A stretch of 64,000 bases of DNA from Amycolatopsis lexingtonensis (GTDB lineage Bacteria > Actinomycetota > Actinomycetes > Mycobacteriales > Pseudonocardiaceae). This document shows, piece by piece, positions 1-64,000 of the stretch; the first letter of the stretch is position 1; every line of letters starts with the position of its first letter. The notes under the pieces were generated by a model. The model ran no database searches. It saw nothing but the letters and a program-made list of their open reading frames with translations, and had not been told where the DNA came from. Made by a program: the position numbers and the translations under genes. The DNA lies in assembly GCF_014873755.1 (NCBI RefSeq), contig NZ_JADBEG010000001.1, positions 8,468,501-8,532,500 on the forward strand, written 5' to 3'.

Positions 1-1
1 C

Positions 2-307
2 GTCCACGTGATGCTCGACGACTTCGGGCTGGGCCCCGACGACCTGCGGGCCGTCCAGGACCTGCCGGTCGACATCGTGCGCGTCGACCGGCGCCTCGCC
101 GAGTGGCAGGCGTGGTCGGACTCGACGTTCCTCGGCGCGCTGGTGCCGCTGGTCCGGCAGGTCGGCGCGACGCTCGTCGTCGACGGCATCCACACCGAGG
201 ACCAGGCGAGCTGGTGGCGCACGGCGGGTGCCGAGCTGGCCACGGGCGACTACTTCGGGGTCGCCGAACCGGCCGCCGAGTTCGCCGGGCAGTTCGCCGG
301 CACCTGA
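2..307 (+). CDS. EAL-domain protein, 3' end only (degenerate)
   Basis: C-terminal ~101 residues of a gene that begins before the window; the frame is open from base 2 to the TGA at 305-307. The order MLDDFG, LPVDIVRVD, VVDGIHTEDQ and GAELATGDYFG matches the last third of EAL c-di-GMP phosphodiesterase domains (consensus DDFG, LKID, EGVET..Q, GxxxxQGxxF). The DD pair is kept, but the usual Lys of LKID is Arg, the Glu of EGVET is Asp and the Gln of QG is Thr. I infer a weakened or non-catalytic domain, perhaps a c-di-GMP sensor. The 3' end overlaps the convergent EamA gene by 58 bp. Confidence 0.7.
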   Translation, partial: VHVMLDDFGLGPDDLRAVQDLPVDIVRVDRRLAEWQAWSDSTFLGALVPLVRQVGATLVVDGIHTEDQASWWRTAGAELATGDYFGVAEPAAEFAGQFAGT

Positions 308-1167
308 GGACGCCACCGGGTGAGGGCGACGGCGAACAGGACGATCGCCATGCCGCCGACGACCCGCGGTGTCAGCGGTTCGCCGAGGAAGAGCGTGCCG
401 AGGCTGACCGACACCACCGGGAGGAGGTAGCCGACTGTGGCGGCCGCCGTCGGGCCTTCGTCCGCGATCACGCGGTAGTTGAGGTAGAACGTGATCCCGG
501 TGCCGAAGACGCCGAGGACGGTCACCGCGGCGAGCGCCGTGAGGTTCACCTGCGGCGCGGTCCCGGCCACCGGCAGGGCGAGCGCCGTCAACGCGGTCGC
601 GGTCGTCAGCTGGGCGGCCGACAGCGCGAGCGGGGCGCCGTTCGGTGGCAGTTTCCGTGCCATGTAAGCGAACGCGATCGCGTAGCTGAGGCTGGCCGCG
701 AGCAGCGCGAGGGCGCCGGTGCTCAGCAGGCCCGCCTGCTCCCACGGCGCGAAGATCACCACGATGCCGGCGAAGCCGAGGGCCAGCCCGAGCAGGCGCG
801 CCGGGTTGAGACGCCGTTCGGTGCCGAGTGCGACCCCGATCAGGAGCGACCACAACGGGGTCGTGGCGTTCATGACCCCCGCGACGCCGGAGTCCACCGT
901 GCGCTCGCCGATGCCGAACAGCGCGAACGGCAGCGCGTTGCAGAAGAACGCGGCGACGATCAGCCGTCCCCACGTGCCGCGGTCGCGCGGAAGCCGCTGG
1001 CGGGCCGCGAAGGCCAGCACCAGCAGCGTCAGCGCGCCGAGCGCGCAGCGGATCAGCGTGAGGTGGACCGGGCTCAGGCCGGTCAACGCCAGCTTGATCC
1101 ACAGGAACCCCGAGCCCCACAGGAGAGCCAGTACCGCGATGCGCACCCAACCAGTCACGTGCTCCAC
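250..1167 (-). CDS. EamA/DMT-family membrane transporter
   Basis: 305 aa, about ten hydrophobic segments in two repeats of five, the layout of EamA (RhaT/YdcZ-like) drug/metabolite exporters. Motifs include the N-terminal LLWGSGFLWIKLAL and, in the second half, GYLLPVVSVSLGTLFLGEPL, the usual EamA repeat ending. It probably exports a small metabolite; the substrate cannot be read. It starts 18 bp after the stop of the MMPL gene on the same strand, so the two may be cotranscribed downstream of the ArsR gene at 4011. The 3' end overlaps the EAL gene tail-to-tail. Confidence 0.85.
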   Translation of the reverse strand: MEHVTGWVRIAVLALLWGSGFLWIKLALTGLSPVHLTLIRCALGALTLLVLAFAARQRLPRDRGTWGRLIVAAFFCNALPFALFGIGERTVDSGVAGVMNATTPLWSLLIGVALGTERRLNPARLLGLALGFAGIVVIFAPWEQAGLLSTGALALLAASLSYAIAFAYMARKLPPNGAPLALSAAQLTTATALTALALPVAGTAPQVNLTALAAVTVLGVFGTGITFYLNYRVIADEGPTAAATVGYLLPVVSVSLGTLFLGEPLTPRVVGGMAIVLFAVALTRWRPQVPANCPANSAAGSATPK

Positions 1168-1185
1168 GGTGCCGAAGTGGACCCG

Positions 1186-3312
1186 TCAGGACAAGTGAAA
1201 AGTCCTGGACTGATCGTTAAGGGAAACTACAGTGTCGGGCCTCCACAGGCGCTCGCCGAAGAGGGCCAGCGCCGCGGGCAGCAGGATGCCGCGGACGACC
1301 GTCGCGTCGAGCAGGATCGCGAACGCCATGCCGAGGCCGAGCATCTTGTACTCGATCGCGGCCAGGCTGAGGAAGATGCCGAACACCCCCGTCATGATCA
1401 GCGCCGCGCTCGTCACGACCCCCGAACTGCTCGCCGTGCCCTCGACGATCGCCTCCCGCGCCGGGCTGCCCGCCCGCCGCCGCTCGCGGATCCGGCTCAG
1501 GATGAAGACGTGGTAGTCGGTGCTCAGCCCGAACAGCAGCACGAACAGGAACACCGGCAGCCAGCCGAGCACCCCGCCGTAGGGCGTGAAACCCAGTAGT
1601 GGCGCGAGAAAACCGTCCTGGAACACCAGGGTGAGCACGCCGTAGGCCGCGCCGGTCGAGAGCAGGTTGAGCAGGATCGACACCGCCGGCACGGCCACCG
1701 AGCGGAACACCGCGAGCAGCAACACGAAGGCGAGCAGCATGATGAACCCGAAGACGTACGGCGCCCGCGCCAGCACTTGCGCGGTGAAGTCGTGGGCTTC
1801 GGCCGTCCGGCCCGCGATCGCGTAACCGACGCCGTCCACGCGCCCGACCGTCCGCGGCAGCAGGGTTTCGCGCAACGCGGTGAGCGTGCGGTCCGCCGCT
1901 TCGCCGTTTCCGCTGCCGCCGAGCGGGATCCGGACGACGAGCGCCTGGTCCACCGGGACGACCACCGCCGGTTTCGGCGTCGCCGCCGTGAGTTCGGCGA
2001 TCGCGCGGCCCACCGCGGGCGTGTCGACCGGCCCGCCGCCCTCGGCCCAGAGCACGACGTGCGCGGGCATCGTAATGCCGGGAAACGCTTCCTGGACGCG
2101 CACCGCGGCGTCGATCACCGGGATGCTGCGCGGCAGGCTTTCGGTCGGGGCCGGATCCTGCAGCCGGATCCCGAACGCGGGCAACGCGAGCAGCACCAGC
2201 AGCGCGGCCGCGAGCCCGCTCCAGAGCGCGGGCCGCCGGGTGACGACGCCGGCCACCGCGGCCCAGAAGCGCGAGCGCGTCCGGCGCTTGCCCAGCCACG
2301 GGACCCTGACCCGGTCGATTCCGGTGCCGAGCAGGGAAAGCGTCGCGGGCAGCACCGTCACCGCGGCCAGGACGGCCAGCCCGACGACCAGGATCGTGCT
2401 CACCGTCAGGCCGCGCAGGTTGTCGAGGCCGGTGAACAGCAGGCCGGTCACGCACAGCACGACGGTCAGCCCGGACACGACGATCACGTGCCCGGACGTC
2501 CGCGCGGCGATCCGGATCGACTCCTCGACGCCGTGCGCGCGTTCCTCCCGGGCCCGGCGCAGGAAGAACAGGGAATAGTCGACACCGACGGCCATGCCGA
2601 TGAGGAGCGTCATCGCGGAAGTCGCGCTGTTGACCGGGATCCAGTTGTCCACAACGGACAGGATGCCGAACGCGGCGACCACGGTGGTCCCGGCGAGCAG
2701 CACCGGCACCGCGGCCGCGACCAGCGAGCCGAACACGACCAGCAGGATCAGCGCGGTGAGCGGGAGCGAACGGGCTTCCGAGCGCCCGATGTCCTCCTTG
2801 ATGCTCCGGTCGACCGCGCCGGACACGCTGAGGTCGCCGGCCTGGGCGAGCCGGGCGTCCGGGTGGCGGGCGGCGACCGTCCCGACGGCCGCGGTCGCCG
2901 TCGCGAGGTGCGCGCGGATTTCCGTGCCGGTGCCGGTGATCCGGAAGCTGACGAGGCCGGACCGGCCGTCGGCGGAGACCCGGTCCGGGTCGTCGAGCGG
3001 GGAGCGGACGTCCGCGACCGCGCCGGACGCCGTCAACGTGGTCACCAGGTCGGTCACGACGGCGGTCGCCTCGCGCGGGACCAGGACGTTCTCCCAGAAC
3101 GGTTCGCGGGTGGCCTGGCGGTCGAGGACGGCCTGGCCGGTCCCGGCGTCGCCGGCCGGGCTCGACCGCGCGTCGGTGCCGGGCAGGAACGTGCCGGCGG
3201 CCCAGGCGAAGGCGACGAGCGCCAGCCAGCCGAGGATCGCGGCGGCGCGGTGGCGCGCCGACCAGTCCGCGACGCGTTCCACCAGCGGAGCCGAGGTGCT
3301 TGCGGGCAGCAT
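1186..3312 (-). CDS. MMPL-family RND-type transporter
   Basis: 708 aa inner-membrane transporter of the MMPL/RND superfamily. It shows the two-fold layout: TM1, a ~150-residue extracytoplasmic loop, a TM2-6 block (AVGVDYSLFFLRRAREE, the MMPL signature), then a second loop and TM7-12 with the matching LLFGLSTDYHVFILSRIRER. The paired Asp-Tyr motifs are the proposed proton-relay residues. Such proteins export lipids or drugs in actinobacteria. ATG at 3312 is preceded by GGAAGGA. It lies downstream of an ArsR regulator and a small membrane protein and upstream of EamA; a 112-bp gap with two hairpins separates it from them, so it may be only partly coupled. Confidence 0.9.
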   Translation of the reverse strand: MLPASTSAPLVERVADWSARHRAAAILGWLALVAFAWAAGTFLPGTDARSSPAGDAGTGQAVLDRQATREPFWENVLVPREATAVVTDLVTTLTASGAVADVRSPLDDPDRVSADGRSGLVSFRITGTGTEIRAHLATATAAVGTVAARHPDARLAQAGDLSVSGAVDRSIKEDIGRSEARSLPLTALILLVVFGSLVAAAVPVLLAGTTVVAAFGILSVVDNWIPVNSATSAMTLLIGMAVGVDYSLFFLRRAREERAHGVEESIRIAARTSGHVIVVSGLTVVLCVTGLLFTGLDNLRGLTVSTILVVGLAVLAAVTVLPATLSLLGTGIDRVRVPWLGKRRTRSRFWAAVAGVVTRRPALWSGLAAALLVLLALPAFGIRLQDPAPTESLPRSIPVIDAAVRVQEAFPGITMPAHVVLWAEGGGPVDTPAVGRAIAELTAATPKPAVVVPVDQALVVRIPLGGSGNGEAADRTLTALRETLLPRTVGRVDGVGYAIAGRTAEAHDFTAQVLARAPYVFGFIMLLAFVLLLAVFRSVAVPAVSILLNLLSTGAAYGVLTLVFQDGFLAPLLGFTPYGGVLGWLPVFLFVLLFGLSTDYHVFILSRIRERRRAGSPAREAIVEGTASSSGVVTSAALIMTGVFGIFLSLAAIEYKMLGLGMAFAILLDATVVRGILLPAALALFGERLWRPDTVVSLNDQSRTFHLS

Positions 3313-3388
3313 GAACTAAGGTCCTTCCGTGAAGGAGTGATCCGATGAGAGCTCGCCCTCGGGCGAGTGGGTGCTTCTTCTTCCTGGG

Positions 3389-3410
3389 CCGCCGAGTTGC
3401 CGCTCGGCGG
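3389..3410. terminator. GC hairpin between small membrane gene and MMPL gene
   Basis: CCGCCGAG and CTCGGCGG form an 8-bp stem with a 6-nt loop. A second tight inverted repeat (CTCGCCC/GGGCGAG) lies at 3352-3367. Neither has a T tract on the minus strand, so partial termination or mRNA processing is possible but not shown. Confidence 0.35.
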
Positions 3411-3424
3411 TCCAGGGCCTCAGG

Positions 3425-3673
3425 TCAGTCGACCTCCTTGAGCACGTGTTCGATGGACCGCAGCCGGTCCTGGACGTCCCGCAGCTGCCGTTCGGTCTCT
3501 TCCTGCGTCCGGACGGCTTTCTCGGCCAGCGACCGGTATTCGTGCTCCCGGGCCAGCTTCGCCTTGGCGCGCCAGGTCGAGGCCAGCTGCACGATCGCGA
3601 TCGACAGCACCACGGTGATCAGGACGAAGACCCCGGTCACGCCGATGATCTCCTGCCACTGGTGCCAGTTCAT
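3425..3673 (-). CDS. small membrane protein with coiled coil (PspB-like layout)
   Basis: 82 aa. One transmembrane segment at about residues 8-30 (IIGVTGVFVLITVVLSIAIV), then a charged, heptad-rich helix to the C-terminus (RSLAEKAVRTQEETERQLRD, IEHVLKEVD). The size, topology and a tail resembling 'LxxxAxxMxxRIxxLExILD' recall phage-shock PspB, but I cannot establish homology by eye. The ATG at 3673 overlaps the stop of the ArsR gene (ATGA), so translation is probably coupled. The function is unknown; membrane-stress sensing or partnering with the ArsR protein or the MMPL transporter is an inference. Confidence 0.75.
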   Translation of the reverse strand: MNWHQWQEIIGVTGVFVLITVVLSIAIVQLASTWRAKAKLAREHEYRSLAEKAVRTQEETERQLRDVQDRLRSIEHVLKEVD

Positions 3674-4011
3674 GTCCGTCCCTCCTCGCCGTCCCCGCGG
3701 ACGGACTCCGGTGTGGTCAGCGTCGGCACGGCGGCCGCGATCGCCTCCGGCGTCAGGACGACGGAAAACGGCGTCAGCTCGTAGAACCGCAGCGTTTTGC
3801 CGTCTTCCCCGACTTCGGAGCTGGCGGTGACGAGACCGGCGGCTTCGAGCTTGCGCAGGTGCACCTGCAGCAGCGCGCGGCTGATCCGCAGCTCCCGCGC
3901 CAGCTTGCTGACGTAGGTGCGTTCGGCCAGCAGGGCGGCGACGATCCGCAGCCGGTGCGGGTTGCCGAGGGCCCCCAGCTGCCGCAGCAGGTCGTCGCCC
4001 GTCGTCCACAT
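3670..4011 (-). CDS. ArsR-type winged-helix transcriptional regulator
   Basis: 113 aa. The core GNPHRLRIVAALL..YVSKLARELRISRALLQVHLRKLEAAGLV is an ArsR/winged-helix HTH with recognition helix near residues 40-55. No metal-binding Cys pair is visible, so a non-metal signal is likely. TAACTT at 4020-4025 lies 8 nt before the ATG, suggesting a leaderless mRNA. It is translationally coupled to the small coiled-coil membrane protein, a pairing that suggests a membrane-linked signal. Presumed targets are itself and the MMPL/EamA genes. Confidence 0.85.
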   Translation of the reverse strand: MWTTGDDLLRQLGALGNPHRLRIVAALLAERTYVSKLARELRISRALLQVHLRKLEAAGLVTASSEVGEDGKTLRFYELTPFSVVLTPEAIAAAVPTLTTPESVRGDGEEGRT

Positions 4012-4066
4012 GCCAACAAAAGTTAGCAGGTGGCCGGGCGCGGTGCCATCGGGGTGATCCCCGAGA

Positions 4067-4804
4067 TCACATCGGGTGTTCCAGCCACACGTTCGGCTCG
4101 ACGTAGGTCGCCGTGTCGTGGGCGATCGACGCGTGGACCGGGGCGATGCCGCCGGGGATGAAGTTCTCGCCGTCCTGGAGCTTCACGCCCGTCCACTCGC
4201 GCCAGTCGGCCAGCGAGCCGGCCAGCGTCACGGCGAACGGGCAGACCTTCACCACGCGGGCGCCCAGGCGTTCGTGGGTGCGCAGCCAGCGGTCGGCGAG
4301 CAGGCCGTCCGGGCGGCGGCGGGCCGCGTACTCCGGCATCGGGGCCGCCGGTTCGGCTTCCTTGCCGATCGGGCGCACCGACACGATCAGCTTGCGCAGC
4401 CCCGTTTCCGCCGCGCGGGCCTTGAGCGCCTTCAGCATCGGTGCCGACAGGCCGGTGCCGCGCAGGTGCGGCGCGATCACGACTTCCAGCGCGCACAACG
4501 CGTTCGGCTCACGGCCGTCCATCACGTCCTGGGCCGCCCACTCGATCGCCTGGTCCCAGCCGTGGTCGGGCAGCTCGGTGCGGCCGGGGGCCGGGTAGGC
4601 GAGCGGGACCGACAGGGCGCGGGCGATCGGCGTGCCGTCGTCGGCCAGCGCGATCAGGAAGTACCGCGGCCAGTGGCGCAGGAACCGTTCGCCGGTGATC
4701 ATCCGGCCGCCGGCGCCCTGGTAGATGAACTGGCCGCCGACGTCGCCGAGAGCCAGGGCGGCGTCGAGGAGATCGGGGCGCTCGGCAAGATCGACAACGC
4801 GCAT
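4067..4804 (-). CDS. GNAT-family N-acetyltransferase
   Basis: 245 aa from ATG 4804 (a TTG 12 bp upstream is possible). The acetyl-CoA-binding motif A is seen as ALEVVIAPHLRGTGLSAPML near the middle, with the usual β4-αN arrangement. The C-terminal part (WRTHERLG-like, then TGVKLQDGENFIPGGI) is typical of larger, single-domain actinomycete GNATs. The substrate is unknown. It stands between the ArsR gene and a DUF2786 gene, all on the minus strand with short gaps; no operon signal is seen. Confidence 0.75.
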   Translation of the reverse strand: MRVVDLAERPDLLDAALALGDVGGQFIYQGAGGRMITGERFLRHWPRYFLIALADDGTPIARALSVPLAYPAPGRTELPDHGWDQAIEWAAQDVMDGREPNALCALEVVIAPHLRGTGLSAPMLKALKARAAETGLRKLIVSVRPIGKEAEPAAPMPEYAARRRPDGLLADRWLRTHERLGARVVKVCPFAVTLAGSLADWREWTGVKLQDGENFIPGGIAPVHASIAHDTATYVEPNVWLEHPM

Positions 4805-4856
4805 GCGCCCAGTCAAACGGAAAGATCACCGGCGGCGATAGCGGCAACCGGGCGAC

Positions 4857-5576
4857 TCAGCGCAAGGCCTTCTGGCGGCGGGTCAGCGCCGAGGGGTCGA
4901 GGTTCGCCTTCGTGCCGGCGTCGTGGCCGTCGAGGTAGCCGCTGCCCGACAGCCGCCGGGGCGCGGCCGAGCGCAGGTCGCCGTACTCCGAGTCGAACGC
5001 GTGCTGCACCAGCTGCGCGCGATCGCGGACGACCAGTTCCGCCGACCGCTCGCCGGGTGCCGCCGTGCGGACGGCTTCCGATTCGGCGTGCGTGAGCCGC
5101 TCGTGGACCGCGCGCGCGAAGCCGTGCAGCCACGTGCGTCGGTAGGCGGCCAGCGATTCGCCGGGGAAGAAGCCGTCCGGCCGGACGCGGGTCAGCTGGG
5201 TGCTCGCCTGCAGCAGCAGGCTGGTGAACAGCAGCTCCACGCGGCCGAGGTCGGAGTGGAAGCCGAACACCGTGACGCTGTCGACCTTCTGGCCGTAGCG
5301 GTGCAGCAGCGTCCGGCAGCGCAGCGGGTACGCGACCGACGTCAGCAGGCTCGCCTTGTCCCGGCTGTACGGGTCGTTCATCGGGATCTTGAGCGTGCCG
5401 ATCTCGTCGGTGGTCGCGCCGGACTCGGCGAGCATCGCCTGGTCGATCCCGTACCGCGCGACGAGCTCGGCGGCCTTCCGGTTGTACGCCTCGGCCTCCG
5501 CCTCGGTGACCGCCGGGTCCTCGGCCTTGGCCAGCAGCTTGCGGATGCGCTCGAGCTGCGGGTCTGACTCGGTCAT
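4857..5576 (-). CDS. DUF2786 domain protein
   Basis: 239 aa. Residues 4-45 (RIRKLLAKAEDPAVTEAEAE, AYNRKAAELVARYGID) match the DUF2786 helical motif found in bacterial and phage proteins of unknown function. The rest is mixed α/β with a basic C-terminus (NLDPSALTRRQKALR). ATG 5576 is supported by TACCCT at 5583-5588, six nt upstream, giving a leaderless transcript. No enzymatic motif is visible; a nucleic-acid role is sometimes proposed for the family but nothing here proves it. Confidence 0.75.
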   Translation of the reverse strand: MTESDPQLERIRKLLAKAEDPAVTEAEAEAYNRKAAELVARYGIDQAMLAESGATTDEIGTLKIPMNDPYSRDKASLLTSVAYPLRCRTLLHRYGQKVDSVTVFGFHSDLGRVELLFTSLLLQASTQLTRVRPDGFFPGESLAAYRRTWLHGFARAVHERLTHAESEAVRTAAPGERSAELVVRDRAQLVQHAFDSEYGDLRSAAPRRLSGSGYLDGHDAGTKANLDPSALTRRQKALR

Positions 5577-5582
5577 GGAGGC

Positions 5583-5588
5583 AGGGTA
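5583..5588 (-). promoter_or_regulatory. -10 hexamer TACCCT, leaderless DUF2786 gene
   Basis: TACCCT on the minus strand ends 6 nt before the ATG at 5576, so transcription should begin at the start codon. Confidence 0.45.
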
Positions 5589-5652
5589 TTCGATCAGGTG
5601 TTCGGACGCGTGCACCGGGTCACAGCGTGTCGCGGACCTGGACACTGAATGG

Positions 5653-6669
5653 ATGGTGACGATCGAACGCTTCGACCCGCTGTCGACCGCCGAGGCCGGA
5701 TTCGCCGCTTACCACGCTGTGTTCGCGGCGAGCCGGGAAACCGACCGGCCCGGCGAACCCGTGTTGCCGCTCGGCGAGCTGGCCGGACGGCTGACGAGGC
5801 CGCTGCCCGGGATGGGGGACGCGGCGCAGTGGGTGGCGTACCGCGGCGACGAGCTCGTCGCGTTCGCCGAGGTGCACTTCCTCGAAGCCGAAAACAACGG
5901 AATCGCACTGACCGACGTCGTCGTGCACCCGGCCGTGCGGCGTTCGGGGATCGGTACCGCGTTGCTGCACGCGGTGCTGCCGGAATTGCGAGCGCGGGAC
6001 TGCCGGAGCGTCGAAGGCTGGCAGGTCGTCGCGGGGTCCGCCGGAGAGCTGTGGGCCGAGGCGCTCGGCTTCCGGCCGGTGCGGACGATCGTGCGGCAGG
6101 CTTTGGTCGTCGCGGAAGCCGATCAGACGCGCTGGGAAGTGCCCGTCCCGGTCGGCTACCGGGTGGTGCGGTGGGCGGGCGCGGCCCCGGACGACTTGCT
6201 CGGTTCCTACGCCGGCGCACGGGCGGCGATCCACGACGCTCCGCTCGGGGACTCGGGCTACCGGTGGCCGGAGTGGACGCCCGCGCGGGTGCGCGCGACC
6301 GAAGCCGAAGCTCGGTCGCAGGGCCTCGAACAGCGGATCGTCGCCGCGGTTCACGAAGGGACCGGGGAAGTCGTCGGGTTCACCGAAGTGTGCGTGCACC
6401 CGCGCCGGGCGGACTGGGGCTACCAGCGGGACACCGCGGTGCTCGCCGGACACCGCGGGCACGGGCTGGGGCGCTGCGTCAAGGCGCACATGATCCGGTG
6501 GCTGCTCGCCGAGCGGCCCGGGCTCCGGCGGATCAGCACGACGACAGGGGCGGAGAACGTGCACATGCTCCGGGTCAACCGCGAACTCGGCCTCAGCTCG
6601 CTGCCGGCCGTGATCGCCGTTCAGCAGGACCTCGACGCGCTCCTCAGCCCAGGTAGGCGTCGAGCGTGA
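5653..6669 (+). CDS. tandem-GNAT acetyltransferase
   Basis: 338 aa with two GNAT folds. The first has DVVVHPAVRRSGIGTALLHAVL (R/Q-x-x-G-x-G/A acetyl-CoA loop, residues ~93-115). The second, weaker, has DTAVLAGHRGHGLGRCVKAHM (~258-278) and ends with the TTTGAENVHMLRVNRELG signature seen in mycothiol-synthase-like and other double GNATs. It is probably an N-acetyltransferase for a small molecule; mycothiol synthase itself cannot be claimed. ATG 5653 is chosen because the frame upstream is DUF2786-antisense; GTG 5656 is an alternative. The 3' end overlaps the convergent TetR gene by 26 bp. Confidence 0.8.
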   Translation: MVTIERFDPLSTAEAGFAAYHAVFAASRETDRPGEPVLPLGELAGRLTRPLPGMGDAAQWVAYRGDELVAFAEVHFLEAENNGIALTDVVVHPAVRRSGIGTALLHAVLPELRARDCRSVEGWQVVAGSAGELWAEALGFRPVRTIVRQALVVAEADQTRWEVPVPVGYRVVRWAGAAPDDLLGSYAGARAAIHDAPLGDSGYRWPEWTPARVRATEAEARSQGLEQRIVAAVHEGTGEVVGFTEVCVHPRRADWGYQRDTAVLAGHRGHGLGRCVKAHMIRWLLAERPGLRRISTTTGAENVHMLRVNRELGLSSLPAVIAVQQDLDALLSPGRRRA

Positions 6670-7201
6670 CGGCCAGCGCGGCCTCCGGGGACGGCGCGAA
6701 GCTCGCCCCCGCCAGGCCGCCCCACAGCCACAGCTGGGCGAGGCCGTGCAACGCGGCCCACAGCGACGCCGCCACCAGCCGCAGGTCGGCGCCCGACCGC
6801 GCGACCGGCGTCGGCACCGCCGCCACCAGCACGGCGAAGGTGTCGAACACCGCGCTCGCCGCCGCCGAAAGCGCCGGGTCGTCCGCGTCGACCAGGTCGC
6901 GGCGGAACATCAGCTCGAACATCGCCGGGTTGGCCAGCGCGAAGTCGAGGTAGCTGTGGCAGGCGGCGGTGAGCCGCTCCCGCGGCGACGTGCCGGGCAG
7001 CGTTTCCCGGCGGGCGAGCAGGTCGGCGTACCCGCGGGTCGCGACGGCGGACAGCAGCTCGGCGCGGCCGGAGAAGTGCCGCAGCGGCGCGCCGTGCGAG
7101 ACGCCGGCCGCCTTCGCGATTCCGCGCAGCGTCACCGCTTCGACGCCTTCGCCGGTCAGGAGCGCGGTCGCGGTGTCGATCAGGCGTTGCCGGGTGCCCA
7201 C
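6644..7201 (-). CDS. TetR/AcrR-family repressor
   Basis: 185 aa from GTG 7201. The N-terminal HTH is TRQRLIDTATALLTGEG..VTLRGIAKAAGVSHGAPLRHF; the C-terminal half resembles TetR_C_33-type ligand domains (FALANPAMFELMFRRDL). It overlaps the end of the SGNH hydrolase gene by 22 bp on the same strand and so is cotranscribed with it. The inverted repeats at 8011-8045, ahead of the hydrolase, are its probable operator. The likely signal is the hydrolase's substrate or product. Confidence 0.85.
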   Translation of the reverse strand: MGTRQRLIDTATALLTGEGVEAVTLRGIAKAAGVSHGAPLRHFSGRAELLSAVATRGYADLLARRETLPGTSPRERLTAACHSYLDFALANPAMFELMFRRDLVDADDPALSAAASAVFDTFAVLVAAVPTPVARSGADLRLVAASLWAALHGLAQLWLWGGLAGASFAPSPEAALAVTLDAYLG

Positions 7202-7977
7202 GCTTCGTCCCGGGTCATGGGGAGCAGGTCCGGGCGCTTCGGCAGGAAGCCGTCGCCCGGCTGGCGGCCGATCAGCCGGTTGCGCGTGCGCGTCACGGCG
7301 ACCGGCAGCACCTCGCGCAGCAGCCACTGCAGGTCGGCGCGCCAGCTCCCGGCCGCCGCGACGCCCGGCAGCGGCGCCAGCCAGCCGGGATCGTGGTCGA
7401 GCCCGAGCCGGCCGAGGACGTACGCGGCGAGCCGGCGGTGCCCGTGCTCGGACAGGTGGAGCCGGTCGGCGCCGAAGTAGCGGGAATCGGTGACGGCCTG
7501 GTCGGGCCACAGGTCGATGAGCAGCGCCCCGTAGCTGACGGCGGCTTCGCGGATGGCCTCGTTGAGCGCCACGATCCGCGGCCGCATCCGCTGCCCGAGC
7601 GGCATCCGGCTCGAGATGTCGCTGAGGGTGAACGTGACGACGGTGGGCGAGATCTCGGTGCACGCCCGGATGGCGGCGTCGACGCGGCGAGCGACGGTGC
7701 GCGCGTCCCAGCCCCGGCTCATGACGTCGTTCCCGCCGCCGAAGAGGGCGATCAGGTCTGGTTCGAGGCGGGTCGCGGCCGGGACCTGCTCGGGCACGAT
7801 CTGGTCGAGCCGTCGACCGCGGACGGCGAGGTTGGCGTACCGGAAGCCGGGTTCGCCCTCCGCGAGCCGGGCGGCGACGAAGTCGGCCCAGCCTCGGTAG
7901 TGGTCCTGGCCGGGGTACGGGTCGTCGAGACCTTCGGCGCAGCTGTCGCCGAGGACGACGAAACGCTGGTAGCTCAT
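7180..7977 (-). CDS. SGNH/GDSL-type esterase
   Basis: 265 aa. Block I GDSCAEG (nucleophile Ser ~11), block III GGGND with the oxyanion Asn, and block V DRLHLSEHG with the catalytic Asp-His pair are all present and properly spaced. No signal peptide, so it is cytoplasmic. A ~60-residue C-terminal extension (LPGVAAAGSWRADLQWLLRE) is usual for actinomycete SGNH hydrolases. It likely cleaves an ester of a lipid or acylated metabolite. First gene of a two-gene unit with the TetR repressor. Confidence 0.88.
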   Translation of the reverse strand: MSYQRFVVLGDSCAEGLDDPYPGQDHYRGWADFVAARLAEGEPGFRYANLAVRGRRLDQIVPEQVPAATRLEPDLIALFGGGNDVMSRGWDARTVARRVDAAIRACTEISPTVVTFTLSDISSRMPLGQRMRPRIVALNEAIREAAVSYGALLIDLWPDQAVTDSRYFGADRLHLSEHGHRRLAAYVLGRLGLDHDPGWLAPLPGVAAAGSWRADLQWLLREVLPVAVTRTRNRLIGRQPGDGFLPKRPDLLPMTRDEAWAPGNA

Positions 7978-8010
7978 CCCGATCTCCGTAACCCGTGGTT
8001 CACCTTGTGG

Positions 8011-8045
8011 ACACTGTCTATCAAACTTTTGTAGACGGTGTCTAC
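8011..8045. promoter_or_regulatory. TetR-type operator ahead of SGNH-TetR unit
   Basis: ACACTGTCTA (8011-8020) is mirrored by TAGACGGTGT (8032-8041) with one mismatch, and GTAGAC-GGT-GTCTAC (8031-8045) is a perfect 15-bp palindrome. The site sits 34-68 bp upstream of the hydrolase start, where a -10/-35 should lie. I infer it is bound by the TetR protein encoded at 6644-7201. Confidence 0.6.
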
Positions 8046-8063
8046 TTCCGGTGCCAGCGGGCT

Positions 8064-8139
8064 CGCCGACGTCTTGAATGACTCATTCAGGTCTCCGGAC
8101 GTCCTGAATGACTCATTCAAGACACCGCGGGCACACCCG
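8064..8139 (+). repeat. paired-palindrome intergenic repeat, family A copy 1
   Basis: Two TGAATGACTCATTCA units (8075-8089, 8105-8119) form a 21-bp inverted repeat (8071-8091 with 8103-8123, one central mismatch). It recurs almost base for base, including flanks (GCCGAC before, ACACCGCGGG after), at 61347-61422, and inverted at 51017-51090. It lies beyond the stop of the sigma-factor gene (8160) and before the next minus-strand gene, so it could terminate transcription. Confidence 0.85.
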
Positions 8140-8159
8140 GCGGGCTGGCGCGGAGCGAG

Positions 8160-9017
8160 TCACCCGAGCCAGGGGCGGAGCTTCTCCGGGTTCCGCATTG
8201 CCCAGATCCGCGTGATCCGCCCATCGGCGACGTCGAACGCGTACACGGCCGCGAGGTCGCCGTCCCGGGTGAGCAGCAGGCCGGGCAGGCCGTTGACCGT
8301 GCGCTCGACCAGCGTCAGCGGTCCGGCGGTCAGCGCGGCGACGTACCGGGCGACCTCCGCCCCGCCTTCGATCGGGTGCAACGCCGCGCGCACCACGCCG
8401 CCGCCGTCGGCGGTGAGGGTTGCGCCGGGGTCGAGGAGGCCGATCAGGGCTTCGATGTCGCCCGCTTCCCACGCCTGCTTGAAGTCGCGGATCACGTCCG
8501 CGTGCCCGGTGGCCGGGGCCGCGGGGCGGGCGGCGCGGACGCGGCGGCGGGCCGACGACGCCAGTTCGCGGCACGCCGCCGGGGTGCGTCCGGTGATCTC
8601 CGCGACCTCCGCGAACGCGTACCCGAACACGTCGTGCAGCACGAGCGCGACCCGCTGCGCCGGGGTCATCGCTTCGAGCGTCACGAGGAAGGCCATGGTG
8701 ACCGACTCGTCGAGGGTGATCCGGTCGGCGACCGAGTCGGGCTGGTCGGGCACCGGCTCGGGCAGCCACTCGCCCACGTACTGCTCGCGCCGGGCCCGCG
8801 CCGAGCCGAGGACGTCCAGGCAGATGCGGTCCGCGACCGTCGTCAGCCACGCGCCCGGCGAAGAGATCGCCGCCCGCTGGGCCGGCGTGAGCGCGTACCA
8901 GCGCGCGTAGGTCTCCTGCACCGCGTCCTCCGCCTCGGCCAGCGAGCCGAGCAGCCGGTAGGCGAGGTTGAGCAGGTGCCGGCGTTCGCCGACGACCGGT
9001 TCCGGTGGTGTCGTCAT
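8160..9017 (-). CDS. SigJ-type ECF sigma factor with C-terminal NTF2-like domain
   Basis: 285 aa from ATG 9017 (GGAGGAGG just upstream). Region 2 spans ~10-75 (HLLNLAYRLLGSLAEAEDAV, ETYARWYAL), region 4 ~110-160 (TPAQRVALVLHDVFGYAFAE, ITGRTPAACRELASSARRR). Residues ~170-285 form a SnoaL/NTF2-like domain (DFKQAWEAGDIEALIGLLDP). This is the SigJ/ECF41-like layout, in which the fused C-terminal domain, not an anti-sigma factor, controls activity. ECF41 factors usually sit beside the redox or carboxymuconolactone-type gene they control; here the divergent FMN-reductase fusion is the obvious target. Confidence 0.9.
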   Translation of the reverse strand: MTTPPEPVVGERRHLLNLAYRLLGSLAEAEDAVQETYARWYALTPAQRAAISSPGAWLTTVADRICLDVLGSARARREQYVGEWLPEPVPDQPDSVADRITLDESVTMAFLVTLEAMTPAQRVALVLHDVFGYAFAEVAEITGRTPAACRELASSARRRVRAARPAAPATGHADVIRDFKQAWEAGDIEALIGLLDPGATLTADGGGVVRAALHPIEGGAEVARYVAALTAGPLTLVERTVNGLPGLLLTRDGDLAAVYAFDVADGRITRIWAMRNPEKLRPWLG

Positions 9018-9047
9018 GCCTCCTCCGACGAGACAGCCTCCCCGAAC

Positions 9048-9059
9048 GTCAGGCCTGAC
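9048..9059. promoter_or_regulatory. 12-bp palindrome in sigma/reductase divergent region
   Basis: GTCAGGCCTGAC is a perfect palindrome in the 97-bp gap between the divergent sigma factor and reductase genes. It may be an operator or part of the ECF promoter; the bound protein is unknown. Confidence 0.4.
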
Positions 9060-9114
9060 ATCCCGCCGGGCTGCTTCGTCGTACTCCTCGAACCCGACCG
9101 AACAGGGGAGAACG

Positions 9115-10092
9115 ATGATCGAGATCGGAATCGTGCTGGGCAGCACCCGCAACGGCCGCGTGGGGGACCAGGTGGCCCGGTGGGTCCACGAGCGGGCGAG
9201 CCGGCGCGCCGGCGCCCGGTTCACGCTGATCGACCTGCGCGACCACCCGCTGCCCCACCTCGAGGAGCCACCCGGGTTTTCGGGGCAGTACCAGGACGAA
9301 CGCACGCGAGCTTGGGCCGCGACCGTCGCCGCGTGCGACGGGTTCGTGTTCGTCACGCCGGAGTACAACCACTCCGTGCCCGGCGTGCTCAAGAACGCCA
9401 TGGACCACGTGCACGTCGAGTGGAACACCAAGGCCGCCGGCTTCGTCTCCTACGGCGGCGTCGGCGGCGCCCGCTCGGTCGAGCAGCTGCGGCTGGTCTG
9501 CGGCGCCCTGCAGCTGGCGGACGTGGCCCCGCAGGTCACGCTGCCGCTGGCGACCGAGTTCGCAGACCGGGCCACCTTCGCGCCCGGCGAGTACCAGCTC
9601 GCCGCGCTGGACGCGGTGCTCGACCACGTCGTCGCCTGGAGCACCGCGCTCGCGCCGCTGCGGCACGGGGACGCCGAAGCCGCGATCCGCGGCCGGATCG
9701 ACGCGATCGTCGAGGGGCTCCGCACCAAGGACGTCGACGCGCTTCGACGGAGCTACGCCCCGGACGTCGTGTCCTTCGACGTCGAGCCGCCGCTGCAGCA
9801 CGTCGGCGTCGACGCGAAGCTGAAGAACTGGGCGAAGGTGTTCACGATCTTCGAAAAGGTGGACTACGAGCTGCGCGACCTGACCGTCACGGTGAGCGGC
9901 GACCTCGCCGTCGGGCACGGTTTCGGCCGGGTCAGCGGGACGCTGAAGAACGGCGTCGTGACCGACGGCATGTGGGTCCGGGCCACGTTCGTCTTCCGGG
10001 ACACCGGCGACGGCTGGGTGATCGTGCACGACCAGGCGTCCGTGCCGTTCGACGTGGCGACCGGGCAGGGCCGGGCCGACCTGGAACCCTGA
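9115..10092 (+). CDS. NADPH-dependent FMN reductase fused to NTF2-like domain
   Basis: 325 aa. Residues 1-~180 are a flavodoxin-like NADPH-dependent FMN reductase (IGIVLGSTRNGRVGDQVARW phosphate-binding loop; FVFVTPEYNHSVPGVLKNAMD, the family hallmark). Residues ~190-320 are a SnoaL-like/NTF2 fold (IRGRIDAIVEGLRTKDVDAL, RVSGTLKNG, WVIVHDQASVPFD). ATG 9115 follows GGGGAG. It would reduce FMN or quinones in the cytoplasm, with the second domain perhaps binding a substrate. It is divergent from a sigma factor that carries the same kind of C-terminal domain, so it is the probable regulon member. Confidence 0.85.
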   Translation: MIEIGIVLGSTRNGRVGDQVARWVHERASRRAGARFTLIDLRDHPLPHLEEPPGFSGQYQDERTRAWAATVAACDGFVFVTPEYNHSVPGVLKNAMDHVHVEWNTKAAGFVSYGGVGGARSVEQLRLVCGALQLADVAPQVTLPLATEFADRATFAPGEYQLAALDAVLDHVVAWSTALAPLRHGDAEAAIRGRIDAIVEGLRTKDVDALRRSYAPDVVSFDVEPPLQHVGVDAKLKNWAKVFTIFEKVDYELRDLTVTVSGDLAVGHGFGRVSGTLKNGVVTDGMWVRATFVFRDTGDGWVIVHDQASVPFDVATGQGRADLEP

Positions 10093-10096
10093 CGGC

Positions 10097-11572
10097 TCAG
10101 GCGAGCCGGGCGCGGTGGGCCGTCACGGCGGCCCGCCGCGGATCGGCCGCGGGGAGCGTCTTCAGCAGCGCGTCGAGCACCGCGAAGTCGTCCACCCCGC
10201 ACGCGGTTTCCCAGAACGACCACAGCACGCCCGGGTCGCCGCTGTTCAGCGCCACCTGGCGGACCTGCGCGGTGAGCGTCTCACGCTCCTCGCGGATCGC
10301 CGGCGCCTCCGAGTCCGGCAGCAGCGGGCCGCGGAAGGCACGCAGGACGTCGGCGGGCGAGCCGGTGCGCAACGCCGTTCGGGCGCGGGTGAAGTCCGCG
10401 TCGACGTCCGCCGCCAGCCGGTACGGGCGCGTCTGCACCACCGCCGCGCCCAGCTGGGAGCGCAGGCGGTGGATCTCCGCGCGGACCGTCACCGGGTTGC
10501 CCGACTCGCCGTAGAGCTGCAGCGCCAGCCGTTCCGCCGAGAGGCCGTTCGGGTGCAGCGTCAGCAGGGTCAGGATCTCCGCGTGCCGCAACGTGAGCGG
10601 GACTTCGCGACCGTCCACAGTGGTCGAGAACGCGCCGTCCGCGAGGTACTCCAGCGACAGCCGCGGACGCGGCCCGCCGCCACCGGGCGACGACAGCCGC
10701 AGCAGGTAGCCCTCGGCCAGCGGCTCCACCGTGGCGATGCGGCCGTCGGGCAGGTTCACCGTGCCGCCGCCGCGCCGGACGTCCACTGTGGACGGCAGCA
10801 GGCACGCCTGCGCGGCGAGCACCCGGCCACCTGCCGAAAGCAGCGCGCCGGGGCGGCCGCGCAACGCGTCCAGGTGCGGCATGTTCGCCCGCCGCAGCTG
10901 CTCGTCGCGGACCGCGAGCTGGGCCCGCAGCTGGCCTTCCGCGAGCTGCGCCGTCGCCGTGACCAGCGAAAGCATCGCCGGGTGCACGGTGCGCAGCGGC
11001 CCGCTGACGTCGATCGAGCCGAGCAGCACGCCGGTCTCGGGGTCGCGCACCGGCGCCGCCGCGCACGTCCACGCGTGGTAGCGGCGGACCAGGTGCTCGG
11101 CCGAGTAGATCTGGACCGGGTCGCCGGTCGCCAGCGCCGTGCCCATGGCGTTCGTGCCGATCGCGGCTTCGCTCCAACGGGTGCCTTCGGTGAGGCCCAC
11201 GCGGTCGCCGCGCAGCAGCTGGCCCGCCGCGCCCTCGCGCCACAGGATCAGGCCGTCCGCGTCGGTCACGATCATCACGTGCTCGGCGTCGTCGGCGATG
11301 CTCACCAGCATCTGCCGCAGCACCGGCAGCACGGGTGCCAGCGGGTGGGCTTCGCGGAGCGCGGCGAGGTCGCCGGTGTCGTAGACGAACGGCGCCTCGC
11401 CCTGGTCCGGGTCGACCCGGGCGGCGAGCGAGCGGTTCCAGGAGTCGGAGACGACGGAGCGTGGCGGCCGCGGCCCGGGAACGCCCTGGAGCACCGCCTC
11501 GCGGACGTGCTCCAGTAGCCGCGCGTACGACTCGGGGTCGCGCAGCAGCTCCGGTTCGGGCGCCTCTGCCAC
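10097..11572 (-). CDS. GAF-domain transcriptional regulator of aldehyde dehydrogenase
   Basis: ~491 aa from GTG 11572 (GGAG just upstream; a GTG farther up is possible). N-terminal ~1-90 matches AcoR-type regulators (VVSDSWNRSLAARVDPD); the GAF domain follows, with the AcoR hallmark AIGTNAMGTALATG. Unlike AcoR there is no sigma-54 AAA+ ATPase; the C-terminus has a winged helix (LTLRHAEILTLLTLHPNG, VRAEIHRLRSQLG). It is divergent from the aldehyde dehydrogenase-DUF779 genes, a recurring actinobacterial arrangement, and probably senses acetaldehyde, acetoin or a related carbonyl. Ends 4 bp from the convergent reductase gene. Confidence 0.85.
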   Translation of the reverse strand: MAEAPEPELLRDPESYARLLEHVREAVLQGVPGPRPPRSVVSDSWNRSLAARVDPDQGEAPFVYDTGDLAALREAHPLAPVLPVLRQMLVSIADDAEHVMIVTDADGLILWREGAAGQLLRGDRVGLTEGTRWSEAAIGTNAMGTALATGDPVQIYSAEHLVRRYHAWTCAAAPVRDPETGVLLGSIDVSGPLRTVHPAMLSLVTATAQLAEGQLRAQLAVRDEQLRRANMPHLDALRGRPGALLSAGGRVLAAQACLLPSTVDVRRGGGTVNLPDGRIATVEPLAEGYLLRLSSPGGGGPRPRLSLEYLADGAFSTTVDGREVPLTLRHAEILTLLTLHPNGLSAERLALQLYGESGNPVTVRAEIHRLRSQLGAAVVQTRPYRLAADVDADFTRARTALRTGSPADVLRAFRGPLLPDSEAPAIREERETLTAQVRQVALNSGDPGVLWSFWETACGVDDFAVLDALLKTLPAADPRRAAVTAHRARLA

Positions 11573-11602
11573 ATGCTCCAGCGTAGAGACCCAGCTCACA
11601 GC

Positions 11603-11626
11603 GTTGCAACGCGCGTGCAACGTTGC
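11603..11626. promoter_or_regulatory. probable GAF-regulator operator
   Basis: GTTGCAAC (11603-11610) and GCAACGTTGC (11617-11626) are each palindromic; together they give GTTGCA-N7-TGCAAC. The position, midway in the divergent gap between the regulator and aldehyde dehydrogenase genes, fits an operator for both. Confidence 0.55.
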
Positions 11627-11685
11627 CGCACCTACCTTCGGCGGCCACCAGGTCAACCGTCACTCCGAGCAACGAGGCAGGGAAG

Positions 11686-13208
<1,523 letters not shown>

Positions 13209-13209
<1 letters not shown>

Positions 13210-13577
13210 TGACCCACCGCGTAGACCTGACACCGGCCGCCGCGGAGCTGCTGCGGCGGTTGGTGTCGCTCCACGGGCCGGTGATGTTCCACCAGTCCGG
13301 CGGGTGCTGCGACGGCAGCGCCCCGATGTGCTACCCGGCCGGGGAGTTCCGCACCGGCGCGTCCGACGTGCTGCTCGGCTCGCTCGAAGTCGAGGGCATC
13401 GAGGACGTGCCGGTGTGGATGTCCGGGCCTCAGTTCGAGTACTGGAAGCACACGCACCTGACGATCGACGTCGTGCCCGGGCGCGGGAGCGGGTTTTCCT
13501 TGGAGGCGCCCGAAGGCGTGCGTTTCCTGATCCGCTCCCGGCTGCTCACCGACGAGGAGTCGGCGGCGCTGAACTGA
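13209..13577 (+). CDS. DUF779 protein, aldehyde dehydrogenase partner
   Basis: 122 aa. The family core is HQSGGCCDGSAPMCYPAGEF, containing a CC pair, a third Cys and a His that could bind metal; later EYWKHTHLTIDVVPGRGSGF. DUF779 genes are found almost only next to aldehyde dehydrogenases, but their role is not established; maturation or metal/redox protection of the dehydrogenase is an inference. The ATG overlaps the upstream stop by 1 bp, and the 3' end overlaps the convergent peptidase gene by 32 bp. Confidence 0.9.
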
Positions 13578-14901
13578 AGGCGTCGAACAACGCCGTGGCG
13601 AGCACCAGTCCTTCCCGGGCGACCGGGGCGAGCAGGTGCTCGTCCGGCGCGTGCTGCAGGCAACCCGGGTAGGAGTGCGGCAGCCACAGTGTCGCCAGCC
13701 CGAGGACGTCGGTGAAGACGTGGTTGGGCAGGCCGCCGCCGAAGTTGGGCAGCAGGGCGACGGGCTTCCCGGCGACCGCGTCCAAAGTGGACTTCGCCCA
13801 GCTCACCCACGGGTTGTCGACCGGCGTGCGGCTGGCGAGGAAGGTGGCGTCGGCCTTGACGTCGATCATCGGGAACCCCTGCGCGGCAAGGTGTTTCCGG
13901 ATGGCGGGCGCGACGCCGTCGACGTCGGTGCCGGCGACGTACCGCAGCTGCAGGACCGCTCGCGCCCGGCCGGGGATCGCGTTGACCGGGCGGCCGGGGT
14001 CACCCGCGCCGAGCGCGAGCACCTCCAGGGTGTTCCAGCCGTAGAGTCGCTCGGCGGGGCTCAGGGTTTGATCGCCCCAGCCCTCGTCCGCGTCGACGAC
14101 CACGTCGGCCAGCGCGGCGCGCACGGTGTCCGGCAGTTCCGGCGGCAGCAGTTCCGGAACCTGGATGCGGCCGTGGCCGTCGACCAGGCTCGCGATCGCG
14201 GCGGCGAGCGTCGTCGCCGGGTTGCGCAGGATCCCGCCCCAGTTGCCGGAGTGGTAGGCGTCCGGGCGCAGGTCGGCGTCCAAGGTGATCCGGACGCCGC
14301 CGCGGGCGCCGAGGAACAACGTCGGGGTCGCCGCGTCGAGGCGGGGGCCGTCGGAGGCGATCAGGACGTCGGCTCGGAGGAGGTCCTTCTCCTGGGCCGC
14401 GAACTCCGTGAGGCCGGGGGAGCCGATCTCTTCGCCGGTCTCGAAGAGGAACTTGAGGTTAAAGCCCAGTTTTCCGCGTTCGGCCAGCACCAGGCGCAAC
14501 GCCGTGAGGTTGATCAGGTGCTGGCCCTTGTTGTCGGCGGTGCCGCGGCCGTACCAGCGGTCGCCGTCCGCGGTGAGCGTCCACGGGTCGAGCCCGTCGC
14601 GCCACTGCCCGGCTTCCCCGACGACGTCGGCGTGGCCGTAGCACAGCAGCGTCGGCAGGTCTTCTCCTTCCGTGCGGACCCCGACCAGGAACGGGCCGCC
14701 CGCCGGGTCGGGGTTGGCGTGCTGGGTGACTTCGCAGCCGAGACCGGTCAGCGCCGGGGTCAGGACTTCGTCGAGGTAGGCCTGGACGGCGGCGCGGCCT
14801 TCGGGTGCGTCGCTCACCGTCGGGTAGGCGACCAGCCGGGCCAGTTCGGTGAAGAGAGCGCCGGAGTCGACGTGGGCGCGGGCCTTGCCGAGCAGATCCA
14901 T
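13546..14901 (-). CDS. M20-family metallopeptidase
   Basis: 451 aa dizinc hydrolase of the M20 family (CNDP/DapE-like). Metal ligands visible: His in CYGHADVV, bridging Asp in YGRGTADNKGQ, ETGEEIGSPG with the catalytic Glu, Asp in IASDGP, and the last His in QHAPDEH. The lid domain lies between (~190-310). The SDGP and ADNKG motifs are closest to the M20 dipeptidase group (PMID-style names avoided). No signal peptide, so it likely acts on dipeptides or acyl-amino acids in the cytoplasm. Single gene, convergent with DUF779. Confidence 0.9.
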   Translation of the reverse strand: MDLLGKARAHVDSGALFTELARLVAYPTVSDAPEGRAAVQAYLDEVLTPALTGLGCEVTQHANPDPAGGPFLVGVRTEGEDLPTLLCYGHADVVGEAGQWRDGLDPWTLTADGDRWYGRGTADNKGQHLINLTALRLVLAERGKLGFNLKFLFETGEEIGSPGLTEFAAQEKDLLRADVLIASDGPRLDAATPTLFLGARGGVRITLDADLRPDAYHSGNWGGILRNPATTLAAAIASLVDGHGRIQVPELLPPELPDTVRAALADVVVDADEGWGDQTLSPAERLYGWNTLEVLALGAGDPGRPVNAIPGRARAVLQLRYVAGTDVDGVAPAIRKHLAAQGFPMIDVKADATFLASRTPVDNPWVSWAKSTLDAVAGKPVALLPNFGGGLPNHVFTDVLGLATLWLPHSYPGCLQHAPDEHLLAPVAREGLVLATALFDAFSSAPPTPRR

Positions 14902-14929
14902 GACCGCCAGCCTAAAGGCGGTAAACTAT

Positions 14930-14949
14930 ACGAACGGTCGTGCTATCTT
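14930..14949 (+). promoter_or_regulatory. TetR-like operator and -10 of MOSC-TetR unit
   Basis: ACGAACGGTCGT (14930-14941) is an ACGA/TCGT inverted repeat of the kind bound by TetR repressors. TATCTT (14944-14949) lies 6 nt before ATG 14956, so the repressor would cover the promoter of a leaderless or nearly leaderless mRNA. Confidence 0.5.
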
Positions 14950-14955
14950 CGGAGC

Positions 14956-15639
14956 ATGAACGTCGACGGCGTGTACGTGGGGGAACCGAGCGTCCTGGGG
15001 TATCGGCGGGAGCGCCCGGTGCTGAGCGCGATCACGAAGGCGCGGGTCACGGCGCCGGAGCTGACCTTGACCGAGCTGAACCTCGACGGCGACCGGCAGG
15101 CCGACCTGACCGTGCACGGCGGGGTCGACAAAGCGGTCTACGTCTACCCGGCCGAGCACTACCCGGCTTGGCGCGAGGACGGCTTCGAGGCTTCGGTGGG
15201 CGACTTCGGGGAGAACGTCTCGCTGTCCGGCGTCACCGAGGACGACGTCCGGATCGGGGACGTCTGGGCCTGGGGCGACGCGCTCGTGCAGGTGTCGCAG
15301 CCGCGGCAGCCGTGTTTCAAGCTGGCCATGAAGACCGGCCGCAAGGACGTCACGCCGCTGATGATCGACTCCGGGCGCAGCGGCTGGTACCTGCGCGTGC
15401 TGCGGCCCGGCACGGTGCCGACAGCCGGCCCGATCGAGCTGGCCGAGCGCGCGGACGGGCCGACGATCACCGAGGTGTACCTGATCTCCTTCGCCAACTA
15501 CGGGCAGCTGCCGCCGGACAAGGTCGAAGCGGCGCTGGACCTCGCGGACCGCGTGCTGGCGGCGCCGGCGCTTTCGGAGTCCTACCGCGGCGGCGTCCAG
15601 TCCACTGTGGACCGCTGGCGGGCGCGGCGTGCCGGTTGA
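14956..15639 (+). CDS. MOSC-domain protein (YiiM-like)
   Basis: 227 aa. MOSC core HGGVDKAVYVYPAEHYPAW, then FGENVSLSGVTEDDVRIGDV and QPRQPCFKLA, whose Cys is the invariant MOSC cysteine. YiiM-like proteins use molybdenum cofactor or carry sulfur to detoxify N-hydroxylated compounds; which applies here is not known. A ~45-residue α-helical C-terminus follows the MOSC fold. The stop overlaps the TetR gene by 11 bp, so both are in one transcript controlled by the ACGA-N4-TCGT site. Confidence 0.9.
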   Translation: MNVDGVYVGEPSVLGYRRERPVLSAITKARVTAPELTLTELNLDGDRQADLTVHGGVDKAVYVYPAEHYPAWREDGFEASVGDFGENVSLSGVTEDDVRIGDVWAWGDALVQVSQPRQPCFKLAMKTGRKDVTPLMIDSGRSGWYLRVLRPGTVPTAGPIELAERADGPTITEVYLISFANYGQLPPDKVEAALDLADRVLAAPALSESYRGGVQSTVDRWRARRAG

Positions 15640-16234
15640 CGGCCGCCTCGCCCGCGGCGACGCGACCCGCCGCCTGGTGCTGCGCCGGGCGGTGGACGTC
15701 GCGTCGGTCGACGGCCTGGAGGGGCTGTCTCTCGGCCGCCTCGCCACCGAGCTGGAGCTGAGCAAGAGCGGCGTGTTCGCGCTGTTCGGCTCGAAGGAGG
15801 AGCTGCAGCTCGCGACGATCGAAGCGGCTCTCGATATCTTCGCGGCGCACGTCGTGACGCCGTCCCGCGAGGTCGCGCCGGGGCTGCCGCGGCTGCGGGC
15901 GATCTGCGAGAACTGGCTGGAGTACTCGGAAAAGCGCGTGTTCCCGGGCGGCTGTTTCTTCTTCAACGTCGGCGCGGAGTTCGACGCGCGTCCCGGCCGG
16001 GTCCACGACGCGGTGGCTTCGGCGAGCGGCTCGTTCGCCACGTTCATCCGCGAGACGGCTTGCGAGGCCGTCGCCTTGGGCCACCTCGACGCGGACCCGG
16101 AAGTCCTGGCGTTCGAGCTGCACGCACTGGGCCGCGCGGCCAACGCCGACGCGGTCCTCAACGGCGGCACCCACGCCTACCACTTGGCCCGCCGCGCCAT
16201 CGAGTCCCGCCTCGCCTCCGCCGAAAAGCCGTGA
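15629..16234 (+). CDS. TetR-family repressor
   Basis: 201 aa from GTG 15629. HTH at ~15-65: VLRRAVDVASVDGLEGLSLG, LATELELSKSGVFALFGSKE. The C-terminal ligand domain has the GGCFFFNVGAEFDARPGRV motif common to TetR_C_6-type repressors. Overlap with the MOSC gene implies autoregulation of the pair. Its stop codon lies inside the left arm of the following terminator hairpin. Confidence 0.88.
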   Translation: MPVDGRLARGDATRRLVLRRAVDVASVDGLEGLSLGRLATELELSKSGVFALFGSKEELQLATIEAALDIFAAHVVTPSREVAPGLPRLRAICENWLEYSEKRVFPGGCFFFNVGAEFDARPGRVHDAVASASGSFATFIRETACEAVALGHLDADPEVLAFELHALGRAANADAVLNGGTHAYHLARRAIESRLASAEKP

Positions 16235-16284
16235 AGGCCTCCTTACCGGCATTTATGCCCGTCAAGGAGGCCTTCACGGCTTTT
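16224..16284. terminator. bidirectional terminator, repeat family B copy 1
   Basis: Perfect 21-bp stem (16224-16244 with 16264-16284), 19-nt loop, AAAA at one foot and TTTT at the other, so it can terminate both the + strand TetR gene and the - strand hexosaminidase gene. The core AAGGAGGCCTTCACGG is repeated at 38433-38448. Confidence 0.85.
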
Positions 16285-16286
16285 GG

Positions 16287-17852
16287 CTACTTCCAGTCGA
16301 CCTGCGGGGAGCGGTAGAAGTTGATGCCCTGGGCGGTCCAGCGCGGGGACTGCTTCGCCAGGCGTGCCCGGTAGGCGTTCCAATCGTGGGTGGCGCGAGG
16401 GGACCAGCCGATCTCCGCGATGCCCGGCAGTCGCGGGAACGCCATGTACTCGATGTCGGCGCTGGTGCGGATCGTCTCGGTCCACAGCGGCGCTTCGACG
16501 CCCGCGACCTGGCTCTCGCCGACACCGGTCACCAGCGAGGCGGGATCCCAGTTGTAGCCGTCGCGCACCTCGATCAGCGCGGCCCAGTCCTGGCCCAGCG
16601 GCGTCGACGCGTTGTACTTCATGTCCAGGTACGCGTAGTTCGCCGGTGACATCAGGATCTTGCTGCCCCGGGCGGCCGCGGCCGCGACGCTCGGGTTGTC
16701 GCCGCCGAAGTCCCAGTACTGCGGGACGGCCGACGCGGGCGGGTCCGACTTCGCGATCTCGTGCCAGCCGGTGACCTTCTTGCCGTATTTGGCGACGATC
16801 GGCTGGACCTTCTTCTCGAACGCGATGTAGTCCGCGGGCGGCGTGGAGTGCGCCTCGTCGCCGCCGATGTGCAGGTACGGCCCGGGGGTGATGGCCGCCA
16901 GCTCGCGGACGACGTCCTCGACGAACTTGTAGGTGATCGGCGAAGAGATGCACAGCGAGCTGTAGCCGACCTCGGTGTCCGTGCGCACCGGAACGGCCTT
17001 GCCGTCGCAGTTCAGCTCCGCGTACGTCGACTGGGCGGCGTTCGTGTGGCCCGGCATGTCGATCTCCGGAATCACTGTGATGTGCCGCGAAGCCGCGTAC
17101 GCGACGATTTCCTGGTACTGCGCCTGGGTGTAGTAGCCGCCCGGGTCGCCGTCGACGGCCGTCTTGCCGCCGACCGTCGCCAGCTTCGGCCAGCTCTTGA
17201 TCTCGATGCGCCAGCCCTGGTCGTCCGCGAGGTGCAGGTGCAGGGTGTTGACCTTGTACTGCGCGATCTGGTCGACGTACCGCTTGACCTGGTCCGGCTT
17301 GAAGAAGTGCCGGGCGACGTCGAGCATCGCGCCGCGCTCGGCGAAGCGCGGGTAGTCGAGGATCGTGCCGCCGGCGACCGTCCACGTCCGGTGCTGCACG
17401 CGCTTCGCCTCGATCGCCGACGGCAGCAGCTGCCGCAGCGACTGGACGCCTTCGAAGAGCCCGTCGGCGGTGTTGGCGCGCAAGCTGACGCCCTCGCGCG
17501 ACACCTTCAGCTCGTAACCCTCGGTGCCGATCCGCGCGTCGTGGCCCAGCGCCAGCGAGATCGCGGGGCGGCCGGCGGCGTGCGGCACGACCGGCAGCGG
17601 GTAGCCGGTGGCCGGGCGGAGCAGGCCGCGCAGGTAGTCCGCGACCTGGCCGGCGCCGCGATCGGCCGCGATGACCGTGAACGGCGTCAGCTTGAAGCCG
17701 CCCCGCGGGTCGGCCTTCGCCGAGACGGGTGCCGGGACGACGTCGGTCACGCCGCGTTCCGGGGCGGCCGGCGCGGCCACCGCGGCAGCGGGCACGCCGA
17801 CGGCCGTGAGACTCACGATCGCCGCGGTCAAGACGGCTCGGGACAAGCGCAT
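16287..17852 (-). CDS. secreted beta-N-acetylhexosaminidase (GH20)
   Basis: 521 aa. Signal peptide at 1-~30 (AVLTAAIVSLTAVGVPAAAV, cleavage near AVAAPA). GH20b domain ~45-165, then the GH20 barrel. Catalytic Asp-Glu pair in HIGGDEAH near residue 328; other barrel motifs are HLHLADDQGWRIEI and IPEIDMPGHTNAA. It removes terminal β-GlcNAc/GalNAc from chitooligosaccharides or muropeptides outside the cell. The start at 17852 has GGAGGTG upstream. Single gene, followed by the family-B terminator. Confidence 0.95.
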   Translation of the reverse strand: MRLSRAVLTAAIVSLTAVGVPAAAVAAPAAPERGVTDVVPAPVSAKADPRGGFKLTPFTVIAADRGAGQVADYLRGLLRPATGYPLPVVPHAAGRPAISLALGHDARIGTEGYELKVSREGVSLRANTADGLFEGVQSLRQLLPSAIEAKRVQHRTWTVAGGTILDYPRFAERGAMLDVARHFFKPDQVKRYVDQIAQYKVNTLHLHLADDQGWRIEIKSWPKLATVGGKTAVDGDPGGYYTQAQYQEIVAYAASRHITVIPEIDMPGHTNAAQSTYAELNCDGKAVPVRTDTEVGYSSLCISSPITYKFVEDVVRELAAITPGPYLHIGGDEAHSTPPADYIAFEKKVQPIVAKYGKKVTGWHEIAKSDPPASAVPQYWDFGGDNPSVAAAAARGSKILMSPANYAYLDMKYNASTPLGQDWAALIEVRDGYNWDPASLVTGVGESQVAGVEAPLWTETIRTSADIEYMAFPRLPGIAEIGWSPRATHDWNAYRARLAKQSPRWTAQGINFYRSPQVDWK

Positions 17853-17917
17853 CAGGGCACCTCCGGTCGGGGACTCCTCCCAAAGGTACAGACCAGCACC
17901 CGCATTTGGAACAGTTC

Positions 17918-19789
17918 TTAACGAAGGGCTTCCCGGATGGCGTCCAGGACGGCGGGGTCCTCGATCGTGGAGGGTACGGCCTCGTCGCGCCCGTCGGCGA
18001 TCGCGCGCATGGTCTTGCGCAGGATCTTGCCCGACCGCGTCTTCGGCAGCGCGTCCACAATGGACACATCGCGGAACGCGGCGACCGGGCCGATGTCCCG
18101 GCGCACCAGGGCCACCAGCTCGTCCCGTAGCTGCTCCGGGGCGATGTCCGCGCCCGCCTTCAGCACCACGAACCCGCGCGGCAGCTGGCCCTTGAGCTGG
18201 TCGGCGACGCCGATCACGGCGCACTCGGCGACCGCCGGGTGCGAAGCGAGCACCGCCTCCATCGACCCGGTCGACAGCCGGTGCCCGGCGACGTTGATGA
18301 CGTCGTCGGTGCGGCCCATGACGAACAGGTAGCCGTCCTCGTCGACGTAGCCGGAGTCGCCGGTCAGGTAGTACCCCTCGTAGCGGGAGAGGTAGGCCTC
18401 GCGGTAGCGCTCGTCGTCGCCCCACAGCGTCGGCAGCGACCCCGGCGGCAGCGGCAGCCGCACCGTGATGGCGCCTTCGCGGCCGGGCGGCAGCTCTTCG
18501 CCCGCCTGGTCGAGGATCCGGACGTCCCAGCCGGGGACCGGCTTGGTCGCGGACCCGGGCTTGACGTCCATCGGCTCCAGGCCGCGCGGGTTCGCGGCGA
18601 TCGGCCAGCCGGTCTCGGTCTGCCACCAGTGGTCGATCACCGGCACGCCGAGCTTCTCGTGTGCCCAGTGCAGGGTCTCCGGGTCGAGCCGCTCGCCGGC
18701 CATGAACAGCGTCTTGAACGCCTTCAGGTCGTACCTCTCCAGCTCGCGGGCGTCCGGGTCGACCTTCTTGACCGCCCGCAGCGCCGTCGGCGCGGTGAAC
18801 AGCGCTCCGACGCCGTGCTCGGCGATGACCCGCCAGAACGCGCCCGCGTCCGGCGTGCCGACCGGCTTGCCCTCGTACATCACCGTCGTCGCCCCGACCA
18901 GCAGCGGCGCGTAGACGATGTAGGAGTGCCCGACGACCCAGCCGACGTCGGAGGCCGTCCACCAGACGTCGCCGGCGTGGACGTCGTAGACCGCCGCCAT
19001 CGAGTAGGCGAGCGCGACCGCGTGGCCGCCGGTGTCGCGCACGACGCCCTTCGGCTTCCCGGTCGTCCCGGACGTGTAGAGGATGTAGAGCGGGTCGGTG
19101 GCCGCGACCGGCACCGGATCGGCCGGGTCGGCGCTCGCGGCCAGCTCGCGCCAGTCCCGCTCGCGCCCGGTCAGCGTGGCCGGCGCCTGCTCGCGCTGCA
19201 GCATGACGACGTGGTCCGGCTGGTGCTCGGTCATCCCGAGCGCCGCGGTGATGATCGGCTGGTACTCGACCACCCGCGTCGGCTCGATGCCGCAGGACGC
19301 CGCCAGGATCACGTTGGGTTTGGCGTCCTCGATTCGCGCGGCCAGCTCCTTCGGTGCGAACCCGCCGAAGACCACCGAGTGCACCGCGCCGATCCGCGCG
19401 CAGGCCAGCATCGCGATCGCCGCCTCCGGCACCATCGGCAGGTAGACGAGCACGCGGTCACCCTTCGTGACCCCCAGCGAGCGCAGCGCACCGGCGAAGC
19501 GCGCGACCGTGTCCCGCAGTTCTTCGTAGGTGTAGGTGCGTTGCCGTCCGGTCACGGGAGAGTCCCAGATCAGTGCCGCCTGGCCCCCGCGCCCGGCCTC
19601 GACGTGCCGGTCCAGCGCGTTGTAGGAGGTGTTCAGCTCGGCGTCCGGGAACCACCGGAAGAAGGGCGGGTTCGAGCCGTCCAGGGCCCGTTCCGGTGCC
19701 TTCGTCCAGCTGATCGCACCGGCCGCGGCCAGCCAGAACGCTTCCGGGTCCCGCAGGCTCCGCCGGTAGGCCTCGGAGTACGCGCCCAT
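17918..19789 (-). CDS. prpE: propionyl-CoA synthetase-like acyl-CoA synthetase
   Basis: 623 aa ANL-superfamily enzyme of the acetyl/propionyl-CoA synthetase type. The N-terminal ACAS segment is present (YNALDRHVEAGRGGQAALIW). P-loop-like YTSGTTGKPKGVVRD, WWQTETGWPI, YLTGDSGYVDEDGYLFVMGR and the acylation Lys in TRSGKILRKT. LACARIGAVHSVVFGGFAP and SCGIEPTRVVEYQP fit the PrpE/ACSS3 branch better than Acs. Reaction: propionate + ATP + CoA to propionyl-CoA. AAGGAG precedes ATG 19789. Monocistronic by spacing; no prp operon partners nearby. Confidence 0.88.
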   Translation of the reverse strand: MGAYSEAYRRSLRDPEAFWLAAAGAISWTKAPERALDGSNPPFFRWFPDAELNTSYNALDRHVEAGRGGQAALIWDSPVTGRQRTYTYEELRDTVARFAGALRSLGVTKGDRVLVYLPMVPEAAIAMLACARIGAVHSVVFGGFAPKELAARIEDAKPNVILAASCGIEPTRVVEYQPIITAALGMTEHQPDHVVMLQREQAPATLTGRERDWRELAASADPADPVPVAATDPLYILYTSGTTGKPKGVVRDTGGHAVALAYSMAAVYDVHAGDVWWTASDVGWVVGHSYIVYAPLLVGATTVMYEGKPVGTPDAGAFWRVIAEHGVGALFTAPTALRAVKKVDPDARELERYDLKAFKTLFMAGERLDPETLHWAHEKLGVPVIDHWWQTETGWPIAANPRGLEPMDVKPGSATKPVPGWDVRILDQAGEELPPGREGAITVRLPLPPGSLPTLWGDDERYREAYLSRYEGYYLTGDSGYVDEDGYLFVMGRTDDVINVAGHRLSTGSMEAVLASHPAVAECAVIGVADQLKGQLPRGFVVLKAGADIAPEQLRDELVALVRRDIGPVAAFRDVSIVDALPKTRSGKILRKTMRAIADGRDEAVPSTIEDPAVLDAIREALR

Positions 19790-19905
19790 TCCCGCTCCTT
19801 CGCGTCGAACGTCCCGCCGGCCCCCATCATGGCGCGGGATCGGCGGGCTCGCCGGATTCCAGGCACGCTGAAGACCCGGCAACCTCACGGCGGCCGGCTG
19901 CGTCC

Positions 19906-19911
19906 TAAGCT
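19906..19911 (+). promoter_or_regulatory. -10 hexamer of the Ser/Thr kinase gene
   Basis: TAAGCT in the 185-bp divergent gap 19790-19974 gives a leader of ~57 nt to the kinase GTG. No clear -35 or operator is seen in the rest of the gap. Confidence 0.4.
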
Positions 19912-19974
19912 GGACGGCGGGGAAACGCCGCATAGCGGTACGAAGAGAACACGGACAGTGAGGGGAGCCCGGCG

Positions 19975-21735
19975 GTGAACGGACTCGCGAGCGCGTTGCT
20001 CTCGCTAGCCCATTCCTTGTTCGGCCCGGGCTTCTGCCCCGGCGACTGGGTCTGGGCCACGAGTGCGGCGGGCGCGCTCGTCGCACTGCTCCCGCCGATC
20101 GGCGCGCTGGCGGTGTCGATCATCCGCAAGGGCACCGGCAACCGCTACGACGCCACGACGTTGTCGGTGTTCGGCGCGATCGGCCTGGTGACCTCGCTGA
20201 TCCTGCCGTGGCTGCTGTCCAACGGCGTTTCCAGCGTGTTCCGGGCCGAGCGGGCGGGCACGAAGTCGGGGCTGCCCCGCACGGAGGCCGCGACGCTGGC
20301 GAGCGGCTCCTGCTGGGTGGACACGCAGAAGGAGTACCTGGGCGGCGGCCCGAACGTCTACGAGGTGCTGTTCTACAAGAACAACGCGGCCCTGCCGACC
20401 TTCGTGTACGTGGCCGCGTTCATCCTGCTGCCGGCCGGCTCGCTGCTGTTCGTCATCCTGCAGGGCCGCACCGCCTTCCGCCGCGGCCCGAAGTGGCCGT
20501 CCCGGTTCATCTGGATCCCGTTCGCCGCGATGCTCGCGTTCAGCGTCGGCATGGAGGCCAACACCGCGCTGCACTTCTGGCTCGGCTTCCTGCCGTTCAG
20601 CGTGCTGGGCCTGATCCCGGTCGCGATGGTCGGGCCGCCGCCGTGGTCGGTGATCAACCGGCCGGACGCGCCGCCGCGCCGCGAACCCGAGCCGTACCGG
20701 CCGCCGCCGCCCTCCGCGTCCCAGATGCAGCCCCGCCCGACCCCGCCTCCGCCGCCCCCACCGGTCAACAAGCCGTACCCGAAGACGGCGCTGGCGTCGG
20801 CACCCGAACCCCCGCCGATGGCCGGCGCGCTGGCCGCGGCCCCCGGGCCGATCCCGCCGCCGCCCGGCTCCCGCAACGCCGGCGGCAGCCGCTACCGGCG
20901 GGTCAAGCAGCTCGGCGCGGGCGGCTTCGGCACGGTCTGGCAGGCCGTCGACACCCAGCTGAACCGCACGGTCGCGCTGAAGATCGCGCACGCGCCGGAC
21001 CGCGACACGGCCGAGCGCATGCAGCGTGAGGCCCGCGCCCTCGCCGTGGTCAGCCACCCGAACTGTGTCAAGGTGTACGACCTGGCCGAGGAGCCGGACG
21101 GGCTCGCGCTGGTCATGGAGTACCTCGAAGGCCGCCCGCTGGCCGAGCTGGTCGACGGCCAGGGCCCGCTGGACGACGTCGCGGCCGGCCGCCTGTGGGC
21201 GACGATGGCGGGCGCGCTCGCCGCGGCGCACGAGAAGGGCGTCCTGCACCGCGACATCAAGCCGTCGAACGTCGTGCTGGACCCGAGCGGCCTGGCCCAC
21301 CTGATCGACTTCGGCATCGCCCGCAGCCAGGGCGATTCGAAGATGACGGCCACCGGGATGATGATCGGCACGCCCGACTTCGTCGCCCCGGAGCAGGCCA
21401 TGGGCGCGACGGCCTCCCCGGCGTCCGACGCGTGGCAGCTGGCGGCGACGATCAGCTACGCGCTGTCCGGCCAGCCCCCGCGCGGCACGCGCGAGACCCC
21501 GATGGCGGCCCTGATGGCGGCGGCCCGCGCCGAACCGGTGTCCCGGCTGCCCCAGCGCAGCGCGCACGCCCGCCTGCTGGCGGCGTCGCTGGACCCCGAG
21601 CCGCGCCGCCGCCCGACGTTGAACTCGGTGCGCCGCGAGGTCGAGGGCTGGCTGTCCCGCGCGGGCAAGTCCGCGGACGGCCCGGTGACCCGGGTGGTGC
21701 CGCGGCAGCCGGGTGGCCAGGTGCCCCGCCGCTAG
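19975..21735 (+). CDS. membrane Ser/Thr protein kinase with N-terminal membrane domain
   Basis: 586 aa from GTG 19975. Residues ~25-220 hold about five TM helices; ~225-300 is Pro-rich; the kinase domain occupies ~303-560. G-loop GAGGFGTVW (~314), ATP Lys in VALKIA (~337), catalytic HRDIKPSN (~425), DFG (~444), APE (FVAPEQA). All needed residues are kept, so it should be active. The order is the reverse of PknB-type kinases, which put the kinase first and a TM with sensor after. Target unknown; no FHA or phosphatase gene adjacent. The 3' end overlaps the convergent methyltransferase by 4 bp. Confidence 0.9.
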   Translation: MNGLASALLSLAHSLFGPGFCPGDWVWATSAAGALVALLPPIGALAVSIIRKGTGNRYDATTLSVFGAIGLVTSLILPWLLSNGVSSVFRAERAGTKSGLPRTEAATLASGSCWVDTQKEYLGGGPNVYEVLFYKNNAALPTFVYVAAFILLPAGSLLFVILQGRTAFRRGPKWPSRFIWIPFAAMLAFSVGMEANTALHFWLGFLPFSVLGLIPVAMVGPPPWSVINRPDAPPRREPEPYRPPPPSASQMQPRPTPPPPPPPVNKPYPKTALASAPEPPPMAGALAAAPGPIPPPPGSRNAGGSRYRRVKQLGAGGFGTVWQAVDTQLNRTVALKIAHAPDRDTAERMQREARALAVVSHPNCVKVYDLAEEPDGLALVMEYLEGRPLAELVDGQGPLDDVAAGRLWATMAGALAAAHEKGVLHRDIKPSNVVLDPSGLAHLIDFGIARSQGDSKMTATGMMIGTPDFVAPEQAMGATASPASDAWQLAATISYALSGQPPRGTRETPMAALMAAARAEPVSRLPQRSAHARLLAASLDPEPRRRPTLNSVRREVEGWLSRAGKSADGPVTRVVPRQPGGQVPRR

Positions 21736-22301
21736 CGGGGCTTCACCGCTTCGAAGATCACGAGCTGCTTCGGCTCCAGCCGGACGTCGACCTGCTCGAA
21801 GCCCGCCTTTTCGAGGCGGGCCGGGAACGTCGCCGCGTCGACGACGTTCATCGTGTCGCCGAGGTGCAGCAGGCGGAACCGCAGGTTGAGCTGACCGTCG
21901 CTGCCGCAGTACGTCCCGCCCGGGCGCAGGACCCGGGCGGCTTCGGCGAAGATCGCGTCCTGCAGCTCGGCGGTCGGCACGTGGTGCAGCATCGTGAAGC
22001 AGACGACCGCGGAGAAGCGGCCGTCCTCGAACGGCATTTCGGCGCCGCTGCCTTCGACGACCTCGGCGCGGCCGCCGAACTTCGCCCGCAGCAGCTCGGT
22101 CGACGCGGGGTCGATCTCGAGCACGGTGAGCTTCGGGACGGCGCCGAGCAGCACCTTCGTCGTGGCGCCGAAGCCGGGACCGATCTCGAGCACGTCGTCG
22201 CCCAGATCGCGCTGTGCCAGCCACGGCGTCAGGCGCTCCTCGACGGTCGCGGCCCACTTCTCCGAGCTGCAGATCTTCCGGTGGATCAGGTTCATCGGCA
22301 T
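21732..22301 (-). CDS. class I SAM-dependent methyltransferase
   Basis: 189 aa. SAM-binding motif I VLEIGPGFGATTKVLL; motif II acidic residue LTVLEIDP; motif IV FSAVVCFTMLHHVPT; motif post-I SGAEMPFEDGRF. This is the Methyltransf_11/25 pattern; the substrate is not predictable, with the ubiquinone/menaquinone-like MLHH variant giving no specific hint. A 55-bp gap separates it from the divergent AraC regulator, which could control it. Confidence 0.82.
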   Translation of the reverse strand: MPMNLIHRKICSSEKWAATVEERLTPWLAQRDLGDDVLEIGPGFGATTKVLLGAVPKLTVLEIDPASTELLRAKFGGRAEVVEGSGAEMPFEDGRFSAVVCFTMLHHVPTAELQDAIFAEAARVLRPGGTYCGSDGQLNLRFRLLHLGDTMNVVDAATFPARLEKAGFEQVDVRLEPKQLVIFEAVKPR

Positions 22302-22356
22302 GCGCCCGACGCTATTTCGGCGCGCCGGTGGCCGGAAGCCGATACCGTGTCACGTC

Positions 22357-23091
22357 ATGTCGCCAACCGGCCAAGCCATGCTGCTCGGCGAGTTCGACCT
22401 GCCCGCCGGCACCTGGTTCCCCTGGCACGAACACCCCGCGCACCAGCTGGTCTGGTCCGCGCGCGGGGTCGTCGCGGTCAAGTCCGGGGACGCGGGCTGG
22501 GTGCTGCCGCCGACGCGCGCGCTGTGGATGCCGGCGGGCGTCCGGCACCGCACGGGTGCGCTCGGCCGGGCGGCGCTGCGCGGCATCTACGCCGACCCGG
22601 CGCTGTCGCCGGTGTCGTGGCCGTCGCCGCGGATGGTCGTCGTCCGGCCGCTGCTGCGCGAGCTCCTGGAGTACCTGACCGGCGAAGGCGTCGCGCCGGA
22701 CGCGCGGGTGCGGGCCGAGGCGGTGGCGTTCGACCTGCTGGAGCCGCTCGACGTGGTGCCGATCGCGGTGCCCGCGCTCACCGACCCACGCGCTCGCGAC
22801 GTCGAGCGCGCCCTGCTGGCGAACCCGGCGGACCCCCGCACGCTCGCGGAGTTCGGCCGGGCGGTCGGCGCGTCGGAACGGACGCTGGCGCGGGTGTTCG
22901 CCCACGAAGGCCGGATGCCGTTCGGCACGTGGCGCACGCAGGTGCGGCTGCGTGCGTCGCTGCCGCTGCTGGCCCAGGGCACCCCGCTGGAGACGGTCGC
23001 GTACCGCGTGGGCTACAGCTCGGCGAGCGCGTTCGTCGCGGCTTTCCGGCGGGCCGTCGGGGTCACGCCGGGCGCCTACTTCGCGGGGTGA
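22357..23091 (+). CDS. AraC-family regulator with cupin sensor
   Basis: 244 aa. N-terminal cupin (HEHPAHQLVWSARGVVAVKS, LPPTRALWMPAGVRHRTGAL) and a C-terminal AraC double HTH (TLAEFGRAVGASERTLARVF, VAYRVGYSSASAFVAAFRRA, GVTPGAYF). This is the common short AraC type (~250 aa) that often controls an adjacent MFS or redox gene; here the nearest divergent gene is the methyltransferase. TACCGT at 22343-22348 gives a leaderless or near-leaderless mRNA. It ends directly against the mannosyltransferase gene. Confidence 0.88.
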   Translation: MSPTGQAMLLGEFDLPAGTWFPWHEHPAHQLVWSARGVVAVKSGDAGWVLPPTRALWMPAGVRHRTGALGRAALRGIYADPALSPVSWPSPRMVVVRPLLRELLEYLTGEGVAPDARVRAEAVAFDLLEPLDVVPIAVPALTDPRARDVERALLANPADPRTLAEFGRAVGASERTLARVFAHEGRMPFGTWRTQVRLRASLPLLAQGTPLETVAYRVGYSSASAFVAAFRRAVGVTPGAYFAG

Positions 23092-24660
23092 CTACCGCCA
23101 GGAGGGCAGCCAGCGCTCGGCTTCCCACTGGCCGTTCGTGATCGCGATGCCGTTCAGGATCGGCCACAGCCAGGCGAAGTTGGCCACCACCAGCCCGACG
23201 TACAGCGACACGACGAGCAGGCCGGTCCCGCGTCTCTCGAACCCGCGCCGCGCGCTGCCCAGGATCTGGCCGAGGCACAACGTCAAGCCCAGCACCAGGA
23301 ACGCGGCCAGCGGCGTCGCGTAGAAGAAGTACATCTGGCGGTCGATGTTGGTGTACCAGAAGACGTACCCGCCGAGGTAGCCGACCAGCACGGCGGCGTA
23401 GCGCCAGTCAGCGCGGAAGATCGAGCGCCAGGCCGCCCAGCCGAGCATCGGGATCGCCGCCCACCACATCGCGGGCGTGCCGATCAGCATCGTCGCGCTG
23501 ATGCAGCGGGCTTCGCCGCAGCCGGTGACCTCGCCGTTGTAGCTGTAGAGCATCGGGCGCAGGCCCATCGGCCACGTCCACGGCTTCGACTCCCACGGGT
23601 GCGGGTTGTCCTTGGGCGTGACCAGCGTTTCGTGGAAGTGCAGGACGTTCCCGGTGTAGTCGGCGAGCGAGCGCAGCGCCGGCGGGACCCAGGCGAAGAA
23701 GCCCGGCGCGATGTCCTTGATCTCCGTGTAGTGCCGGTCGGTGGCCGTTTCGCTGGCGAACCACGCCCAGTACGCGGCGAAGTACATGAGGAACGGGATG
23801 ACCAGGATCGCCCACAGCGCGGGCAGCACGTCCCGGCGGATCGTGCCCAGCCAGGGCCGCTCGACGCCGGCCGCACGCCGCGCCGCGACGTCGAAGAAGA
23901 CGGTCAGCAGACCGAACGCGACGATGTAGTACAGCGCCGACCACTTGACGCCGAAGGTCAGCCCGATCATCAGGCCGGTCCCGAACCGCCACCAGCGGAA
24001 CCCGAGCTTCGGGCCCCAGACTGATTCGTTGACCCAGCCTTCGCGGACGGCGGTCGCGAGCCGCTCGCGCACCTGGTCGCGGTCGGCGAGCACGCAGGCG
24101 AACGCGGCGAGCACGAACAGCGCGATGAAGATGTCCAGCATGCCCATGCGCGACTGCAGGTGGAGCACGCCGTCGCTGATGACGAGGATGCCGGCGATGG
24201 CGCCGAGCAGCGTCGAGCGCGTGAGCCGCCGGGCGATGCGGACGGTCAGCAGCACGATCAGCGTGCCGGCCAGCGCGGGCATGATCCGCCAGCCCCAGCC
24301 GTTGTAGCCGAACAGCCACTCGCCGATCGCGATGAGCTGCTTGGCCAGCGGCGGGTGGACGACCAGCTCGTAGCCGTAGTTGTCCTCGTAACCGCCGTTG
24401 CGCAGCACCTGCCAGGCCTGCGGCACGTAGTGCTTCTCGTCGAAGACCGGGCTGCCCTTGTCGGTCGGCACGCCGAGGTTCTGCAGCCGGACGATCCCGC
24501 CGATCACGGTCAGCACGAGGGTGACGACCCAGCCGCGCAGCCGGTCGGTCGGCATGCCGCGGCCGAGCAGGGTCACTTCGCGGTCGGTCGGCGGCCGGAG
24601 CGCCTCGACCGGGTCCGGCCGGACGCTTTCGTCGTCGGGACGGGTCAGCACGGCGGTCAC
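23092..24660 (-). CDS. pmt: dolichyl-phosphate-mannose:protein mannosyltransferase
   Basis: 522 aa, about 11 TM helices, GT39 family. The extracytoplasmic first loop has FDEKHYVPQAW with the catalytic Asp-Glu; HPPLAKQLIAIGEWLFGYNG follows. A C-terminal four-TM block has the motif WYTNIDRQMYFFYATP. It corresponds to M. tuberculosis Rv1002c, which O-mannosylates Sec-exported proteins. GTG 24660 is preceded by TAGGAT with 7 nt spacing. Divergent from rsmI as in mycobacteria, which supports both calls. Confidence 0.93.
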   Translation of the reverse strand: MTAVLTRPDDESVRPDPVEALRPPTDREVTLLGRGMPTDRLRGWVVTLVLTVIGGIVRLQNLGVPTDKGSPVFDEKHYVPQAWQVLRNGGYEDNYGYELVVHPPLAKQLIAIGEWLFGYNGWGWRIMPALAGTLIVLLTVRIARRLTRSTLLGAIAGILVISDGVLHLQSRMGMLDIFIALFVLAAFACVLADRDQVRERLATAVREGWVNESVWGPKLGFRWWRFGTGLMIGLTFGVKWSALYYIVAFGLLTVFFDVAARRAAGVERPWLGTIRRDVLPALWAILVIPFLMYFAAYWAWFASETATDRHYTEIKDIAPGFFAWVPPALRSLADYTGNVLHFHETLVTPKDNPHPWESKPWTWPMGLRPMLYSYNGEVTGCGEARCISATMLIGTPAMWWAAIPMLGWAAWRSIFRADWRYAAVLVGYLGGYVFWYTNIDRQMYFFYATPLAAFLVLGLTLCLGQILGSARRGFERRGTGLLVVSLYVGLVVANFAWLWPILNGIAITNGQWEAERWLPSWR

Positions 24661-24667
24661 GGGGGCG

Positions 24668-24722
24668 ATCCTACGGGCGCGGCGGGGCGTGCGTCGTCGG
24701 GATCCGCTGATCAGCCTAGGCT
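24668..24722. promoter_or_regulatory. divergent leaderless promoters of pmt and rsmI
   Basis: TAGGAT on the minus strand (24668-24673) ends 7 nt before the pmt GTG; TAGGCT on the plus strand (24717-24722) ends 6 nt before the rsmI GTG at 24729. Each -10 places its transcription start at the start codon. Confidence 0.6.
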
Positions 24723-24728
24723 GGCCGG

Positions 24729-25580
24729 GTGAGTCCCTCCCTGCTTCCCGGCCGGCTCGTCTTGGCCGCGACCCCGCTCGGCGACGTCCGCGACGCCTCG
24801 CCCCGCCTGGCGGAAGCACTGGCGGAAGCCGACGTCATCGCGGCGGAGGACACGCGACGGCTGCGGTCGCTGGCGTCCGCGCTGGAGGTGACCCCGCGCG
24901 GCCGCGTGGTGAGCTTCTACGAGGACGTCGAGACGGCGCGCCTGCCCAAGTTGCTCGAATCGTTACGCGCGGGCGAGACGGTCGTGCTGGTGACCGACGC
25001 CGGTATGCCCAGTGTGTCCGATCCGGGCTTCCGCCTGGTGGCGGCTTGTGTGGCTTCGGAGATTCCGGTGACGTGCTTGCCGGGGCCGTCCGCGGTGACC
25101 ACGGCGCTCGCTTTGTCCGGTTTGCCGTGCGATCGGTTCTGCTTCGAGGGTTTCGCACCGCGGAAGCCGGGCGAGCGGACGCGCTGGCTGACGTCGTTGG
25201 TGTCCGAGCCGCGGACGGTGGTGTTCTTCGAGTCCCCGCACCGGTTGGCGTCCCTGCTTTCCGACGCGGCTTCGGTGCTGGGGGCGTCTCGTCAGGCCGC
25301 GGTGTGCCGCGAGTTGACGAAGACGTACGAAGAGGTGAAGCGGGGGTCTCTTCCGGACTTGGCCGCGTGGGCCGCGGAGGGGGTGCGAGGGGAGATCACG
25401 GTGGTCCTCGCGGGTGCCGCACCGCGGTCGGTTTCGGTGGCGGACCTGGTGTCGGAGGTGGCGGACCGGGTGGCATCGGGGGAGCGCCTGAAGTCCGCGG
25501 CGGCGGAGGTCGCGGAGGCCGCCGGGGTGTCCAAAAAGGAGCTTTACGACGCCGTGCTGGCGGCCCGGAAGGCCGAGTGA
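24729..25580 (+). CDS. rsmI: 16S rRNA (cytidine1402-2'-O)-methyltransferase
   Basis: 283 aa tetrapyrrole-methylase fold. Conserved RsmI blocks: ATPLGDVRDASPR, AAEDTRRLRSL, VVLVTDAGMPSVSDPG, CLPGPSAVTTALALSGLP, FEGFAPRK, TVVFFESPHRL, CRELTKTYEEVKRG. It methylates the 2'-OH of C1402 in the decoding centre using SAM. The C-terminal helical domain is normal. Start GTG 24729 is fixed by the TAGGCT -10. It shares a GTGA overlap with the small gene that follows. Confidence 0.95.
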   Translation: MSPSLLPGRLVLAATPLGDVRDASPRLAEALAEADVIAAEDTRRLRSLASALEVTPRGRVVSFYEDVETARLPKLLESLRAGETVVLVTDAGMPSVSDPGFRLVAACVASEIPVTCLPGPSAVTTALALSGLPCDRFCFEGFAPRKPGERTRWLTSLVSEPRTVVFFESPHRLASLLSDAASVLGASRQAAVCRELTKTYEEVKRGSLPDLAAWAAEGVRGEITVVLAGAAPRSVSVADLVSEVADRVASGERLKSAAAEVAEAAGVSKKELYDAVLAARKAE

Positions 25581-25792
25581 CGCCGGAGCTGCGAGCCGCG
25601 CTGAGGGAGCTTCGGCGGGTGCGTGCCGAGAAGCCCGGTGAAGAACTCGGCACCGCGGCCTTCGCGGCTTGGCGGGTGTCGATCGCGGAGGCGCTCGAAG
25701 CGCTGGCTCCGTTGCTGCTCTTCAGCGAAGACCGGGAGCAGGCCGCGGCTGAAGCGCGCGCGGCCCGGGCCGAGGCGGCCGAACTCAGGTGA
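25577..25792 (+). CDS. small helical protein, unknown function
   Basis: 71 aa, Ala/Glu/Arg-rich and predicted almost entirely helical (ELRAALRELRRVRAEKPGEE, DREQAAAEARAARAEAAELR). GTG 25577 overlaps the rsmI stop (GTGA), indicating coupled translation. It has no recognisable domain. The composition could also arise by chance in high-GC DNA, but the 4-bp overlap and codon bias support a real gene. It overlaps the convergent TetR gene by 8 bp. Confidence 0.55.
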   Translation: MTPELRAALRELRRVRAEKPGEELGTAAFAAWRVSIAEALEALAPLLLFSEDREQAAAEARAARAEAAELR

Positions 25793-26318
25793 GTAGGGCC
25801 GTGACCGCGGCGTGCGCCTTCGCCGCGTCCGGGGCGTCTCCGGTGATCACGTCCGTGTACACGAACGACTCGCCGATCCGCACCAGCAGGTAAGCCAGGT
25901 CCGGCACCGGCAGCGGGGGCACCAGCCGTCCCGCCGAGACCTCACCCTCCAAAAGCGACTGCAGCTCCGCCGTCGTCCGCTGCTGGCAAACGCTTGCGCG
26001 CGTCGTCAACAGCCGCAACGCGCGCTCCGGCTCCCGGCGCAGGAAGTCCCGGAACGGCGGGGACTCGTTCGCGAACCGGACATATCCGCTCACGAAGTCC
26101 GCCACCCCCGCCGCGCCGCGGCCCACGCACGACGGCCACAAGCGGGCGATCGAAGCCGACGACAGCGACCACAGGATCTCGCCCAGCAGCCGGTCGCGGG
26201 AGCCCACCCGGCGGTGCAGGGTGGCGCGGCTGATGGACAGCGCCTCCGCCAGTTCGCCCATGTCGACCCGCCTGCCGGACAGGAACCACTCGCGCGCCCG
26301 CTCGAACTCCTGAGACAT
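25785..26318 (-). CDS. QsdR-like TetR-family regulator
   Basis: 177 aa. The HTH is unusually close to the N-terminus: FERAREWFLSGRRVDMGELA, EALSISRATLHRRVGSRDRL, LLGEILWSL. This opening is typical of the QsdR family of TetR regulators (first described with quorum-quenching lactonase in Rhodococcus). It is divergent from a quinone oxidoreductase gene, with an inverted repeat across its own start codon. Probable role: repression of itself and of the oxidoreductase. Confidence 0.82.
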   Translation of the reverse strand: MSQEFERAREWFLSGRRVDMGELAEALSISRATLHRRVGSRDRLLGEILWSLSSASIARLWPSCVGRGAAGVADFVSGYVRFANESPPFRDFLRREPERALRLLTTRASVCQQRTTAELQSLLEGEVSAGRLVPPLPVPDLAYLLVRIGESFVYTDVITGDAPDAAKAHAAVTALLT

Positions 26319-26333
26319 ATGCCAGAATGTCTC
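26312..26333. promoter_or_regulatory. inverted repeat over the TetR start codon
   Basis: GAGACAT (26312-26318) and ATGTCTC (26327-26333) are perfect 7-bp arms with an 8-bp spacer. The left arm contains the regulator's own ATG. Binding would block both the regulator and the oxidoreductase gene starting at 26361. Confidence 0.65.
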
Positions 26334-26360
26334 ACAGCCACCACGGGAAGGGAAACGCAG

Positions 26361-27317
26361 ATGCGCGCAGTGCAGGTGACCGAGTTCGGCGGACCCGAGG
26401 TGCTCACCCCCGTCGAGCTGCCCGATCCCGTGGCCGGCCCCGGTGAGGTGCTCATCGACGTCGAGCGCATCGGCGTCAACTACGCCGACACCCACCAGGC
26501 CGAGAACTCCTACCTCGCGCCGTCGAAGCTGCCGCTCGTCCCCGGTGGTGAGGTGGTGGGAACCAGCGGGGGCAAGCGGGTCGTCGCCCTGCTCAACGGT
26601 GGCGGCGGGTACGCCGAGAAGGCCGTCGCGCCCGAGGCGACCACCTTCCCCGTGCCCGACGGCATCGACGACCTCACCGCGCTGTCCATGCTGGTCCAGG
26701 GCACCACCGCCTGGGTTCTGCTCCGCAAGAACGCCCACCTCGAGCCAGGCGACTCGGTCGTCGTGCACGCGGCCGCGGGCGGGGTCGGGACCGTCGCCGT
26801 GCAGCTCGCCAAGGCCTGGGGTGCCGGGCGCGTCATCGCCACCGCCAGCAGCGACGAGAAGCGCGCCCTCGCGCTCGAACTCGGGGCCGACGTCGCCGTC
26901 GACTCGCGTGCCGAAGACATGACCCAGACCCTCGTCGAGGCGAACGACGGCCGCCGGGTGGACGTCGTGCTCGACATGGTCGGCGGGACGACCACCGACC
27001 AGAGCATCGCCGCGCTCGCGCCGTTCGGCCGGCTCGCCTTCTACGGCATGGCCGGGCGGGAGAGCCCCAAGCCCGTCGAGATGCGCAACCTCCTGGGCCA
27101 CAGCACCACCATCAGCGGCATGTGGCTGCCGCACGTCTTCCGCCTGCCGGGCAACGTCTTCGGGACGGCGCTGACCGAGCTCTTCGACCTGGTCCTCGCG
27201 GGCAAGCTCAAGGCGATTCCGGGCGGCGAGTACGCGCTGTCGGACGCCCGCGGCGCGCACGAGGCCCTGCGCTCCCGCAAGACCGTGGGCAAGCTACTGC
27301 TCGACCCCGGCAAGTAG
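26361..27317 (+). CDS. zinc-less quinone oxidoreductase (MDR superfamily)
   Basis: 318 aa NADPH:quinone oxidoreductase type. N-terminal catalytic domain without zinc ligands (IGVNYADTHQAENSY, LVPGGEVVGT), Rossmann motif AAAGGVGTVAVQLAK, then a C-terminal VGKLLLDPGK ending. It probably reduces quinones or enones, a stress or detoxification role. GGGAAGGGAAA upstream serves as RBS. Controlled by the divergent QsdR-like TetR protein. The 3' end overlaps pabB by 24 bp, convergent. Confidence 0.9.
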   Translation: MRAVQVTEFGGPEVLTPVELPDPVAGPGEVLIDVERIGVNYADTHQAENSYLAPSKLPLVPGGEVVGTSGGKRVVALLNGGGGYAEKAVAPEATTFPVPDGIDDLTALSMLVQGTTAWVLLRKNAHLEPGDSVVVHAAAGGVGTVAVQLAKAWGAGRVIATASSDEKRALALELGADVAVDSRAEDMTQTLVEANDGRRVDVVLDMVGGTTTDQSIAALAPFGRLAFYGMAGRESPKPVEMRNLLGHSTTISGMWLPHVFRLPGNVFGTALTELFDLVLAGKLKAIPGGEYALSDARGAHEALRSRKTVGKLLLDPGK

Positions 27318-28523
27318 GCGTTCCAGGGGTGCCGCCTTGTGGAGGCACTCCTGCCACTCCGCCTCCGGGTCCGAATCCGCCGTGATGCCGCCGCCGACGC
27401 CCAGCGCGATCCGGCCGGCGGCGATCTCGAACGTCCGGATCGCCACGTTCAGCTCCAGCCCCGCCGCCGGGGACAGCAGCCCGATCGCTCCCGTGTAGAC
27501 CCCGCGTCCGCAGGGTTCCAGCGACGCGATCAGGTCCAGCGCGCGGATCTTCGGCGCGCCCGTCACCGAACCCGGCGGGAACGTCGCCGCCAAAAGAGAA
27601 GCGTCCGAAACGGACGGTCGCAGCACTCCCGTCACCGTCGAGTCCAGGTGCCACACCCCCGGCGCCGGCCGGACTTTCAGCAGCGAGGGCACCGTCACCG
27701 ACCCCACCTCGCACACCCGGCCGAGGTCGTTGCGCACCAGGTCCGTGATCATCACGTTCTCCGCGACATCCTTTGTGGACTGGCGCAGCAGCAACGCGTT
27801 ACCGTCGTCGGCGGGCCCGCGGCGGGGGAGCGTTCCCTTGATCGGCGTCGAGCGCACCGAACGCCCGTGCCGCGCCAGGAACAGCTCCGGCGAGAACGAC
27901 ACCACCGAGCCCCACGAGCCCGAGACGAACGCCGCCCGGCGCGGATCCAAAGAGGACACCCCGGCCGCGAACAAGGCGGCGGACGACCCCGAAAACGACC
28001 CCGTGAACCGGCTGCAGATGTTGGCCTGGAACAGCTCCCCGGCTTCGATCGCGTGCACGCACGCCTTGACCGCGTCCCGGTGCTCCGACGGCAGCGGACG
28101 CCGCAACGGCCCGGCCGTCCACGACAATGAAGGCGGCGAAGCGGCCAGCAGCGACTCCAATGTGGACACCGAGGGGCCGCCGTCGTCCAGGGACTCCAGG
28201 TAGCAGGTGCCCGATGCGGACCACCGCAGTACGTGGTCCGCCCAGCCCCACGCGGTCGGCGGAAGCGAGCCGGAGGCGTCGTAGGCCAGGTACCCGAACC
28301 ACCCGCCGCCGATCACGCCGGGCGGGGCGTCGACCTCCGGGCAGGAGGGGAAATCGCCGGGCGAAACCGCGAGCGAAGGCGCGAGAACCGCCTGGGACGA
28401 GAACCAGTCGCCCGACAGCATCGCGGGCGGCGGCAGCCCGCGGGAAGCGTTGTGGTGAGCAAGTACCGAAAAAGCGCGCGCGGGCGTGACGTCCGTCCGG
28501 AGTGGCCTGCTCGTCACGCGCAT
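27294..28523 (-). CDS. pabB: aminodeoxychorismate synthase component I-like (PabB/TrpE family)
   Basis: 409 aa. C-terminal chorismate-binding domain: IEAGELFQANICSRF, STPIKGTLPRRG, KDVAENVMITDLVRNDLGRV, GSVTGAPKIRALDLI, VYTGAIGLLSPAA, GVGGGITADSDPEAEWQE. Converts chorismate and glutamine-derived ammonia into 4-amino-4-deoxychorismate for folate. No glutaminase (PabA) or lyase (PabC) gene is adjacent. Position near rsmI/metG matches M. tuberculosis Rv1005c (pabB), favouring PabB over salicylate or anthranilate synthases. ATG 28523 is 19 bp after the upstream gene's stop. Confidence 0.88.
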   Translation of the reverse strand: MRVTSRPLRTDVTPARAFSVLAHHNASRGLPPPAMLSGDWFSSQAVLAPSLAVSPGDFPSCPEVDAPPGVIGGGWFGYLAYDASGSLPPTAWGWADHVLRWSASGTCYLESLDDGGPSVSTLESLLAASPPSLSWTAGPLRRPLPSEHRDAVKACVHAIEAGELFQANICSRFTGSFSGSSAALFAAGVSSLDPRRAAFVSGSWGSVVSFSPELFLARHGRSVRSTPIKGTLPRRGPADDGNALLLRQSTKDVAENVMITDLVRNDLGRVCEVGSVTVPSLLKVRPAPGVWHLDSTVTGVLRPSVSDASLLAATFPPGSVTGAPKIRALDLIASLEPCGRGVYTGAIGLLSPAAGLELNVAIRTFEIAAGRIALGVGGGITADSDPEAEWQECLHKAAPLERLLAGVEQ

Positions 28524-28542
28524 GGCGACATACCACCACACG

Positions 28543-29157
28543 TCAGAGCAGCAGGTCACCCAATGTGAACGGGTACACGACGGCGTTCTGCTCCACCGGC
28601 CCGTCGACGCCCCGCACGTCCGGGCCGTACGCGTGCTGGTGCACGCCGAGCCGCGAGTGGAACCAGCCCGGCCGGCCGGGGATGCCGTTGTGCCGGATCA
28701 GCCACAGCACGACCTCGCTGTCGGCCCAGCGGTCCGGGTGCAGCCGGTGCGCCCAACAGTCGTGGTCGGCGTAGACGAGCACCCGCTCGATGCGCGCCGC
28801 GTGCCGGACGTGCTTGATCCACGACTTGATGAACCGGTCGTCCACGTTCGGCGCCGCCACCTCCAGGACCGGCGCCAGCGACCCGGGCGCGAACGCGCCG
28901 AGCCGGCTTGCCGTCCGCACGAAGAACTCGGCCTGGTCGTGCGCCCCGCCGGGGCGGGCGTAGTGCCGGCCGCCGACGTGCAGGCCAGCCTCCTGTGCGC
29001 CGGCCAGGCTCTGCTCGGCGGCCAGGTTGGTCCAGTTGACGTTCTCGCTGATCGTCACCGAGACGAACTTCGTGTCCGCCGCGCGGACGGCGTGCCAGTC
29101 GATCACCCGCTCCCGGTGGGACAGCGAGATCCCGCGTTCGCTCTCCGGTTCCGTCAC
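28543..29157 (-). CDS. GH25-like (lysozyme-fold) protein
   Basis: ~204 aa from GTG 29157 (ATG 29193 gives 216 aa). The layout of GH25 muramidases can be followed: ERGISLSHRERVIDWHAVRA, FVSVTISENVNW, AGLHVGGRHYARPGG, AEFFVRTAS, PVLEVAAPN, VLVYADHDCW. No signal peptide is visible, so it is either cytoplasmic or exported by another route. The first catalytic Asp (GIDVSH in typical enzymes) is Ser-Leu here, and DxE is reduced to LEV, so muramidase activity is doubtful. Same strand as pabB, 19 bp upstream of it. Confidence 0.6.
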   Translation of the reverse strand: MTEPESERGISLSHRERVIDWHAVRAADTKFVSVTISENVNWTNLAAEQSLAGAQEAGLHVGGRHYARPGGAHDQAEFFVRTASRLGAFAPGSLAPVLEVAAPNVDDRFIKSWIKHVRHAARIERVLVYADHDCWAHRLHPDRWADSEVVLWLIRHNGIPGRPGWFHSRLGVHQHAYGPDVRGVDGPVEQNAVVYPFTLGDLLL

Positions 29158-29235
29158 AGTCCGCCCCCGGCACGTCGGTGGAGAGCACACCATACGTCGC
29201 CGGAGGCGGACCCGCAGTGACACACGCCCGGTTGA

Positions 29236-30000
29236 TCAGGCGTTTTCCTTCTGGAAGGTGCGGGTGCCCCACCACACCGACACCACGGCCATCACGAGCA
29301 CCACGACGCTGCCGGTGAACAACGCGTCCATCGTGAAGTCGCCCTTGAAGGTGTTCCGCTCGACGTCCACGACGTGGCGGAAGGGGTTGATCTGGGAAAC
29401 CGTGTAGAGCCACTTCGGCGCGACGCCTGCCGTGATCGGCAGCAGGATCCCGGAAAGCAGCAGCAGCGGGACGAGCACGGCGTTGAGCAGGGCGGGGAAC
29501 GTCTCCTCGCTCTTCAACGTCAGCGCCAGCGCGTACGAGCACGACGCCAGCGACACCGCCAGCAGGAACACGATCACCAGGCTCAGCAGCACGCCGCCGA
29601 CCGGGGCGTCGAGGTCGAACGCCAGGTACGCCAGCGCGATGATCAGCAGCGACTGGACGACGGCCTGCAGCGCGTTGGCCAGCACCTTGCCCAGCAGCAG
29701 CGCGGCGCGGCTGACCGGGGTCACCCGGAACCGCTCGACGACGCCGGAGCGGTAGTCGGCCAGCAGCCCGAACCCGACGAACGAGCTGCCGAACAGCGCC
29801 AGCTGGGCGATCAGCGCCGGGGTGAGCAGCATCCAGCCGTCCACTTCGGACAGGCCCTGGGCCCGCACCGCCTTCACCATCAGCGGCCCGAACAGGAACA
29901 GGTACAGCAGCGGCTGCATGATCCCGATCACGACCCAGGTCGGGTTGCGCAGCGCCGCCTTCATGTCGCGGCGGAAGATCAGCCAGGTGTCACGCAGCAC
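29236..30000 (-). CDS. ABC-2 type exporter permease
   Basis: 254 aa, six TM helices in the DrrB/ABC-2 pattern (RDMKAALRNPTWVVIGIMQP, LYLFLFGPLM; DYRSGVVERFRVTPVSRAAL; LLSGILLPI; NPFRHVVDVERNTFKGDF). Partner of the ATPase gene, whose end it overlaps by 11 bp (GTG start at 30000). Together they should export a hydrophobic drug or lipid. Controlled by the PadR protein upstream. Next downstream gene is the GH25-like protein, 78 bp away. Confidence 0.92.
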   Translation of the reverse strand: MLRDTWLIFRRDMKAALRNPTWVVIGIMQPLLYLFLFGPLMVKAVRAQGLSEVDGWMLLTPALIAQLALFGSSFVGFGLLADYRSGVVERFRVTPVSRAALLLGKVLANALQAVVQSLLIIALAYLAFDLDAPVGGVLLSLVIVFLLAVSLASCSYALALTLKSEETFPALLNAVLVPLLLLSGILLPITAGVAPKWLYTVSQINPFRHVVDVERNTFKGDFTMDALFTGSVVVLVMAVVSVWWGTRTFQKENA

Positions 30001-30967
30001 GGGTGCCCTCCTCCGCTTCGCGCAGCGAGCGCCCGGTCAGGGTCAGGAAAACGTCGTCGAGCGTGGGCCGGTGCACCTGGACCGACCGCATCGGGATGCT
30101 CTTCGTGTCCAGCGCGCGCAGCAGCTCGGGCAGCGCGACGTCGCCGCGCGGCACCCGGAACCGGACGACCCCGCCGTCGGCGGACAGCTCGTGCGCGCCT
30201 GAGAGCCGCCCAGCGATTTCGGCGGCGTCGGCGCCCTGCTCCGGGTCGACGCCGACTTCGACGCGGTCGCCGTTGACCCGGGCCTTGAGCGCGTCCGGCG
30301 TGCCCTCGGCGACGATCCGGCCATCGTCGATGACGATCAGCCGGTCCGACAGCGCGTCGGCCTCGTCGAGGTAGTGGGTCGTGAGGAAGACGGTGACGCC
30401 CTGCTCGGCGCGCAGCCGGCGGATGTGGTCCCACAGGTTGGCGCGGCTCTGCGGGTCGAGCCCGGTCGACGGCTCGTCGAGGAAGATGAGCCCGGGCGAG
30501 TGGATCAGCCCGAGCGCGATGTCGAGCCGCCGCCGCTGGCCGCCCGACAGCGTCTTGGTCAGCCGCTGGTCCAGCCCGGTCAGGTCCAGCTGCTCGGCGA
30601 GCTCGGCCCCGCGCGCGACGGCGTCGGCCTTGCTCATCCGGTAGAGCCGCCCCTGCAGTTCCAGCTCGTCGGTGACCTTCGTCTCCGGCGAGCTGCCGCC
30701 GCCCTGTGCGACGTAGCCGATGCGCTCGCGCACGCCGAGCGGGTCGGCCAGCAGGTCGCGGCCGCCGACGGTCGCGGTGCCCGCGGACGGTTTCAGCAGC
30801 GTGGTCAGCATGCGCAGCGTGGTCGTCTTCCCGGCGCCGTTCGGCCCGAGGAACCCGACCAGCTCGCCCGCTTCGACGTCGAGGTCGACGCCCTTCACCG
30901 CGTGTACTTCGCCCCCAGTGCGGCCCTTGCGGCGGAAGCGCCGCTCGAGACCGCGTGCCGTGATCAT
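29990..30967 (-). CDS. DrrA-like ABC exporter ATPase
   Basis: 325 aa. Walker A GPNGAGKTT, Q-loop VAQGGGSSPETKVT, signature LSGGQRRRLDIALG, Walker B LIFLDEPSTGLDPQ, H-loop TTHYLDEADAL. The C-terminal ~80 residues (DVALPELLRALDTKSIPMRS, RPTLDDVFLTLTGR) are the DrrA extension of daunorubicin-resistance-type exporters. The order PadR-ATPase-permease is a familiar drug-inducible cassette. The operator pair TAGTCAAGCTTGACTA lies just upstream of its ATG. Confidence 0.95.
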   Translation of the reverse strand: MITARGLERRFRRKGRTGGEVHAVKGVDLDVEAGELVGFLGPNGAGKTTTLRMLTTLLKPSAGTATVGGRDLLADPLGVRERIGYVAQGGGSSPETKVTDELELQGRLYRMSKADAVARGAELAEQLDLTGLDQRLTKTLSGGQRRRLDIALGLIHSPGLIFLDEPSTGLDPQSRANLWDHIRRLRAEQGVTVFLTTHYLDEADALSDRLIVIDDGRIVAEGTPDALKARVNGDRVEVGVDPEQGADAAEIAGRLSGAHELSADGGVVRFRVPRGDVALPELLRALDTKSIPMRSVQVHRPTLDDVFLTLTGRSLREAEEGTRAA

Positions 30968-30985
30968 GAGATCCCCTCTCGAAGG

Positions 30986-31051
30986 TAGTCAAGCTTGACT
31001 AGCTGAGGCGCACACTGTGCCCAAGGATGCTGCGCTAGTCAAACTTGATTA
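30986..31051. promoter_or_regulatory. paired PadR-type operators
   Basis: TAGTCAAGCTTGACTA (30986-31001) is a perfect 16-bp palindrome; TAGTCAAACTTGATTA (31036-31051) repeats it with two changes, 50 bp (centre to centre) away. They fill the 81-bp gap between padR and the exporter genes; the second overlaps the padR stop codon. Spacing near five helical turns would suit two dimers on one DNA face. Confidence 0.7.
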
Positions 31052-31639
31052 CTCGGCCGGTGGTTCGCCGAAGGCGCGGCCCGGGTCGTCGGCCATCACG
31101 TATTCGCCGGCCTCGAGCCGCTCGATCAGCTTCCGGAGCCAGTCCAGGCTCGCCGCCGAGATCTGGGCCCAGAGGCCGAACAGCTCGGCGATGTGCGCGG
31201 GCTGCCCCCACTCGGAGCCCTCTTCGATGAGCAGGCCCGCCCGCCGTACCTCGGCTTCGAGGTGGACGAGCCGCTGGTTCAGCATGCCGATCACCCGCTT
31301 GCGGGGCAGCGCCGTCATCAGCGAGATCGCGGCGGACAGCTCGGGGTGCCCGACCTCGGGATCGGACAGCGCGGTGCCCAGCAGCAGGTGGAACTCCCGG
31401 TCGCCGTCCTCGGTGACCCGGTAGGCGATCCGGTCCGGACCGCCCTCGCCCGGCTCGACGTCGACCTGCTCCAGCAGGCGTTCGGCGGTCATCTTCTTCA
31501 GCGCGTGGTAGATCGAGCCGGGCTGGACGTTGGCCCACTTGTCCGCCGACCAGGTCAGCAGCTCGCGCCGCACCTGGTAGCCGTGCGCGCGGCCGTACAT
31601 GCGCACCACCCCGAGCACGAGCAACCGTGTCGCCGACAA
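31049..31639 (-). CDS. PadR-family transcriptional regulator
   Basis: 196 aa. Winged helix: LLVLGVVRMYGRAHGYQVRR, NVQPGSIYHALKKMTAERLL, DRIAYRVTEDGDREF; then a longer C-terminal dimerisation helix (Vir_C type, residues ~90-185). PadR proteins of this kind bind the drug exported by the adjacent transporter and leave the operator. Directly upstream of the ABC exporter on the same strand, divergent from metG. Confidence 0.9.
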   Translation of the reverse strand: MSATRLLVLGVVRMYGRAHGYQVRRELLTWSADKWANVQPGSIYHALKKMTAERLLEQVDVEPGEGGPDRIAYRVTEDGDREFHLLLGTALSDPEVGHPELSAAISLMTALPRKRVIGMLNQRLVHLEAEVRRAGLLIEEGSEWGQPAHIAELFGLWAQISAASLDWLRKLIERLEAGEYVMADDPGRAFGEPPAE

Positions 31640-31677
31640 CCGGGCCTCCCTCTCGTCAAAGCGCGTGACGCCCTCCG

Positions 31678-31683
31678 TAGGCT
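31678..31683 (+). promoter_or_regulatory. -10 hexamer TAGGCT of metG
   Basis: TAGGCT ends 8 nt before the metG ATG, implying a leaderless or nearly leaderless mRNA. Confidence 0.5.
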
Positions 31684-31691
31684 AATAAGGT

Positions 31692-33488
31692 ATGAGCACC
31701 CCTGTGTTGACCGCGGTGGCCTGGCCCTACGCCAACGGCCCCCGCCACATCGGCCACGTGTCCGGATTCGGCGTCCCGTCCGACGTCTTCTCCCGCTACC
31801 AGCGAATGGCCGGCAACCGGGTGCTCATGGTCTCCGGCACCGACGAACACGGCACCCCGATCACCGTCCAGGCGGACAAGGAGAACTCGACCCCGCAGCA
31901 GACGGCGGACAAGTACACCCGCCAGATCGGCACCGACCTGCAGGGCCTCGGCCTCTCCTACGACCTGTTCACCCGGACCACGACCGGCAACCACGCCGAG
32001 GTGACGCAGCAGATCTTCCTGGCGCTGCACCGCAACGGCTACGTCGTGCCGAAGACCACGCGCGGGGCGATCAGCCCGTCCACCGGCCGCACGCTGCCCG
32101 ACCGCTACGTCGAGGGCACCTGCCCGATCTGCGGGTACGACGGCGCGCGCGGCGACCAGTGCGACAACTGCGGCAACCAGCTCGACGCCGCGGAGCTGAT
32201 CAACCCGAAGTCGCGGATCAACGGCGAGACGCCGAAGTTCGTCGAGACCGAGCACTACTTCCTCGACCTGCCGGCGTTCACCAAGACCCTCGGCGACTGG
32301 CTGGGCACCAAGACCGACTGGCGCCCGAACGTCCTCAACTTCACCAAGAACCTGATCGACGACATGCGGCCCCGGCCGATCACCCGCGACCTCGACTGGG
32401 GCGTCAAGATCCCCCTCGACGGCTGGCGCGACCAGCCGCTGAAGCGGTTCTACGTCTGGTTCGACGCGGTGATCGGGTACTTCTCGGCCAGCGTCGAGTG
32501 GGCGCGGCGCTCCGGCAACCCGGACGCGTGGCAGGAGTGGTGGAACAACGCCGACGCCCGGTCGTACTACTTCATGGGCAAGGACAACATCACCTTCCAC
32601 GCCCAGATCTGGCCGGCGCTGCTGTTCGGGCACAACGGCGAGGGCGACAAGGGCGGCGAGCCCGGCAAGTACGGCAGGCTGCACCTGCCGGACGAGATCG
32701 TCTCCAGCGAGTTCCTCACCATGAGCGGCTCGAAGTTCTCGACCTCGCGCGGGCGCGTCATCTACGTCGAAGACTTCCTGCGCGACTTCGGCCCGGACAC
32801 GCTGCGGTACTTCATCACCGTCGCCGGCCCGGAGACCCAGGACACCGACTTCACCTGGGACGAGTTCGTCCGCCGGACCAACTTCGAGCTGGCCAACGAG
32901 TGGGGCAACCTGGTCAACCGGTCCATCTCGATGGCGCACAAGAACGTCGGCGCCATCCCGCGCCCGGAGGCCCCGACGGCGGCCGACGAGGAGCTGAAGG
33001 CGCTTTCCCGCAAGGCGTTCGACACCGCGGGCGCGCACCTGGCCCGGTCCCGGTTCAAGCTGGCGGCGAGCGAGGCGATGAAGGTCGTCACCGCGGCGAA
33101 CAAGTACATCTCCGACCAGGAGCCGTGGAAGCTCAAGGACGACCCGACGCGGCGCGACACCGTGCTGCACACCGCGCTGCAGGTCGTCTCCGACGCCAAC
33201 ACGCTGCTGACGCCGTTCCTGCCGCACTCGGCGCAGAAGGTGCACGAGGCCCTCGGCGGCACCGGCGTCTGGGCCGCCCAGCCGGAGCTCAAGGAGGTCG
33301 ACGACCTCGACATCGCCGGCCGGGTCAACCCGATCCTGACCGGTGACTACGCGGGCGAGCAGGCGAAGTGGGAGTCGAAGCCGATCGAGGTCGGCAAGCC
33401 CCTGGCCAAGCCGTCGCCGCTGTTCACCAAGCTCGACCCGGCGCTCGGCGAGACCGGTCCGGAGTGGGCGCCGATCATCAAGGAGTAA
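31692..33488 (+). CDS. metG: methionyl-tRNA synthetase
   Basis: 598 aa class I synthetase. HIGH motif (PRHIGHVSG), the KMSKS-equivalent [11 protein letters not shown], and a zinc knuckle [18 protein letters not shown] of the MetG1 type. The anticodon-binding helical domain follows; there is no C-terminal tRNA-binding (Arc1p) extension. Charges tRNA-Met with methionine. Start of the conserved metG-tatD-rpfB-ksgA order (Rv1007c-Rv1010 in M. tuberculosis). Note that a SAM-sensing leader controls a MetN-like gene 4 kb away in the same block. Confidence 0.97.
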
Positions 33489-33497
33489 GAAGTACGC

Positions 33498-34334
33498 ATG
33501 GGTGAAGAGAAGCGCGAGCTGCCGCCGGTCCCGGACCGGCTCCCGGTGTCGGTGGTGGACGCGCACACCCATCTCGACGCGTGCGGCGCGGTCACCGCGG
33601 CCGATGTCACGGCCATGGTCGACCGCGCCGAGCGCGCCGGCGTCGCCCGCGTCGTCACGGTCGCGGACGACCTCGCCTCGGCCCGCTGGGCCACCGAGGC
33701 CGCCACTTGGGACCGCCGCGTCTGGGCCGCCGTGGCCATCCACCCGACGCGGACCAAGGAGTTCGGCGACGCCGAGAAGTCCGAAGTGGAGCGCCTGGCC
33801 GCCCAGGACCGCGTGGTCGCCGTCGGCGAGACCGGCCTCGACTACTACTGGGACTACTCGCCGCACGACGCCCAGCAGGAGGCGTTCCGCTGGCACATCG
33901 ACCTCGCCAAGCGGCTGGACAAGCCGCTGATGATCCACGACCGCGAGGCCCACGACGACGTGCTGCGCATCCTGGCCGAAGAGAATGCGCCGAATGCCGT
34001 AATCTTCCATTGTTTTTCCGGGGACGCGGAAATGGCCCGCAAGTGCGTCGACGCGGGGTATGTCCTTTCCTTCGCCGGCACGGTGACGTTCAAGAACGCG
34101 AAGGGCCTCCACGAGGCGGCCCGGCTGTGCCCGGCGGACCAGTACCTCGTCGAGACCGACGCGCCGTTTCTGACCCCCCACCCGTTCCGTGGACGGCCGA
34201 ACGAGCCGTTCGGCGCCGCTTACACCGTCCGTCACCTCGCGGCGCTCAGGGGCGAAGCTGTCCACGAAGTCGCCGAATCGGTCCGGACCACCGCCGAGCG
34301 GGTCTACCGACTCCCCAGTGTCACAACGGGTTGA
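33498..34334 (+). CDS. tatD: TatD-family deoxyribonuclease
   Basis: 278 aa metal-dependent hydrolase (TIM barrel). Ligands: VVDAHTHLDAC (HxH), GETGLDYYWDY (Glu), KPLMIHDREAHDD (His), IFHCFSGDAEMARK (His), YLVETDAPFLTPHPFRGRPN (Asp). 3'-5' exonuclease or DNA-repair role in the family. Starts 10 bp after metG with which it is probably cotranscribed. A short patch at ~33,975-34,030 uses AAT, GTA, TGT and TTT codons, rare elsewhere in the window, at the conserved HCFSG motif. Confidence 0.93.
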   Translation: MGEEKRELPPVPDRLPVSVVDAHTHLDACGAVTAADVTAMVDRAERAGVARVVTVADDLASARWATEAATWDRRVWAAVAIHPTRTKEFGDAEKSEVERLAAQDRVVAVGETGLDYYWDYSPHDAQQEAFRWHIDLAKRLDKPLMIHDREAHDDVLRILAEENAPNAVIFHCFSGDAEMARKCVDAGYVLSFAGTVTFKNAKGLHEAARLCPADQYLVETDAPFLTPHPFRGRPNEPFGAAYTVRHLAALRGEAVHEVAESVRTTAERVYRLPSVTTG

Positions 34335-34408
34335 ACGCATTGCGACATCAGGGTTCCTTGATCGTCCACCTGATGGAGTGACGGGGATCACGACACTCCG
34401 GGGGGTGT

Positions 34409-34437
34409 TTGCGCAACCCGGCGGGACCCGTTACTGT
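34409..34437 (+). promoter_or_regulatory. sigma-70-type promoter of rpfB
   Basis: TTGCGC (34409-34414) and TACTGT (34432-34437) with a 17-bp spacer. The leader would be ~100 nt and contains GAGACGG..CCGTCGTCTC, a possible hairpin. No c-di-AMP riboswitch signature could be fitted here. Confidence 0.5.
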
Positions 34438-34498
34438 CCCGTGATCGTGCCGGTCGGGCCTGCGCTCAGCAGCTTCCGATCGTCACGCCCAGTCGTAG

Positions 34499-35968
<1,470 letters not shown>

Positions 35969-35983
35969 CAGCGCTTTCGGAAC

Positions 35984-36014
35984 GGCCCCCGCCCCTCGTG
36001 GGCGGGGGCCTTTT
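35984..36014 (+). terminator. rpfB intrinsic terminator
   Basis: GGCCCCCGCCC / GGGCGGGGGCC, an 11-bp stem with a 5-nt loop, followed by TTTT; 16 bp after the rpfB stop. Confidence 0.9.
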
Positions 36015-36081
36015 CGCGTGCGGGAAAAAGCACTCGGCAAGATCCGCCGCCGCCCTCCACGGGCGGCCGGAACACCCTCGG

Positions 36082-36087
36082 TAAGCT
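36082..36087 (+). promoter_or_regulatory. -10 hexamer TAAGCT of ksgA
   Basis: TAAGCT ends 6 nt before GTG 36094, implying a leaderless mRNA and supporting that start. Confidence 0.5.
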
Positions 36088-36093
36088 CAACCG

Positions 36094-36945
36094 GTGGTTG
36101 AACTGTTGGGACCCGCCGAAATCCGCGGGCTGGCGGCCGAGCTGGACGTGCGGCCGACCAAGAAGCTCGGGCAGAACTTCGTGCACGATCCCAACACCGT
36201 CCGCCGGATCGTCGAGCTCGCGCACGTCGGGCCGGACGACGTCGTGCTCGAGGTCGGGCCCGGGCTCGGGTCGCTGACGCTGGGCCTGCTCGCCACCGGG
36301 GCGCGGGTCGTCGCCGTCGAGATCGATCCGAAGCTCGCCGCGCGGCTGCCCGAGACCGTCGCCGAGCGGGGGGCCGACGCCGCCGAGCGGCTGACCGTCG
36401 TCGGGGCCGACGCGCTGCGCGTCGCGAACGACGACCTGCCGGGCGCGCCGACCGCGCTCGTCGCCAACCTGCCGTACAACGTCGCCGTGCCGGTCGTGCT
36501 GCACCTGCTCGCCGAGGTGCCGTCGCTGCGGTCCGGGCTCGTCATGGTGCAGACCGAGGTCGCCGACCGGATGGCGGCCGGGCCGGGCAGCCGGATCTAC
36601 GGCGTCCCGAGCGTCAAGCTCGCTTGGTACGGTCCCGCACGGAAAGTCGCCGCGGTGCCACGGTCGGTGTTCTGGCCGGTGCCCAACGTGGACTCCGCGC
36701 TCGTCGCGTTCGAACGCGGCGACCAGCCGGCGTCCGAAGACCGGGACAGTCTCTTCACCCTGGTGGACGCCGCTTTCTCCCAACGCAGGAAAACGCTTCG
36801 CGCCGCGCTCGCGGGCTGGGCGGGCTCGGCCGAGCGGGCCGGCGAGCTCTTGACGGCCGCCGGAATCGACCCGAAGACCCGCGGCGAGCAGCTCGACGTG
36901 CACGACTTCGCCCGGATCGCCGCCCGCGCGCAGGTCCACGGCTGA
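36094..36945 (+). CDS. rsmA: 16S rRNA (adenine1518/1519-N6)-dimethyltransferase
   Basis: 283 aa KsgA/Rsm[24 protein letters not shown] motif [16 protein letters not shown], acidic [11 protein letters not shown], catalytic [12 protein letters not shown] (NLPY), then [20 protein letters not shown] and [14 protein letters not shown]. Dimethylates two adjacent adenines in helix 45 as a late check on 30S assembly. Resistance to kasugamycin follows its loss. Lies between rpfB and, after an inserted SAM-riboswitch module, MFS and TetR genes, ispE. Confidence 0.95.
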
Positions 36946-36960
36946 ATCCACCACAGTGGA

Positions 36961-36989
36961 GACGGTGAAAATTGCACGTTTTCGCCGTC
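36961..36989 (+). terminator. hairpin after ksgA
   Basis: GACGGTGAAAA pairs with TTTTCGCCGTC (11 bp including a T-G pair), 7-nt loop. No T tract follows, so termination is plausible but not certain; it separates ksgA from the SAM-responsive leader. Confidence 0.5.
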
Positions 36990-37073
36990 ACCTCGTGACT
37001 GCGACACCTCCAGTCGTGTGATGTGGGCCAACGGGCTTGCTTTCGCTCCGTGGGATCGGCTTAACTCAGTACG

Positions 37074-37160
37074 TCCATCCCGAGCGACCGAGAGACCTGG
37101 CTCGCCGAAGTCGCAGCAACCACCCTCCACAGGGCAGGTGCTACCGCCAGGACCGATGGA
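37074..37160 (+). ncRNA. SAM riboswitch aptamer (SAM-I clan, no P4)
   Basis: P1 TCCATC/GATGGA (37074-37079, 37155-37160); P2 GCGAC/GTCGC (37084-37088, 37110-37114) then CGAG/CTCG (37089-37092, 37101-37104); loop AGACCTGG whose CCTGG (37096-37100) pairs perfectly with CCAGG (37147-37151) as the SAM-clan pseudoknot; the GCAACC...GGTGCTACC core of P3 and J3/4 is kept. P4 is absent, so it is closer to the SAM-IV or SAM-I/IV variant than to classical SAM-I. It lies ~215 nt before a MetN-like gene, with a leader ORF and terminator between. Confidence 0.85.
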
Positions 37161-37171
37161 GGCCGTTTTCG

Positions 37172-37264
37172 ATGAAGAGGGTAGCTCGCCCCCTGCTGCT
37201 GACCAGGCGCCGCGTTGTCGACGAAGGCCGCCGCTCCGTCTCCGCATGTCGCCGCTCGCGCTGA
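37172..37264 (+). CDS. putative 30-aa leader peptide
   Basis: ATG 37172 to TGA 37264, with GGAGG 11 nt upstream. The product (MKRVARPLLLTRRRVVDEGR, then RSVSACRRSR) resembles the short Arg-rich, Cys-containing 'leader peptides' (LLTRRxHVDLxRxxSAxCR) found ahead of sulfur-metabolism genes in actinobacteria. I infer that translation over the single Cys codon affects the downstream terminator. No experimental evidence is implied. Confidence 0.5.
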   Translation: MKRVARPLLLTRRRVVDEGRRSVSACRRSR

Positions 37265-37331
37265 GCTTCGTCTGAGCCGTCCCACCCTTCTCAACGCACC
37301 GTCCACTGCGGACGGACACTCGCTTGCGGCC

Positions 37332-37363
37332 GGGCGCGCCCTCGTGCGCTGCGCCCTGTTTTT
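37332..37363 (+). terminator. intrinsic terminator before MetN-like gene
   Basis: GGGCGC (37332-37337) pairs with GCGCCC (37351-37356), then TGTTTTT. It ends just 3 nt before the GGAG RBS (37366-37369) of the gene at 37375, so termination would block expression. An earlier hairpin (CCGTCC/GGACGG, ~37,301-37,317) may be an alternative pairing. Confidence 0.65.
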
Positions 37364-37374
37364 CTGGAGCTGTC

Positions 37375-38388
37375 GTGATCACCGTCGAAAACCTGTCCAA
37401 ATCCTTTGCCACCAACGGAAATTCCGTCGTCGCCCTGCGTGACGTGAGCGTCGACGTCCAGGCCGGCTCGCTGTTCGGCGTCGTCGGCCCGGCCGGTTCC
37501 GGCAAGTCCGTCCTGGCCCGTTGCATCGCGCTGCAGGAGCGCCCCGACCGCGGGGTCGTCCGCCTCGACGGCCTCAACACCGGCACGCTCGACGGCCGCC
37601 GCCTCCGCGAAATCCGCCGTCAGCTCGGCGTCGTCTCGTCGAAGCCGGAGCTGATCGCCGAGCGCACCATCGCCGGCAACATCGCTTCCCCGCTGGAGCA
37701 GCTCGGTGTCGAGGGCCCGCAGCGCCGCAGCCGGGTCGGCTCGCTGCTCGACCTGGTCGGCCTGACGCCGCGCGCCGCGCAGCGTCCCGGTGAGCTCACC
37801 GCGGGTCAGCTCCGCCGCGTCGCGGTCGCCAAGGCGCTCGCCGCCGCGCCCGCCGTGCTGCTCGCCGACGACCCGACCGCCGGGATCGACCCGGAGGAGG
37901 CCGGCTCGGTGCTCACCGTGCTCGACCGCGCCCGCTCCGAGCTGGGCGTCACCGTCGTCGTCACCACGCCGGACGCGGGCGTCGTCCGCCGGCTCTGCGA
38001 CGACGTCGCGGTGCTGGAAGACGGCACCGTCGTCGAGCGCGGCACCGTGCTCGACCTGATCTCGAACCCGGGCAGCCGCACCGCGCAGGCGCTGCTGCCG
38101 ACCATCGAAACCCCGCGATCGCAGAACGCGCGCTACGACCGCTCGGTCGACGTCGTGCTGGTCGGCTTCGCGTCGGTGGGCGCGCTGCTGCCCGAGGCCG
38201 CCGGCCGCTTCGACGTCGAGTTCGCCACCATCGGCGGCGGCCTGACCCGGATCGGCGACACCCCGGTCGGCCGCTTCCGCCTCGGCGTCCGCGGCGAGCG
38301 CGCCGACGCGGCGCTGGCGTGGGTCGCCGAGCGCGGCGGCCACGTCACCCAGACCGCCCGCGGCCCCCAGGCCGTCGTCGCCGCCTGA
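37375..38388 (+). CDS. orphan MetN-like ABC ATPase with NIL domain
   Basis: 337 aa, full length for MetN. Walker A GPAGSGKS (38-45); C-terminal NIL-type ACT-like domain (~250-335, VLVGFASVGALLPEAAGRFD, VGRFRLGVRGE) that in MetN binds methionine. But the signature is LTAGQLRRVAV instead of LSGGQ, and Walker B ends LLADDPTAG, with Asp where the catalytic Glu should be. No MetI or MetQ is adjacent. The SAM riboswitch upstream ties it to methionine status. It is either a distantly acting importer ATPase or a regulatory ATPase. GTG 37375 has GGAG at 5 nt. Confidence 0.8.
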   Translation: MITVENLSKSFATNGNSVVALRDVSVDVQAGSLFGVVGPAGSGKSVLARCIALQERPDRGVVRLDGLNTGTLDGRRLREIRRQLGVVSSKPELIAERTIAGNIASPLEQLGVEGPQRRSRVGSLLDLVGLTPRAAQRPGELTAGQLRRVAVAKALAAAPAVLLADDPTAGIDPEEAGSVLTVLDRARSELGVTVVVTTPDAGVVRRLCDDVAVLEDGTVVERGTVLDLISNPGSRTAQALLPTIETPRSQNARYDRSVDVVLVGFASVGALLPEAAGRFDVEFATIGGGLTRIGDTPVGRFRLGVRGERADAALAWVAERGGHVTQTARGPQAVVAA

Positions 38389-38397
38389 CCCGAACAT

Positions 38398-38448
38398 CCG
38401 TGAAGGCCTCCTTGCCGGGCATAAAAGCCGGTAAGGAGGCCTTCACGG
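38398..38448. terminator. bidirectional terminator, repeat family B copy 2
   Basis: Stem of 21 pairs (38398-38418 with 38428-38448, one G-T), 9-nt loop, then CTTTT on the plus strand. The arm AAGGAGGCCTTCACGG is the same as at 16264-16279. Between convergent MetN-like and MFS genes, it can serve both. Confidence 0.85.
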
Positions 38449-38451
38449 CTT

Positions 38452-39846
38452 TTACCGGGTGCCGCGCGGGAGGACCAGCAGCGCGGTGAGGGCGGCCGCG
38501 GCGACGAGGGCCGCCGCCCAGGCCGACGCCGTCGTGTAGCCGTGGACGATCGCCGACGGCGTCGTGAGGCCCGCCGAGGCCGCGGTGGCGATCGTGTTCA
38601 GGGCCGCGGTGCCGAGCGAAGCGCCCACCTGCTGTGACGTCGTCACGAACGCCGAGGCCGCGCCCGCGTCCCGCGCGCCGATGTCGCGGGTGGCGACGTT
38701 CAGCACCACCGGCATGCACAGCCCGGCCCCGACGCCGAGCAGCAGCTGCATCGGCAGGACGACCCCGGCGTAGGACGCGTCCGGCGTCAGCCGCGTGGCC
38801 GCCAGGAGCCCGCAGGCCAGCACGAACAACCCGCCCGCCAGCAGCGGCCGCGGGCCGACGCGCGGGAGCAGCCGTCCCGAAAGCTGCGTCGACGTCAGCA
38901 TGTTCGCCCCCAGCGTCGGCAGGAACGCCAGCGCCGCGGCGAGCGCGCCGTAGCCCATCACGACCTGCAGCTGGTAGGTCAGGAACAGGAACATCCCGAA
39001 CGCGCCGAACGACGCCGCCCCGACCGTCAGGTAGGCGACGGCGCGAGCGCGGTCGCGCACCACCGCGAGCGGCAGCAGCGGGTGCGGGTGCCGGGCCTGC
39101 CGGACCACGAACCAGCCGAGCAGGAGCGCCGACAGGGCCAGAAAACCGAGTACTGGCAGGGAAAATCCTTGAGTGGCCACTTCGGACAGTGCGTGCACCA
39201 GCAGCACGACGCCGCCACAGCTGAGCGCCGCACTGGTCCAGTCCAGCCGGGTGCCGCGGTGCGCGGCCGTCGGCGGCACGGCGAACCAGGCGCCCAGCCC
39301 GGCGAGCACGGCGACCGGCACGTTGACGTAGAGGCTCCAGCGCCAGTCGAGGAACTGCGTCAGCGCGCCGCCGACGGTGAGTCCCAGCGCGGAGCCGGAC
39401 ATCGTGATGGCGCTGAAGATCCCGAACGCCTTCCCGCGTTCGCGCGGGTCGGTGAAGGTGAGGGTCAGCAGCGACATCGTCGACGGCGCGAGGAGCGCGG
39501 CGAACACGCCCTGCGCGGCCCGCGCCCCGATCAGCCAGCCGCCCGAAGGGGCCGCGCCGCCGACCGCGGACGCCACGGCGAACCCGGCGATGCCCACGAG
39601 CAGGGTGGTGCGGCGGCCGAACCGGTCGGCCAGCCGCCCGCCGAGCAGCAGCAGGCCGCCGAACGCCAGCGTGTACGCCGAAATCGCCCACTGGCGGCCG
39701 GTGTCGGACAGACCCAGCGCGCGCTGGGCCGAGGGCAGGGCGATGTTCACGACGGTCGTGTCGAGCACGACCATCAGCTGGGCCAGGCCCAGTGCGGCGA
39801 GCGCGAGCCAACGGCCCGCGACGCGCGGTGGCGCGGTTGTGGTCAT
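38452..39846 (-). CDS. DHA2-type MFS multidrug transporter
   Basis: 464 aa, about 14 TM helices (EmrB/QacA family). Motif C-like LAQLMVVLDTTVVNIALPS at TM1, motif A GRLADRFGRRTTLLVG, GRQWAISAYTLAFGGLLLLG. It probably pumps out a hydrophobic drug by proton antiport. ATG 39846; divergent TetR gene 104 bp away with two large operators between. Confidence 0.92.
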   Translation of the reverse strand: MTTTAPPRVAGRWLALAALGLAQLMVVLDTTVVNIALPSAQRALGLSDTGRQWAISAYTLAFGGLLLLGGRLADRFGRRTTLLVGIAGFAVASAVGGAAPSGGWLIGARAAQGVFAALLAPSTMSLLTLTFTDPRERGKAFGIFSAITMSGSALGLTVGGALTQFLDWRWSLYVNVPVAVLAGLGAWFAVPPTAAHRGTRLDWTSAALSCGGVVLLVHALSEVATQGFSLPVLGFLALSALLLGWFVVRQARHPHPLLPLAVVRDRARAVAYLTVGAASFGAFGMFLFLTYQLQVVMGYGALAAALAFLPTLGANMLTSTQLSGRLLPRVGPRPLLAGGLFVLACGLLAATRLTPDASYAGVVLPMQLLLGVGAGLCMPVVLNVATRDIGARDAGAASAFVTTSQQVGASLGTAALNTIATAASAGLTTPSAIVHGYTTASAWAAALVAAAALTALLVLPRGTR

Positions 39847-39873
39847 GGTCAACCCCCGGGGTAAGCTGCGGAT

Positions 39874-39935
39874 GCATTGCTTGTCGGCCGACAAGCAATG
39901 CCAAGCTAAGTGATTACTAGTCGGCCGTCAAGTAA
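39874..39935. promoter_or_regulatory. twin TetR operators between MFS and TetR genes
   Basis: Bases 39874-39901 are a perfect 28-bp palindrome (half GCATTGCTTGTCGG). A second, imperfect 22-bp palindrome at 39914-39935 has the same CGGCCG centre and TTACT/AGTAA ends. They cover the divergent promoters. The protein encoded at 39951 is the obvious ligand. Confidence 0.85.
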
Positions 39936-39950
39936 GTTGAGGAGCGGAGC

Positions 39951-40484
39951 ATGGCCGGGCGGCGCACCGACACGCGCGAACGCATCCAGCGCGTCGCGCT
40001 CGAACTGTTCGCCGAGCAGGGGTACGAGGGCAGCTCGCTGCGGGAGATCGCCGAGCGGCTCGAGGTGACGAAAGCCGCGCTGTACTACCACTTCCGCACG
40101 AAGGAGGACATCGTCACGAGCCTCCTGGAGGACTGGGGAGCGGCGCTCGACGACCTCCTCGGGCGCGAGACCCGGCCCGACCGGCTGCTCACCGAGTACG
40201 CCGGGCTGGTCGAGCACCGGTTCGGCCCGGTCATCGGCCTGGTGCAGCGCAACGCGACCGCGTTGAAGGCCATCGCCGCGGGCGCCGGGCTCGCGGACCG
40301 GATGCTCCGCCTCCACGAGCTGCTCTGCGGCGGGTCCGACGCCCCCGAGGCGAGCCTGCGCGCGCGGCTCGCGCTGGTCGCCGTGCAGCTCACCAGCGTC
40401 GAAGGCGGCCCGGAAACCCCGCCCGAGGTCGCGCTCGCCGTCGGGCTCGACATCCTTTCTCCTGGTCGGAACACGGACACGTAG
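39951..40484 (+). CDS. TetR-family repressor of the MFS pump
   Basis: 177 aa. HTH ERIQRVALELFAEQGYEGSS, LREIAERLEVTKAALYYHFR; small TetR_C domain. ATG 39951 with GGAGCGGAGC upstream. Palindromes in the divergent gap match its expected dimeric binding. The start region of ispE overlaps its end: the ispE -10 (40482-40487) straddles its stop. Confidence 0.92.
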   Translation: MAGRRTDTRERIQRVALELFAEQGYEGSSLREIAERLEVTKAALYYHFRTKEDIVTSLLEDWGAALDDLLGRETRPDRLLTEYAGLVEHRFGPVIGLVQRNATALKAIAAGAGLADRMLRLHELLCGGSDAPEASLRARLALVAVQLTSVEGGPETPPEVALAVGLDILSPGRNTDT

Positions 40485-40487
40485 GCT
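40482..40487 (+). promoter_or_regulatory. -10 hexamer TAGGCT of ispE
   Basis: TAGGCT begins in the stop codon of the TetR gene and ends 6 nt before the ispE GTG (40494), suggesting a leaderless ispE mRNA independent of the TetR unit. Confidence 0.5.
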
Positions 40488-40493
40488 GGTCGG

Positions 40494-41456
40494 GTGCTCG
40501 CCGTAGTTCCGCCCCCAGTCACCGTCCGGGTCCCGGCCAAGGTCAACCTGCACCTTTCGGTCGACGACCTGCGCGAAGACGGTTACCACGAGCTGGTGAC
40601 CGTGTTCCAGGCGCTGTCGCTGACCGACGAAGTGACCGTCGCGGTCACCGACGAGCCTGGCATCGAGGTCTACGGCGAGGGCGAACGCACCGTCCCGACC
40701 GGCCCGGAAAACCTGGCCTGGCGAGCGGTCGAAGCGCTGTCCGCGCACGTCGGGCGCACCGGCGAGCCGAAGGTCCGGGTGGTGCTGCGCAAGGGCATCC
40801 CGGTCGCCGGCGGCATGGCGGGCGGCAGCGCCGACGCGGCGGCGACCCTGGTCGGGCTCGCCTCGCTGTGGAACCTCGACGTCACGCGCGACGAGCTGGC
40901 CGACATCGCGGCGGGACTGGGCAGCGACGTCCCGTTCGCGCTCTACGGCGGCACCGCGCTGGGCACCGGCCGCGGCGAGCAGCTCGTCCCGGTGCTGTCG
41001 CGGCACACCTTCCACTGGGTGCTGGCGTTCGACTCCGAAGGGCTGTCGACGCCGAAGGTGTTCAAGGAGCTGGACCGGCTGCGCGCGGCGGGCAACCCGC
41101 CGCGGATCGGTTCGCACACCCCGGTCGTCGAAGCGCTGGCCTCGGGCGACCCGCGCCAGCTGGCGCTCCTGCTGGGCAACGACCTCCAGGCGGCGGCGGT
41201 TTCGCTGCGGCCCGAGCTGCGCCGCACGCTCCGGGCCGGCGTCAACGCGGGCGCGCTCGCGGGCACGGTCTCCGGCTCCGGCCCGACGTGTGCGTTCCTC
41301 TGCGAAGACGCGCAGTCGGCGGTGGAGGTCGCCGCGGAGCTCTCGGGCGCGGGCGTCTGCCGCACGGTCCGCGTGGCCCACGGCCCGGTCCCCGGCGCCC
41401 GCGTGGTCGGCGGCGACGACGCACCCCGCCCGGCGCCGCCGCGGGTGCACGCGTGA
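40494..41456 (+). CDS. ispE: 4-diphosphocytidyl-2-C-methyl-D-erythritol kinase
   Basis: 320 aa GHMP kinase of the MEP isoprenoid pathway. Motif 1 [23 protein letters not shown] motif [19 protein letters not shown] (GHMP P-loop), motif 3 [16 protein letters not shown]. Phosphorylates CDP-methylerythritol. GTG 40494 set by the -10 box. In M. tuberculosis ispE directly follows ksgA (Rv1010-Rv1011); here a MetN-like gene and MFS/TetR pair are inserted between them. The end overlaps the ASCH gene by GTGA. Confidence 0.95.
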
Positions 41457-41860
41457 AGCACGCGGAATTCGCGTTCCCCGGCCCGCTGCGCGACAAGCTG
41501 GTCGCGGCGATCCTGGCCGGGGAAAAGACGACGACCTCCGCACTGCTGGTGGAATACGAGCGGGCGGGCGAGGCGTTGCCTTCCGTGGGCGAGCGCGAAC
41601 TCGTGCTCGACTCCGCCGGCGCCGGGGTCGCGGTCATCGAGACCGCCGAGGTGCGCGTTCTCCCACTGTCCGAAGTGGACCTCCAGCACGCGATCGGCGA
41701 AGGCGAGGGCTTCACGAGCGTCGCCGAGTGGCGTGCCGGGCACGAGGAGTTCTGGCAGAGCGCCGAAATGCGCGCCGCCATGGAGGATCCGGAATTCACC
41801 GTGGACGACACGACGCAGGTCGTGGCGACGCGGTTCGTCATCGTAGAGAGGATCGGCTGA
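41453..41860 (+). CDS. ASCH-domain protein
   Basis: 135 aa. ASCH (PUA-like β-barrel) features: [20 protein letters not shown] (GxKxxT motif), [20 protein letters not shown], and C-terminal [12 protein letters not shown]. The fold binds RNA or nucleosides, and some members are amidohydrolases of N4-acetylcytidine; the exact role is unknown. It shares a 4-bp overlap with ispE and is followed after 4 bp by the ABC-F gene, so the three form an operon. Confidence 0.88.
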
Positions 41861-41864
41861 GCGG

Positions 41865-43628
41865 ATGGCCAACCTGGTCAACCTGGAGTCGGTGAGCAAG
41901 TCCTACGGGATCCGCCCGCTCCTGGACGGCGTGTCGCTCGGAGTCGCGGCCGGGCAGCGCATCGGCGTCGTCGGGCTCAACGGCGGTGGCAAGACCACGC
42001 TCCTGGAAGTCCTTTCCGGACTCGCCGAGCCGGATTCCGGGCGGGTGAGCCACGTCGGCGGCCTGCGGATGGCGGTCGTCACCCAGCGCACGGAGCTGCC
42101 GGACGGCAGCACGGTCGCCGACGTCGTCCTCGAACGCTACGGCGCCGAGCACGAGTGGGCCGCCGACGCGCGCGTCCGGTCCATTGTGGACGGCCTGGGG
42201 ATCACCGCGATCGGGCTGGACAAGCCGACCGCGAACCTCTCCGGTGGCGAGCGGCGCCGGGTTTCCCTGGCCGCCGCGCTGACCGGGGAGCTCGACCTCG
42301 TCGTGCTCGACGAGCCGACCAACCACCTGGACGTCGAAGGTGTCCGCTGGCTGGCCGACCACCTGCTCGCGCGCCGGATCGCGGTCGTGGTCGTCACGCA
42401 CGACCGGTGGTTCCTCGACACCGTCGCGACCCTGACGTGGGAGGTCGCGAACGGCCGCGTCGAGCAGTACGAAGGCGGTTACGCGGACTGGATCTTCGCC
42501 CGCGCCGAGCGCGCGCGGCTCGCGGCGACGGCGGAGGAGAAGCGGCAGAACCTGGCCCGCAAGGAGCTGGCGTGGCTGCGCCGCGGCCCGCAGGCGCGCT
42601 CGTCGAAGCCGCGCTACCGCGTCGAAGCGGCCGAGGCGCTGATCGCCGACGTCCCGCCGCCGCGCGATTCCGTGGAACTGCAGGCGTTCGCCAAGCGGCG
42701 CCTCGGCAAGACGGTGCTGGAGCTGGAAGACACGACGTACGCGGTGGGCGACCGGACGCTGCTCGACCACGTCACCTGGCGCATCGGCCCGGGCGACCGG
42801 ATCGGCCTGGTCGGGGTGAACGGCTCGGGCAAGACGTCGCTGCTGAAGCTGCTCGGCGGCGACGTCGAGGCGTCGACCGGCCGCCGGATCGAGGGCAAGA
42901 CGGTCGCGCTCGCGCACCTGCGCCAGGAGCTCGACGACCTGCCCGGCGACCTGCGCGTGCTGCAGGCGATCGAGCAGGTGGCCGGCCGCGTGGTGTTCGG
43001 CAAGCAGGAGATGACGGCGTCGCAGCTGGGCGAGAAGCTCGGCTTCCCCCAGGCCCGCCAGTGGACCCCGGTCGGCGACCTGTCCGGTGGCGAGCGGCGC
43101 CGGCTGCAGCTGTGCCGCCTGCTCATGGCCGAGCCGAACGTGCTGCTCCTCGACGAGCCGACGAACGACCTGGACATCGATACGCTGCAGCAGCTGGAGG
43201 ACCTCCTCGACGGCTGGCCGGGCACGATGGTCGTCGTCTCGCACGACCGCTACCTGGTGGAACGCGTCTGCGACACGATCGTCGCCCTCTTCGGCGACGG
43301 CCGCATCACCCACCTGCCGGGCGGCATCGAGGAGTACCTGAACCGCCGCTCGGCCGACAAGGAGGTCACGGGCCCGGCCCCGTCCGCGGCGAAGGTGGAG
43401 GCGAAGAAGTCCGCGGCGGACCTGCGTGCGGCGCAGAAGGAACTCGGCCGGCTGGAGCGCAAGCTCGACCAGCTGCACGCGAAGGAGGAGAAGCTCCACG
43501 CCTCCCTGCTGGCGGCGGCGACGGACCCGGCGAAGCTGATGGAGCTGAACGCCGAGCTGAAGGGCGTGCAGGGCGAGATCGAGGACGTCGAGGGCCGCTG
43601 GCTCGAGACGTCCGAACTGCTCGAATGA
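41865..43628 (+). CDS. ABC-F type ATPase (Uup/EttA-like)
   Basis: 587 aa with two ABC domains and no membrane part. First Walker A GLNGGGKTT, signature LSGGERRRV, Walker B LVVLDEPTNHLD; second GVNGSGKTS, LSGGERRRLQLCR, VLLLDEPTNDLD. The interdomain linker (~210-270, RAERARLAATAEEKRQNLAR) and a C-terminal coiled coil (ELGRLERKLDQLHAKEEKLH) place it near Uup. Such proteins act on the ribosome E site or on DNA-repair intermediates; no antibiotic-resistance role can be inferred. Homologue of Rv1012-1013 region position: between ispE and a FadD-like ligase. Confidence 0.93.
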   Translation: MANLVNLESVSKSYGIRPLLDGVSLGVAAGQRIGVVGLNGGGKTTLLEVLSGLAEPDSGRVSHVGGLRMAVVTQRTELPDGSTVADVVLERYGAEHEWAADARVRSIVDGLGITAIGLDKPTANLSGGERRRVSLAAALTGELDLVVLDEPTNHLDVEGVRWLADHLLARRIAVVVVTHDRWFLDTVATLTWEVANGRVEQYEGGYADWIFARAERARLAATAEEKRQNLARKELAWLRRGPQARSSKPRYRVEAAEALIADVPPPRDSVELQAFAKRRLGKTVLELEDTTYAVGDRTLLDHVTWRIGPGDRIGLVGVNGSGKTSLLKLLGGDVEASTGRRIEGKTVALAHLRQELDDLPGDLRVLQAIEQVAGRVVFGKQEMTASQLGEKLGFPQARQWTPVGDLSGGERRRLQLCRLLMAEPNVLLLDEPTNDLDIDTLQQLEDLLDGWPGTMVVVSHDRYLVERVCDTIVALFGDGRITHLPGGIEEYLNRRSADKEVTGPAPSAAKVEAKKSAADLRAAQKELGRLERKLDQLHAKEEKLHASLLAAATDPAKLMELNAELKGVQGEIEDVEGRWLETSELLE

Positions 43629-43915
43629 CCCGGCTGCTCGGCCCCTCGACGTGGCAAGTCGGCTCGATCAGCCCCGCGCCGACGATGACCGGCTCGTCAA
43701 CCGCTCGCCGTGCCATCGCGTCGGCCGGGGTTCGAAGATCCCCGGGGGCAACGTCGAAGGGCCGCTGTGCACCTTCTTCACCGACCGCGACCACAACGTC
43801 CGGTCTTCTCGTCGTCGTCCGGTTGCGGGGGCAGCGCCAAGTCGACAGCTGGCTGCGGGGCCCGGTTTCCGCGTTGGCGGGCGGATGTTGACGCCGAGAC
43901 AGTAATGTTCCCGCC
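43629..43915. other. 287-bp gap; possible gene remnant, no intact gene
   Basis: No frame here has a convincing start and full domain. One + frame reads PGGNVEGPLCTFFTDRDHNV near 43,742-43,800, reminiscent of the VOC (glyoxalase) ending 'GP..FFTDPDGN', so a decayed VOC gene is possible. The last 13 nt hold the TAATGT -10 of the next gene. Confidence 0.3.
43903..43908 (+). promoter_or_regulatory. -10 hexamer TAATGT of FadD-like gene
   Basis: TAATGT ends 7 nt before ATG 43916; leaderless or near-leaderless start. Confidence 0.45.
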
Positions 43916-45604
43916 ATGAGCAGGTTCGTGGACACGCTGGTCGCCACCGCGACGGGGCGGGGACAGCAGCGGGGCATGGTCACGGGGGAGCCGAAGGAGC
44001 CGGTCCGGCGGACCTGGGCCGAGGTGCACCAGGAAGCGCGGCGGATCGCCGGCGGGCTGGTGGCCGGCGGGTTCGAACGCGGGGGTGCCGTCGCGGTGCT
44101 GGCCGCGGCGCCGGTGCTGATCGCGCCGACCGTGCAGGCCGTGTGGCTGGCCGGGGGCAGCGTCACCATGCTGCACCAGCCGACGCCGCGCACCGATCTG
44201 GCCGAGTGGGCCGAGGACACCGTGCGGGTGCTCGGCATGATCGGGTCGAACCTGGTGCTGCTGGGCGAGCCGTTCGACCAGCTGGCGCCGGTGCTGGCGG
44301 AGAAGGGCATCGGCTACCGGCTGATCAGCGAGCTGACCGGCGCCGAGCCGCTCGAAGACGTCGTCGTCACCGACGAGGGCGAAACCGCGCTGCTGCAGCT
44401 GACCAGCGGCTCCACCGCCGACCCGAAGGCCGTGCGGATCACCTACGGCAACCTGTACTCCAACGTCAAGGCCATGGTCGACCGCGCGGAGTTCGACTTC
44501 GACGTCGACGTGATGGTGTCCTGGCTGCCGACCTTCCACGACATGGGCATGGTCGGCTTCCTGACCGTGCCGATGACCTTCGGCGTCGAGCTCGTCAAGA
44601 TCACGCCGGTCGAGTTCCTTTCCGGGCCGTTGATCTGGCCCCGGCTGATCACCAAGTACCACGGCACGACCACCGCGGCGCCGAACTTCGCCTACGCGAT
44701 CGTCGGGCGCCGGATGGCCCGCGTCGAGGACGACGACGAGTTCGACCTCTCGAAGCTGCGCATCGCCCTCAACGGTGCCGAGCCCATCGACGAGACCGCC
44801 GTCCAGACGTTCGTCGACGCCGGTGCCCGGTTCAAAATGCCGGCGGAATGCGTCTTCCCGGCCTACGGCATGGCCGAGGCGACCTTGGCCGTCTCGTTCG
44901 CGCCGCTGTTCACCGGGCTGACCCTCGACGTCGTCGAAGCGGACGCGCTCGAAGCCGACAACCGCGCGGTGCCGGTCCCCGAGGGCGACCCGCGGCGCGG
45001 CACCGACGACGTCCGGTCGTTCGCGCTGCTCGGCCGTCCGCTGGACGGGCTCGAGGCGGAGATCGTGAACGAGGCCGGGCAGCGCGTCGGCGACCGCGAA
45101 GTCGGCGAGATCCGGCTGCGCGGCGAGGCCGTGACGCCCGGCTACCTGACGATGGACGGCCCGCTGGCCACGCAGGACGAGAACGGCTGGCTCAACACCG
45201 GCGACCTCGGCTACCTGGTCGACGGCCAGATCGTCATCTGCGGCCGCCGCAAGGACGTCATCATCATGGGCGGCCGCAACCTCTACCCGACGGACATCGA
45301 GCGCGCGGCGACCTCGGTCGAGGGCGTGCGGGCCGGCAACGCGGTGGCGGTCCGGCTCGACGCGGGCAGCCGCCGCGAGCGGTTCGCGGTGGTCGTCGAG
45401 TCGAAGCTGGCGGGCGACGCCGAGGCGGAGAAGGACCTGATGAAGCAGGTCTCGGCCCGGGTCCGCGACGCGGTCGACATGCGCCCGTACGCGGTGGTGG
45501 TGCTCCCGGCGGGCAGCCTGCCGAAGACGCCGTCGGGCAAGGTCAAGCGCGCGGCCACGGCGACCCAGTTCGCGGACAAGATCAAGAAGAACGCCGACGC
45601 CTGA
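43916..45604 (+). CDS. fatty acyl-AMP ligase/acyl-CoA synthetase-like
   Basis: 562 aa ANL enzyme. LLQLTSGSTADPKAVRITYG (P-loop), SWLPTFHDMGMVGFLTVPMT (typical of fatty-acyl-AMP ligases), ECVFPAYGMAEATLAVSFAP, NTGDLGYLVDGQIVICGRRK, C-terminal KTPSGKVKRAATAT. The WLPxxHDMGLV block favours the FAAL branch over CoA ligases. It corresponds by position to M. tuberculosis Rv1013 (annotated Pks16), beside pth and rplY. No PKS or acyl carrier gene is nearby, so its acceptor is unknown. Followed by the family-C palindromes. Confidence 0.88.
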   Translation: MSRFVDTLVATATGRGQQRGMVTGEPKEPVRRTWAEVHQEARRIAGGLVAGGFERGGAVAVLAAAPVLIAPTVQAVWLAGGSVTMLHQPTPRTDLAEWAEDTVRVLGMIGSNLVLLGEPFDQLAPVLAEKGIGYRLISELTGAEPLEDVVVTDEGETALLQLTSGSTADPKAVRITYGNLYSNVKAMVDRAEFDFDVDVMVSWLPTFHDMGMVGFLTVPMTFGVELVKITPVEFLSGPLIWPRLITKYHGTTTAAPNFAYAIVGRRMARVEDDDEFDLSKLRIALNGAEPIDETAVQTFVDAGARFKMPAECVFPAYGMAEATLAVSFAPLFTGLTLDVVEADALEADNRAVPVPEGDPRRGTDDVRSFALLGRPLDGLEAEIVNEAGQRVGDREVGEIRLRGEAVTPGYLTMDGPLATQDENGWLNTGDLGYLVDGQIVICGRRKDVIIMGGRNLYPTDIERAATSVEGVRAGNAVAVRLDAGSRRERFAVVVESKLAGDAEAEKDLMKQVSARVRDAVDMRPYAVVVLPAGSLPKTPSGKVKRAATATQFADKIKKNADA

Positions 45605-45610
45605 CGCGTC

Positions 45611-45662
45611 GCTTTCACGTGAAAGCTCCCACCTGGGGGCGGAGCTTTCACGTGAAAGCTCC
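45611..45662. repeat. paired palindromes GCTTTCACGTGAAAGC (family C)
   Basis: Two perfect 16-bp palindromes at 45611-45626 and 45644-45659, the second extended to 22 bp (45641-45662). They can also pair with each other. They fill the gap between the convergent FadD-like and DivIVA-motif genes and could be a bidirectional terminator; there is no clear T tract. Confidence 0.8.
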
Positions 45663-45665
45663 GCT

Positions 45666-46022
45666 CTAGCGTTGCTGGAGGCGTTCGGCTCGCAGGGTCG
45701 GCGGGGTGGCGCGGTCGGCGGTGGCTTCGGCGGGGGTGCGGGCGCCCGGCAGGTCCGGGGCGTGGCCGGTGCGGGCGGCGAGCTGGTCCTCCACCGAGTC
45801 GAGGAACTCGTCGACTTCGCGTTCGTCGTAGCCGCGCTTGCCGATCAGCGGCTTCGAGAACATCACGTGGTGCACTTCGGCGGCGGTCAGGTCGTCCTCC
45901 TCGGCGAACGTCTTGGCGATCCGCCGGACGAACTCGTCGACCTCGTGCTTCGCGTAGCCACGGCGGCCGATCGGGGCGTTACCGAAGGTGACCTCGGCGA
46001 GGTCTTCGGCGGTGAACGACAT
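45666..46022 (-). CDS. small DivIVA-motif protein
   Basis: 118 aa from ATG 46022 (GGAGAG upstream). Two copies of a DivIVA-type signature: [19 protein letters not shown] (~13-31) and [19 protein letters not shown] (~54-72). In DivIVA/Wag31 this F-x3-x-G-RGY-x3-EVD-x-F segment is the membrane-binding N-terminus, normally present once. There is no long coiled coil. The protein may mark polar or septal membrane. Partner of the related gene at 46193. Confidence 0.8.
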
Positions 46023-46192
46023 GCAACTCTCCGATTCCGGGGTTGGGCGGTGCGAACTGCCGTACACCGTCCTAGTCCGCGAACAGGCTCCCCCGGAAGG
46101 GGTGGACCTCGAAGCTCACCCCGACGGGCGGACGCCGTCCGCCTGTGAGTGAGCCGGGACTACGCAGCGCTGTGTGGCCGGTTTCACACCGC

Positions 46193-46507
46193 TCAGGTGC
46201 GGCCGAACCACTTCCGCGGGCCCTGCGGACGCTGCTCCTCGACCACCGGCCGCGGGTTGCGCAGCTCCACCAGAGCCGCCTCGGCCTCGTCCAGGAACAG
46301 GTCGACCTGGGCCTGGTCGTAGCTGCGCATGCCGACCGGCATGATCGTGAACTCGACGTAGTGGATGTCGTCCGCGGTCAGGATGTTGCGGCCGGACAGC
46401 GCCTCGGCGATCAGGTCGAGGAACGCGTCGACCTCGTCCTCGTTGTAGCCGCGACGGCCGAACCGGGGTTTGCCGAAAGCGATCGCCCGGACTTCGTCAG
46501 GGGTCAT
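46193..46507 (-). CDS. small DivIVA-motif protein
   Basis: 104 aa. Two DivIVA-type signatures: [19 protein letters not shown] (~11-29) and [19 protein letters not shown] (~53-71), the second less conserved. C-terminus [15 protein letters not shown]. It is same-strand with, and 170 bp upstream of, the similar 118-aa gene. A paralogous pair is likely. Lies 21 bp after pth's stop, so it may be cotranscribed as the downstream of pth or have its own promoter. Confidence 0.8.
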
Positions 46508-46528
46508 GGCTTCACCATCCCACCCATG

Positions 46529-47122
46529 TCAGCCCGCGTGGAAGGCGTTTTGCGCGGCCGCCAGGCCGGTGCCGACGAGTGCCTCGGTCGCGTCCGCGCA
46601 CCGGTCCACCTCGAACGGGAGCTCCTTGCGCTCGACCGTCGAGAAGTCCTTCAGCACGAAGTCCGCCGGGTCCTGGCGGCCGGGCGGGCGGCCGATGCCG
46701 AAGCGCACGCGGTAGTAGTCACGGGTGCCCATCGACTTCGTGATCGAGCGGAGTCCATTGTGGCCGTTGTCGCCGCCGCCGAACTTCAGCTTCAGCGCGC
46801 CGAAATCGACGTCCAGCTCGTCGTGCACCACCACGACACCGGTCGGCGGCACCTTGTAGAACCGCGCCGCGCCGACCACCGGGCCGCCGGAGAGGTTCAT
46901 GTACGAGCGCGGCTTCACCAGCACGACGCGGCGGCCGGCCAGCCGGCCTTCGAGGACTTCGCCGCCGGTCTTGTGCGTCTTGAACTTGCCCCCGATGCGG
47001 GCGGCCAGCTCGTCCAGCACCATGAAACCGACATTGTGCCGGTTTCCGGCGTACTGGGGCCCTGGATTGCCAAGGCCGGCGAGCAGAATCAGCTCGCCGG
47101 CCCCGGGTACGTCTTCGGTCAC
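46529..47122 (-). CDS. pth: peptidyl-tRNA hydrolase
   Basis: 197 aa from GTG 47122. [20 protein letters not shown] with catalytic His, [37 protein letters not shown] and [20 protein letters not shown] (all Pth signatures). Releases tRNA from stalled peptidyl-tRNA. TACCGT at 47129-47134, 6 nt upstream, indicates a leaderless start. Downstream of rplY on the same strand as in M. tuberculosis (Rv1014c-Rv1015c). Confidence 0.95.
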
Positions 47123-47128
47123 GCGGAA

Positions 47129-47134
47129 ACGGTA
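47129..47134 (-). promoter_or_regulatory. -10 hexamer TACCGT of pth
   Basis: TACCGT (minus strand) ends 6 nt before GTG 47122, in the 64-bp gap after rplY. Confidence 0.5.
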
Positions 47135-47186
47135 ACAGTGGAGCGAAGCTCCTCCGTTGAGGGTGGTGGCGGGGAGGAAGGCGGAG

Positions 47187-47789
47187 CTATTCGGCGGCTT
47201 CGGCCGACTCTTCGCCCGCTTCGTCGGCCTCGTCGCCGGCCTCTTCACGCTGCGGCTCGTTGACGGCCACGACCAGCGACTCGGGGTCGGTGACCAGGGT
47301 GGCGCCGGCGGGCAGCTCGACCTGGCCCGCGAGGACCTGGGAGCCGATCTCGAGGCCCTCGATCGAGACCTCGAACTGCTCGGGGATGTGCAGCGCCTCG
47401 ACCTCGACCTGCAGGGTGTCGACGTCCTGGTTGACCAGGCCGCCGGGGCCGGGGTTGCCGGTGACGACGACGGGGACGTCGACGACGATCTTCTCGCCGC
47501 GCTTCACGACCAGCAGGTCGACGTGCTCGATGTAGTTCTTGAGCGGGTGCACGACGATGGTCTTCGTCAGCGCGAGCTCGTCGGAGCCCTCGATGGCGAG
47601 GGTGATGACGGCGTTCGAGCCGTTCTCGCGCACGACGCGGGCGAACTCGATGGCCGGCAGCGCGAAGTGCCGCGGGTCCGAGCCGTGGCCGTACAGCACG
47701 GCGGGGATCTTGCCGGCGCGACGCGTGCGACGCGCGGCGCCCTTGCCGAACTCGGTGCGCGGCTCGACGGACAGACGTACCTCGGACAC
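47187..47789 (-). CDS. rplY: 50S ribosomal protein L25/general stress protein Ctc
   Basis: 200 aa, so the long CTC/TL5 form: L25 N-domain ([40 protein letters not shown]) and a C-terminal β-domain, with an acidic tail ([19 protein letters not shown]). Binds 5S rRNA in the large subunit. GTG 47789 with AAGGAG 8 nt upstream. The likely promoter (TACACT, minus strand 47986-47991) would leave a ~190-nt leader, unusual in this window. Confidence 0.93.
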
Positions 47790-48136
47790 GGTGTGGCACT
47801 CCTTCAAATCACGAACATGGTGCGGGAGACAGCATGCTGCGGCGGGGATGCTTGCGTTGTTCTGTTCAGGCGGTTGCGTTCGGCGGCGAGTTTCGGGCGT
47901 GCACGACAGCCGGGGCTACTCGAGCCGCCGCGTCGATCACGCCGGGCACCCCAGAAGGGCCCCGCCTCGCCGAGACAACCTCAAGAGTGTAAACCAACCT
48001 CATCACGGTGGGTTGCGGCGGGGGCACCGGCCAGGCTAGAACCCTCCTGAACCCCGGTGCGTGACGACACAAATCCGGTGGCGCGACTTCACCGGCCGAG
48101 GTGCACTCGGGCGCAACGCTAGAGCGAGGGGCGGCA
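47790..48136. other. 347-bp divergent gap, rplY leader and lipoprotein promoter
   Basis: On the minus strand TACACT (47986-47991) is a possible -10 for rplY, leaving a long leader. No aptamer, tRNA or ORF with good support is seen in either direction. The plus-strand promoter of the lipoprotein gene is not clear; AGGGGCGG precedes its ATG. Confidence 0.4.
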
Positions 48137-49252
48137 ATGCGGGCTGGACGGGGCATGGCGGCGGCGGTGCTGCTGCTGGGCGGACTGCTGGCCGGCTGCC
48201 AGGTGGCGGTCCCCGGCAGCGCCGGCGTCTCCGCGGCCGACCGGCAGACGGCGGAGCACCGCGCCGAGCAGCGCACCGCGGTCGACGCCGCGCTGACCGC
48301 GCTGGGCCAGGCGCCCGCGCTCGCGCTCAAGGCCACGGTCAAGGGCGCCGAGCAGCAGTTCCGGGTCACCCGCGGCGGCACCGCCGTCGGCGGCGTGCCG
48401 CTCGAAGGCGGGGTCGTGCAGGTCGCGGCCGTCGGCGGCGAGTTCTACCTCCAGGCCGACGCCGACTACTGGAAGGCGCACGCGATCGACGAGGGCACGC
48501 AGTTCGGCACGAGCTGGGTGCGCTCGCTCGGCTCCGAGCTGCCGCTGGACCCGGCGGCCCGGTTCGCCCCGGCCGCGCTCGCCGACGGCCTGCGCAAGGC
48601 GCTGCCCGGCCTGGACCGGCTGGGTGAGCCGGTCAAGGCGAAGCTCGCGGACGGCACCGAGGTCTACCAGCTCGGCGCCGCGCCGAGCGTGTTGCGCGTG
48701 ACCACGGCCAAGCCGAACCGCGTCGTCAGCTTCGCGCCGGCGCTGCTCGACCCGCAGGCCGGGCCGAAGTACGGCGCCGAGTTCCAGGTCGCCGCGCTCG
48801 CCGGGGACGCGCTGAAGACGTTCCACGCCGACCTCGACGCCACCGTCGGCGCGCTCGGCTCGCCGTTCGAGGGCCTGGTCCAGGCCAGCGCCGTGGTCAC
48901 CAACGACAAGCTCGACTGCAAGGACTTCGTCGGCTCCTGCACGACGACGGTCGACGTCTCCACCAGTGTGGTCGGCTCGCCGGCCTCGGGTGGGAAGAGC
49001 GTCGTGCACATCAACCTCTCGGTCGAGGTGAGCGCCGATTCGCTCGGCGCGCAGACGTGCACGACCGCGGCCGACGCCGAGCCGTACGCGACGGTCAAGA
49101 TGTCCTGCACGGTCAAGTTCAAGCTGCCCAACAAGACGGCCAGCTACCAGGTCCTGTCGAAGCCGAACGCGACCGCGGAGGTCCGTGCGGCGCTCGACGC
49201 CAACGCCGTGAAGCAGAAGGTGGCCGCGGAGTTCGCCGGCCTGGGCGGCTGA
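48137..49252 (+). CDS. putative lipoprotein, unknown function
   Basis: 371 aa. Lipobox LLAGC with Cys 21 after a short hydrophobic signal, so exported and lipid-anchored. Mature part is repetitive α/β (DADYWKAHAIDEGTQFGTSW; ALKTFHADLDATVGALGSPF) and ends with a Cys-containing β-rich domain (DKLDCKDFVGSCTTTVDVST, KMSCTVKFKLPNKTASYQV). The first half is reminiscent of LppX/LprG-like sensors of lipids, but I cannot confirm this. It takes the place of lpqT (Rv1016c) in the conserved order, though opposite in strand and different in sequence. Confidence 0.7.
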   Translation: MRAGRGMAAAVLLLGGLLAGCQVAVPGSAGVSAADRQTAEHRAEQRTAVDAALTALGQAPALALKATVKGAEQQFRVTRGGTAVGGVPLEGGVVQVAAVGGEFYLQADADYWKAHAIDEGTQFGTSWVRSLGSELPLDPAARFAPAALADGLRKALPGLDRLGEPVKAKLADGTEVYQLGAAPSVLRVTTAKPNRVVSFAPALLDPQAGPKYGAEFQVAALAGDALKTFHADLDATVGALGSPFEGLVQASAVVTNDKLDCKDFVGSCTTTVDVSTSVVGSPASGGKSVVHINLSVEVSADSLGAQTCTTAADAEPYATVKMSCTVKFKLPNKTASYQVLSKPNATAEVRAALDANAVKQKVAAEFAGLGG

Positions 49253-49350
49253 GCTGGACACCTACCCGGGGGTGCGTTGCTCCCGTTGAAGTAGGTGATC
49301 TTCCGTTCTTACGATCGGCCTCGAAGGCCGAATTCGAACGAGGAGATCCC

Positions 49351-49992
49351 ATGGCCAAGCTGGTGGTTTTCGGAGCGACGGGGTACGCGGGCGGCAAGAT
49401 CAGCGCGGAGGCGCTGCGCCGCGGGCACGAGGTCGTCGGCGTCGCGCGCAACGAGGGCTCGGTGCCCGAGGGCGTCGAGGCGCGGCAGGGCTCGCTGCAC
49501 GACGAGGAGTTCGTCGCGCAGCTCGCCAAGGAGGCGGACGTGCTCGTGGTCGCGACGCCGGCCCGCGCGATCGACGGCAAGAAGCTGATCGACGCGGTGC
49601 CCGGGCTGGTCCGCGCCGCGCGCGAGAACGGCGCCCGGCTGTCGTTCGTGGGCGGGGCGTCGAGCCTGCTCGTCGCCGAGGGCGGCCCGCGCCTGTTCGA
49701 CACCCCGGAGTTCCCGGACGAGTACAAGGAAGAGGCGGGCAACCACGCCGAGGTGCTGTACCTGCTGCGCGAGCAGCCGGAAGACCTCGACTGGTTCTAC
49801 GTCAGCCCCGCCGCCGAGTTCGGCGCCTGGGTGCCGGGCGAGCGCACCGGGAAGTTCCGCCTCGGCGGCGACGTCCTGGTGACCGACGAGAACGGCAAGT
49901 CCTTCATCGGCGGCGACGACTACGCGATCGCGTACGTCGACGAGATCGAGCAGCCGAAGCACCGCCGCGCGCGCTTCACGGTCGCTTACTGA
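49351..49992 (+). CDS. NAD(P)H-binding flavin reductase-like/atypical SDR protein
   Basis: 213 aa. N-terminal Rossmann KLVVFGATGYAGGKISAEAL (GxTGxxG), then VLVVATPARAI, SFVGGASSLLVAEGGPRLFD and a C-terminal YAIAYVDEIEQPKHRRARFT. Pattern of YwnB/BLVRB-type NmrA-like reductases, with no Tyr-Lys SDR pair. RBS AGGAG. The 3' end overlaps the convergent LLM oxidoreductase by 17 bp. Confidence 0.88.
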   Translation: MAKLVVFGATGYAGGKISAEALRRGHEVVGVARNEGSVPEGVEARQGSLHDEEFVAQLAKEADVLVVATPARAIDGKKLIDAVPGLVRAARENGARLSFVGGASSLLVAEGGPRLFDTPEFPDEYKEEAGNHAEVLYLLREQPEDLDWFYVSPAAEFGAWVPGERTGKFRLGGDVLVTDENGKSFIGGDDYAIAYVDEIEQPKHRRARFTVAY

Positions 49993-50851
49993 GTTCCTCG
50001 ATCACCGGGGCGAACGTTTCGAGCGCCGTCTCGAACACGCTGATGTAGGTGAAGCCGTAGCGTTCGCGCCGCTCCACCAGCTGCCCGGCGATCTCCTCGA
50101 CCGTGCCCAGCAACAGCTGCGGCGCGTCGAGGAGTTCGCCGGCGTCGGCGACGGCACTGCGCTCCGTTTTTTCGTGCCACGCCTCGGCGGCCGCGCGCCG
50201 GTCGCCGGTGATTTCGACGTGCTGGACCAGCATGTTGTACTCGACTTCGCGGTTCGCTTTCCGGCGGAAGTAGGCAACCCGTTCGTCGAGCGCTTCGGCG
50301 TTGTCGAGCTTGAAGGTGCCCGGCGGTTTCCCGGGCTGCTGCCGGAGCCCGGCGAACCCGACGACGTCCGCGTGTTCCGCGGCCAGGCCGAGCACGCCGT
50401 CGCTGTTGCCCGCGATGAGCAGGCGGGGCATCGGAATACCCTCGGCTTCGAAGTGCTTCCGCAGGTGGCCGATGCTTTCGCCGAGGTAGTCGATCCGTTC
50501 GGAAGCCTTGTGCCACGGCAGCCCGGCGGCGTCGAATTCGGCTTTCATGTGCCCGGACCCGAGCCCGAGGTCGAGCCTGCCGTCGAGCAGCGCGGCCGTC
50601 GAAGACGCTTCCCGCGCGAAGAGCGCGTGGTTGTAGAACGGCACGTTGGAAACGAGGGTCCCGAGCCGCGGCCGTTCGGTGACGGCCCCGGCCATCGCGA
50701 GCACCGGAAACGGCGCCAGCCGCCCGTTCCCGAGGTGGTCGGGCACGGTGATGACGTCGTAGCCGAGTTCTTCGGCTCGACGGCACCGCTCGATCCACGT
50801 TTTCCGGTCGCTGATTCCGCGGAGGCTCACCCCGAATTTGAATTTCCCCAT
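49976..50851 (-). CDS. LLM-class F420-dependent oxidoreductase
   Basis: 291 aa luciferase-like monooxygenase fold. GYDVITVPDHLGNGRLAPFP, RLGTLVSNVPFYNHALFARE, LDLGLGSGHMKAEFDAAGLP, and C-terminal LLGTVEEIAGQLVERRERYG. Actinobacterial members of this MSMEG_2516-type group use F420H2. Substrate unknown. ATG 50851; a GTG 6-9 bp upstream also possible. It is upstream of repeats that separate it from prs. Confidence 0.88.
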   Translation of the reverse strand: MGKFKFGVSLRGISDRKTWIERCRRAEELGYDVITVPDHLGNGRLAPFPVLAMAGAVTERPRLGTLVSNVPFYNHALFAREASSTAALLDGRLDLGLGSGHMKAEFDAAGLPWHKASERIDYLGESIGHLRKHFEAEGIPMPRLLIAGNSDGVLGLAAEHADVVGFAGLRQQPGKPPGTFKLDNAEALDERVAYFRRKANREVEYNMLVQHVEITGDRRAAAEAWHEKTERSAVADAGELLDAPQLLLGTVEEIAGQLVERRERYGFTYISVFETALETFAPVIEELSKRP

Positions 50852-50924
50852 GAATGGCACGTTAGCGGCGGGCGGGTGGGGAGGGGACCGCCTTTCGCTA
50901 GGGGCGAATACTCCTGGTGGTGCC

Positions 50925-50970
50925 GTGAACGACGCATTCAGGACGCGGGCGCTGTGAATGGGTCGTTCAC
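50925..50970. repeat. variant palindrome of family A
   Basis: GTGAACGACGCATTCA (50925-50940) and TGAATGGGTCGTTCAC (50955-50970) form a 16-bp inverted repeat with one mismatch. It keeps the GAATG/CATTC ends of family A with a GTGAACGAC extension. It is in the 313-bp gap 50852-51164 that also holds a true family-A copy and the prs terminator. Confidence 0.7.
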
Positions 50971-51016
50971 GTATTTTGCCTGATGCCGGGCCCGAAACGT
51001 CCGGAAAGCCGCCGGG

Positions 51017-51090
51017 GTGGGCCTGCGAGGTCCTGAATGAGTCATTCAGGACTTCCGAAGACCTGAATGACTCATTCAAGACGTCGGGGC
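51017..51090 (-). repeat. paired-palindrome intergenic repeat, family A copy 2
   Basis: TCCTGAATGAGTCATTCAGG at 51031-51050 (perfect palindrome to 51051) and CTGAATGACTCATTCAAG at 51063-51080. Read on the minus strand it aligns with copies 1 and 3, including flanking CGACGTCTTGAATGA. It lies after the LLM gene's promoter side and beyond the prs 3' end. Confidence 0.8.
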
Positions 51091-51119
51091 GGGCCCGCTG
51101 CCGGACCACAGGCAGCGGA

Positions 51120-51151
51120 AAGCCCGCCCACCCCGAAGGGTGAGCGGGCTT
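51120..51151 (-). terminator. prs terminator
   Basis: AAGCCCGC/GCGGGCTT with an inner ACCC/GGGT stem and GAAG-type loop (51120-51151), 14 bp after the prs stop; on the minus strand it is followed by TTCC. Confidence 0.75.
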
Positions 51152-51164
51152 CCGGTCGAAATCC

Positions 51165-52145
51165 TCAGGCGTTGCCGTCGAACAGCGAAGTCACCGAGCC
51201 GTCCTCGAAGACCTGCTGGATGGCCTCCGCCAGCATCGGGGCGATCGACAGCACCGTCAGCCCGGGGAACCGCTTCTCCTCCGGGATCGGCAGCGAGTTC
51301 GTCACGATGACCTCGCGCGCCTTGCACTGCGAAAGCCGCTCGGTCGCCGGGTCGGACAGGATGCCGTGGGTCGTCGCGATGACGACGTCCGCCGCGCCCT
51401 CGTCGATCAGGGCCTCGGTGGCCTTCACGATCGTGCCGCCGGTGTCGATCATGTCGTCGATCAGGACGCAGAGCTTGCCCTCGACCTTGCCGACCACGCG
51501 GTTGGCCACGGCCTGGTTGGGCTTGTCCGGGTCGCGCGTCTTGTGGATGAACGCGATCGGCCGGTCGCCCAGCTGCTGCGCCCACTTCTCCGCCAGCCGC
51601 ACGCGGCCCGAGTCCGGCGAGACGACCGTGATGTCGGCGTCGCCGTAGGTGGCCTTGATGTGGTCGGCCAGCACGGTCTGGGCCATCAGGTGGTCGACCG
51701 GGCCGTCGAAGAAGCCCTGGATCTGCGCGGTGTGCAGGTCGACGGTCATGATCCGGTCGGCCCCCGCGGTCTTGAACAGGTCCGCGATCAGCCGCGCCGA
51801 GATGGGCTCGCGGCCCTTGTGCTTCTTGTCCTGGCGCGCGTACGGGTAGAACGGCATCACCACGGTGATCCGCTTCGCGCTCGCCCGCTTGAGCGCGTCC
51901 ACCATGATCAGCTGCTCCATCACGTACTCGTTGATGGGCGTGGTGTGCGCCTGGATGACGAAGGCGTCGGTGCCGCGGACGGACTCCTCGAACCGGACGA
52001 ACAGCTCGCCGTTGGCGAACGTGTGCGCCGTCTGCGGGGTGATCGTCACGTTGAGGTGCTTGGCCACCTCTTCGGCGAGCTCCTGGTGCGCGCGTCCGGA
52101 GAAGAGCATCAGATTCTTCTTCGGCGTGCCTTGCTTCGGACTCAT
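51165..52145 (-). CDS. prs: ribose-phosphate pyrophosphokinase
   Basis: 326 aa PRPP synthase. ATP site [20 protein letters not shown], flexible loop [31 protein letters not shown], and the PRPP-binding [16 protein letters not shown]. Makes PRPP from ribose-5-phosphate and ATP for nucleotides, His, Trp and decaprenyl-phosphoryl arabinose. Its ATG overlaps the glmU stop by 4 bp, so glmU-prs is one operon (Rv1018c-Rv1017c in M. tuberculosis). Confidence 0.97.
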
Positions 52146-53614
52146 GCTGGCGACTCCCCGTCGGTTCCTGCTGCTGACTCGGCGTCGAGGGCGGCCTGGG
52201 CCGCCTCCGCCGCGGGTGTACCCGGCCGGCGCCGGATCGCCCAGCCTTCGATGTTGCGCTGCGGCGGCGCCGACACCGCGAGTGTGCCCGGCGGGACGTC
52301 CTCGCGGATCACGGCACCCGCACCACTGTAAGCGCCGTCACCGACCTGCACCGGAGCGACGAACGTGTTGTCGGCGCCCAACCGGACATACGACCCGATA
52401 ACGGTGCGGTGCTTGTTGACGCCGTCGTAGTTCACGAACACGCTGGAGCAGCCGATGTTGCTGTGCTCACCGATCGTGGCGTCGCCGACGTAGGTCAGGT
52501 GCGGCACCTTCGTGCCGGCGCCGATGTCGGCGGACTTCGTCTCGACGAACGCGCCGAGCTTGCCCTTTTCGCCCAGCTTCGTGCCGGGCCGCAGGTAGGT
52601 GAACGGGCCGACGTTGACGCCGTCGCCGAGTTCGGAGTCCGAGCCGTGCACGCGCACCACCGAGGCGCGGGCGCCGATGGTCATGTTCGTCAGCGTGCTG
52701 TCCGGCCCGACCGTCGTGCCTTCGCCGACCGACGTCGTGCCCTTGAGCTGCACGCCGGGCTCGATGACGACGTCACGCGAGAGGGTGACGCCGGCGTCGA
52801 TCCAGGTCGTGGCCGGGTCGACGACCGTGACGCCCTCGCGCTGCCAGCGCCGCACGATCCGGCGGTTGAGCTCGGCGCCGAGCACCGACAGCTGGACGCG
52901 GTCGTTGACGCCCTCGGTCAGCCACGGGTCGTCGACGACCAGCGCGCCGACGTGCAGGCCGTCGCCGTTCGCGATGCCCAGGACGTCGGTGAGGTAGAGC
53001 TCGCCCTGCGCGTTGTCGGTCGAGAGGCGCGAGAGGCCGTCGCGCAGCACGGCGGCGTCGAAGGCGTAGACCCCGGAGTTGATCTCGGTGATCTCCGCCT
53101 GCTCCGGGGTGGCGTCCTTGTGCTCGACGATCCCGGTGACCTTGCCCGTCGCGTCGCGCACCATGCGGCCGTAGCCGGTCGGGTCGTCGACCACGGCGGT
53201 GAGCACGGTGACGGCGTTCTTCGCCTCGGTGTGCTCCTCGAGCAGGGCGCGCAGGGTCTCGGTGTCGAGCAGCGGGACGTCGCCGTAGCTGACGAGCACG
53301 GTGCCGGTCAGGTCGGCGGGCAGGGTCGCGAGCGCGCAGGACACGGCGTGGCCGGTGCCCTTCTGCTGGTCCTGCACCGCGGTGCCGACCGCGCGGCCGA
53401 GGGTGCCGGCGACCTGGGCGAGGTGCTCGCCGACGGCTTCGCGGCCGTGGCCGACGACGACCACGAGGTGCTCGGGGTCCAGTCCGGCGGCGGCCCGGAC
53501 GGCGTGCTCGACCAGGGGGCGCCCGGCGATCGGGTGCAGCACCTTGGGCGTCGAGGAACGCATGCGGGTGCCCTCACCCGCGGCGAGGATCAACGTGCTC
53601 AGCGGGCCGGTCAA
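52142..53614 (-). CDS. glmU: bifunctional GlmU (acetyltransferase/uridyltransferase)
   Basis: 490 aa from TTG 53614, preceded by GGGAG at 5 nt; TTG 53626 gives 494 aa but has a weaker RBS. N-terminal pyrophosphorylase [41 protein letters not shown]-terminal left-handed β-helix with catalytic His in [20 protein letters not shown], and [16 protein letters not shown]. It makes UDP-GlcNAc for cell wall. Cotranscribed with prs. A TAGGAT at ~53,655 gives a ~40 nt leader. Confidence 0.95.
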
Positions 53615-53662
53615 CGGCGCTCCCAACGGTTACCAATAAGTGGCTTCTGTCGGGCACCGATC

Positions 53663-55390
53663 CTAACTGTGGTCCTCGGCGTCCCACGCGGGGTCGGTCG
53701 GAGGGGCCTCGCTCGCCCACGCGGCGGCCGGATCGGCGGCCATCGAGTTCGCCGACGCCACCTGGTTGCCGCCGCCGCGTTTCGCCTGGTACATGGCCGC
53801 GTCGGCGCGCGCGAGGACCTGCTCGCCGCGCTCCTGCGGCCGCAGCGAAACGAGCCCGATCGACAGCGTGACGCCGTGCGAAAGGTGGTGCGGCAGGCCT
53901 GCGACGGACTTCACGGCGCGGCCGAGCGCCATCTTCGCCGCGGACGCCGGCGTGCCCGGCAGCAGCACGATGAACTCGTCGCCGCCGTAGCGCGCGACCA
54001 GGTCGTCCCCGCGCAGGGCGTCACGGAGTGTGCTTGCGACGACACGCAGCACGTTGTCGCCTTCGGCGTGCGACTGCTTGTCGTTGACGCCCTTGAAGCC
54101 GTCGAGGTCGACCAGCGCGACGGCGAGCGGCTGCGCGTCGGCCGACGAGGCGAGCTGGCGCAGCTTCTCGTCCAGCGCCCGCCGGTTCGGCAGGCCGGTG
54201 AGCGGGTCCTGCAGCGCCTGCTGGGTGATGGCGCCGTGCTCGGCGGAGAGCCGTTCGTGCTCGCGGCGGGCGTTCAGCGTGGCGATCTGCGACTCGCGCA
54301 AGCTCCACATTTCGGACTCGAGGCGGGTCGCGTAGTCGATCAGCGACTGGCTGGCACCGGACGCGTAGTCCGGGCTCGTGTCGAGCCGGGCCAGCTCGCG
54401 CGCGATGTTCAGCCGCATCGACGGCTGCGAGGTGTCGTCGCCGAGGAACTCGCGGGCCGAGCGCAGCACGTCGAGGGCCTCTTCGCGGCGGCCGCCCTTG
54501 TCCAGGCAGCGGGCCAGCGCGATCGCGACGATCTCGCGTTCGCCCGGGTAGCCGGTGCCCTCGTGCAGCGCCCGGAGCCGGTCGATCTGGTCGGTGGTCG
54601 GGTTGTGCAGCGCCTGCGCGGCGGCGAGGACGCCGACCTGGTCGACGGCCGGGACGTTCGCCCGCCGCGGGAACAGCGACTCGGTGAACGGGCCTTCCGC
54701 GGCGACCGCCATCGACGCGGCCGTGCGGAACTTCTCGGCGCTCTCGTCGTACTCGTCGATCCGCTCCAGCCGCAGGCCCCAGCCCAGCAGCATCTTGACG
54801 CGGTTCATCAGCTGCAGCGTGATCTCGTGCGGGCTCGCGCTCTCGCGGATTGCGCTCGCGGCGCGGCCGATGACCTCTTCGGCGGCTTCGTAGACGCCGA
54901 GCTGGTTCAGCACGATCCAGCAGTCGTTCAGCGTCGACCACAGCATCCGGTTCCAGGCGCGGATGCCGACCTGCCGGCTCGGGATCGCGGAGTCGTCGAG
55001 GATGGCCAGCGCGCGGGCGATCTCGGTGAGCGCGGGGTCCTCCTGCGCGGCGATCACCAGCCGGCGCCCGCGCAGCGCGTGCGCGTCGGCCCGCAGCAGC
55101 GCGAGGCCGTGGCGCCGGGTGTGCGCGAGCATCTCGTCGAGCCGCGGCTCGGCCTCGGCGGCCAGGCCCTTCGTGATCAGCCGCGCGACGGCGGAGGCGC
55201 GCAGCAGCTGCGCGACCATGGTCGGCTCGCCGCGGCGCTGGGTCTCGTCGAGCAGCTCGTCCATCAGTTCGACGATCTGGAGCTGCTGCGTGTACTCCTG
55301 CCGCTGGACCGCGGCGATCAGCTCCCGCGCGCGCCCGACGAGCCAGGCGTCGGACATTTCGGCCAGGGCGGGACGCCTGGCCGCCACCGG
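53663..55390 (-). CDS. diguanylate cyclase with helical N-terminal sensor region
   Basis: ~575 aa from GTG 55390 (ATG 55357 possible). Residues 1-~390 are helical, TPR-like repeats without TM. GGDEF domain at the C-terminus: QDPLTGLPNRRALDEKL, ALVDLDGFKGVNDKQSHAEG, RYGGDEFIVLLPG (GGDEF intact, near 468), SIGLVSL. RGDD five residues ahead of GGDEF is a complete RxxD inhibitory site. So it should make c-di-GMP with product feedback. Single gene near tRNA-Gln. A weak EAL partner is the truncated gene at the left edge, 53 kb away, so not linked. Confidence 0.88.
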   Translation of the reverse strand, partial: PVAARRPALAEMSDAWLVGRARELIAAVQRQEYTQQLQIVELMDELLDETQRRGEPTMVAQLLRASAVARLITKGLAAEAEPRLDEMLAHTRRHGLALLRADAHALRGRRLVIAAQEDPALTEIARALAILDDSAIPSRQVGIRAWNRMLWSTLNDCWIVLNQLGVYEAAEEVIGRAASAIRESASPHEITLQLMNRVKMLLGWGLRLERIDEYDESAEKFRTAASMAVAAEGPFTESLFPRRANVPAVDQVGVLAAAQALHNPTTDQIDRLRALHEGTGYPGEREIVAIALARCLDKGGRREEALDVLRSAREFLGDDTSQPSMRLNIARELARLDTSPDYASGASQSLIDYATRLESEMWSLRESQIATLNARREHERLSAEHGAITQQALQDPLTGLPNRRALDEKLRQLASSADAQPLAVALVDLDGFKGVNDKQSHAEGDNVLRVVASTLRDALRGDDLVARYGGDEFIVLLPGTPASAAKMALGRAVKSVAGLPHHLSHGVTLSIGLVSLRPQERGEQVLARADAAMYQAKRGGGNQVASANSMAADPAAAWASEAPPTDPAWDAEDHS

Positions 55391-55454
55391 GTCGGTCGCC
55401 TCGTCGGTCAGCGCCAACCTCCCGGTGTCGTGGGGTTTCGGGTCCTTCTGCTGC

Positions 55455-55525
55455 TCCGCCGCCAGGATTCGAACCTGAACTGTCAGAACCAAAATCTGAA
55501 GTGCTGCCGATTACACTACGGCGGA
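55455..55525 (-). tRNA. tRNA-Gln (UUG anticodon)
   Basis: Reading the minus strand: acceptor TCCGCCG/CGGCGGA, anticodon stem TCAGA/TCTGA with loop TTTTGGT (anticodon TTG at its centre), T arm CAGG-TTCGAAT-CCTG, D arm with AATCGGCAG. 71 nt without CCA, which is not encoded. It lies between the GGDEF gene and the acyl desaturase. Confidence 0.95.
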
Positions 55526-55659
55526 TCGATCCTGGTCAGGATAGCGACGATCGGGTGTCGTCCGCGCGGGGGATGCGTTAGCGGCCCGTCCGCCGGGTAC
55601 CCGGCTTCGAACAACCGGTGTGAGGTTCAGGCACTCCCCAGCCGCCGAAACCTCCTGTA

Positions 55660-55696
55660 CCGTAACTTACGGCATCGTAGGTTAGGGCACCCTACG
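55660..55696. promoter_or_regulatory. operator-like palindromes before the desaturase
   Basis: CCGTAA-C-TTACGG (55660-55672) is a perfect 13-bp palindrome; CGTAGG/CCTACG (55676-55696) is another. TAGGTT (55678-55683) may be the -10. They are candidates for the TetR protein encoded at 56715. Confidence 0.6.
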
Positions 55697-55731
55697 TCTT
55701 AGGGTCGCCCGCGTAGGGAGAAGTGAAGCGT

Positions 55732-56697
55732 ATGACGGCCACGCTCGACCGTTCTCAGCCCACCGGGGAGCCTTCGGCCCCCAAGGGCCCCAAACCCGTC
55801 ACCGAAGGCACGCGCGGCATCGGCGTGCAGCTGTCGGTCTACTTCGGCGTGATCGCGCCGCTGGTGGCACTGCTGGTCGCGGTGCCCTTCGCCTGGGGCT
55901 GGGGACTGAGCTGGGTCGACGTCGCCATCTTCGTCGTCTTCTACGCGATCAGCGGGCTCGGCATCACGGTGTCGTACCACCGCTACTTCACGCACGGCTC
56001 GTTCAAGGCCAAGCAGTGGCTGCGCGTGCTCATGGCCATCGCGGGCAGCATCGCCCTGCAGGGCCCGGTGATCACCTGGGTCGCCGACCACCGCCGCCAC
56101 CACGCGTTCTCCGACCGCGACGGCGACCCGCACTCGCCGTGGGCGTTCGGCACCTCGCCGTGGGCCATCGCCAAGGGCTTCTGGCACGCGCACATGGGCT
56201 GGCTGTTCGAGCGCGACCAGACCAACGCCGAGCGCTTCGCGCCGGACCTGGTCAAGGACCCGGCGATCAAGAAGGTCGACGACCTGTTCTGGCTGTGGTC
56301 GCTGGTCAGCCTGCTGCTGCCGGCGCTGCTGGGCGGGCTCATCTCGTGGTCGCTCTGGGGCGCGGTCACCGCGTTCTTCTGGGCGGGCCTGGTGCGCATC
56401 TGCGTGCTGCACCACGTGACCTGGTCGGTCAACTCGATCTGCCACATGATCGGCGAGCGCCCGTTCGCCGCCCGCGACAAGTCGGCGAACTTCTGGCCCC
56501 TGGCCATTTTCTCGTTCGGCGAGTCGTGGCACAACCTGCACCACGCCGACCCGACGTCCGCGCGCCACGGCGTCAAGCGCGGCCAGATCGACATCTCCGC
56601 GCGGCTGATCTGGATCTTCGAGAAGTTCGGCTGGGTGCACGACGTCCGCTGGCCGACCCCGCAGCGCCTGGCCCGTATCGCGACGGAAAAGAGCTAG
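55732..56697 (+). CDS. membrane acyl desaturase (delta-9 type)
   Basis: 321 aa, four TM helices. Three His boxes: HRYFTH (~85), HRRHH (~124), HNLHH (~268), the dioiron site of acyl-CoA/acyl-lipid desaturases. Pattern as in M. tuberculosis DesA3. ATG 55732 has GGGAG 11 nt upstream; GTG 55723 is an alternative only 3 nt from the RBS. It puts a double bond in fatty acids to adjust membrane fluidity. The TetR gene 17 bp downstream probably regulates it. Confidence 0.93.
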   Translation: MTATLDRSQPTGEPSAPKGPKPVTEGTRGIGVQLSVYFGVIAPLVALLVAVPFAWGWGLSWVDVAIFVVFYAISGLGITVSYHRYFTHGSFKAKQWLRVLMAIAGSIALQGPVITWVADHRRHHAFSDRDGDPHSPWAFGTSPWAIAKGFWHAHMGWLFERDQTNAERFAPDLVKDPAIKKVDDLFWLWSLVSLLLPALLGGLISWSLWGAVTAFFWAGLVRICVLHHVTWSVNSICHMIGERPFAARDKSANFWPLAIFSFGESWHNLHHADPTSARHGVKRGQIDISARLIWIFEKFGWVHDVRWPTPQRLARIATEKS

Positions 56698-56702
56698 TCA
56701 AC

Positions 56703-56708
56703 TAGGCT
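56703..56708 (+). promoter_or_regulatory. -10 hexamer TAGGCT of TetR gene 56715
   Basis: TAGGCT, 6 nt before GTG 56715; it gives the regulator an independent leaderless transcript in the 17-bp gap after the desaturase. Confidence 0.5.
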
Positions 56709-56714
56709 GCGACG

Positions 56715-57386
56715 GTGGCGGGGAGACGACGTTCGAAGCGAGAGCAGCAGGTCACCGGGGCGCGTCCGGCCGCCCCGGTGACGCGGGTGCGGATGACCGG
56801 CAGCGAACGGCGCCGTCAGCTGCTGAACGTGGCCAGGGCCCTGTTCGCCGAAAAGGGCTTCGACGGCACGTCGATCGAGGAGATAGCCCACCGCGCCAAC
56901 GTGTCGAAACCGGTGGTGTACGAGCACTTCGGCGGCAAAGAGGGCATCTACGCGGTGGTTGTGGACCGCGAAACCCAGCTGTTGCTGGACCGCATGGTCT
57001 CCACCCTGCACGGCGGCCACCCCCGCGTGATGCTCGAACAGGCGGCGACGGCGTTGCTGTCGTACGTCGAGGATTCCCACGACGGCTTCCGCATCCTGGT
57101 GCGGGATTCTCCGGTGGCGAGTTCGACGGGCACGTTTTCCACGGTGCTGAACGACATTGCGAGCCAGGTCGAGCACATCCTGGCCCAGCAGTTCGCGGCT
57201 CGGGGGTATGACGAGAAGCTGGCGGCGTTGTACGCGCAGGCTTTGGTGGGGATGGTCGCGCTGACCGGGCAGTGGTGGCTGGACGCGCGGAAGCCGAAGC
57301 GTGATGAGGTCGCGGCTCATCTGGTGAACCTGGCTTGGAACGGGCTGTCGCACCTGGAGCACAAGCCGAAGCTGCGGCTGGGGTGA
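56715..57386 (+). CDS. TetR-family regulator linked to desaturase
   Basis: 223 aa from GTG 56715. A basic N-terminal extension (~1-30) precedes the HTH: ERRRQLLNVARALFAEKGFD, IEEIAHRANVSKPVVYEHFG. Ligand domain with SYVEDSHDGFRILVRDSPVA, resembling FasR-like fatty-acid-synthesis regulators. Probably controls the desaturase through CCGTAACTTACGG at 55660. Stop overlaps the DUF6228-like gene (GTGA). Confidence 0.88.
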   Translation: MAGRRRSKREQQVTGARPAAPVTRVRMTGSERRRQLLNVARALFAEKGFDGTSIEEIAHRANVSKPVVYEHFGGKEGIYAVVVDRETQLLLDRMVSTLHGGHPRVMLEQAATALLSYVEDSHDGFRILVRDSPVASSTGTFSTVLNDIASQVEHILAQQFAARGYDEKLAALYAQALVGMVALTGQWWLDARKPKRDEVAAHLVNLAWNGLSHLEHKPKLRLG

Positions 57387-57766
57387 CGGTTTCGGTCGCC
57401 GGGCCGGGCGTGACGCTGACCCTCGCGGACCTGGACCGGTCCGAAGGCGACCTGATCTACTTCACGGCCCGGGCGGAAGGCGACGGCCTTTCCGCCACGG
57501 TGAGCGTCGAAACCCTCTACGGCGACAGCCTCGAGACCTTCGCGGCCGGCCTCGACCGCGATTTCGGCGGCTGGGCCGGCGCCCGGACCTGGACGTCGTT
57601 CCGCGGCGACCTCGAACTGCGCGCGACGCACGCCGGACGCGTGGTCGAGCTGGTGTGGACGCTCCGCCGTCCGGGGTGCTGGGAGTGCACGGTCCGGACG
57701 CTCGTCACGCCGGGCGAGGAACTCCGGCGGTTCAGCGCGGACGTGGCGGACTTCCTCGTCAGCTGA
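57383..57766 (+). CDS. small β-rich protein (DUF6228-like)
   Basis: 127 aa from GTG 57383, sharing a 4-bp overlap with the TetR gene. Sequence alternates hydrophobic strands (VTLTLADLDRSEGDLIYFTA, LSATVSVETLYGDSLETFAA) and ends DVADFLVS. It resembles the uncharacterised DUF6228 family, an assignment I hold weakly. No catalytic motif. Overlaps the convergent Nudix gene by 8 bp. Confidence 0.65.
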   Translation: MTVSVAGPGVTLTLADLDRSEGDLIYFTARAEGDGLSATVSVETLYGDSLETFAAGLDRDFGGWAGARTWTSFRGDLELRATHAGRVVELVWTLRRPGCWECTVRTLVTPGEELRRFSADVADFLVS

Positions 57767-58148
57767 GCTGCCCGGTCTCGTGCAGGTGGTCGAAGATGAG
57801 CTTGTCCACCGCCGAAACCCGGTCGCGGTCCGCGTACGTCAGCCAGGCGATCTCTTCGATCTCGCTGCTGGCGGCCGGCGTGCCGGTGTACTCCGCCGTG
57901 TAGCAGGTCATCCGGACCAGGGTGCCCGCGTGGCCGTGCGCCTCCGCCTCGAACACCCCCGCCGGGGCGATCGTCGACGGCGTGATCGCGACGTCGAGTT
58001 CCTCGTGGATCTCGCGGATGAGCGTCTCGGCGTCCGACTCGCCCGGCTCGCGCTTGCCGCCCGGGAGGTAGTACACGTCCTTGCCGCGCGAGCGGGTGCT
58101 GAGGATGCGGCCGCCGACCGGGTGCAGCCAGGCGATCTTGTCGATCAC
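57759..58148 (-). CDS. Nudix hydrolase, tandem copy 2
   Basis: 129 aa from GTG 58148. Nudix box GGKREPGESDAETLIREIHE with EELD (ends Asp where Gly is usual). About 70% identical by eye to the gene immediately upstream, including SSEIEEIAWLTYAD. Hydrolyses a nucleoside-diphosphate-linked compound such as 8-oxo-dGTP; substrate not known. GTGA overlap with copy 1: last gene of a three-gene operon with an isochorismatase-like protein. Confidence 0.9.
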   Translation of the reverse strand: MIDKIAWLHPVGGRILSTRSRGKDVYYLPGGKREPGESDAETLIREIHEELDVAITPSTIAPAGVFEAEAHGHAGTLVRMTCYTAEYTGTPAASSEIEEIAWLTYADRDRVSAVDKLIFDHLHETGQLS

Positions 58149-58537
58149 CGCAGCTCGCCGGTGCGGCGCAGGTGGTCGAAGATCAGCTGGGCGACCAGGG
58201 AAACCCGCGGCCGGTCCGCGTGGGCGAGCCAGGCGATCTCCTCGATCTCGCTGCTCGCCTTGAGCGTTCCCTGGTAGTCCGCGGTGTAGGCCGCCGTGCG
58301 GACCAGGGTGCCCGCGGCTTTGCCGTGTGCCTGGCCTTCGAACGTGCCCGCTGGCGCGATCGTCGACGGGGTGATCTCGACGTCCAGTTCTTCGCGGATC
58401 TCGCGGACCAGCGTTTCGGTGTCCGATTCGCCGGGCTCGCGTTTGCCGCCCGGCAGGTAGAACTTGTCCTTGCCCCGCGAACGCGCGGCCAGGACCCGGC
58501 CGTCCACGACGTGCAGCCACGCGACCTTGTCGATCAC
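58145..58537 (-). CDS. Nudix hydrolase, tandem copy 1
   Basis: 130 aa from GTG 58537. Nudix box GGKREPGESDTETLVREIRE with EELD. Same length and order as the next gene, which points to a recent tandem duplication followed by change at the N-terminal strand and the C-terminal helix (RVSLVAQLIFDHLRRTGELR). Linked to both neighbours by 4-bp overlaps. Confidence 0.9.
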   Translation of the reverse strand: MIDKVAWLHVVDGRVLAARSRGKDKFYLPGGKREPGESDTETLVREIREELDVEITPSTIAPAGTFEGQAHGKAAGTLVRTAAYTADYQGTLKASSEIEEIAWLAHADRPRVSLVAQLIFDHLRRTGELR

Positions 58538-59028
58538 GCCAGCACCTCCTCGGTCGTCATGACCGTGCCGAGCCGCAGGAAGATCTTCGTCATCGCGTTC
58601 TCGTGCGAGATGTCGGAAAGCGCTGTCATCGCGTCGGAGACCGCCACCGTGTCGTAGCCGTGGTCGGACGCCGCGCGCAGGGTCGATTCGACGCCGAACT
58701 CCGTCGCGATGCCGCCGAAGTACACCGTGCGGACGCCCTTGCCGCGCAGGTACTCGTCCAGGTCGGTGCCGGCGAAGCCGCCGATCGTGTACTTCGTGAC
58801 GATCTTGTCGTCCTGCGCGTCGAAGACCAGTTCGTTGCCCGGCGGGTTGTCCGGCCGCGACACCCGCACGATCACCACCGGCGCGCCCGCCTCGCGGAAG
58901 GCGTCCCGTAGGCGCAGGGCGTTCCGCACTACCTCTTCGCCGCGGTACGGCGTGGTCGGCAACGCGACGATCCGCTCCTGCAGGTCGACGAGCACGAGCG
59001 CGGACGTGGCCGGATCGATCTTGGTCAT
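58534..59028 (-). CDS. isochorismatase-like protein without catalytic Cys
   Basis: 164 aa, isochorismatase/cysteine-hydrolase fold. Asp15 (LVLVDLQERI), Lys79 (DKIVTKYTIGGF) and the cis-peptide GGIATE are present. The nucleophile position reads TEFGVEST, so Gly112 replaces Cys. In isochorismatases such as PhzD this position is also Gly and they hydrolyse vinyl ethers, so activity may survive. TAGGAT at 59035-59040 gives a leaderless start. First gene of the operon with two Nudix genes. Confidence 0.88.
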   Translation of the reverse strand: MTKIDPATSALVLVDLQERIVALPTTPYRGEEVVRNALRLRDAFREAGAPVVIVRVSRPDNPPGNELVFDAQDDKIVTKYTIGGFAGTDLDEYLRGKGVRTVYFGGIATEFGVESTLRAASDHGYDTVAVSDAMTALSDISHENAMTKIFLRLGTVMTTEEVLA

Positions 59029-59034
59029 GCCCCG

Positions 59035-59051
59035 ATCCTAGGCACTAGGGT
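59035..59051. promoter_or_regulatory. back-to-back -10 boxes in a 30-bp divergent gap
   Basis: TAGGAT (minus strand, 59035-59040) precedes ATG 59028 by 6 nt; TAGGGT (plus, 59046-59051) precedes ATG 59059 by 7 nt. The two mRNAs would start at or near their start codons and the -35 regions lie in the opposite genes. Confidence 0.6.
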
Positions 59052-59058
59052 CGGGAGC

Positions 59059-59778
59059 ATGGGGAACAACAGGGAAGTCGTGGTGACCGGTGGCGGCACG
59101 GGTATCGGCTACGCGGTCGCGGCCGCGTTCGCCGGTGATCGCGTCACGATCACCGGTCGTCGCGAACAGGTGCTCACCGAGGCCGCGGCGCTGCTGGGCG
59201 CGCGGCCCGTCGTGTTCGATGCCGCCGATCCCGCGGCCGTCGAAGCCGCACTCGCGGAGTTGCCGGAGCGGGTCGACGTGCTCGTCAACAACGCCGGCGG
59301 CAACACGGACTTCCTCGACGCGGAAGGGGAAGGGCTCGCCGGCTTCGCGGCCGCGTTCGAACGGAACCTGCGGTCCAATGTGGTCAGTGCGGCACTGGTG
59401 ACGCACGCGCTGCGCGAGCGTTTCGCTGACAGCGCCCGGATCGTGACGATCGGCTCGATCGCCGCCCACACCGGCGCCGGCTCCTACGGGGCGGCGAAGG
59501 CCGCGGTCGAGGGCTGGAACGTGAGCGTGGCCAGGGAGTTCGGTCCGCGCGGGATCACCGCGAACGTCGTCGCGCCCGGCCTGATCGGGGACACCGAGTT
59601 CTTTCACGGGCAGCTCAGCGACGGCCGTCGCGAGTGGCTGATCGGCAACACGATGAACAAGCGACCGGGCACGCCGGAAGACGTGGCCGCGGTGGTCGCG
59701 TTTCTGGCGAGCCCCGCCGCCGGGCACGTCACGGGCCAAGTGGTGCACGTCAACGGCGGGGCTCACCTGGGTAACTAG
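59059..59778 (+). CDS. short-chain dehydrogenase/reductase
   Basis: 239 aa classical SDR. TGGGTGIGYAVAAAFAG cofactor loop, NNAGGNTDFL, Ser in TIGSIAAHTGAGSYGAAKAA with the catalytic Tyr-x-x-x-Lys, and a C-terminal PAAGHVTGQVVHVNGGAHLGN. Broadly a ketoreductase or dehydrogenase; FabG-like, but no adjacent lipid gene. Divergent from the isochorismatase-like/Nudix operon. Confidence 0.9.
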   Translation: MGNNREVVVTGGGTGIGYAVAAAFAGDRVTITGRREQVLTEAAALLGARPVVFDAADPAAVEAALAELPERVDVLVNNAGGNTDFLDAEGEGLAGFAAAFERNLRSNVVSAALVTHALRERFADSARIVTIGSIAAHTGAGSYGAAKAAVEGWNVSVAREFGPRGITANVVAPGLIGDTEFFHGQLSDGRREWLIGNTMNKRPGTPEDVAAVVAFLASPAAGHVTGQVVHVNGGAHLGN

Positions 59779-59787
59779 TGGCTGGAG

Positions 59788-59832
59788 GCCGGTCCCCGAT
59801 CGCCAGGTCGGCGATGGCGCCCGGGGACCGGC
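59788..59832 (+). terminator. two-level hairpin after SDR
   Basis: GCCGGTCCCC/GGGGACCGGC (59788-59797, 59823-59832) with an inner ATCGCC/GGCGAT. No T tract. In the 221-bp gap to the next (minus) gene; a further GGTCACG/CGTGACC hairpin lies at ~59,976-59,993. Confidence 0.55.
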
Positions 59833-59999
59833 GCGGTGCTGCCGCGGGAACGCTTTCTTCGGACCGCGTCCAACACGCGTCGGGGGCGGGCGAAAACTCT
59901 TGGTGAGAACCATGTTCCGCGATCGAACCCCCGGACGACAGTGTCCCGGGCACCGGCTCGGTGTGTTTTTTTCATGGTCACGCCGCCGTGACCGACGGG

Positions 60000-61190
60000 T
60001 CAGGCGGGCGTGACCTTCAGCAGCTTGTCGTCGGTGCCGTCGGACGTCGTCACGTACAGGGCGCCGTCCGGGCCGCTGCGGACCGCGCGGAGGCGGCCGA
60101 ACTTGTCGTCGAACTCCGGGGGGAGCGTGACGTCGAGGACCTTGCCCGCCGGGTCCAAGTGGTACAGCAGGAGCTTCTGGCCCTTCAGCGCCACCACGAC
60201 CAGCGCGCCGTCGTTCGGGCCCCACTGGGCGCCGGTCAGGAAGGCGTCGCCGCTGATCGCCTCGGTGATCTTGCCGGACGTCCACAGTGGACTCACCGCG
60301 TCCGGGAACCGCTTGAGGTCGGTCATCGGGACGCTCTCGTCGTAGCTCGAGTCGGTGCCGCCCTTCGACGGGTCCCAGCCGTAGTTGGCGCCCGGCTTGA
60401 GGAGGTTGACCTCGTCGTCGAACGTCGGCCCGTGCTCGGCGGTGATCACCTGGCCGTTGCCCGGGCGGATCGCCACGCCCTGGACGTTGCGGTGGCCGTA
60501 GGTGTAGATCAGCCGCTCGTGCGGGTCCGACGAGGTGATGAACGGGTTGTCCGGCAGCGGGCTCCCGGTCTTCGCGTCCAGCCTCAGCACCTTGCCGCCG
60601 AGGGAGTGGCGGTCCTGCGAGATCGACGCGCGCGCGGTGTCGCCGGTGCCGACCAGCAGCGCACCGTCCGGGGCGAACGTCGGGCGGCAGCCGGAGTGGC
60701 GGCCGCTCGGGTTCACCGGGAGCCCGGTCAGCAGGTTCTTCACCTTGGTCGCGCTCGCGCCGTCCTCGGCCAGCTTCCACGTGACCAGCCGGATGTCGAC
60801 GGCCTTGCCGTCTTCCTGGTGGTCCTGGCAGGTGATGAACTCGCGGCTGGTGGCGAAGTCGGGACTGACGACCATGCCGAGCAGCCCGCCTTCGCCCTTG
60901 ACCAGGACGTCGGAGAAGTCGGCGCGGACTTCGGCCGCTTTCCCGTCGCGGACCAGCGCGAGCTTGCCGGGCCGCTGCGGCACGAGGATGCCGCCGTCGG
61001 GCAGGAACCCGATGTCCCAGCCGTGTTCGAGCCCGGCCGTCACCGTCTCGACCTTGAACTTCCCGCTCGAGGCCGACGGCGTCGCCGCGGGCGGGACGCT
61101 CTGGACCGGCTGGCTCGCCGCCCCCGAACAGCCCGCGACCAGCAGGGACACGACACCGATGAGACCCAGCACACGCCGCATAGGGCTCAT
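60000..61190 (-). CDS. PQQ-dependent sugar dehydrogenase-like lipoprotein
   Basis: 396 aa from ATG 61190. Lipobox LLVAGC at Cys 21. Six-bladed β-propeller of soluble glucose dehydrogenase/L-sorbosone type: EHGWDIGFLPDGGILVPQRP, GEGGLLGMVVSPDF, GTGDTARASISQDRHSLGGK, IYTYGHRNVQGVAIRPGNGQ, ITAEHGPTFDDEVNLLKPGA (calcium/PQQ site). It probably oxidises a sugar in the periplasm. No PQQ biosynthesis genes are in the window. Substrate not known. Confidence 0.9.
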   Translation of the reverse strand: MSPMRRVLGLIGVVSLLVAGCSGAASQPVQSVPPAATPSASSGKFKVETVTAGLEHGWDIGFLPDGGILVPQRPGKLALVRDGKAAEVRADFSDVLVKGEGGLLGMVVSPDFATSREFITCQDHQEDGKAVDIRLVTWKLAEDGASATKVKNLLTGLPVNPSGRHSGCRPTFAPDGALLVGTGDTARASISQDRHSLGGKVLRLDAKTGSPLPDNPFITSSDPHERLIYTYGHRNVQGVAIRPGNGQVITAEHGPTFDDEVNLLKPGANYGWDPSKGGTDSSYDESVPMTDLKRFPDAVSPLWTSGKITEAISGDAFLTGAQWGPNDGALVVVALKGQKLLLYHLDPAGKVLDVTLPPEFDDKFGRLRAVRSGPDGALYVTTSDGTDDKLLKVTPA

Positions 61191-61346
61191 CCTGCCATCA
61201 ACCGGTGAAATCACCGTTCGCCGCGGCGCGGGTCAGGAAGCCCAGGTCGCCCACGCCCGGGAGGTGGTGCTCAGTGCCACGGCCGGGAGTTTCGCCGTGG
61301 GTCCGGCGACAGGGCTCCGGTGCGGCGGCTCGCCCGGCGGCGGGTT

Positions 61347-61422
61347 CGCCGACGTCTTGAATGACTCATTCAGGTCTTGGGAGGTCCTGAATGACTCATT
61401 CAAGACACCGCGGGCCCACCCG
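61347..61422 (+). repeat. paired-palindrome intergenic repeat, family A copy 3
   Basis: TGAATGACTCATTCA at 61358-61372 and 61388-61402, mirrored as at 8064-8139 (flanks GCCGAC and ACACCGCGGG also the same). It lies in the 271-bp gap 61191-61461 between two minus-strand genes, beyond the stop of the response-regulator gene (61462). Confidence 0.85.
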
Positions 61423-61461
61423 ACACGACTTGCCGAGGCCGGGCCGATGTACGGCGAATGC

Positions 61462-62118
61462 TCAGGCACCCGGGCGGACCAGTCCGGACTCGTAGGCGAA
61501 CACCACCGCGTGCACCCGGTCGCGCAGCCGCAGCTTGGCCAGGATCCGCCCGACGTGCGTTTTCACCGTCGTCTCGCCGATGTACAGCTTCGCCGCGATC
61601 TCGCCGTTCGAGAGGCCGCGCGCGACGAGCCCCAGCACGTCCTTCTCCCGCTCGGTCAACGCGCCGAGCCGGGCGGTGTCCACCGGGTCGCGTTCGTCGG
61701 CGAGGTACCGGTCGAGCAGCCGCCGCGTGACCGACGGCGAGACCATCGAGTCGCCGCGCAGTACCCCGCGGATCGCCACGAGCATCTCTTCGGACGGCGC
61801 GTCCTTCACCAGGAACCCGCTGGCCCCGCCGCGCAACGCCGCGTACGCGTACTCGTCGAGGTCGAAGGTCGTGATGATCAGGACGCGCACGTCCGGCAGC
61901 TCGGCGCAGATCCGCGCGGTCGCCGCCACGCCGTCGAGGACCGGCATCCGGACGTCCATCAGCACCAGGTCGGGCCGCAGCTCCCGGGCCAGGGCGACGG
62001 CCTCCTCGCCGTTAGCCGCTTCGCCCGCGACTTCGAGGTCGTCCTGGCTTTCGACGATCATCCGCAGGCCGACGCGGACCAGCTGCTGGTCGTCGCAGAG
62101 CAGGATCCGGGTGGTCAC
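61462..62118 (-). CDS. NarL/LuxR-type response regulator
   Basis: 218 aa. Receiver with phospho-Asp ~53 (LVLMDVRMPVLDGVAATARI), Lys in FLVKDAPSEE; LuxR HTH at the C-terminus (LTEREKDVLGLVARGLSNGE, AAKLYIGETTVKTHVGRILA). GTG 62118 overlaps the histidine-kinase stop (GTGA); the pair is a standard two-component system. Targets unknown. Confidence 0.95.
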   Translation of the reverse strand: MTTRILLCDDQQLVRVGLRMIVESQDDLEVAGEAANGEEAVALARELRPDLVLMDVRMPVLDGVAATARICAELPDVRVLIITTFDLDEYAYAALRGGASGFLVKDAPSEEMLVAIRGVLRGDSMVSPSVTRRLLDRYLADERDPVDTARLGALTEREKDVLGLVARGLSNGEIAAKLYIGETTVKTHVGRILAKLRLRDRVHAVVFAYESGLVRPGA

Positions 62119-63233
62119 GACCCGACCACCAGGCTCGCGCGCACGCGGTAGCCGCCGTCGGGCAGCGGCCCGGTGGTCAGTTCGCCGTGGTACATCTCGA
62201 CGCGCTGGCGCATCCCGGCCAGCCCGTGCCCGGACGAGGGCAGGGCGGGGGCCGGCGACGCGCGGCCGCCCGTGTTCGTCACCTCGATCCGGACGCGGGG
62301 TGGTTCGAAGGCGACGCGGACCCGTCCGGTCGCGTCGGCCGGCGCGTGCTTGATCATGTTGGTCAGTGCCTCCTGGACGATCCGGTACGCCTGCAGCGCG
62401 GCGCTCGCGGGCAGCTCACCCGGGTCTCCGGTGACGTCGAGCGCGACGTCGCGCCCGGACTGCCCGACGAGGTCACGCAATTCGCCGAGCGTCGGCTGCG
62501 GGTTGCGCGCCGCCTGGCCGGCGTGCAGGACTTCGAGGAGCCGCCGCAGTTCGGCCAGTGCGCCGCGGCCCGTGTGGACGATCGTGTCGAGCGTGCGGTC
62601 GACGGCTTCGGGATCGCGGTGCCGGGCGAGCTTCGCGCCCTCGGCGTTCAGCACGATCACGCTCATGCTGTGCGCGACGACGTCGTGCAGCTCGCGCGCG
62701 ATCCGCGTGCGCTCCTCCGCGACCGCGGCGCGCGACTGGGCTTCGCCGAGCTTCTCCTCCTCCGCGGTCAGCTGTTCCTTGGCGCGGAAGAACTCCCCGA
62801 GGGCCCACGCGGCGATGTGCAGCGGCCAGATGCCGACGATGGTGATGGTCGGGTTGTCGGTGTAGGTGCCCCAGAGGAAGCCCCACTGCCAGCCGAGCGT
62901 GAAGACCGCGACGGCGATCACCGCCGCGAACCGCCGGTCGCCCAGCTTCACCAGGTTGAACAGCACGACCGCCATGGCCAGTTCGGTGCGGCCGCGGTCG
63001 TACGCCCAGATCTCGTTGAGGTACACGCACGCGGCCCCGGCGATGATCAGCACCGCGGCCGTGCGCGGGAACCGCCGCCGCACGACCACCGGCAGCACGA
63101 AGACCATCGAGAGCGCGCGAACCGCCCAGGGGGTGTCCCCGGCCCAGTTCGGCGCGAGGAACAGGAACACCGCGTACAGCGGGAGATCCACTGTCCACCG
63201 GTGTCCGCGCACCCACTTCACGAGTCGTTCCAC
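62115..63233 (-). CDS. sensor histidine kinase (HisKA_3)
   Basis: 372 aa. Four or five TM helices at the N-terminus without a long extracytoplasmic loop, then HisKA_3 with phospho-His in RIARELHDVVAHSMSVIVLN (~181) and an HATPase_c (EALTNMIKHAPADATGRVRV; GHGLAGMRQRVEMYHGEL). TACGTT at 63241-63246, 7 nt from GTG, suggests a leaderless mRNA. Membrane-sensing of a lipid or physical signal is an inference from the lack of a sensor loop. Confidence 0.94.
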   Translation of the reverse strand: MERLVKWVRGHRWTVDLPLYAVFLFLAPNWAGDTPWAVRALSMVFVLPVVVRRRFPRTAAVLIIAGAACVYLNEIWAYDRGRTELAMAVVLFNLVKLGDRRFAAVIAVAVFTLGWQWGFLWGTYTDNPTITIVGIWPLHIAAWALGEFFRAKEQLTAEEEKLGEAQSRAAVAEERTRIARELHDVVAHSMSVIVLNAEGAKLARHRDPEAVDRTLDTIVHTGRGALAELRRLLEVLHAGQAARNPQPTLGELRDLVGQSGRDVALDVTGDPGELPASAALQAYRIVQEALTNMIKHAPADATGRVRVAFEPPRVRIEVTNTGGRASPAPALPSSGHGLAGMRQRVEMYHGELTTGPLPDGGYRVRASLVVGS

Positions 63234-63240
63234 GCCACCG

Positions 63241-63358
63241 AACGTAACGCGGCGACCCGGCCCGCGTCGTCATCACTTCGGTCCGACCGCATCCTCCCGA
63301 AGGAGGACACGACCGGTCGATCCGACGGATTCGCGGCCACCCCCGCCGTTCCTACCGT
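63241..63358. promoter_or_regulatory. divergent promoters of histidine kinase and methyltransferase
   Basis: TACGTT (minus, 63241-63246) and TACCGT (plus, 63353-63358) lie 7 nt before GTG 63233 and ATG 63366. Confidence 0.5.
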
Positions 63359-63365
63359 CTGGCTC

Positions 63366-63962
63366 ATGTCGATCACCAGTGAATTCCTCCGCCACCCGCT
63401 GCTGACGGGCGCGATCGCACCCAGCTCGCCGCGGCTGGCCGAACCGATGACGGCGGGCCTCGGCCTGGAACGCGCGACGCGGGTCGCCGAACTCGGCCCG
63501 GGCACCGGCGTCTTCACCGAAGCGGTCCTCGCACTGCTTCCTCCCGAAGCGCGCCTGACCGCCGTCGAGATCAACCCGCGTTTCGCCGACGCCCTGCGCA
63601 AGCGCTTTCCGCAGGTCGACGTCGTCACCGGCACCGCGGAACACCTCGACCAAGCCGGCCTCGACGTCGTCGTCTCCGGGTTGCCGTGGACGGCCATGAC
63701 GGCGGCCCGCCAGCAGCGCATCCTCGACGCGGTCGTCGCGGCACTCGCCCCGACCGGCCGGTTCACGACGTTCGCGTACGCCCATGCGGCCTGGACACCG
63801 CCCGCGCGCCGCTTCGCCGCTTCACTGCGAAGCCGTTTCGCGGTCGTGGAGCGCACTCCGGTCGTCTGGGGCAACTTGCCGCCCGCGTTCGTCTACCGCG
63901 CGGCGCTCCCGGTCGCGGTGGGGAGGGCCCGGCGTGGACAGCCTGCTGCGGCCGCTGCTTGA
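63366..63962 (+). CDS. SAM-dependent methyltransferase (phospholipid N-methyltransferase-like)
   Basis: 198 aa. SAM motif VAELGPGTGVFTEAVL, acidic LTAVEINPRF, and VSGLPWTAMTAARQQRILDA where the NPPF-type motif is expected. The FLRHPLLTGAIAPSSPRLAE opening matches PmtA-like phospholipid N-methyltransferases and related rRNA-adenine-dimethylase-fold proteins. The 3' end overlaps the next gene by 29 bp. Confidence 0.85.
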   Translation: MSITSEFLRHPLLTGAIAPSSPRLAEPMTAGLGLERATRVAELGPGTGVFTEAVLALLPPEARLTAVEINPRFADALRKRFPQVDVVTGTAEHLDQAGLDVVVSGLPWTAMTAARQQRILDAVVAALAPTGRFTTFAYAHAAWTPPARRFAASLRSRFAVVERTPVVWGNLPPAFVYRAALPVAVGRARRGQPAAAAA

Positions 63963-64000
63963 CGCGCCCCCGGCGGTCGTCTACCTGGTCTGCGCGCTGG
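63934..64000 (+). CDS. DedA-family membrane protein, 5' end only
   Basis: GTG 63934 with GGGGAGGG upstream; 22 codons are visible (SLLRPLLDAPPAVVYLVCAL), the hydrophobic start typical of DedA/SNARE-associated proteins. It runs off the window. Identity is inferred from this opening alone. Confidence 0.45.
   Translation, partial: MDSLLRPLLDAPPAVVYLVCAL

Follow-up and report, generated by a model that had tools for sequence, protein, structure and literature searches.

An apparently transporter-free MetN homologue in Amycolatopsis lexingtonensis, preceded by a SAM-I riboswitch aptamer and a cysteine-containing leader peptide

In a stretch of 64,000 nucleotides from the genome of Amycolatopsis lexingtonensis (the window), a MetN-like protein looks like a domesticated, probably non-hydrolysing relative of the importer ATPase rather than one part of a split operon, and the first target of the SAM-sensing RNA ahead of its gene appears to be a tiny peptide that contains cysteine. 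The full reading, drawn from sequence comparisons, is that a MetN kept after repeated loss of metI and metQ would now serve as a non-hydrolysing NIL-domain sensor or partner protein under two-step control by SAM and the leader peptide; we put its probability at roughly 60%. The features are located in Table 1.

Table 1. Positions of the features discussed, numbered from the first base of the window
Feature	Positions	Strand	Remarks
ksgA	36094-36945		upstream of the module; named by eye
SAM-I (S box) riboswitch aptamer	37072-37162	+	RF00162 match; SAM binding predicted from sequence
CCTGGC, P2-loop half of the SAM-I pseudoknot	37096-37101	+	read from sequence
GCCAGG, second half of the pseudoknot (J3/4)	37146-37151	+	read from sequence
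3' strand of aptamer helix P1, GATGGAGG	37155-37162	+	last 8 bases of the Rfam match
GGAGG, likely ribosome-binding site of the leader peptide	37158-37162	+	within the P1 3' strand
Leader peptide ORF, MKRVARPLLLTRRRVVDEGRRSVSACRRSR	37172-37264	+	30 codons; positions include the stop; between aptamer and metN
Invariant TGT (Cys) codon of the leader peptide	37247-37249	+	TGT in 130/130
Candidate hairpin followed by a T-rich tract	37332-37363	+	just before the metN ribosome-binding site; own scan, weak
MetN-like protein	37375-38388	+	337 aa; ATPase motifs decayed, NIL kept; GTG start behind GGAG (chosen)
NIL domain	38146-38346	+	residues 258-324; PF09383, 34.9 bits (cut-off 24)
MFS gene	38452-39894	-	downstream of metN; named by eye

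A full-length MetN-like ATPase with a NIL domain and altered ATPase motifs had been proposed for this locus in a preliminary description, and the protein bears this out. Its start was placed at a GTG codon, the longer listed ORF beginning at TTG 37324, and besides the NIL domain it matches PF00005 with 88.6 bits. The best NCBIfam model is MetN (TIGR02314), at 200.5 bits far under the cut-off of 499.7; since an intact relative accompanied by metIQ also scores only 282.5 bits, this cut-off does not separate the two states of the locus described below. Walker A (GPAGSGKS) is the sole intact motif of five: the Q-loop Gln is replaced by Ser (GVVSSK), the signature LSGGQ reads LTAGQ, the catalytic Glu is Asp (LLADDPT) and the H-loop His is Pro (TTPD). 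We assume for Walker A, the Q-loop, LSGGQ, the Walker B Glu and the H-loop their usual roles in this protein. An Asp in place of the catalytic Glu need not abolish ATP hydrolysis, and the Q-loop region is the part of such ATPases that contacts permeases. Within the NIL domain, one residue differs between the E. coli structures 3dhw (Asn) and 6cvl (Ala), and in the family this residue is not conserved, even where metI is present. The VIA-align list is filled by ABC ATPases and, its four MetN rows apart, says little on the NIL domain. Second, divergent NIL-ATPase copies with an altered Walker B occur in three genomes (G010, G012 and G052, loci L193-L195), the signature being altered as well in the last two, and their fetched stretches contain no Rfam riboswitch.

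The family survey places the window protein in one of two states of a widespread locus. Relatives over the whole protein (71-98% identity), found at 30 named loci in Amycolatopsis, Prauserella and Qaidamihabitans, have the same altered motifs. A query with the NIL domain finds the gene in 130 of 150 sampled Pseudonocardiaceae genomes and in 41 of 46 genera; counts over 130 genomes refer to these, the 20 without a match being left out. An order-wide sample of 200 genomes, in a limited single-sequence search, gave 28 matches to the NIL gene, all from Pseudonocardiaceae. In 56 of the 130 genomes metI lies directly behind metN and is followed by metQ, and all five ATPase motifs are intact in every one of the 56. 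No metI was found behind metN in the other 74, the window included, which represent 25 genera (the sequence behind metN spans only 146 bases in G045, where nothing was seen, and 420 in G087, where ispE is there). Motifs have been lost in 72 of these 74 orphans: all five in 3, four in 56, three in 11 and two in 2. Walker A is retained in 68, the catalytic Glu in 17, the Q-loop Gln in 4, the His in 3 and LSGGQ in 2, as judged by our own patterns, of which the strict LS[GR]G[QE] counts LSEGQ as lost; the GQ of the signature is kept in most. At one locus (L161) the gene behind metN has MetI as its best NCBIfam model and the next gene MetQ, both below the curated cut-offs.

One locus was fetched for each of 40 other genera, and within the fetched stretches ksgA lies upstream at 38 and ispE downstream at 39, the exceptions being contig ends (L153 and L191) and L189; ksgA is about 3 kb off in L171. 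The module had been described earlier as inserted between ksgA and ispE. It is simplest to regard it instead as the remnant of a leader-metN-metI-metQ operon that is still there in 56 of the 130 genomes. On a tree of 60 genomes (FastTree, five neighbouring proteins, midpoint root; G087 not included, and one of 61 sets, by its absence that of G043, dropped for too little sequence), a loss-only count needs at least six separate losses to account for the absence of metI, two of which are old and span 20 and 11 sampled genomes. Genera 19, 22 and 46 contain both states, and G022 and G060, the only orphans with a full set of motifs, come from the same genus as the metIQ-bearing G089, as expected of recent loss. 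The reverse history, in which decayed ATPases regained every motif, was considered and is implausible. In the simplest history, then, an ancestral metNIQ operon would have lost metIQ at least six times with MetN retained.

Selection was estimated from pairs with pS of 0.05-0.65. The 27 Amycolatopsis sequences, counting that of the window, give a dN/dS of 0.126 in the ATPase half and 0.058 in NIL, and in genera with metI the ranges are 0.03-0.12 and 0.03-0.13, respectively. Some orphan genera are looser, with ATPase and NIL values of 0.39 and 0.32 (g45), 0.22 and 0.17 (g26), 0.18 and 0.18 (g4), and 0.19 and 0.50 in g31, where NIL is perhaps partly misaligned; with dN/dS raised in this way, some of these proteins may be drifting. 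Between genera that have metI, identity is 81.5% in the ATPase half and 74.6% in NIL, and in orphans the order is reversed (59.5% and 66.4%). The reversal holds in the 14-genus tree clade of the window (46 genomes; 62.2% and 71.7%) and is strongest in ten genera of that clade (67.3% and 81.5%), but it is missing in the clade's genera 4, 28, 36 and 39 (59.5% and 57.4%) and in a second old orphan clade of 21 genomes (65.1% and 64.2%). A shift of constraint toward NIL after transporter loss is not general. What argues for a domesticated MetN is the combination of intact motifs in all 56 genomes with metIQ, decay in 72 of 74 without it, at least six losses and, in Amycolatopsis, dN/dS far below 1.

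The same observations bear on one alternative, that the gene is a slow pseudogene decaying without function once metIQ has been lost. The repeated decay of ATPase motifs, the raised dN/dS of a few genera, a second old clade in which NIL is conserved no more than the ATPase half, and the lack of a NIL-gene match in 20 of 150 genomes and in five of 46 genera would all be consistent with such decay. We nevertheless consider it unlikely, because the ORF and its leader peptide persist in all 74 orphans across 25 genera, the Rfam aptamer is present in the orphan representatives tested, the dN/dS values in Amycolatopsis are low in both halves, and NIL is better conserved than the ATPase half in the clade to which the window belongs.

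A second alternative is an ordinary split operon, in which the protein would power a methionine importer or a related one, the other two components of which, permease and binding protein, are encoded elsewhere. The list of ORFs agrees with the earlier account of the neighbourhood, with ksgA upstream, an MFS gene downstream and no MetI or MetQ on either side; behind the MFS gene follow TetR and then ispE (names by eye). Since an ispE match starts 74-173 nt behind metN in the six other sampled genomes of the same genus, MFS and TetR do not seem to belong with the module. Both (38452-40484) also stand between metN and ispE in genera g10, g15, g20, g26 and g41. The window genome is a single contig of 10.74 Mb with one NIL match above cut-off, the present one, and a search through it, in which scores were computed for the best 19 of 52 MetI candidates, gave no MetI match at E<=1e-8; nor does any other place in it hold a MetN that passes the curated cut-off. 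Its best match to the MetQ family reaches 26.6 bits, or 27.1 with neighbours, at a cut-off of 27, and another reaches 10.2 bits. The borderline match (L007) is a 387-aa binding-protein-like ORF beside a sulfonate-type permease (by eye) and was judged to be a different protein. Six other sampled genomes of the genus likewise gave no MetI at E<=1e-8 and MetQ matches of only about 23-28 bits. A metIQ pair lacking its own ATPase, the arrangement that would have reduced the locus to a split operon, was looked for in the window genome and not found.

Across the family, a distal MetI-like gene at E<=1e-20 is present in 26 of the 74 orphan genomes, and a distal MetQ in several, as a split operon would have it. 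However, 48 of the 74 are without a MetI-like gene at that threshold, some of them having weaker permease matches, and the one distal locus read of the eight fetched (L264, from G014) holds at 2052-4872 a second, complete metQ-ATPase-metI system whose own ATPase has intact motifs. The lost Q-loop Gln, signature, Glu and His further argue against the orphan protein powering any permease. We therefore judge a split operon to be very unlikely. The preliminary description had offered two options, a transporter encoded elsewhere and a SAM- or methionine-sensing ATPase acting without one. The first finds no support in a genome in which neither metI nor a convincing metQ was found, or in a protein in which four of five motifs are gone; the second fits better as to the missing transporter, and its working ATPase is the part that falls away, as the protein is probably no longer one.

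The orphan protein could also be half of an ATPase, forming with the canonical ATPase of another importer a heterodimer in which one of the sites is dead. Exporters provide known examples of such pairs, and the retention of Walker A in 68 of 74 orphans and of the signature GQ in most would suit a partner of this kind. The Q-loop region has changed greatly, in several genera with shortening, and no partner gene lies beside metN, which makes a heterodimer just as improbable as the split operon. We return, then, to a domesticated MetN that would no longer power transport and would probably bind ATP without productive hydrolysis. With Walker A and NIL kept and the motifs for hydrolysis and coupling lost, it would bind nucleotide and work, through its NIL domain, as a sensor of a sulfur amino acid or as a partner protein. 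A second role of this kind may have belonged to MetN, beside transport, even before the loss.

The RNA ahead of the gene adds to this picture. The SAM-clan aptamer with a perfect pseudoknot that had been proposed for it is recovered by an Rfam search, its RF00162 match of 58.4 bits exceeding the gathering score of 44.4 (E 6.3e-11 for the whole window), and CCTGGC and GCCAGG form a perfect 6-bp complement. Pairing between the P2 loop and J3/4 has an established role in SAM-I aptamers. Rfam scans covered 40 genus representatives and 6 named loci, and a SAM-I aptamer lies upstream of metN in all 40 representatives; a crude aptamer pattern fits 118 of the 130 genomes, and four of its 12 misses have Rfam matches. 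In the same 40 representatives the 3' strand of P1 contains GGAG with an in-frame ATG, GTG or TTG (TTG in three) 3-14 nt behind it. The genome of the window has a further SAM riboswitch of the same Rfam family before thrC (L005, G000:C1:10283866-10283999, minus strand; RF00162, 76.3 bits), where a stretch resembling a ribosome-binding site lies directly at the end of P1 or behind it and is followed at once by the start of thrC, with no leader peptide. The same holds for other families of the class: the 30 best SAM riboswitches checked there, all linked to thrC, have no such peptide behind them (best score -23; at one of the 30, L344, the sequence is incomplete and the aptamer end was guessed). 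One genome of the family sample, G004, has six SAM riboswitch matches, and the NIL gene was not found in it.

The riboswitch leader as first described was right about the aptamer and overlooked the leader peptide, the presence of which changes how the riboswitch must act. The peptide of the window scores 52.8 on a profile built from 27 distinct cores in 88 strict matches (58 from the family, 30 from named loci) among 160 upstream regions, against a maximum of -3.0 for a null of reverse complements and base shuffles. It is found in all 130 Pseudonocardiaceae genomes with the NIL gene (56/56 with metI, 74/74 without) with scores of 31 to 59, and the 72 family regions outside the profile seed all score at least 31.0. 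Mean entropies at codon positions 1, 2 and 3 are 0.55, 0.36 and 1.41 bits; conserved amino acids combined with free third positions are what a translated ORF shows. All 130 genomes have TGT as the last Cys codon of the core, whereas Cys in the metN genes is encoded 237 times by TGC and 13 times by TGT. Between the leader stop and the start of metN there are 60-227 nt.

Relatives of the peptide are found beyond the family. When a class-wide sample of 296 genomes was searched with a profile of the peptide, 105 gave matches at E<=0.01, many of them weak, and 103 of the 105 lie outside the family. The window's own genome yielded no further copy apart from a match at chance level (E 5). A good part of the 28 outside loci read precede genes of sulfur type (all names by eye): cysteine synthase (cysK)-like genes at L296, L305 and L311, thiosulfate sulfurtransferase or rhodanese-like genes at, for example, L297, L301 and L315, sulfonate-type permease genes at L308, L309 and L318 and, as a weaker case, a serine-acetyltransferase-like gene at L319; several other matches look spurious or unclear. 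None of 20 outside loci tested, of the 28 fetched, has an Rfam match. The last Cys codon is TGT in outside leader peptides as well, at L301, L310, L315 and L321-L323. Of three outside relatives compared with NCBIfam, one is above the cut-off of NF042934 and just short of that of NF042933, a second matches NF042933 weakly, and the match of the third is negligible. The peptide of the window has no NCBIfam or Pfam match (none at E<=10) and thus does not reach the scores of NF042933 or NF042934, and that of a sister genus is likewise without an NCBIfam match. An untranslated ORF, whose codon pattern would reflect RNA structure while the riboswitch acted on metN directly, is highly improbable: the invariant TGT could be an RNA constraint, but the codon-position entropies, the occurrence of relatives ahead of other sulfur genes at loci with no Rfam aptamer and the distance of metN from the leader stop all stand against it.

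How the leader peptide might act on metN can be outlined. Binding of SAM would close P1 and hide the ribosome-binding site of the leader peptide, so that the riboswitch would act first on the peptide. When SAM is low, the leader would be translated, and passage of the ribosome or its stalling at the Cys codon would decide metN expression; attenuation by leader peptides, including cysteine-responsive attenuation, is a known form of control. The step from leader to metN may proceed by coupling, by Rho or by a hairpin. Our own hairpin scan before metN is positive at 13 of 31 loci (window and 30 named); the candidate in the window is weak, since a terminator tool finds no intrinsic terminator before metN. 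The whole 321-nt leader folds less stably than shuffled sequences (z +3.1). The interval between the leader stop and metN has a C content of 0.41 and a G content of 0.28, and the notion that it serves as a Rho site is an idea only.

Taken furthest, and tentatively, SAM and cysteine would be read in series by a two-input gate driving a transporter-free pseudo-MetN that acts as a NIL-domain sulfur sensor, the regulatory role of MetN predating the loss of its transporter. If so, the repeated loss of the transporter with MetN kept would reveal a second, regulatory role of MetN. The locus offers a natural experiment with at least six repeats, in which an importer loses its channel and its binding protein and the ATPase subunit stays and sheds its ATPase motifs, and a role of MetN and its NIL domain independent of transport is thereby open to direct test. 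On the RNA side, the expression platform of the riboswitch appears to be another regulatory element, a leader peptide of the Cys type, in 130 of 130 sampled genomes with the NIL gene, and a serial reading of two sulfur metabolites would be unusual.

Each part of the module belongs to or resembles a known kind, and to our knowledge neither the combination nor the repeated loss of a transporter with its ATPase subunit kept has been described. Like a typical SAM-I riboswitch of RF00162, the aptamer is full length, scores above gathering, has the pseudoknot and stands before a sulfur-related gene; unlike in such a riboswitch, the ribosome-binding site within the 3' strand of P1 belongs to a separate leader peptide and not to the large gene, and of the two SAM-I riboswitches compared within the window's genome, only the one before metN, not that of thrC, has such a peptide. 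The Ms5788A family Cys-rich leader peptide (NF042933) and the putative leader peptide NF042934 share with the peptide of the window a core LTxRRxxDxxR and a Cys near the end, and this peptide fits a small ORF before a sulfur gene with the core LTxRRxxD and a Cys near its end, a definition that is our own reading of the models' matches. It differs from these relatives in lying under a SAM aptamer, whereas the outside loci tested had no Rfam match. Finally, compared with MetN of the MetNIQ importer (TIGR02314; E. coli 3dhw, 3tui and 6cvl), the window protein stands in a genome in which no MetI and no convincing MetQ were found and has lost four of the five ATPase motifs, and it has kept the C-terminal NIL domain of that importer subunit.
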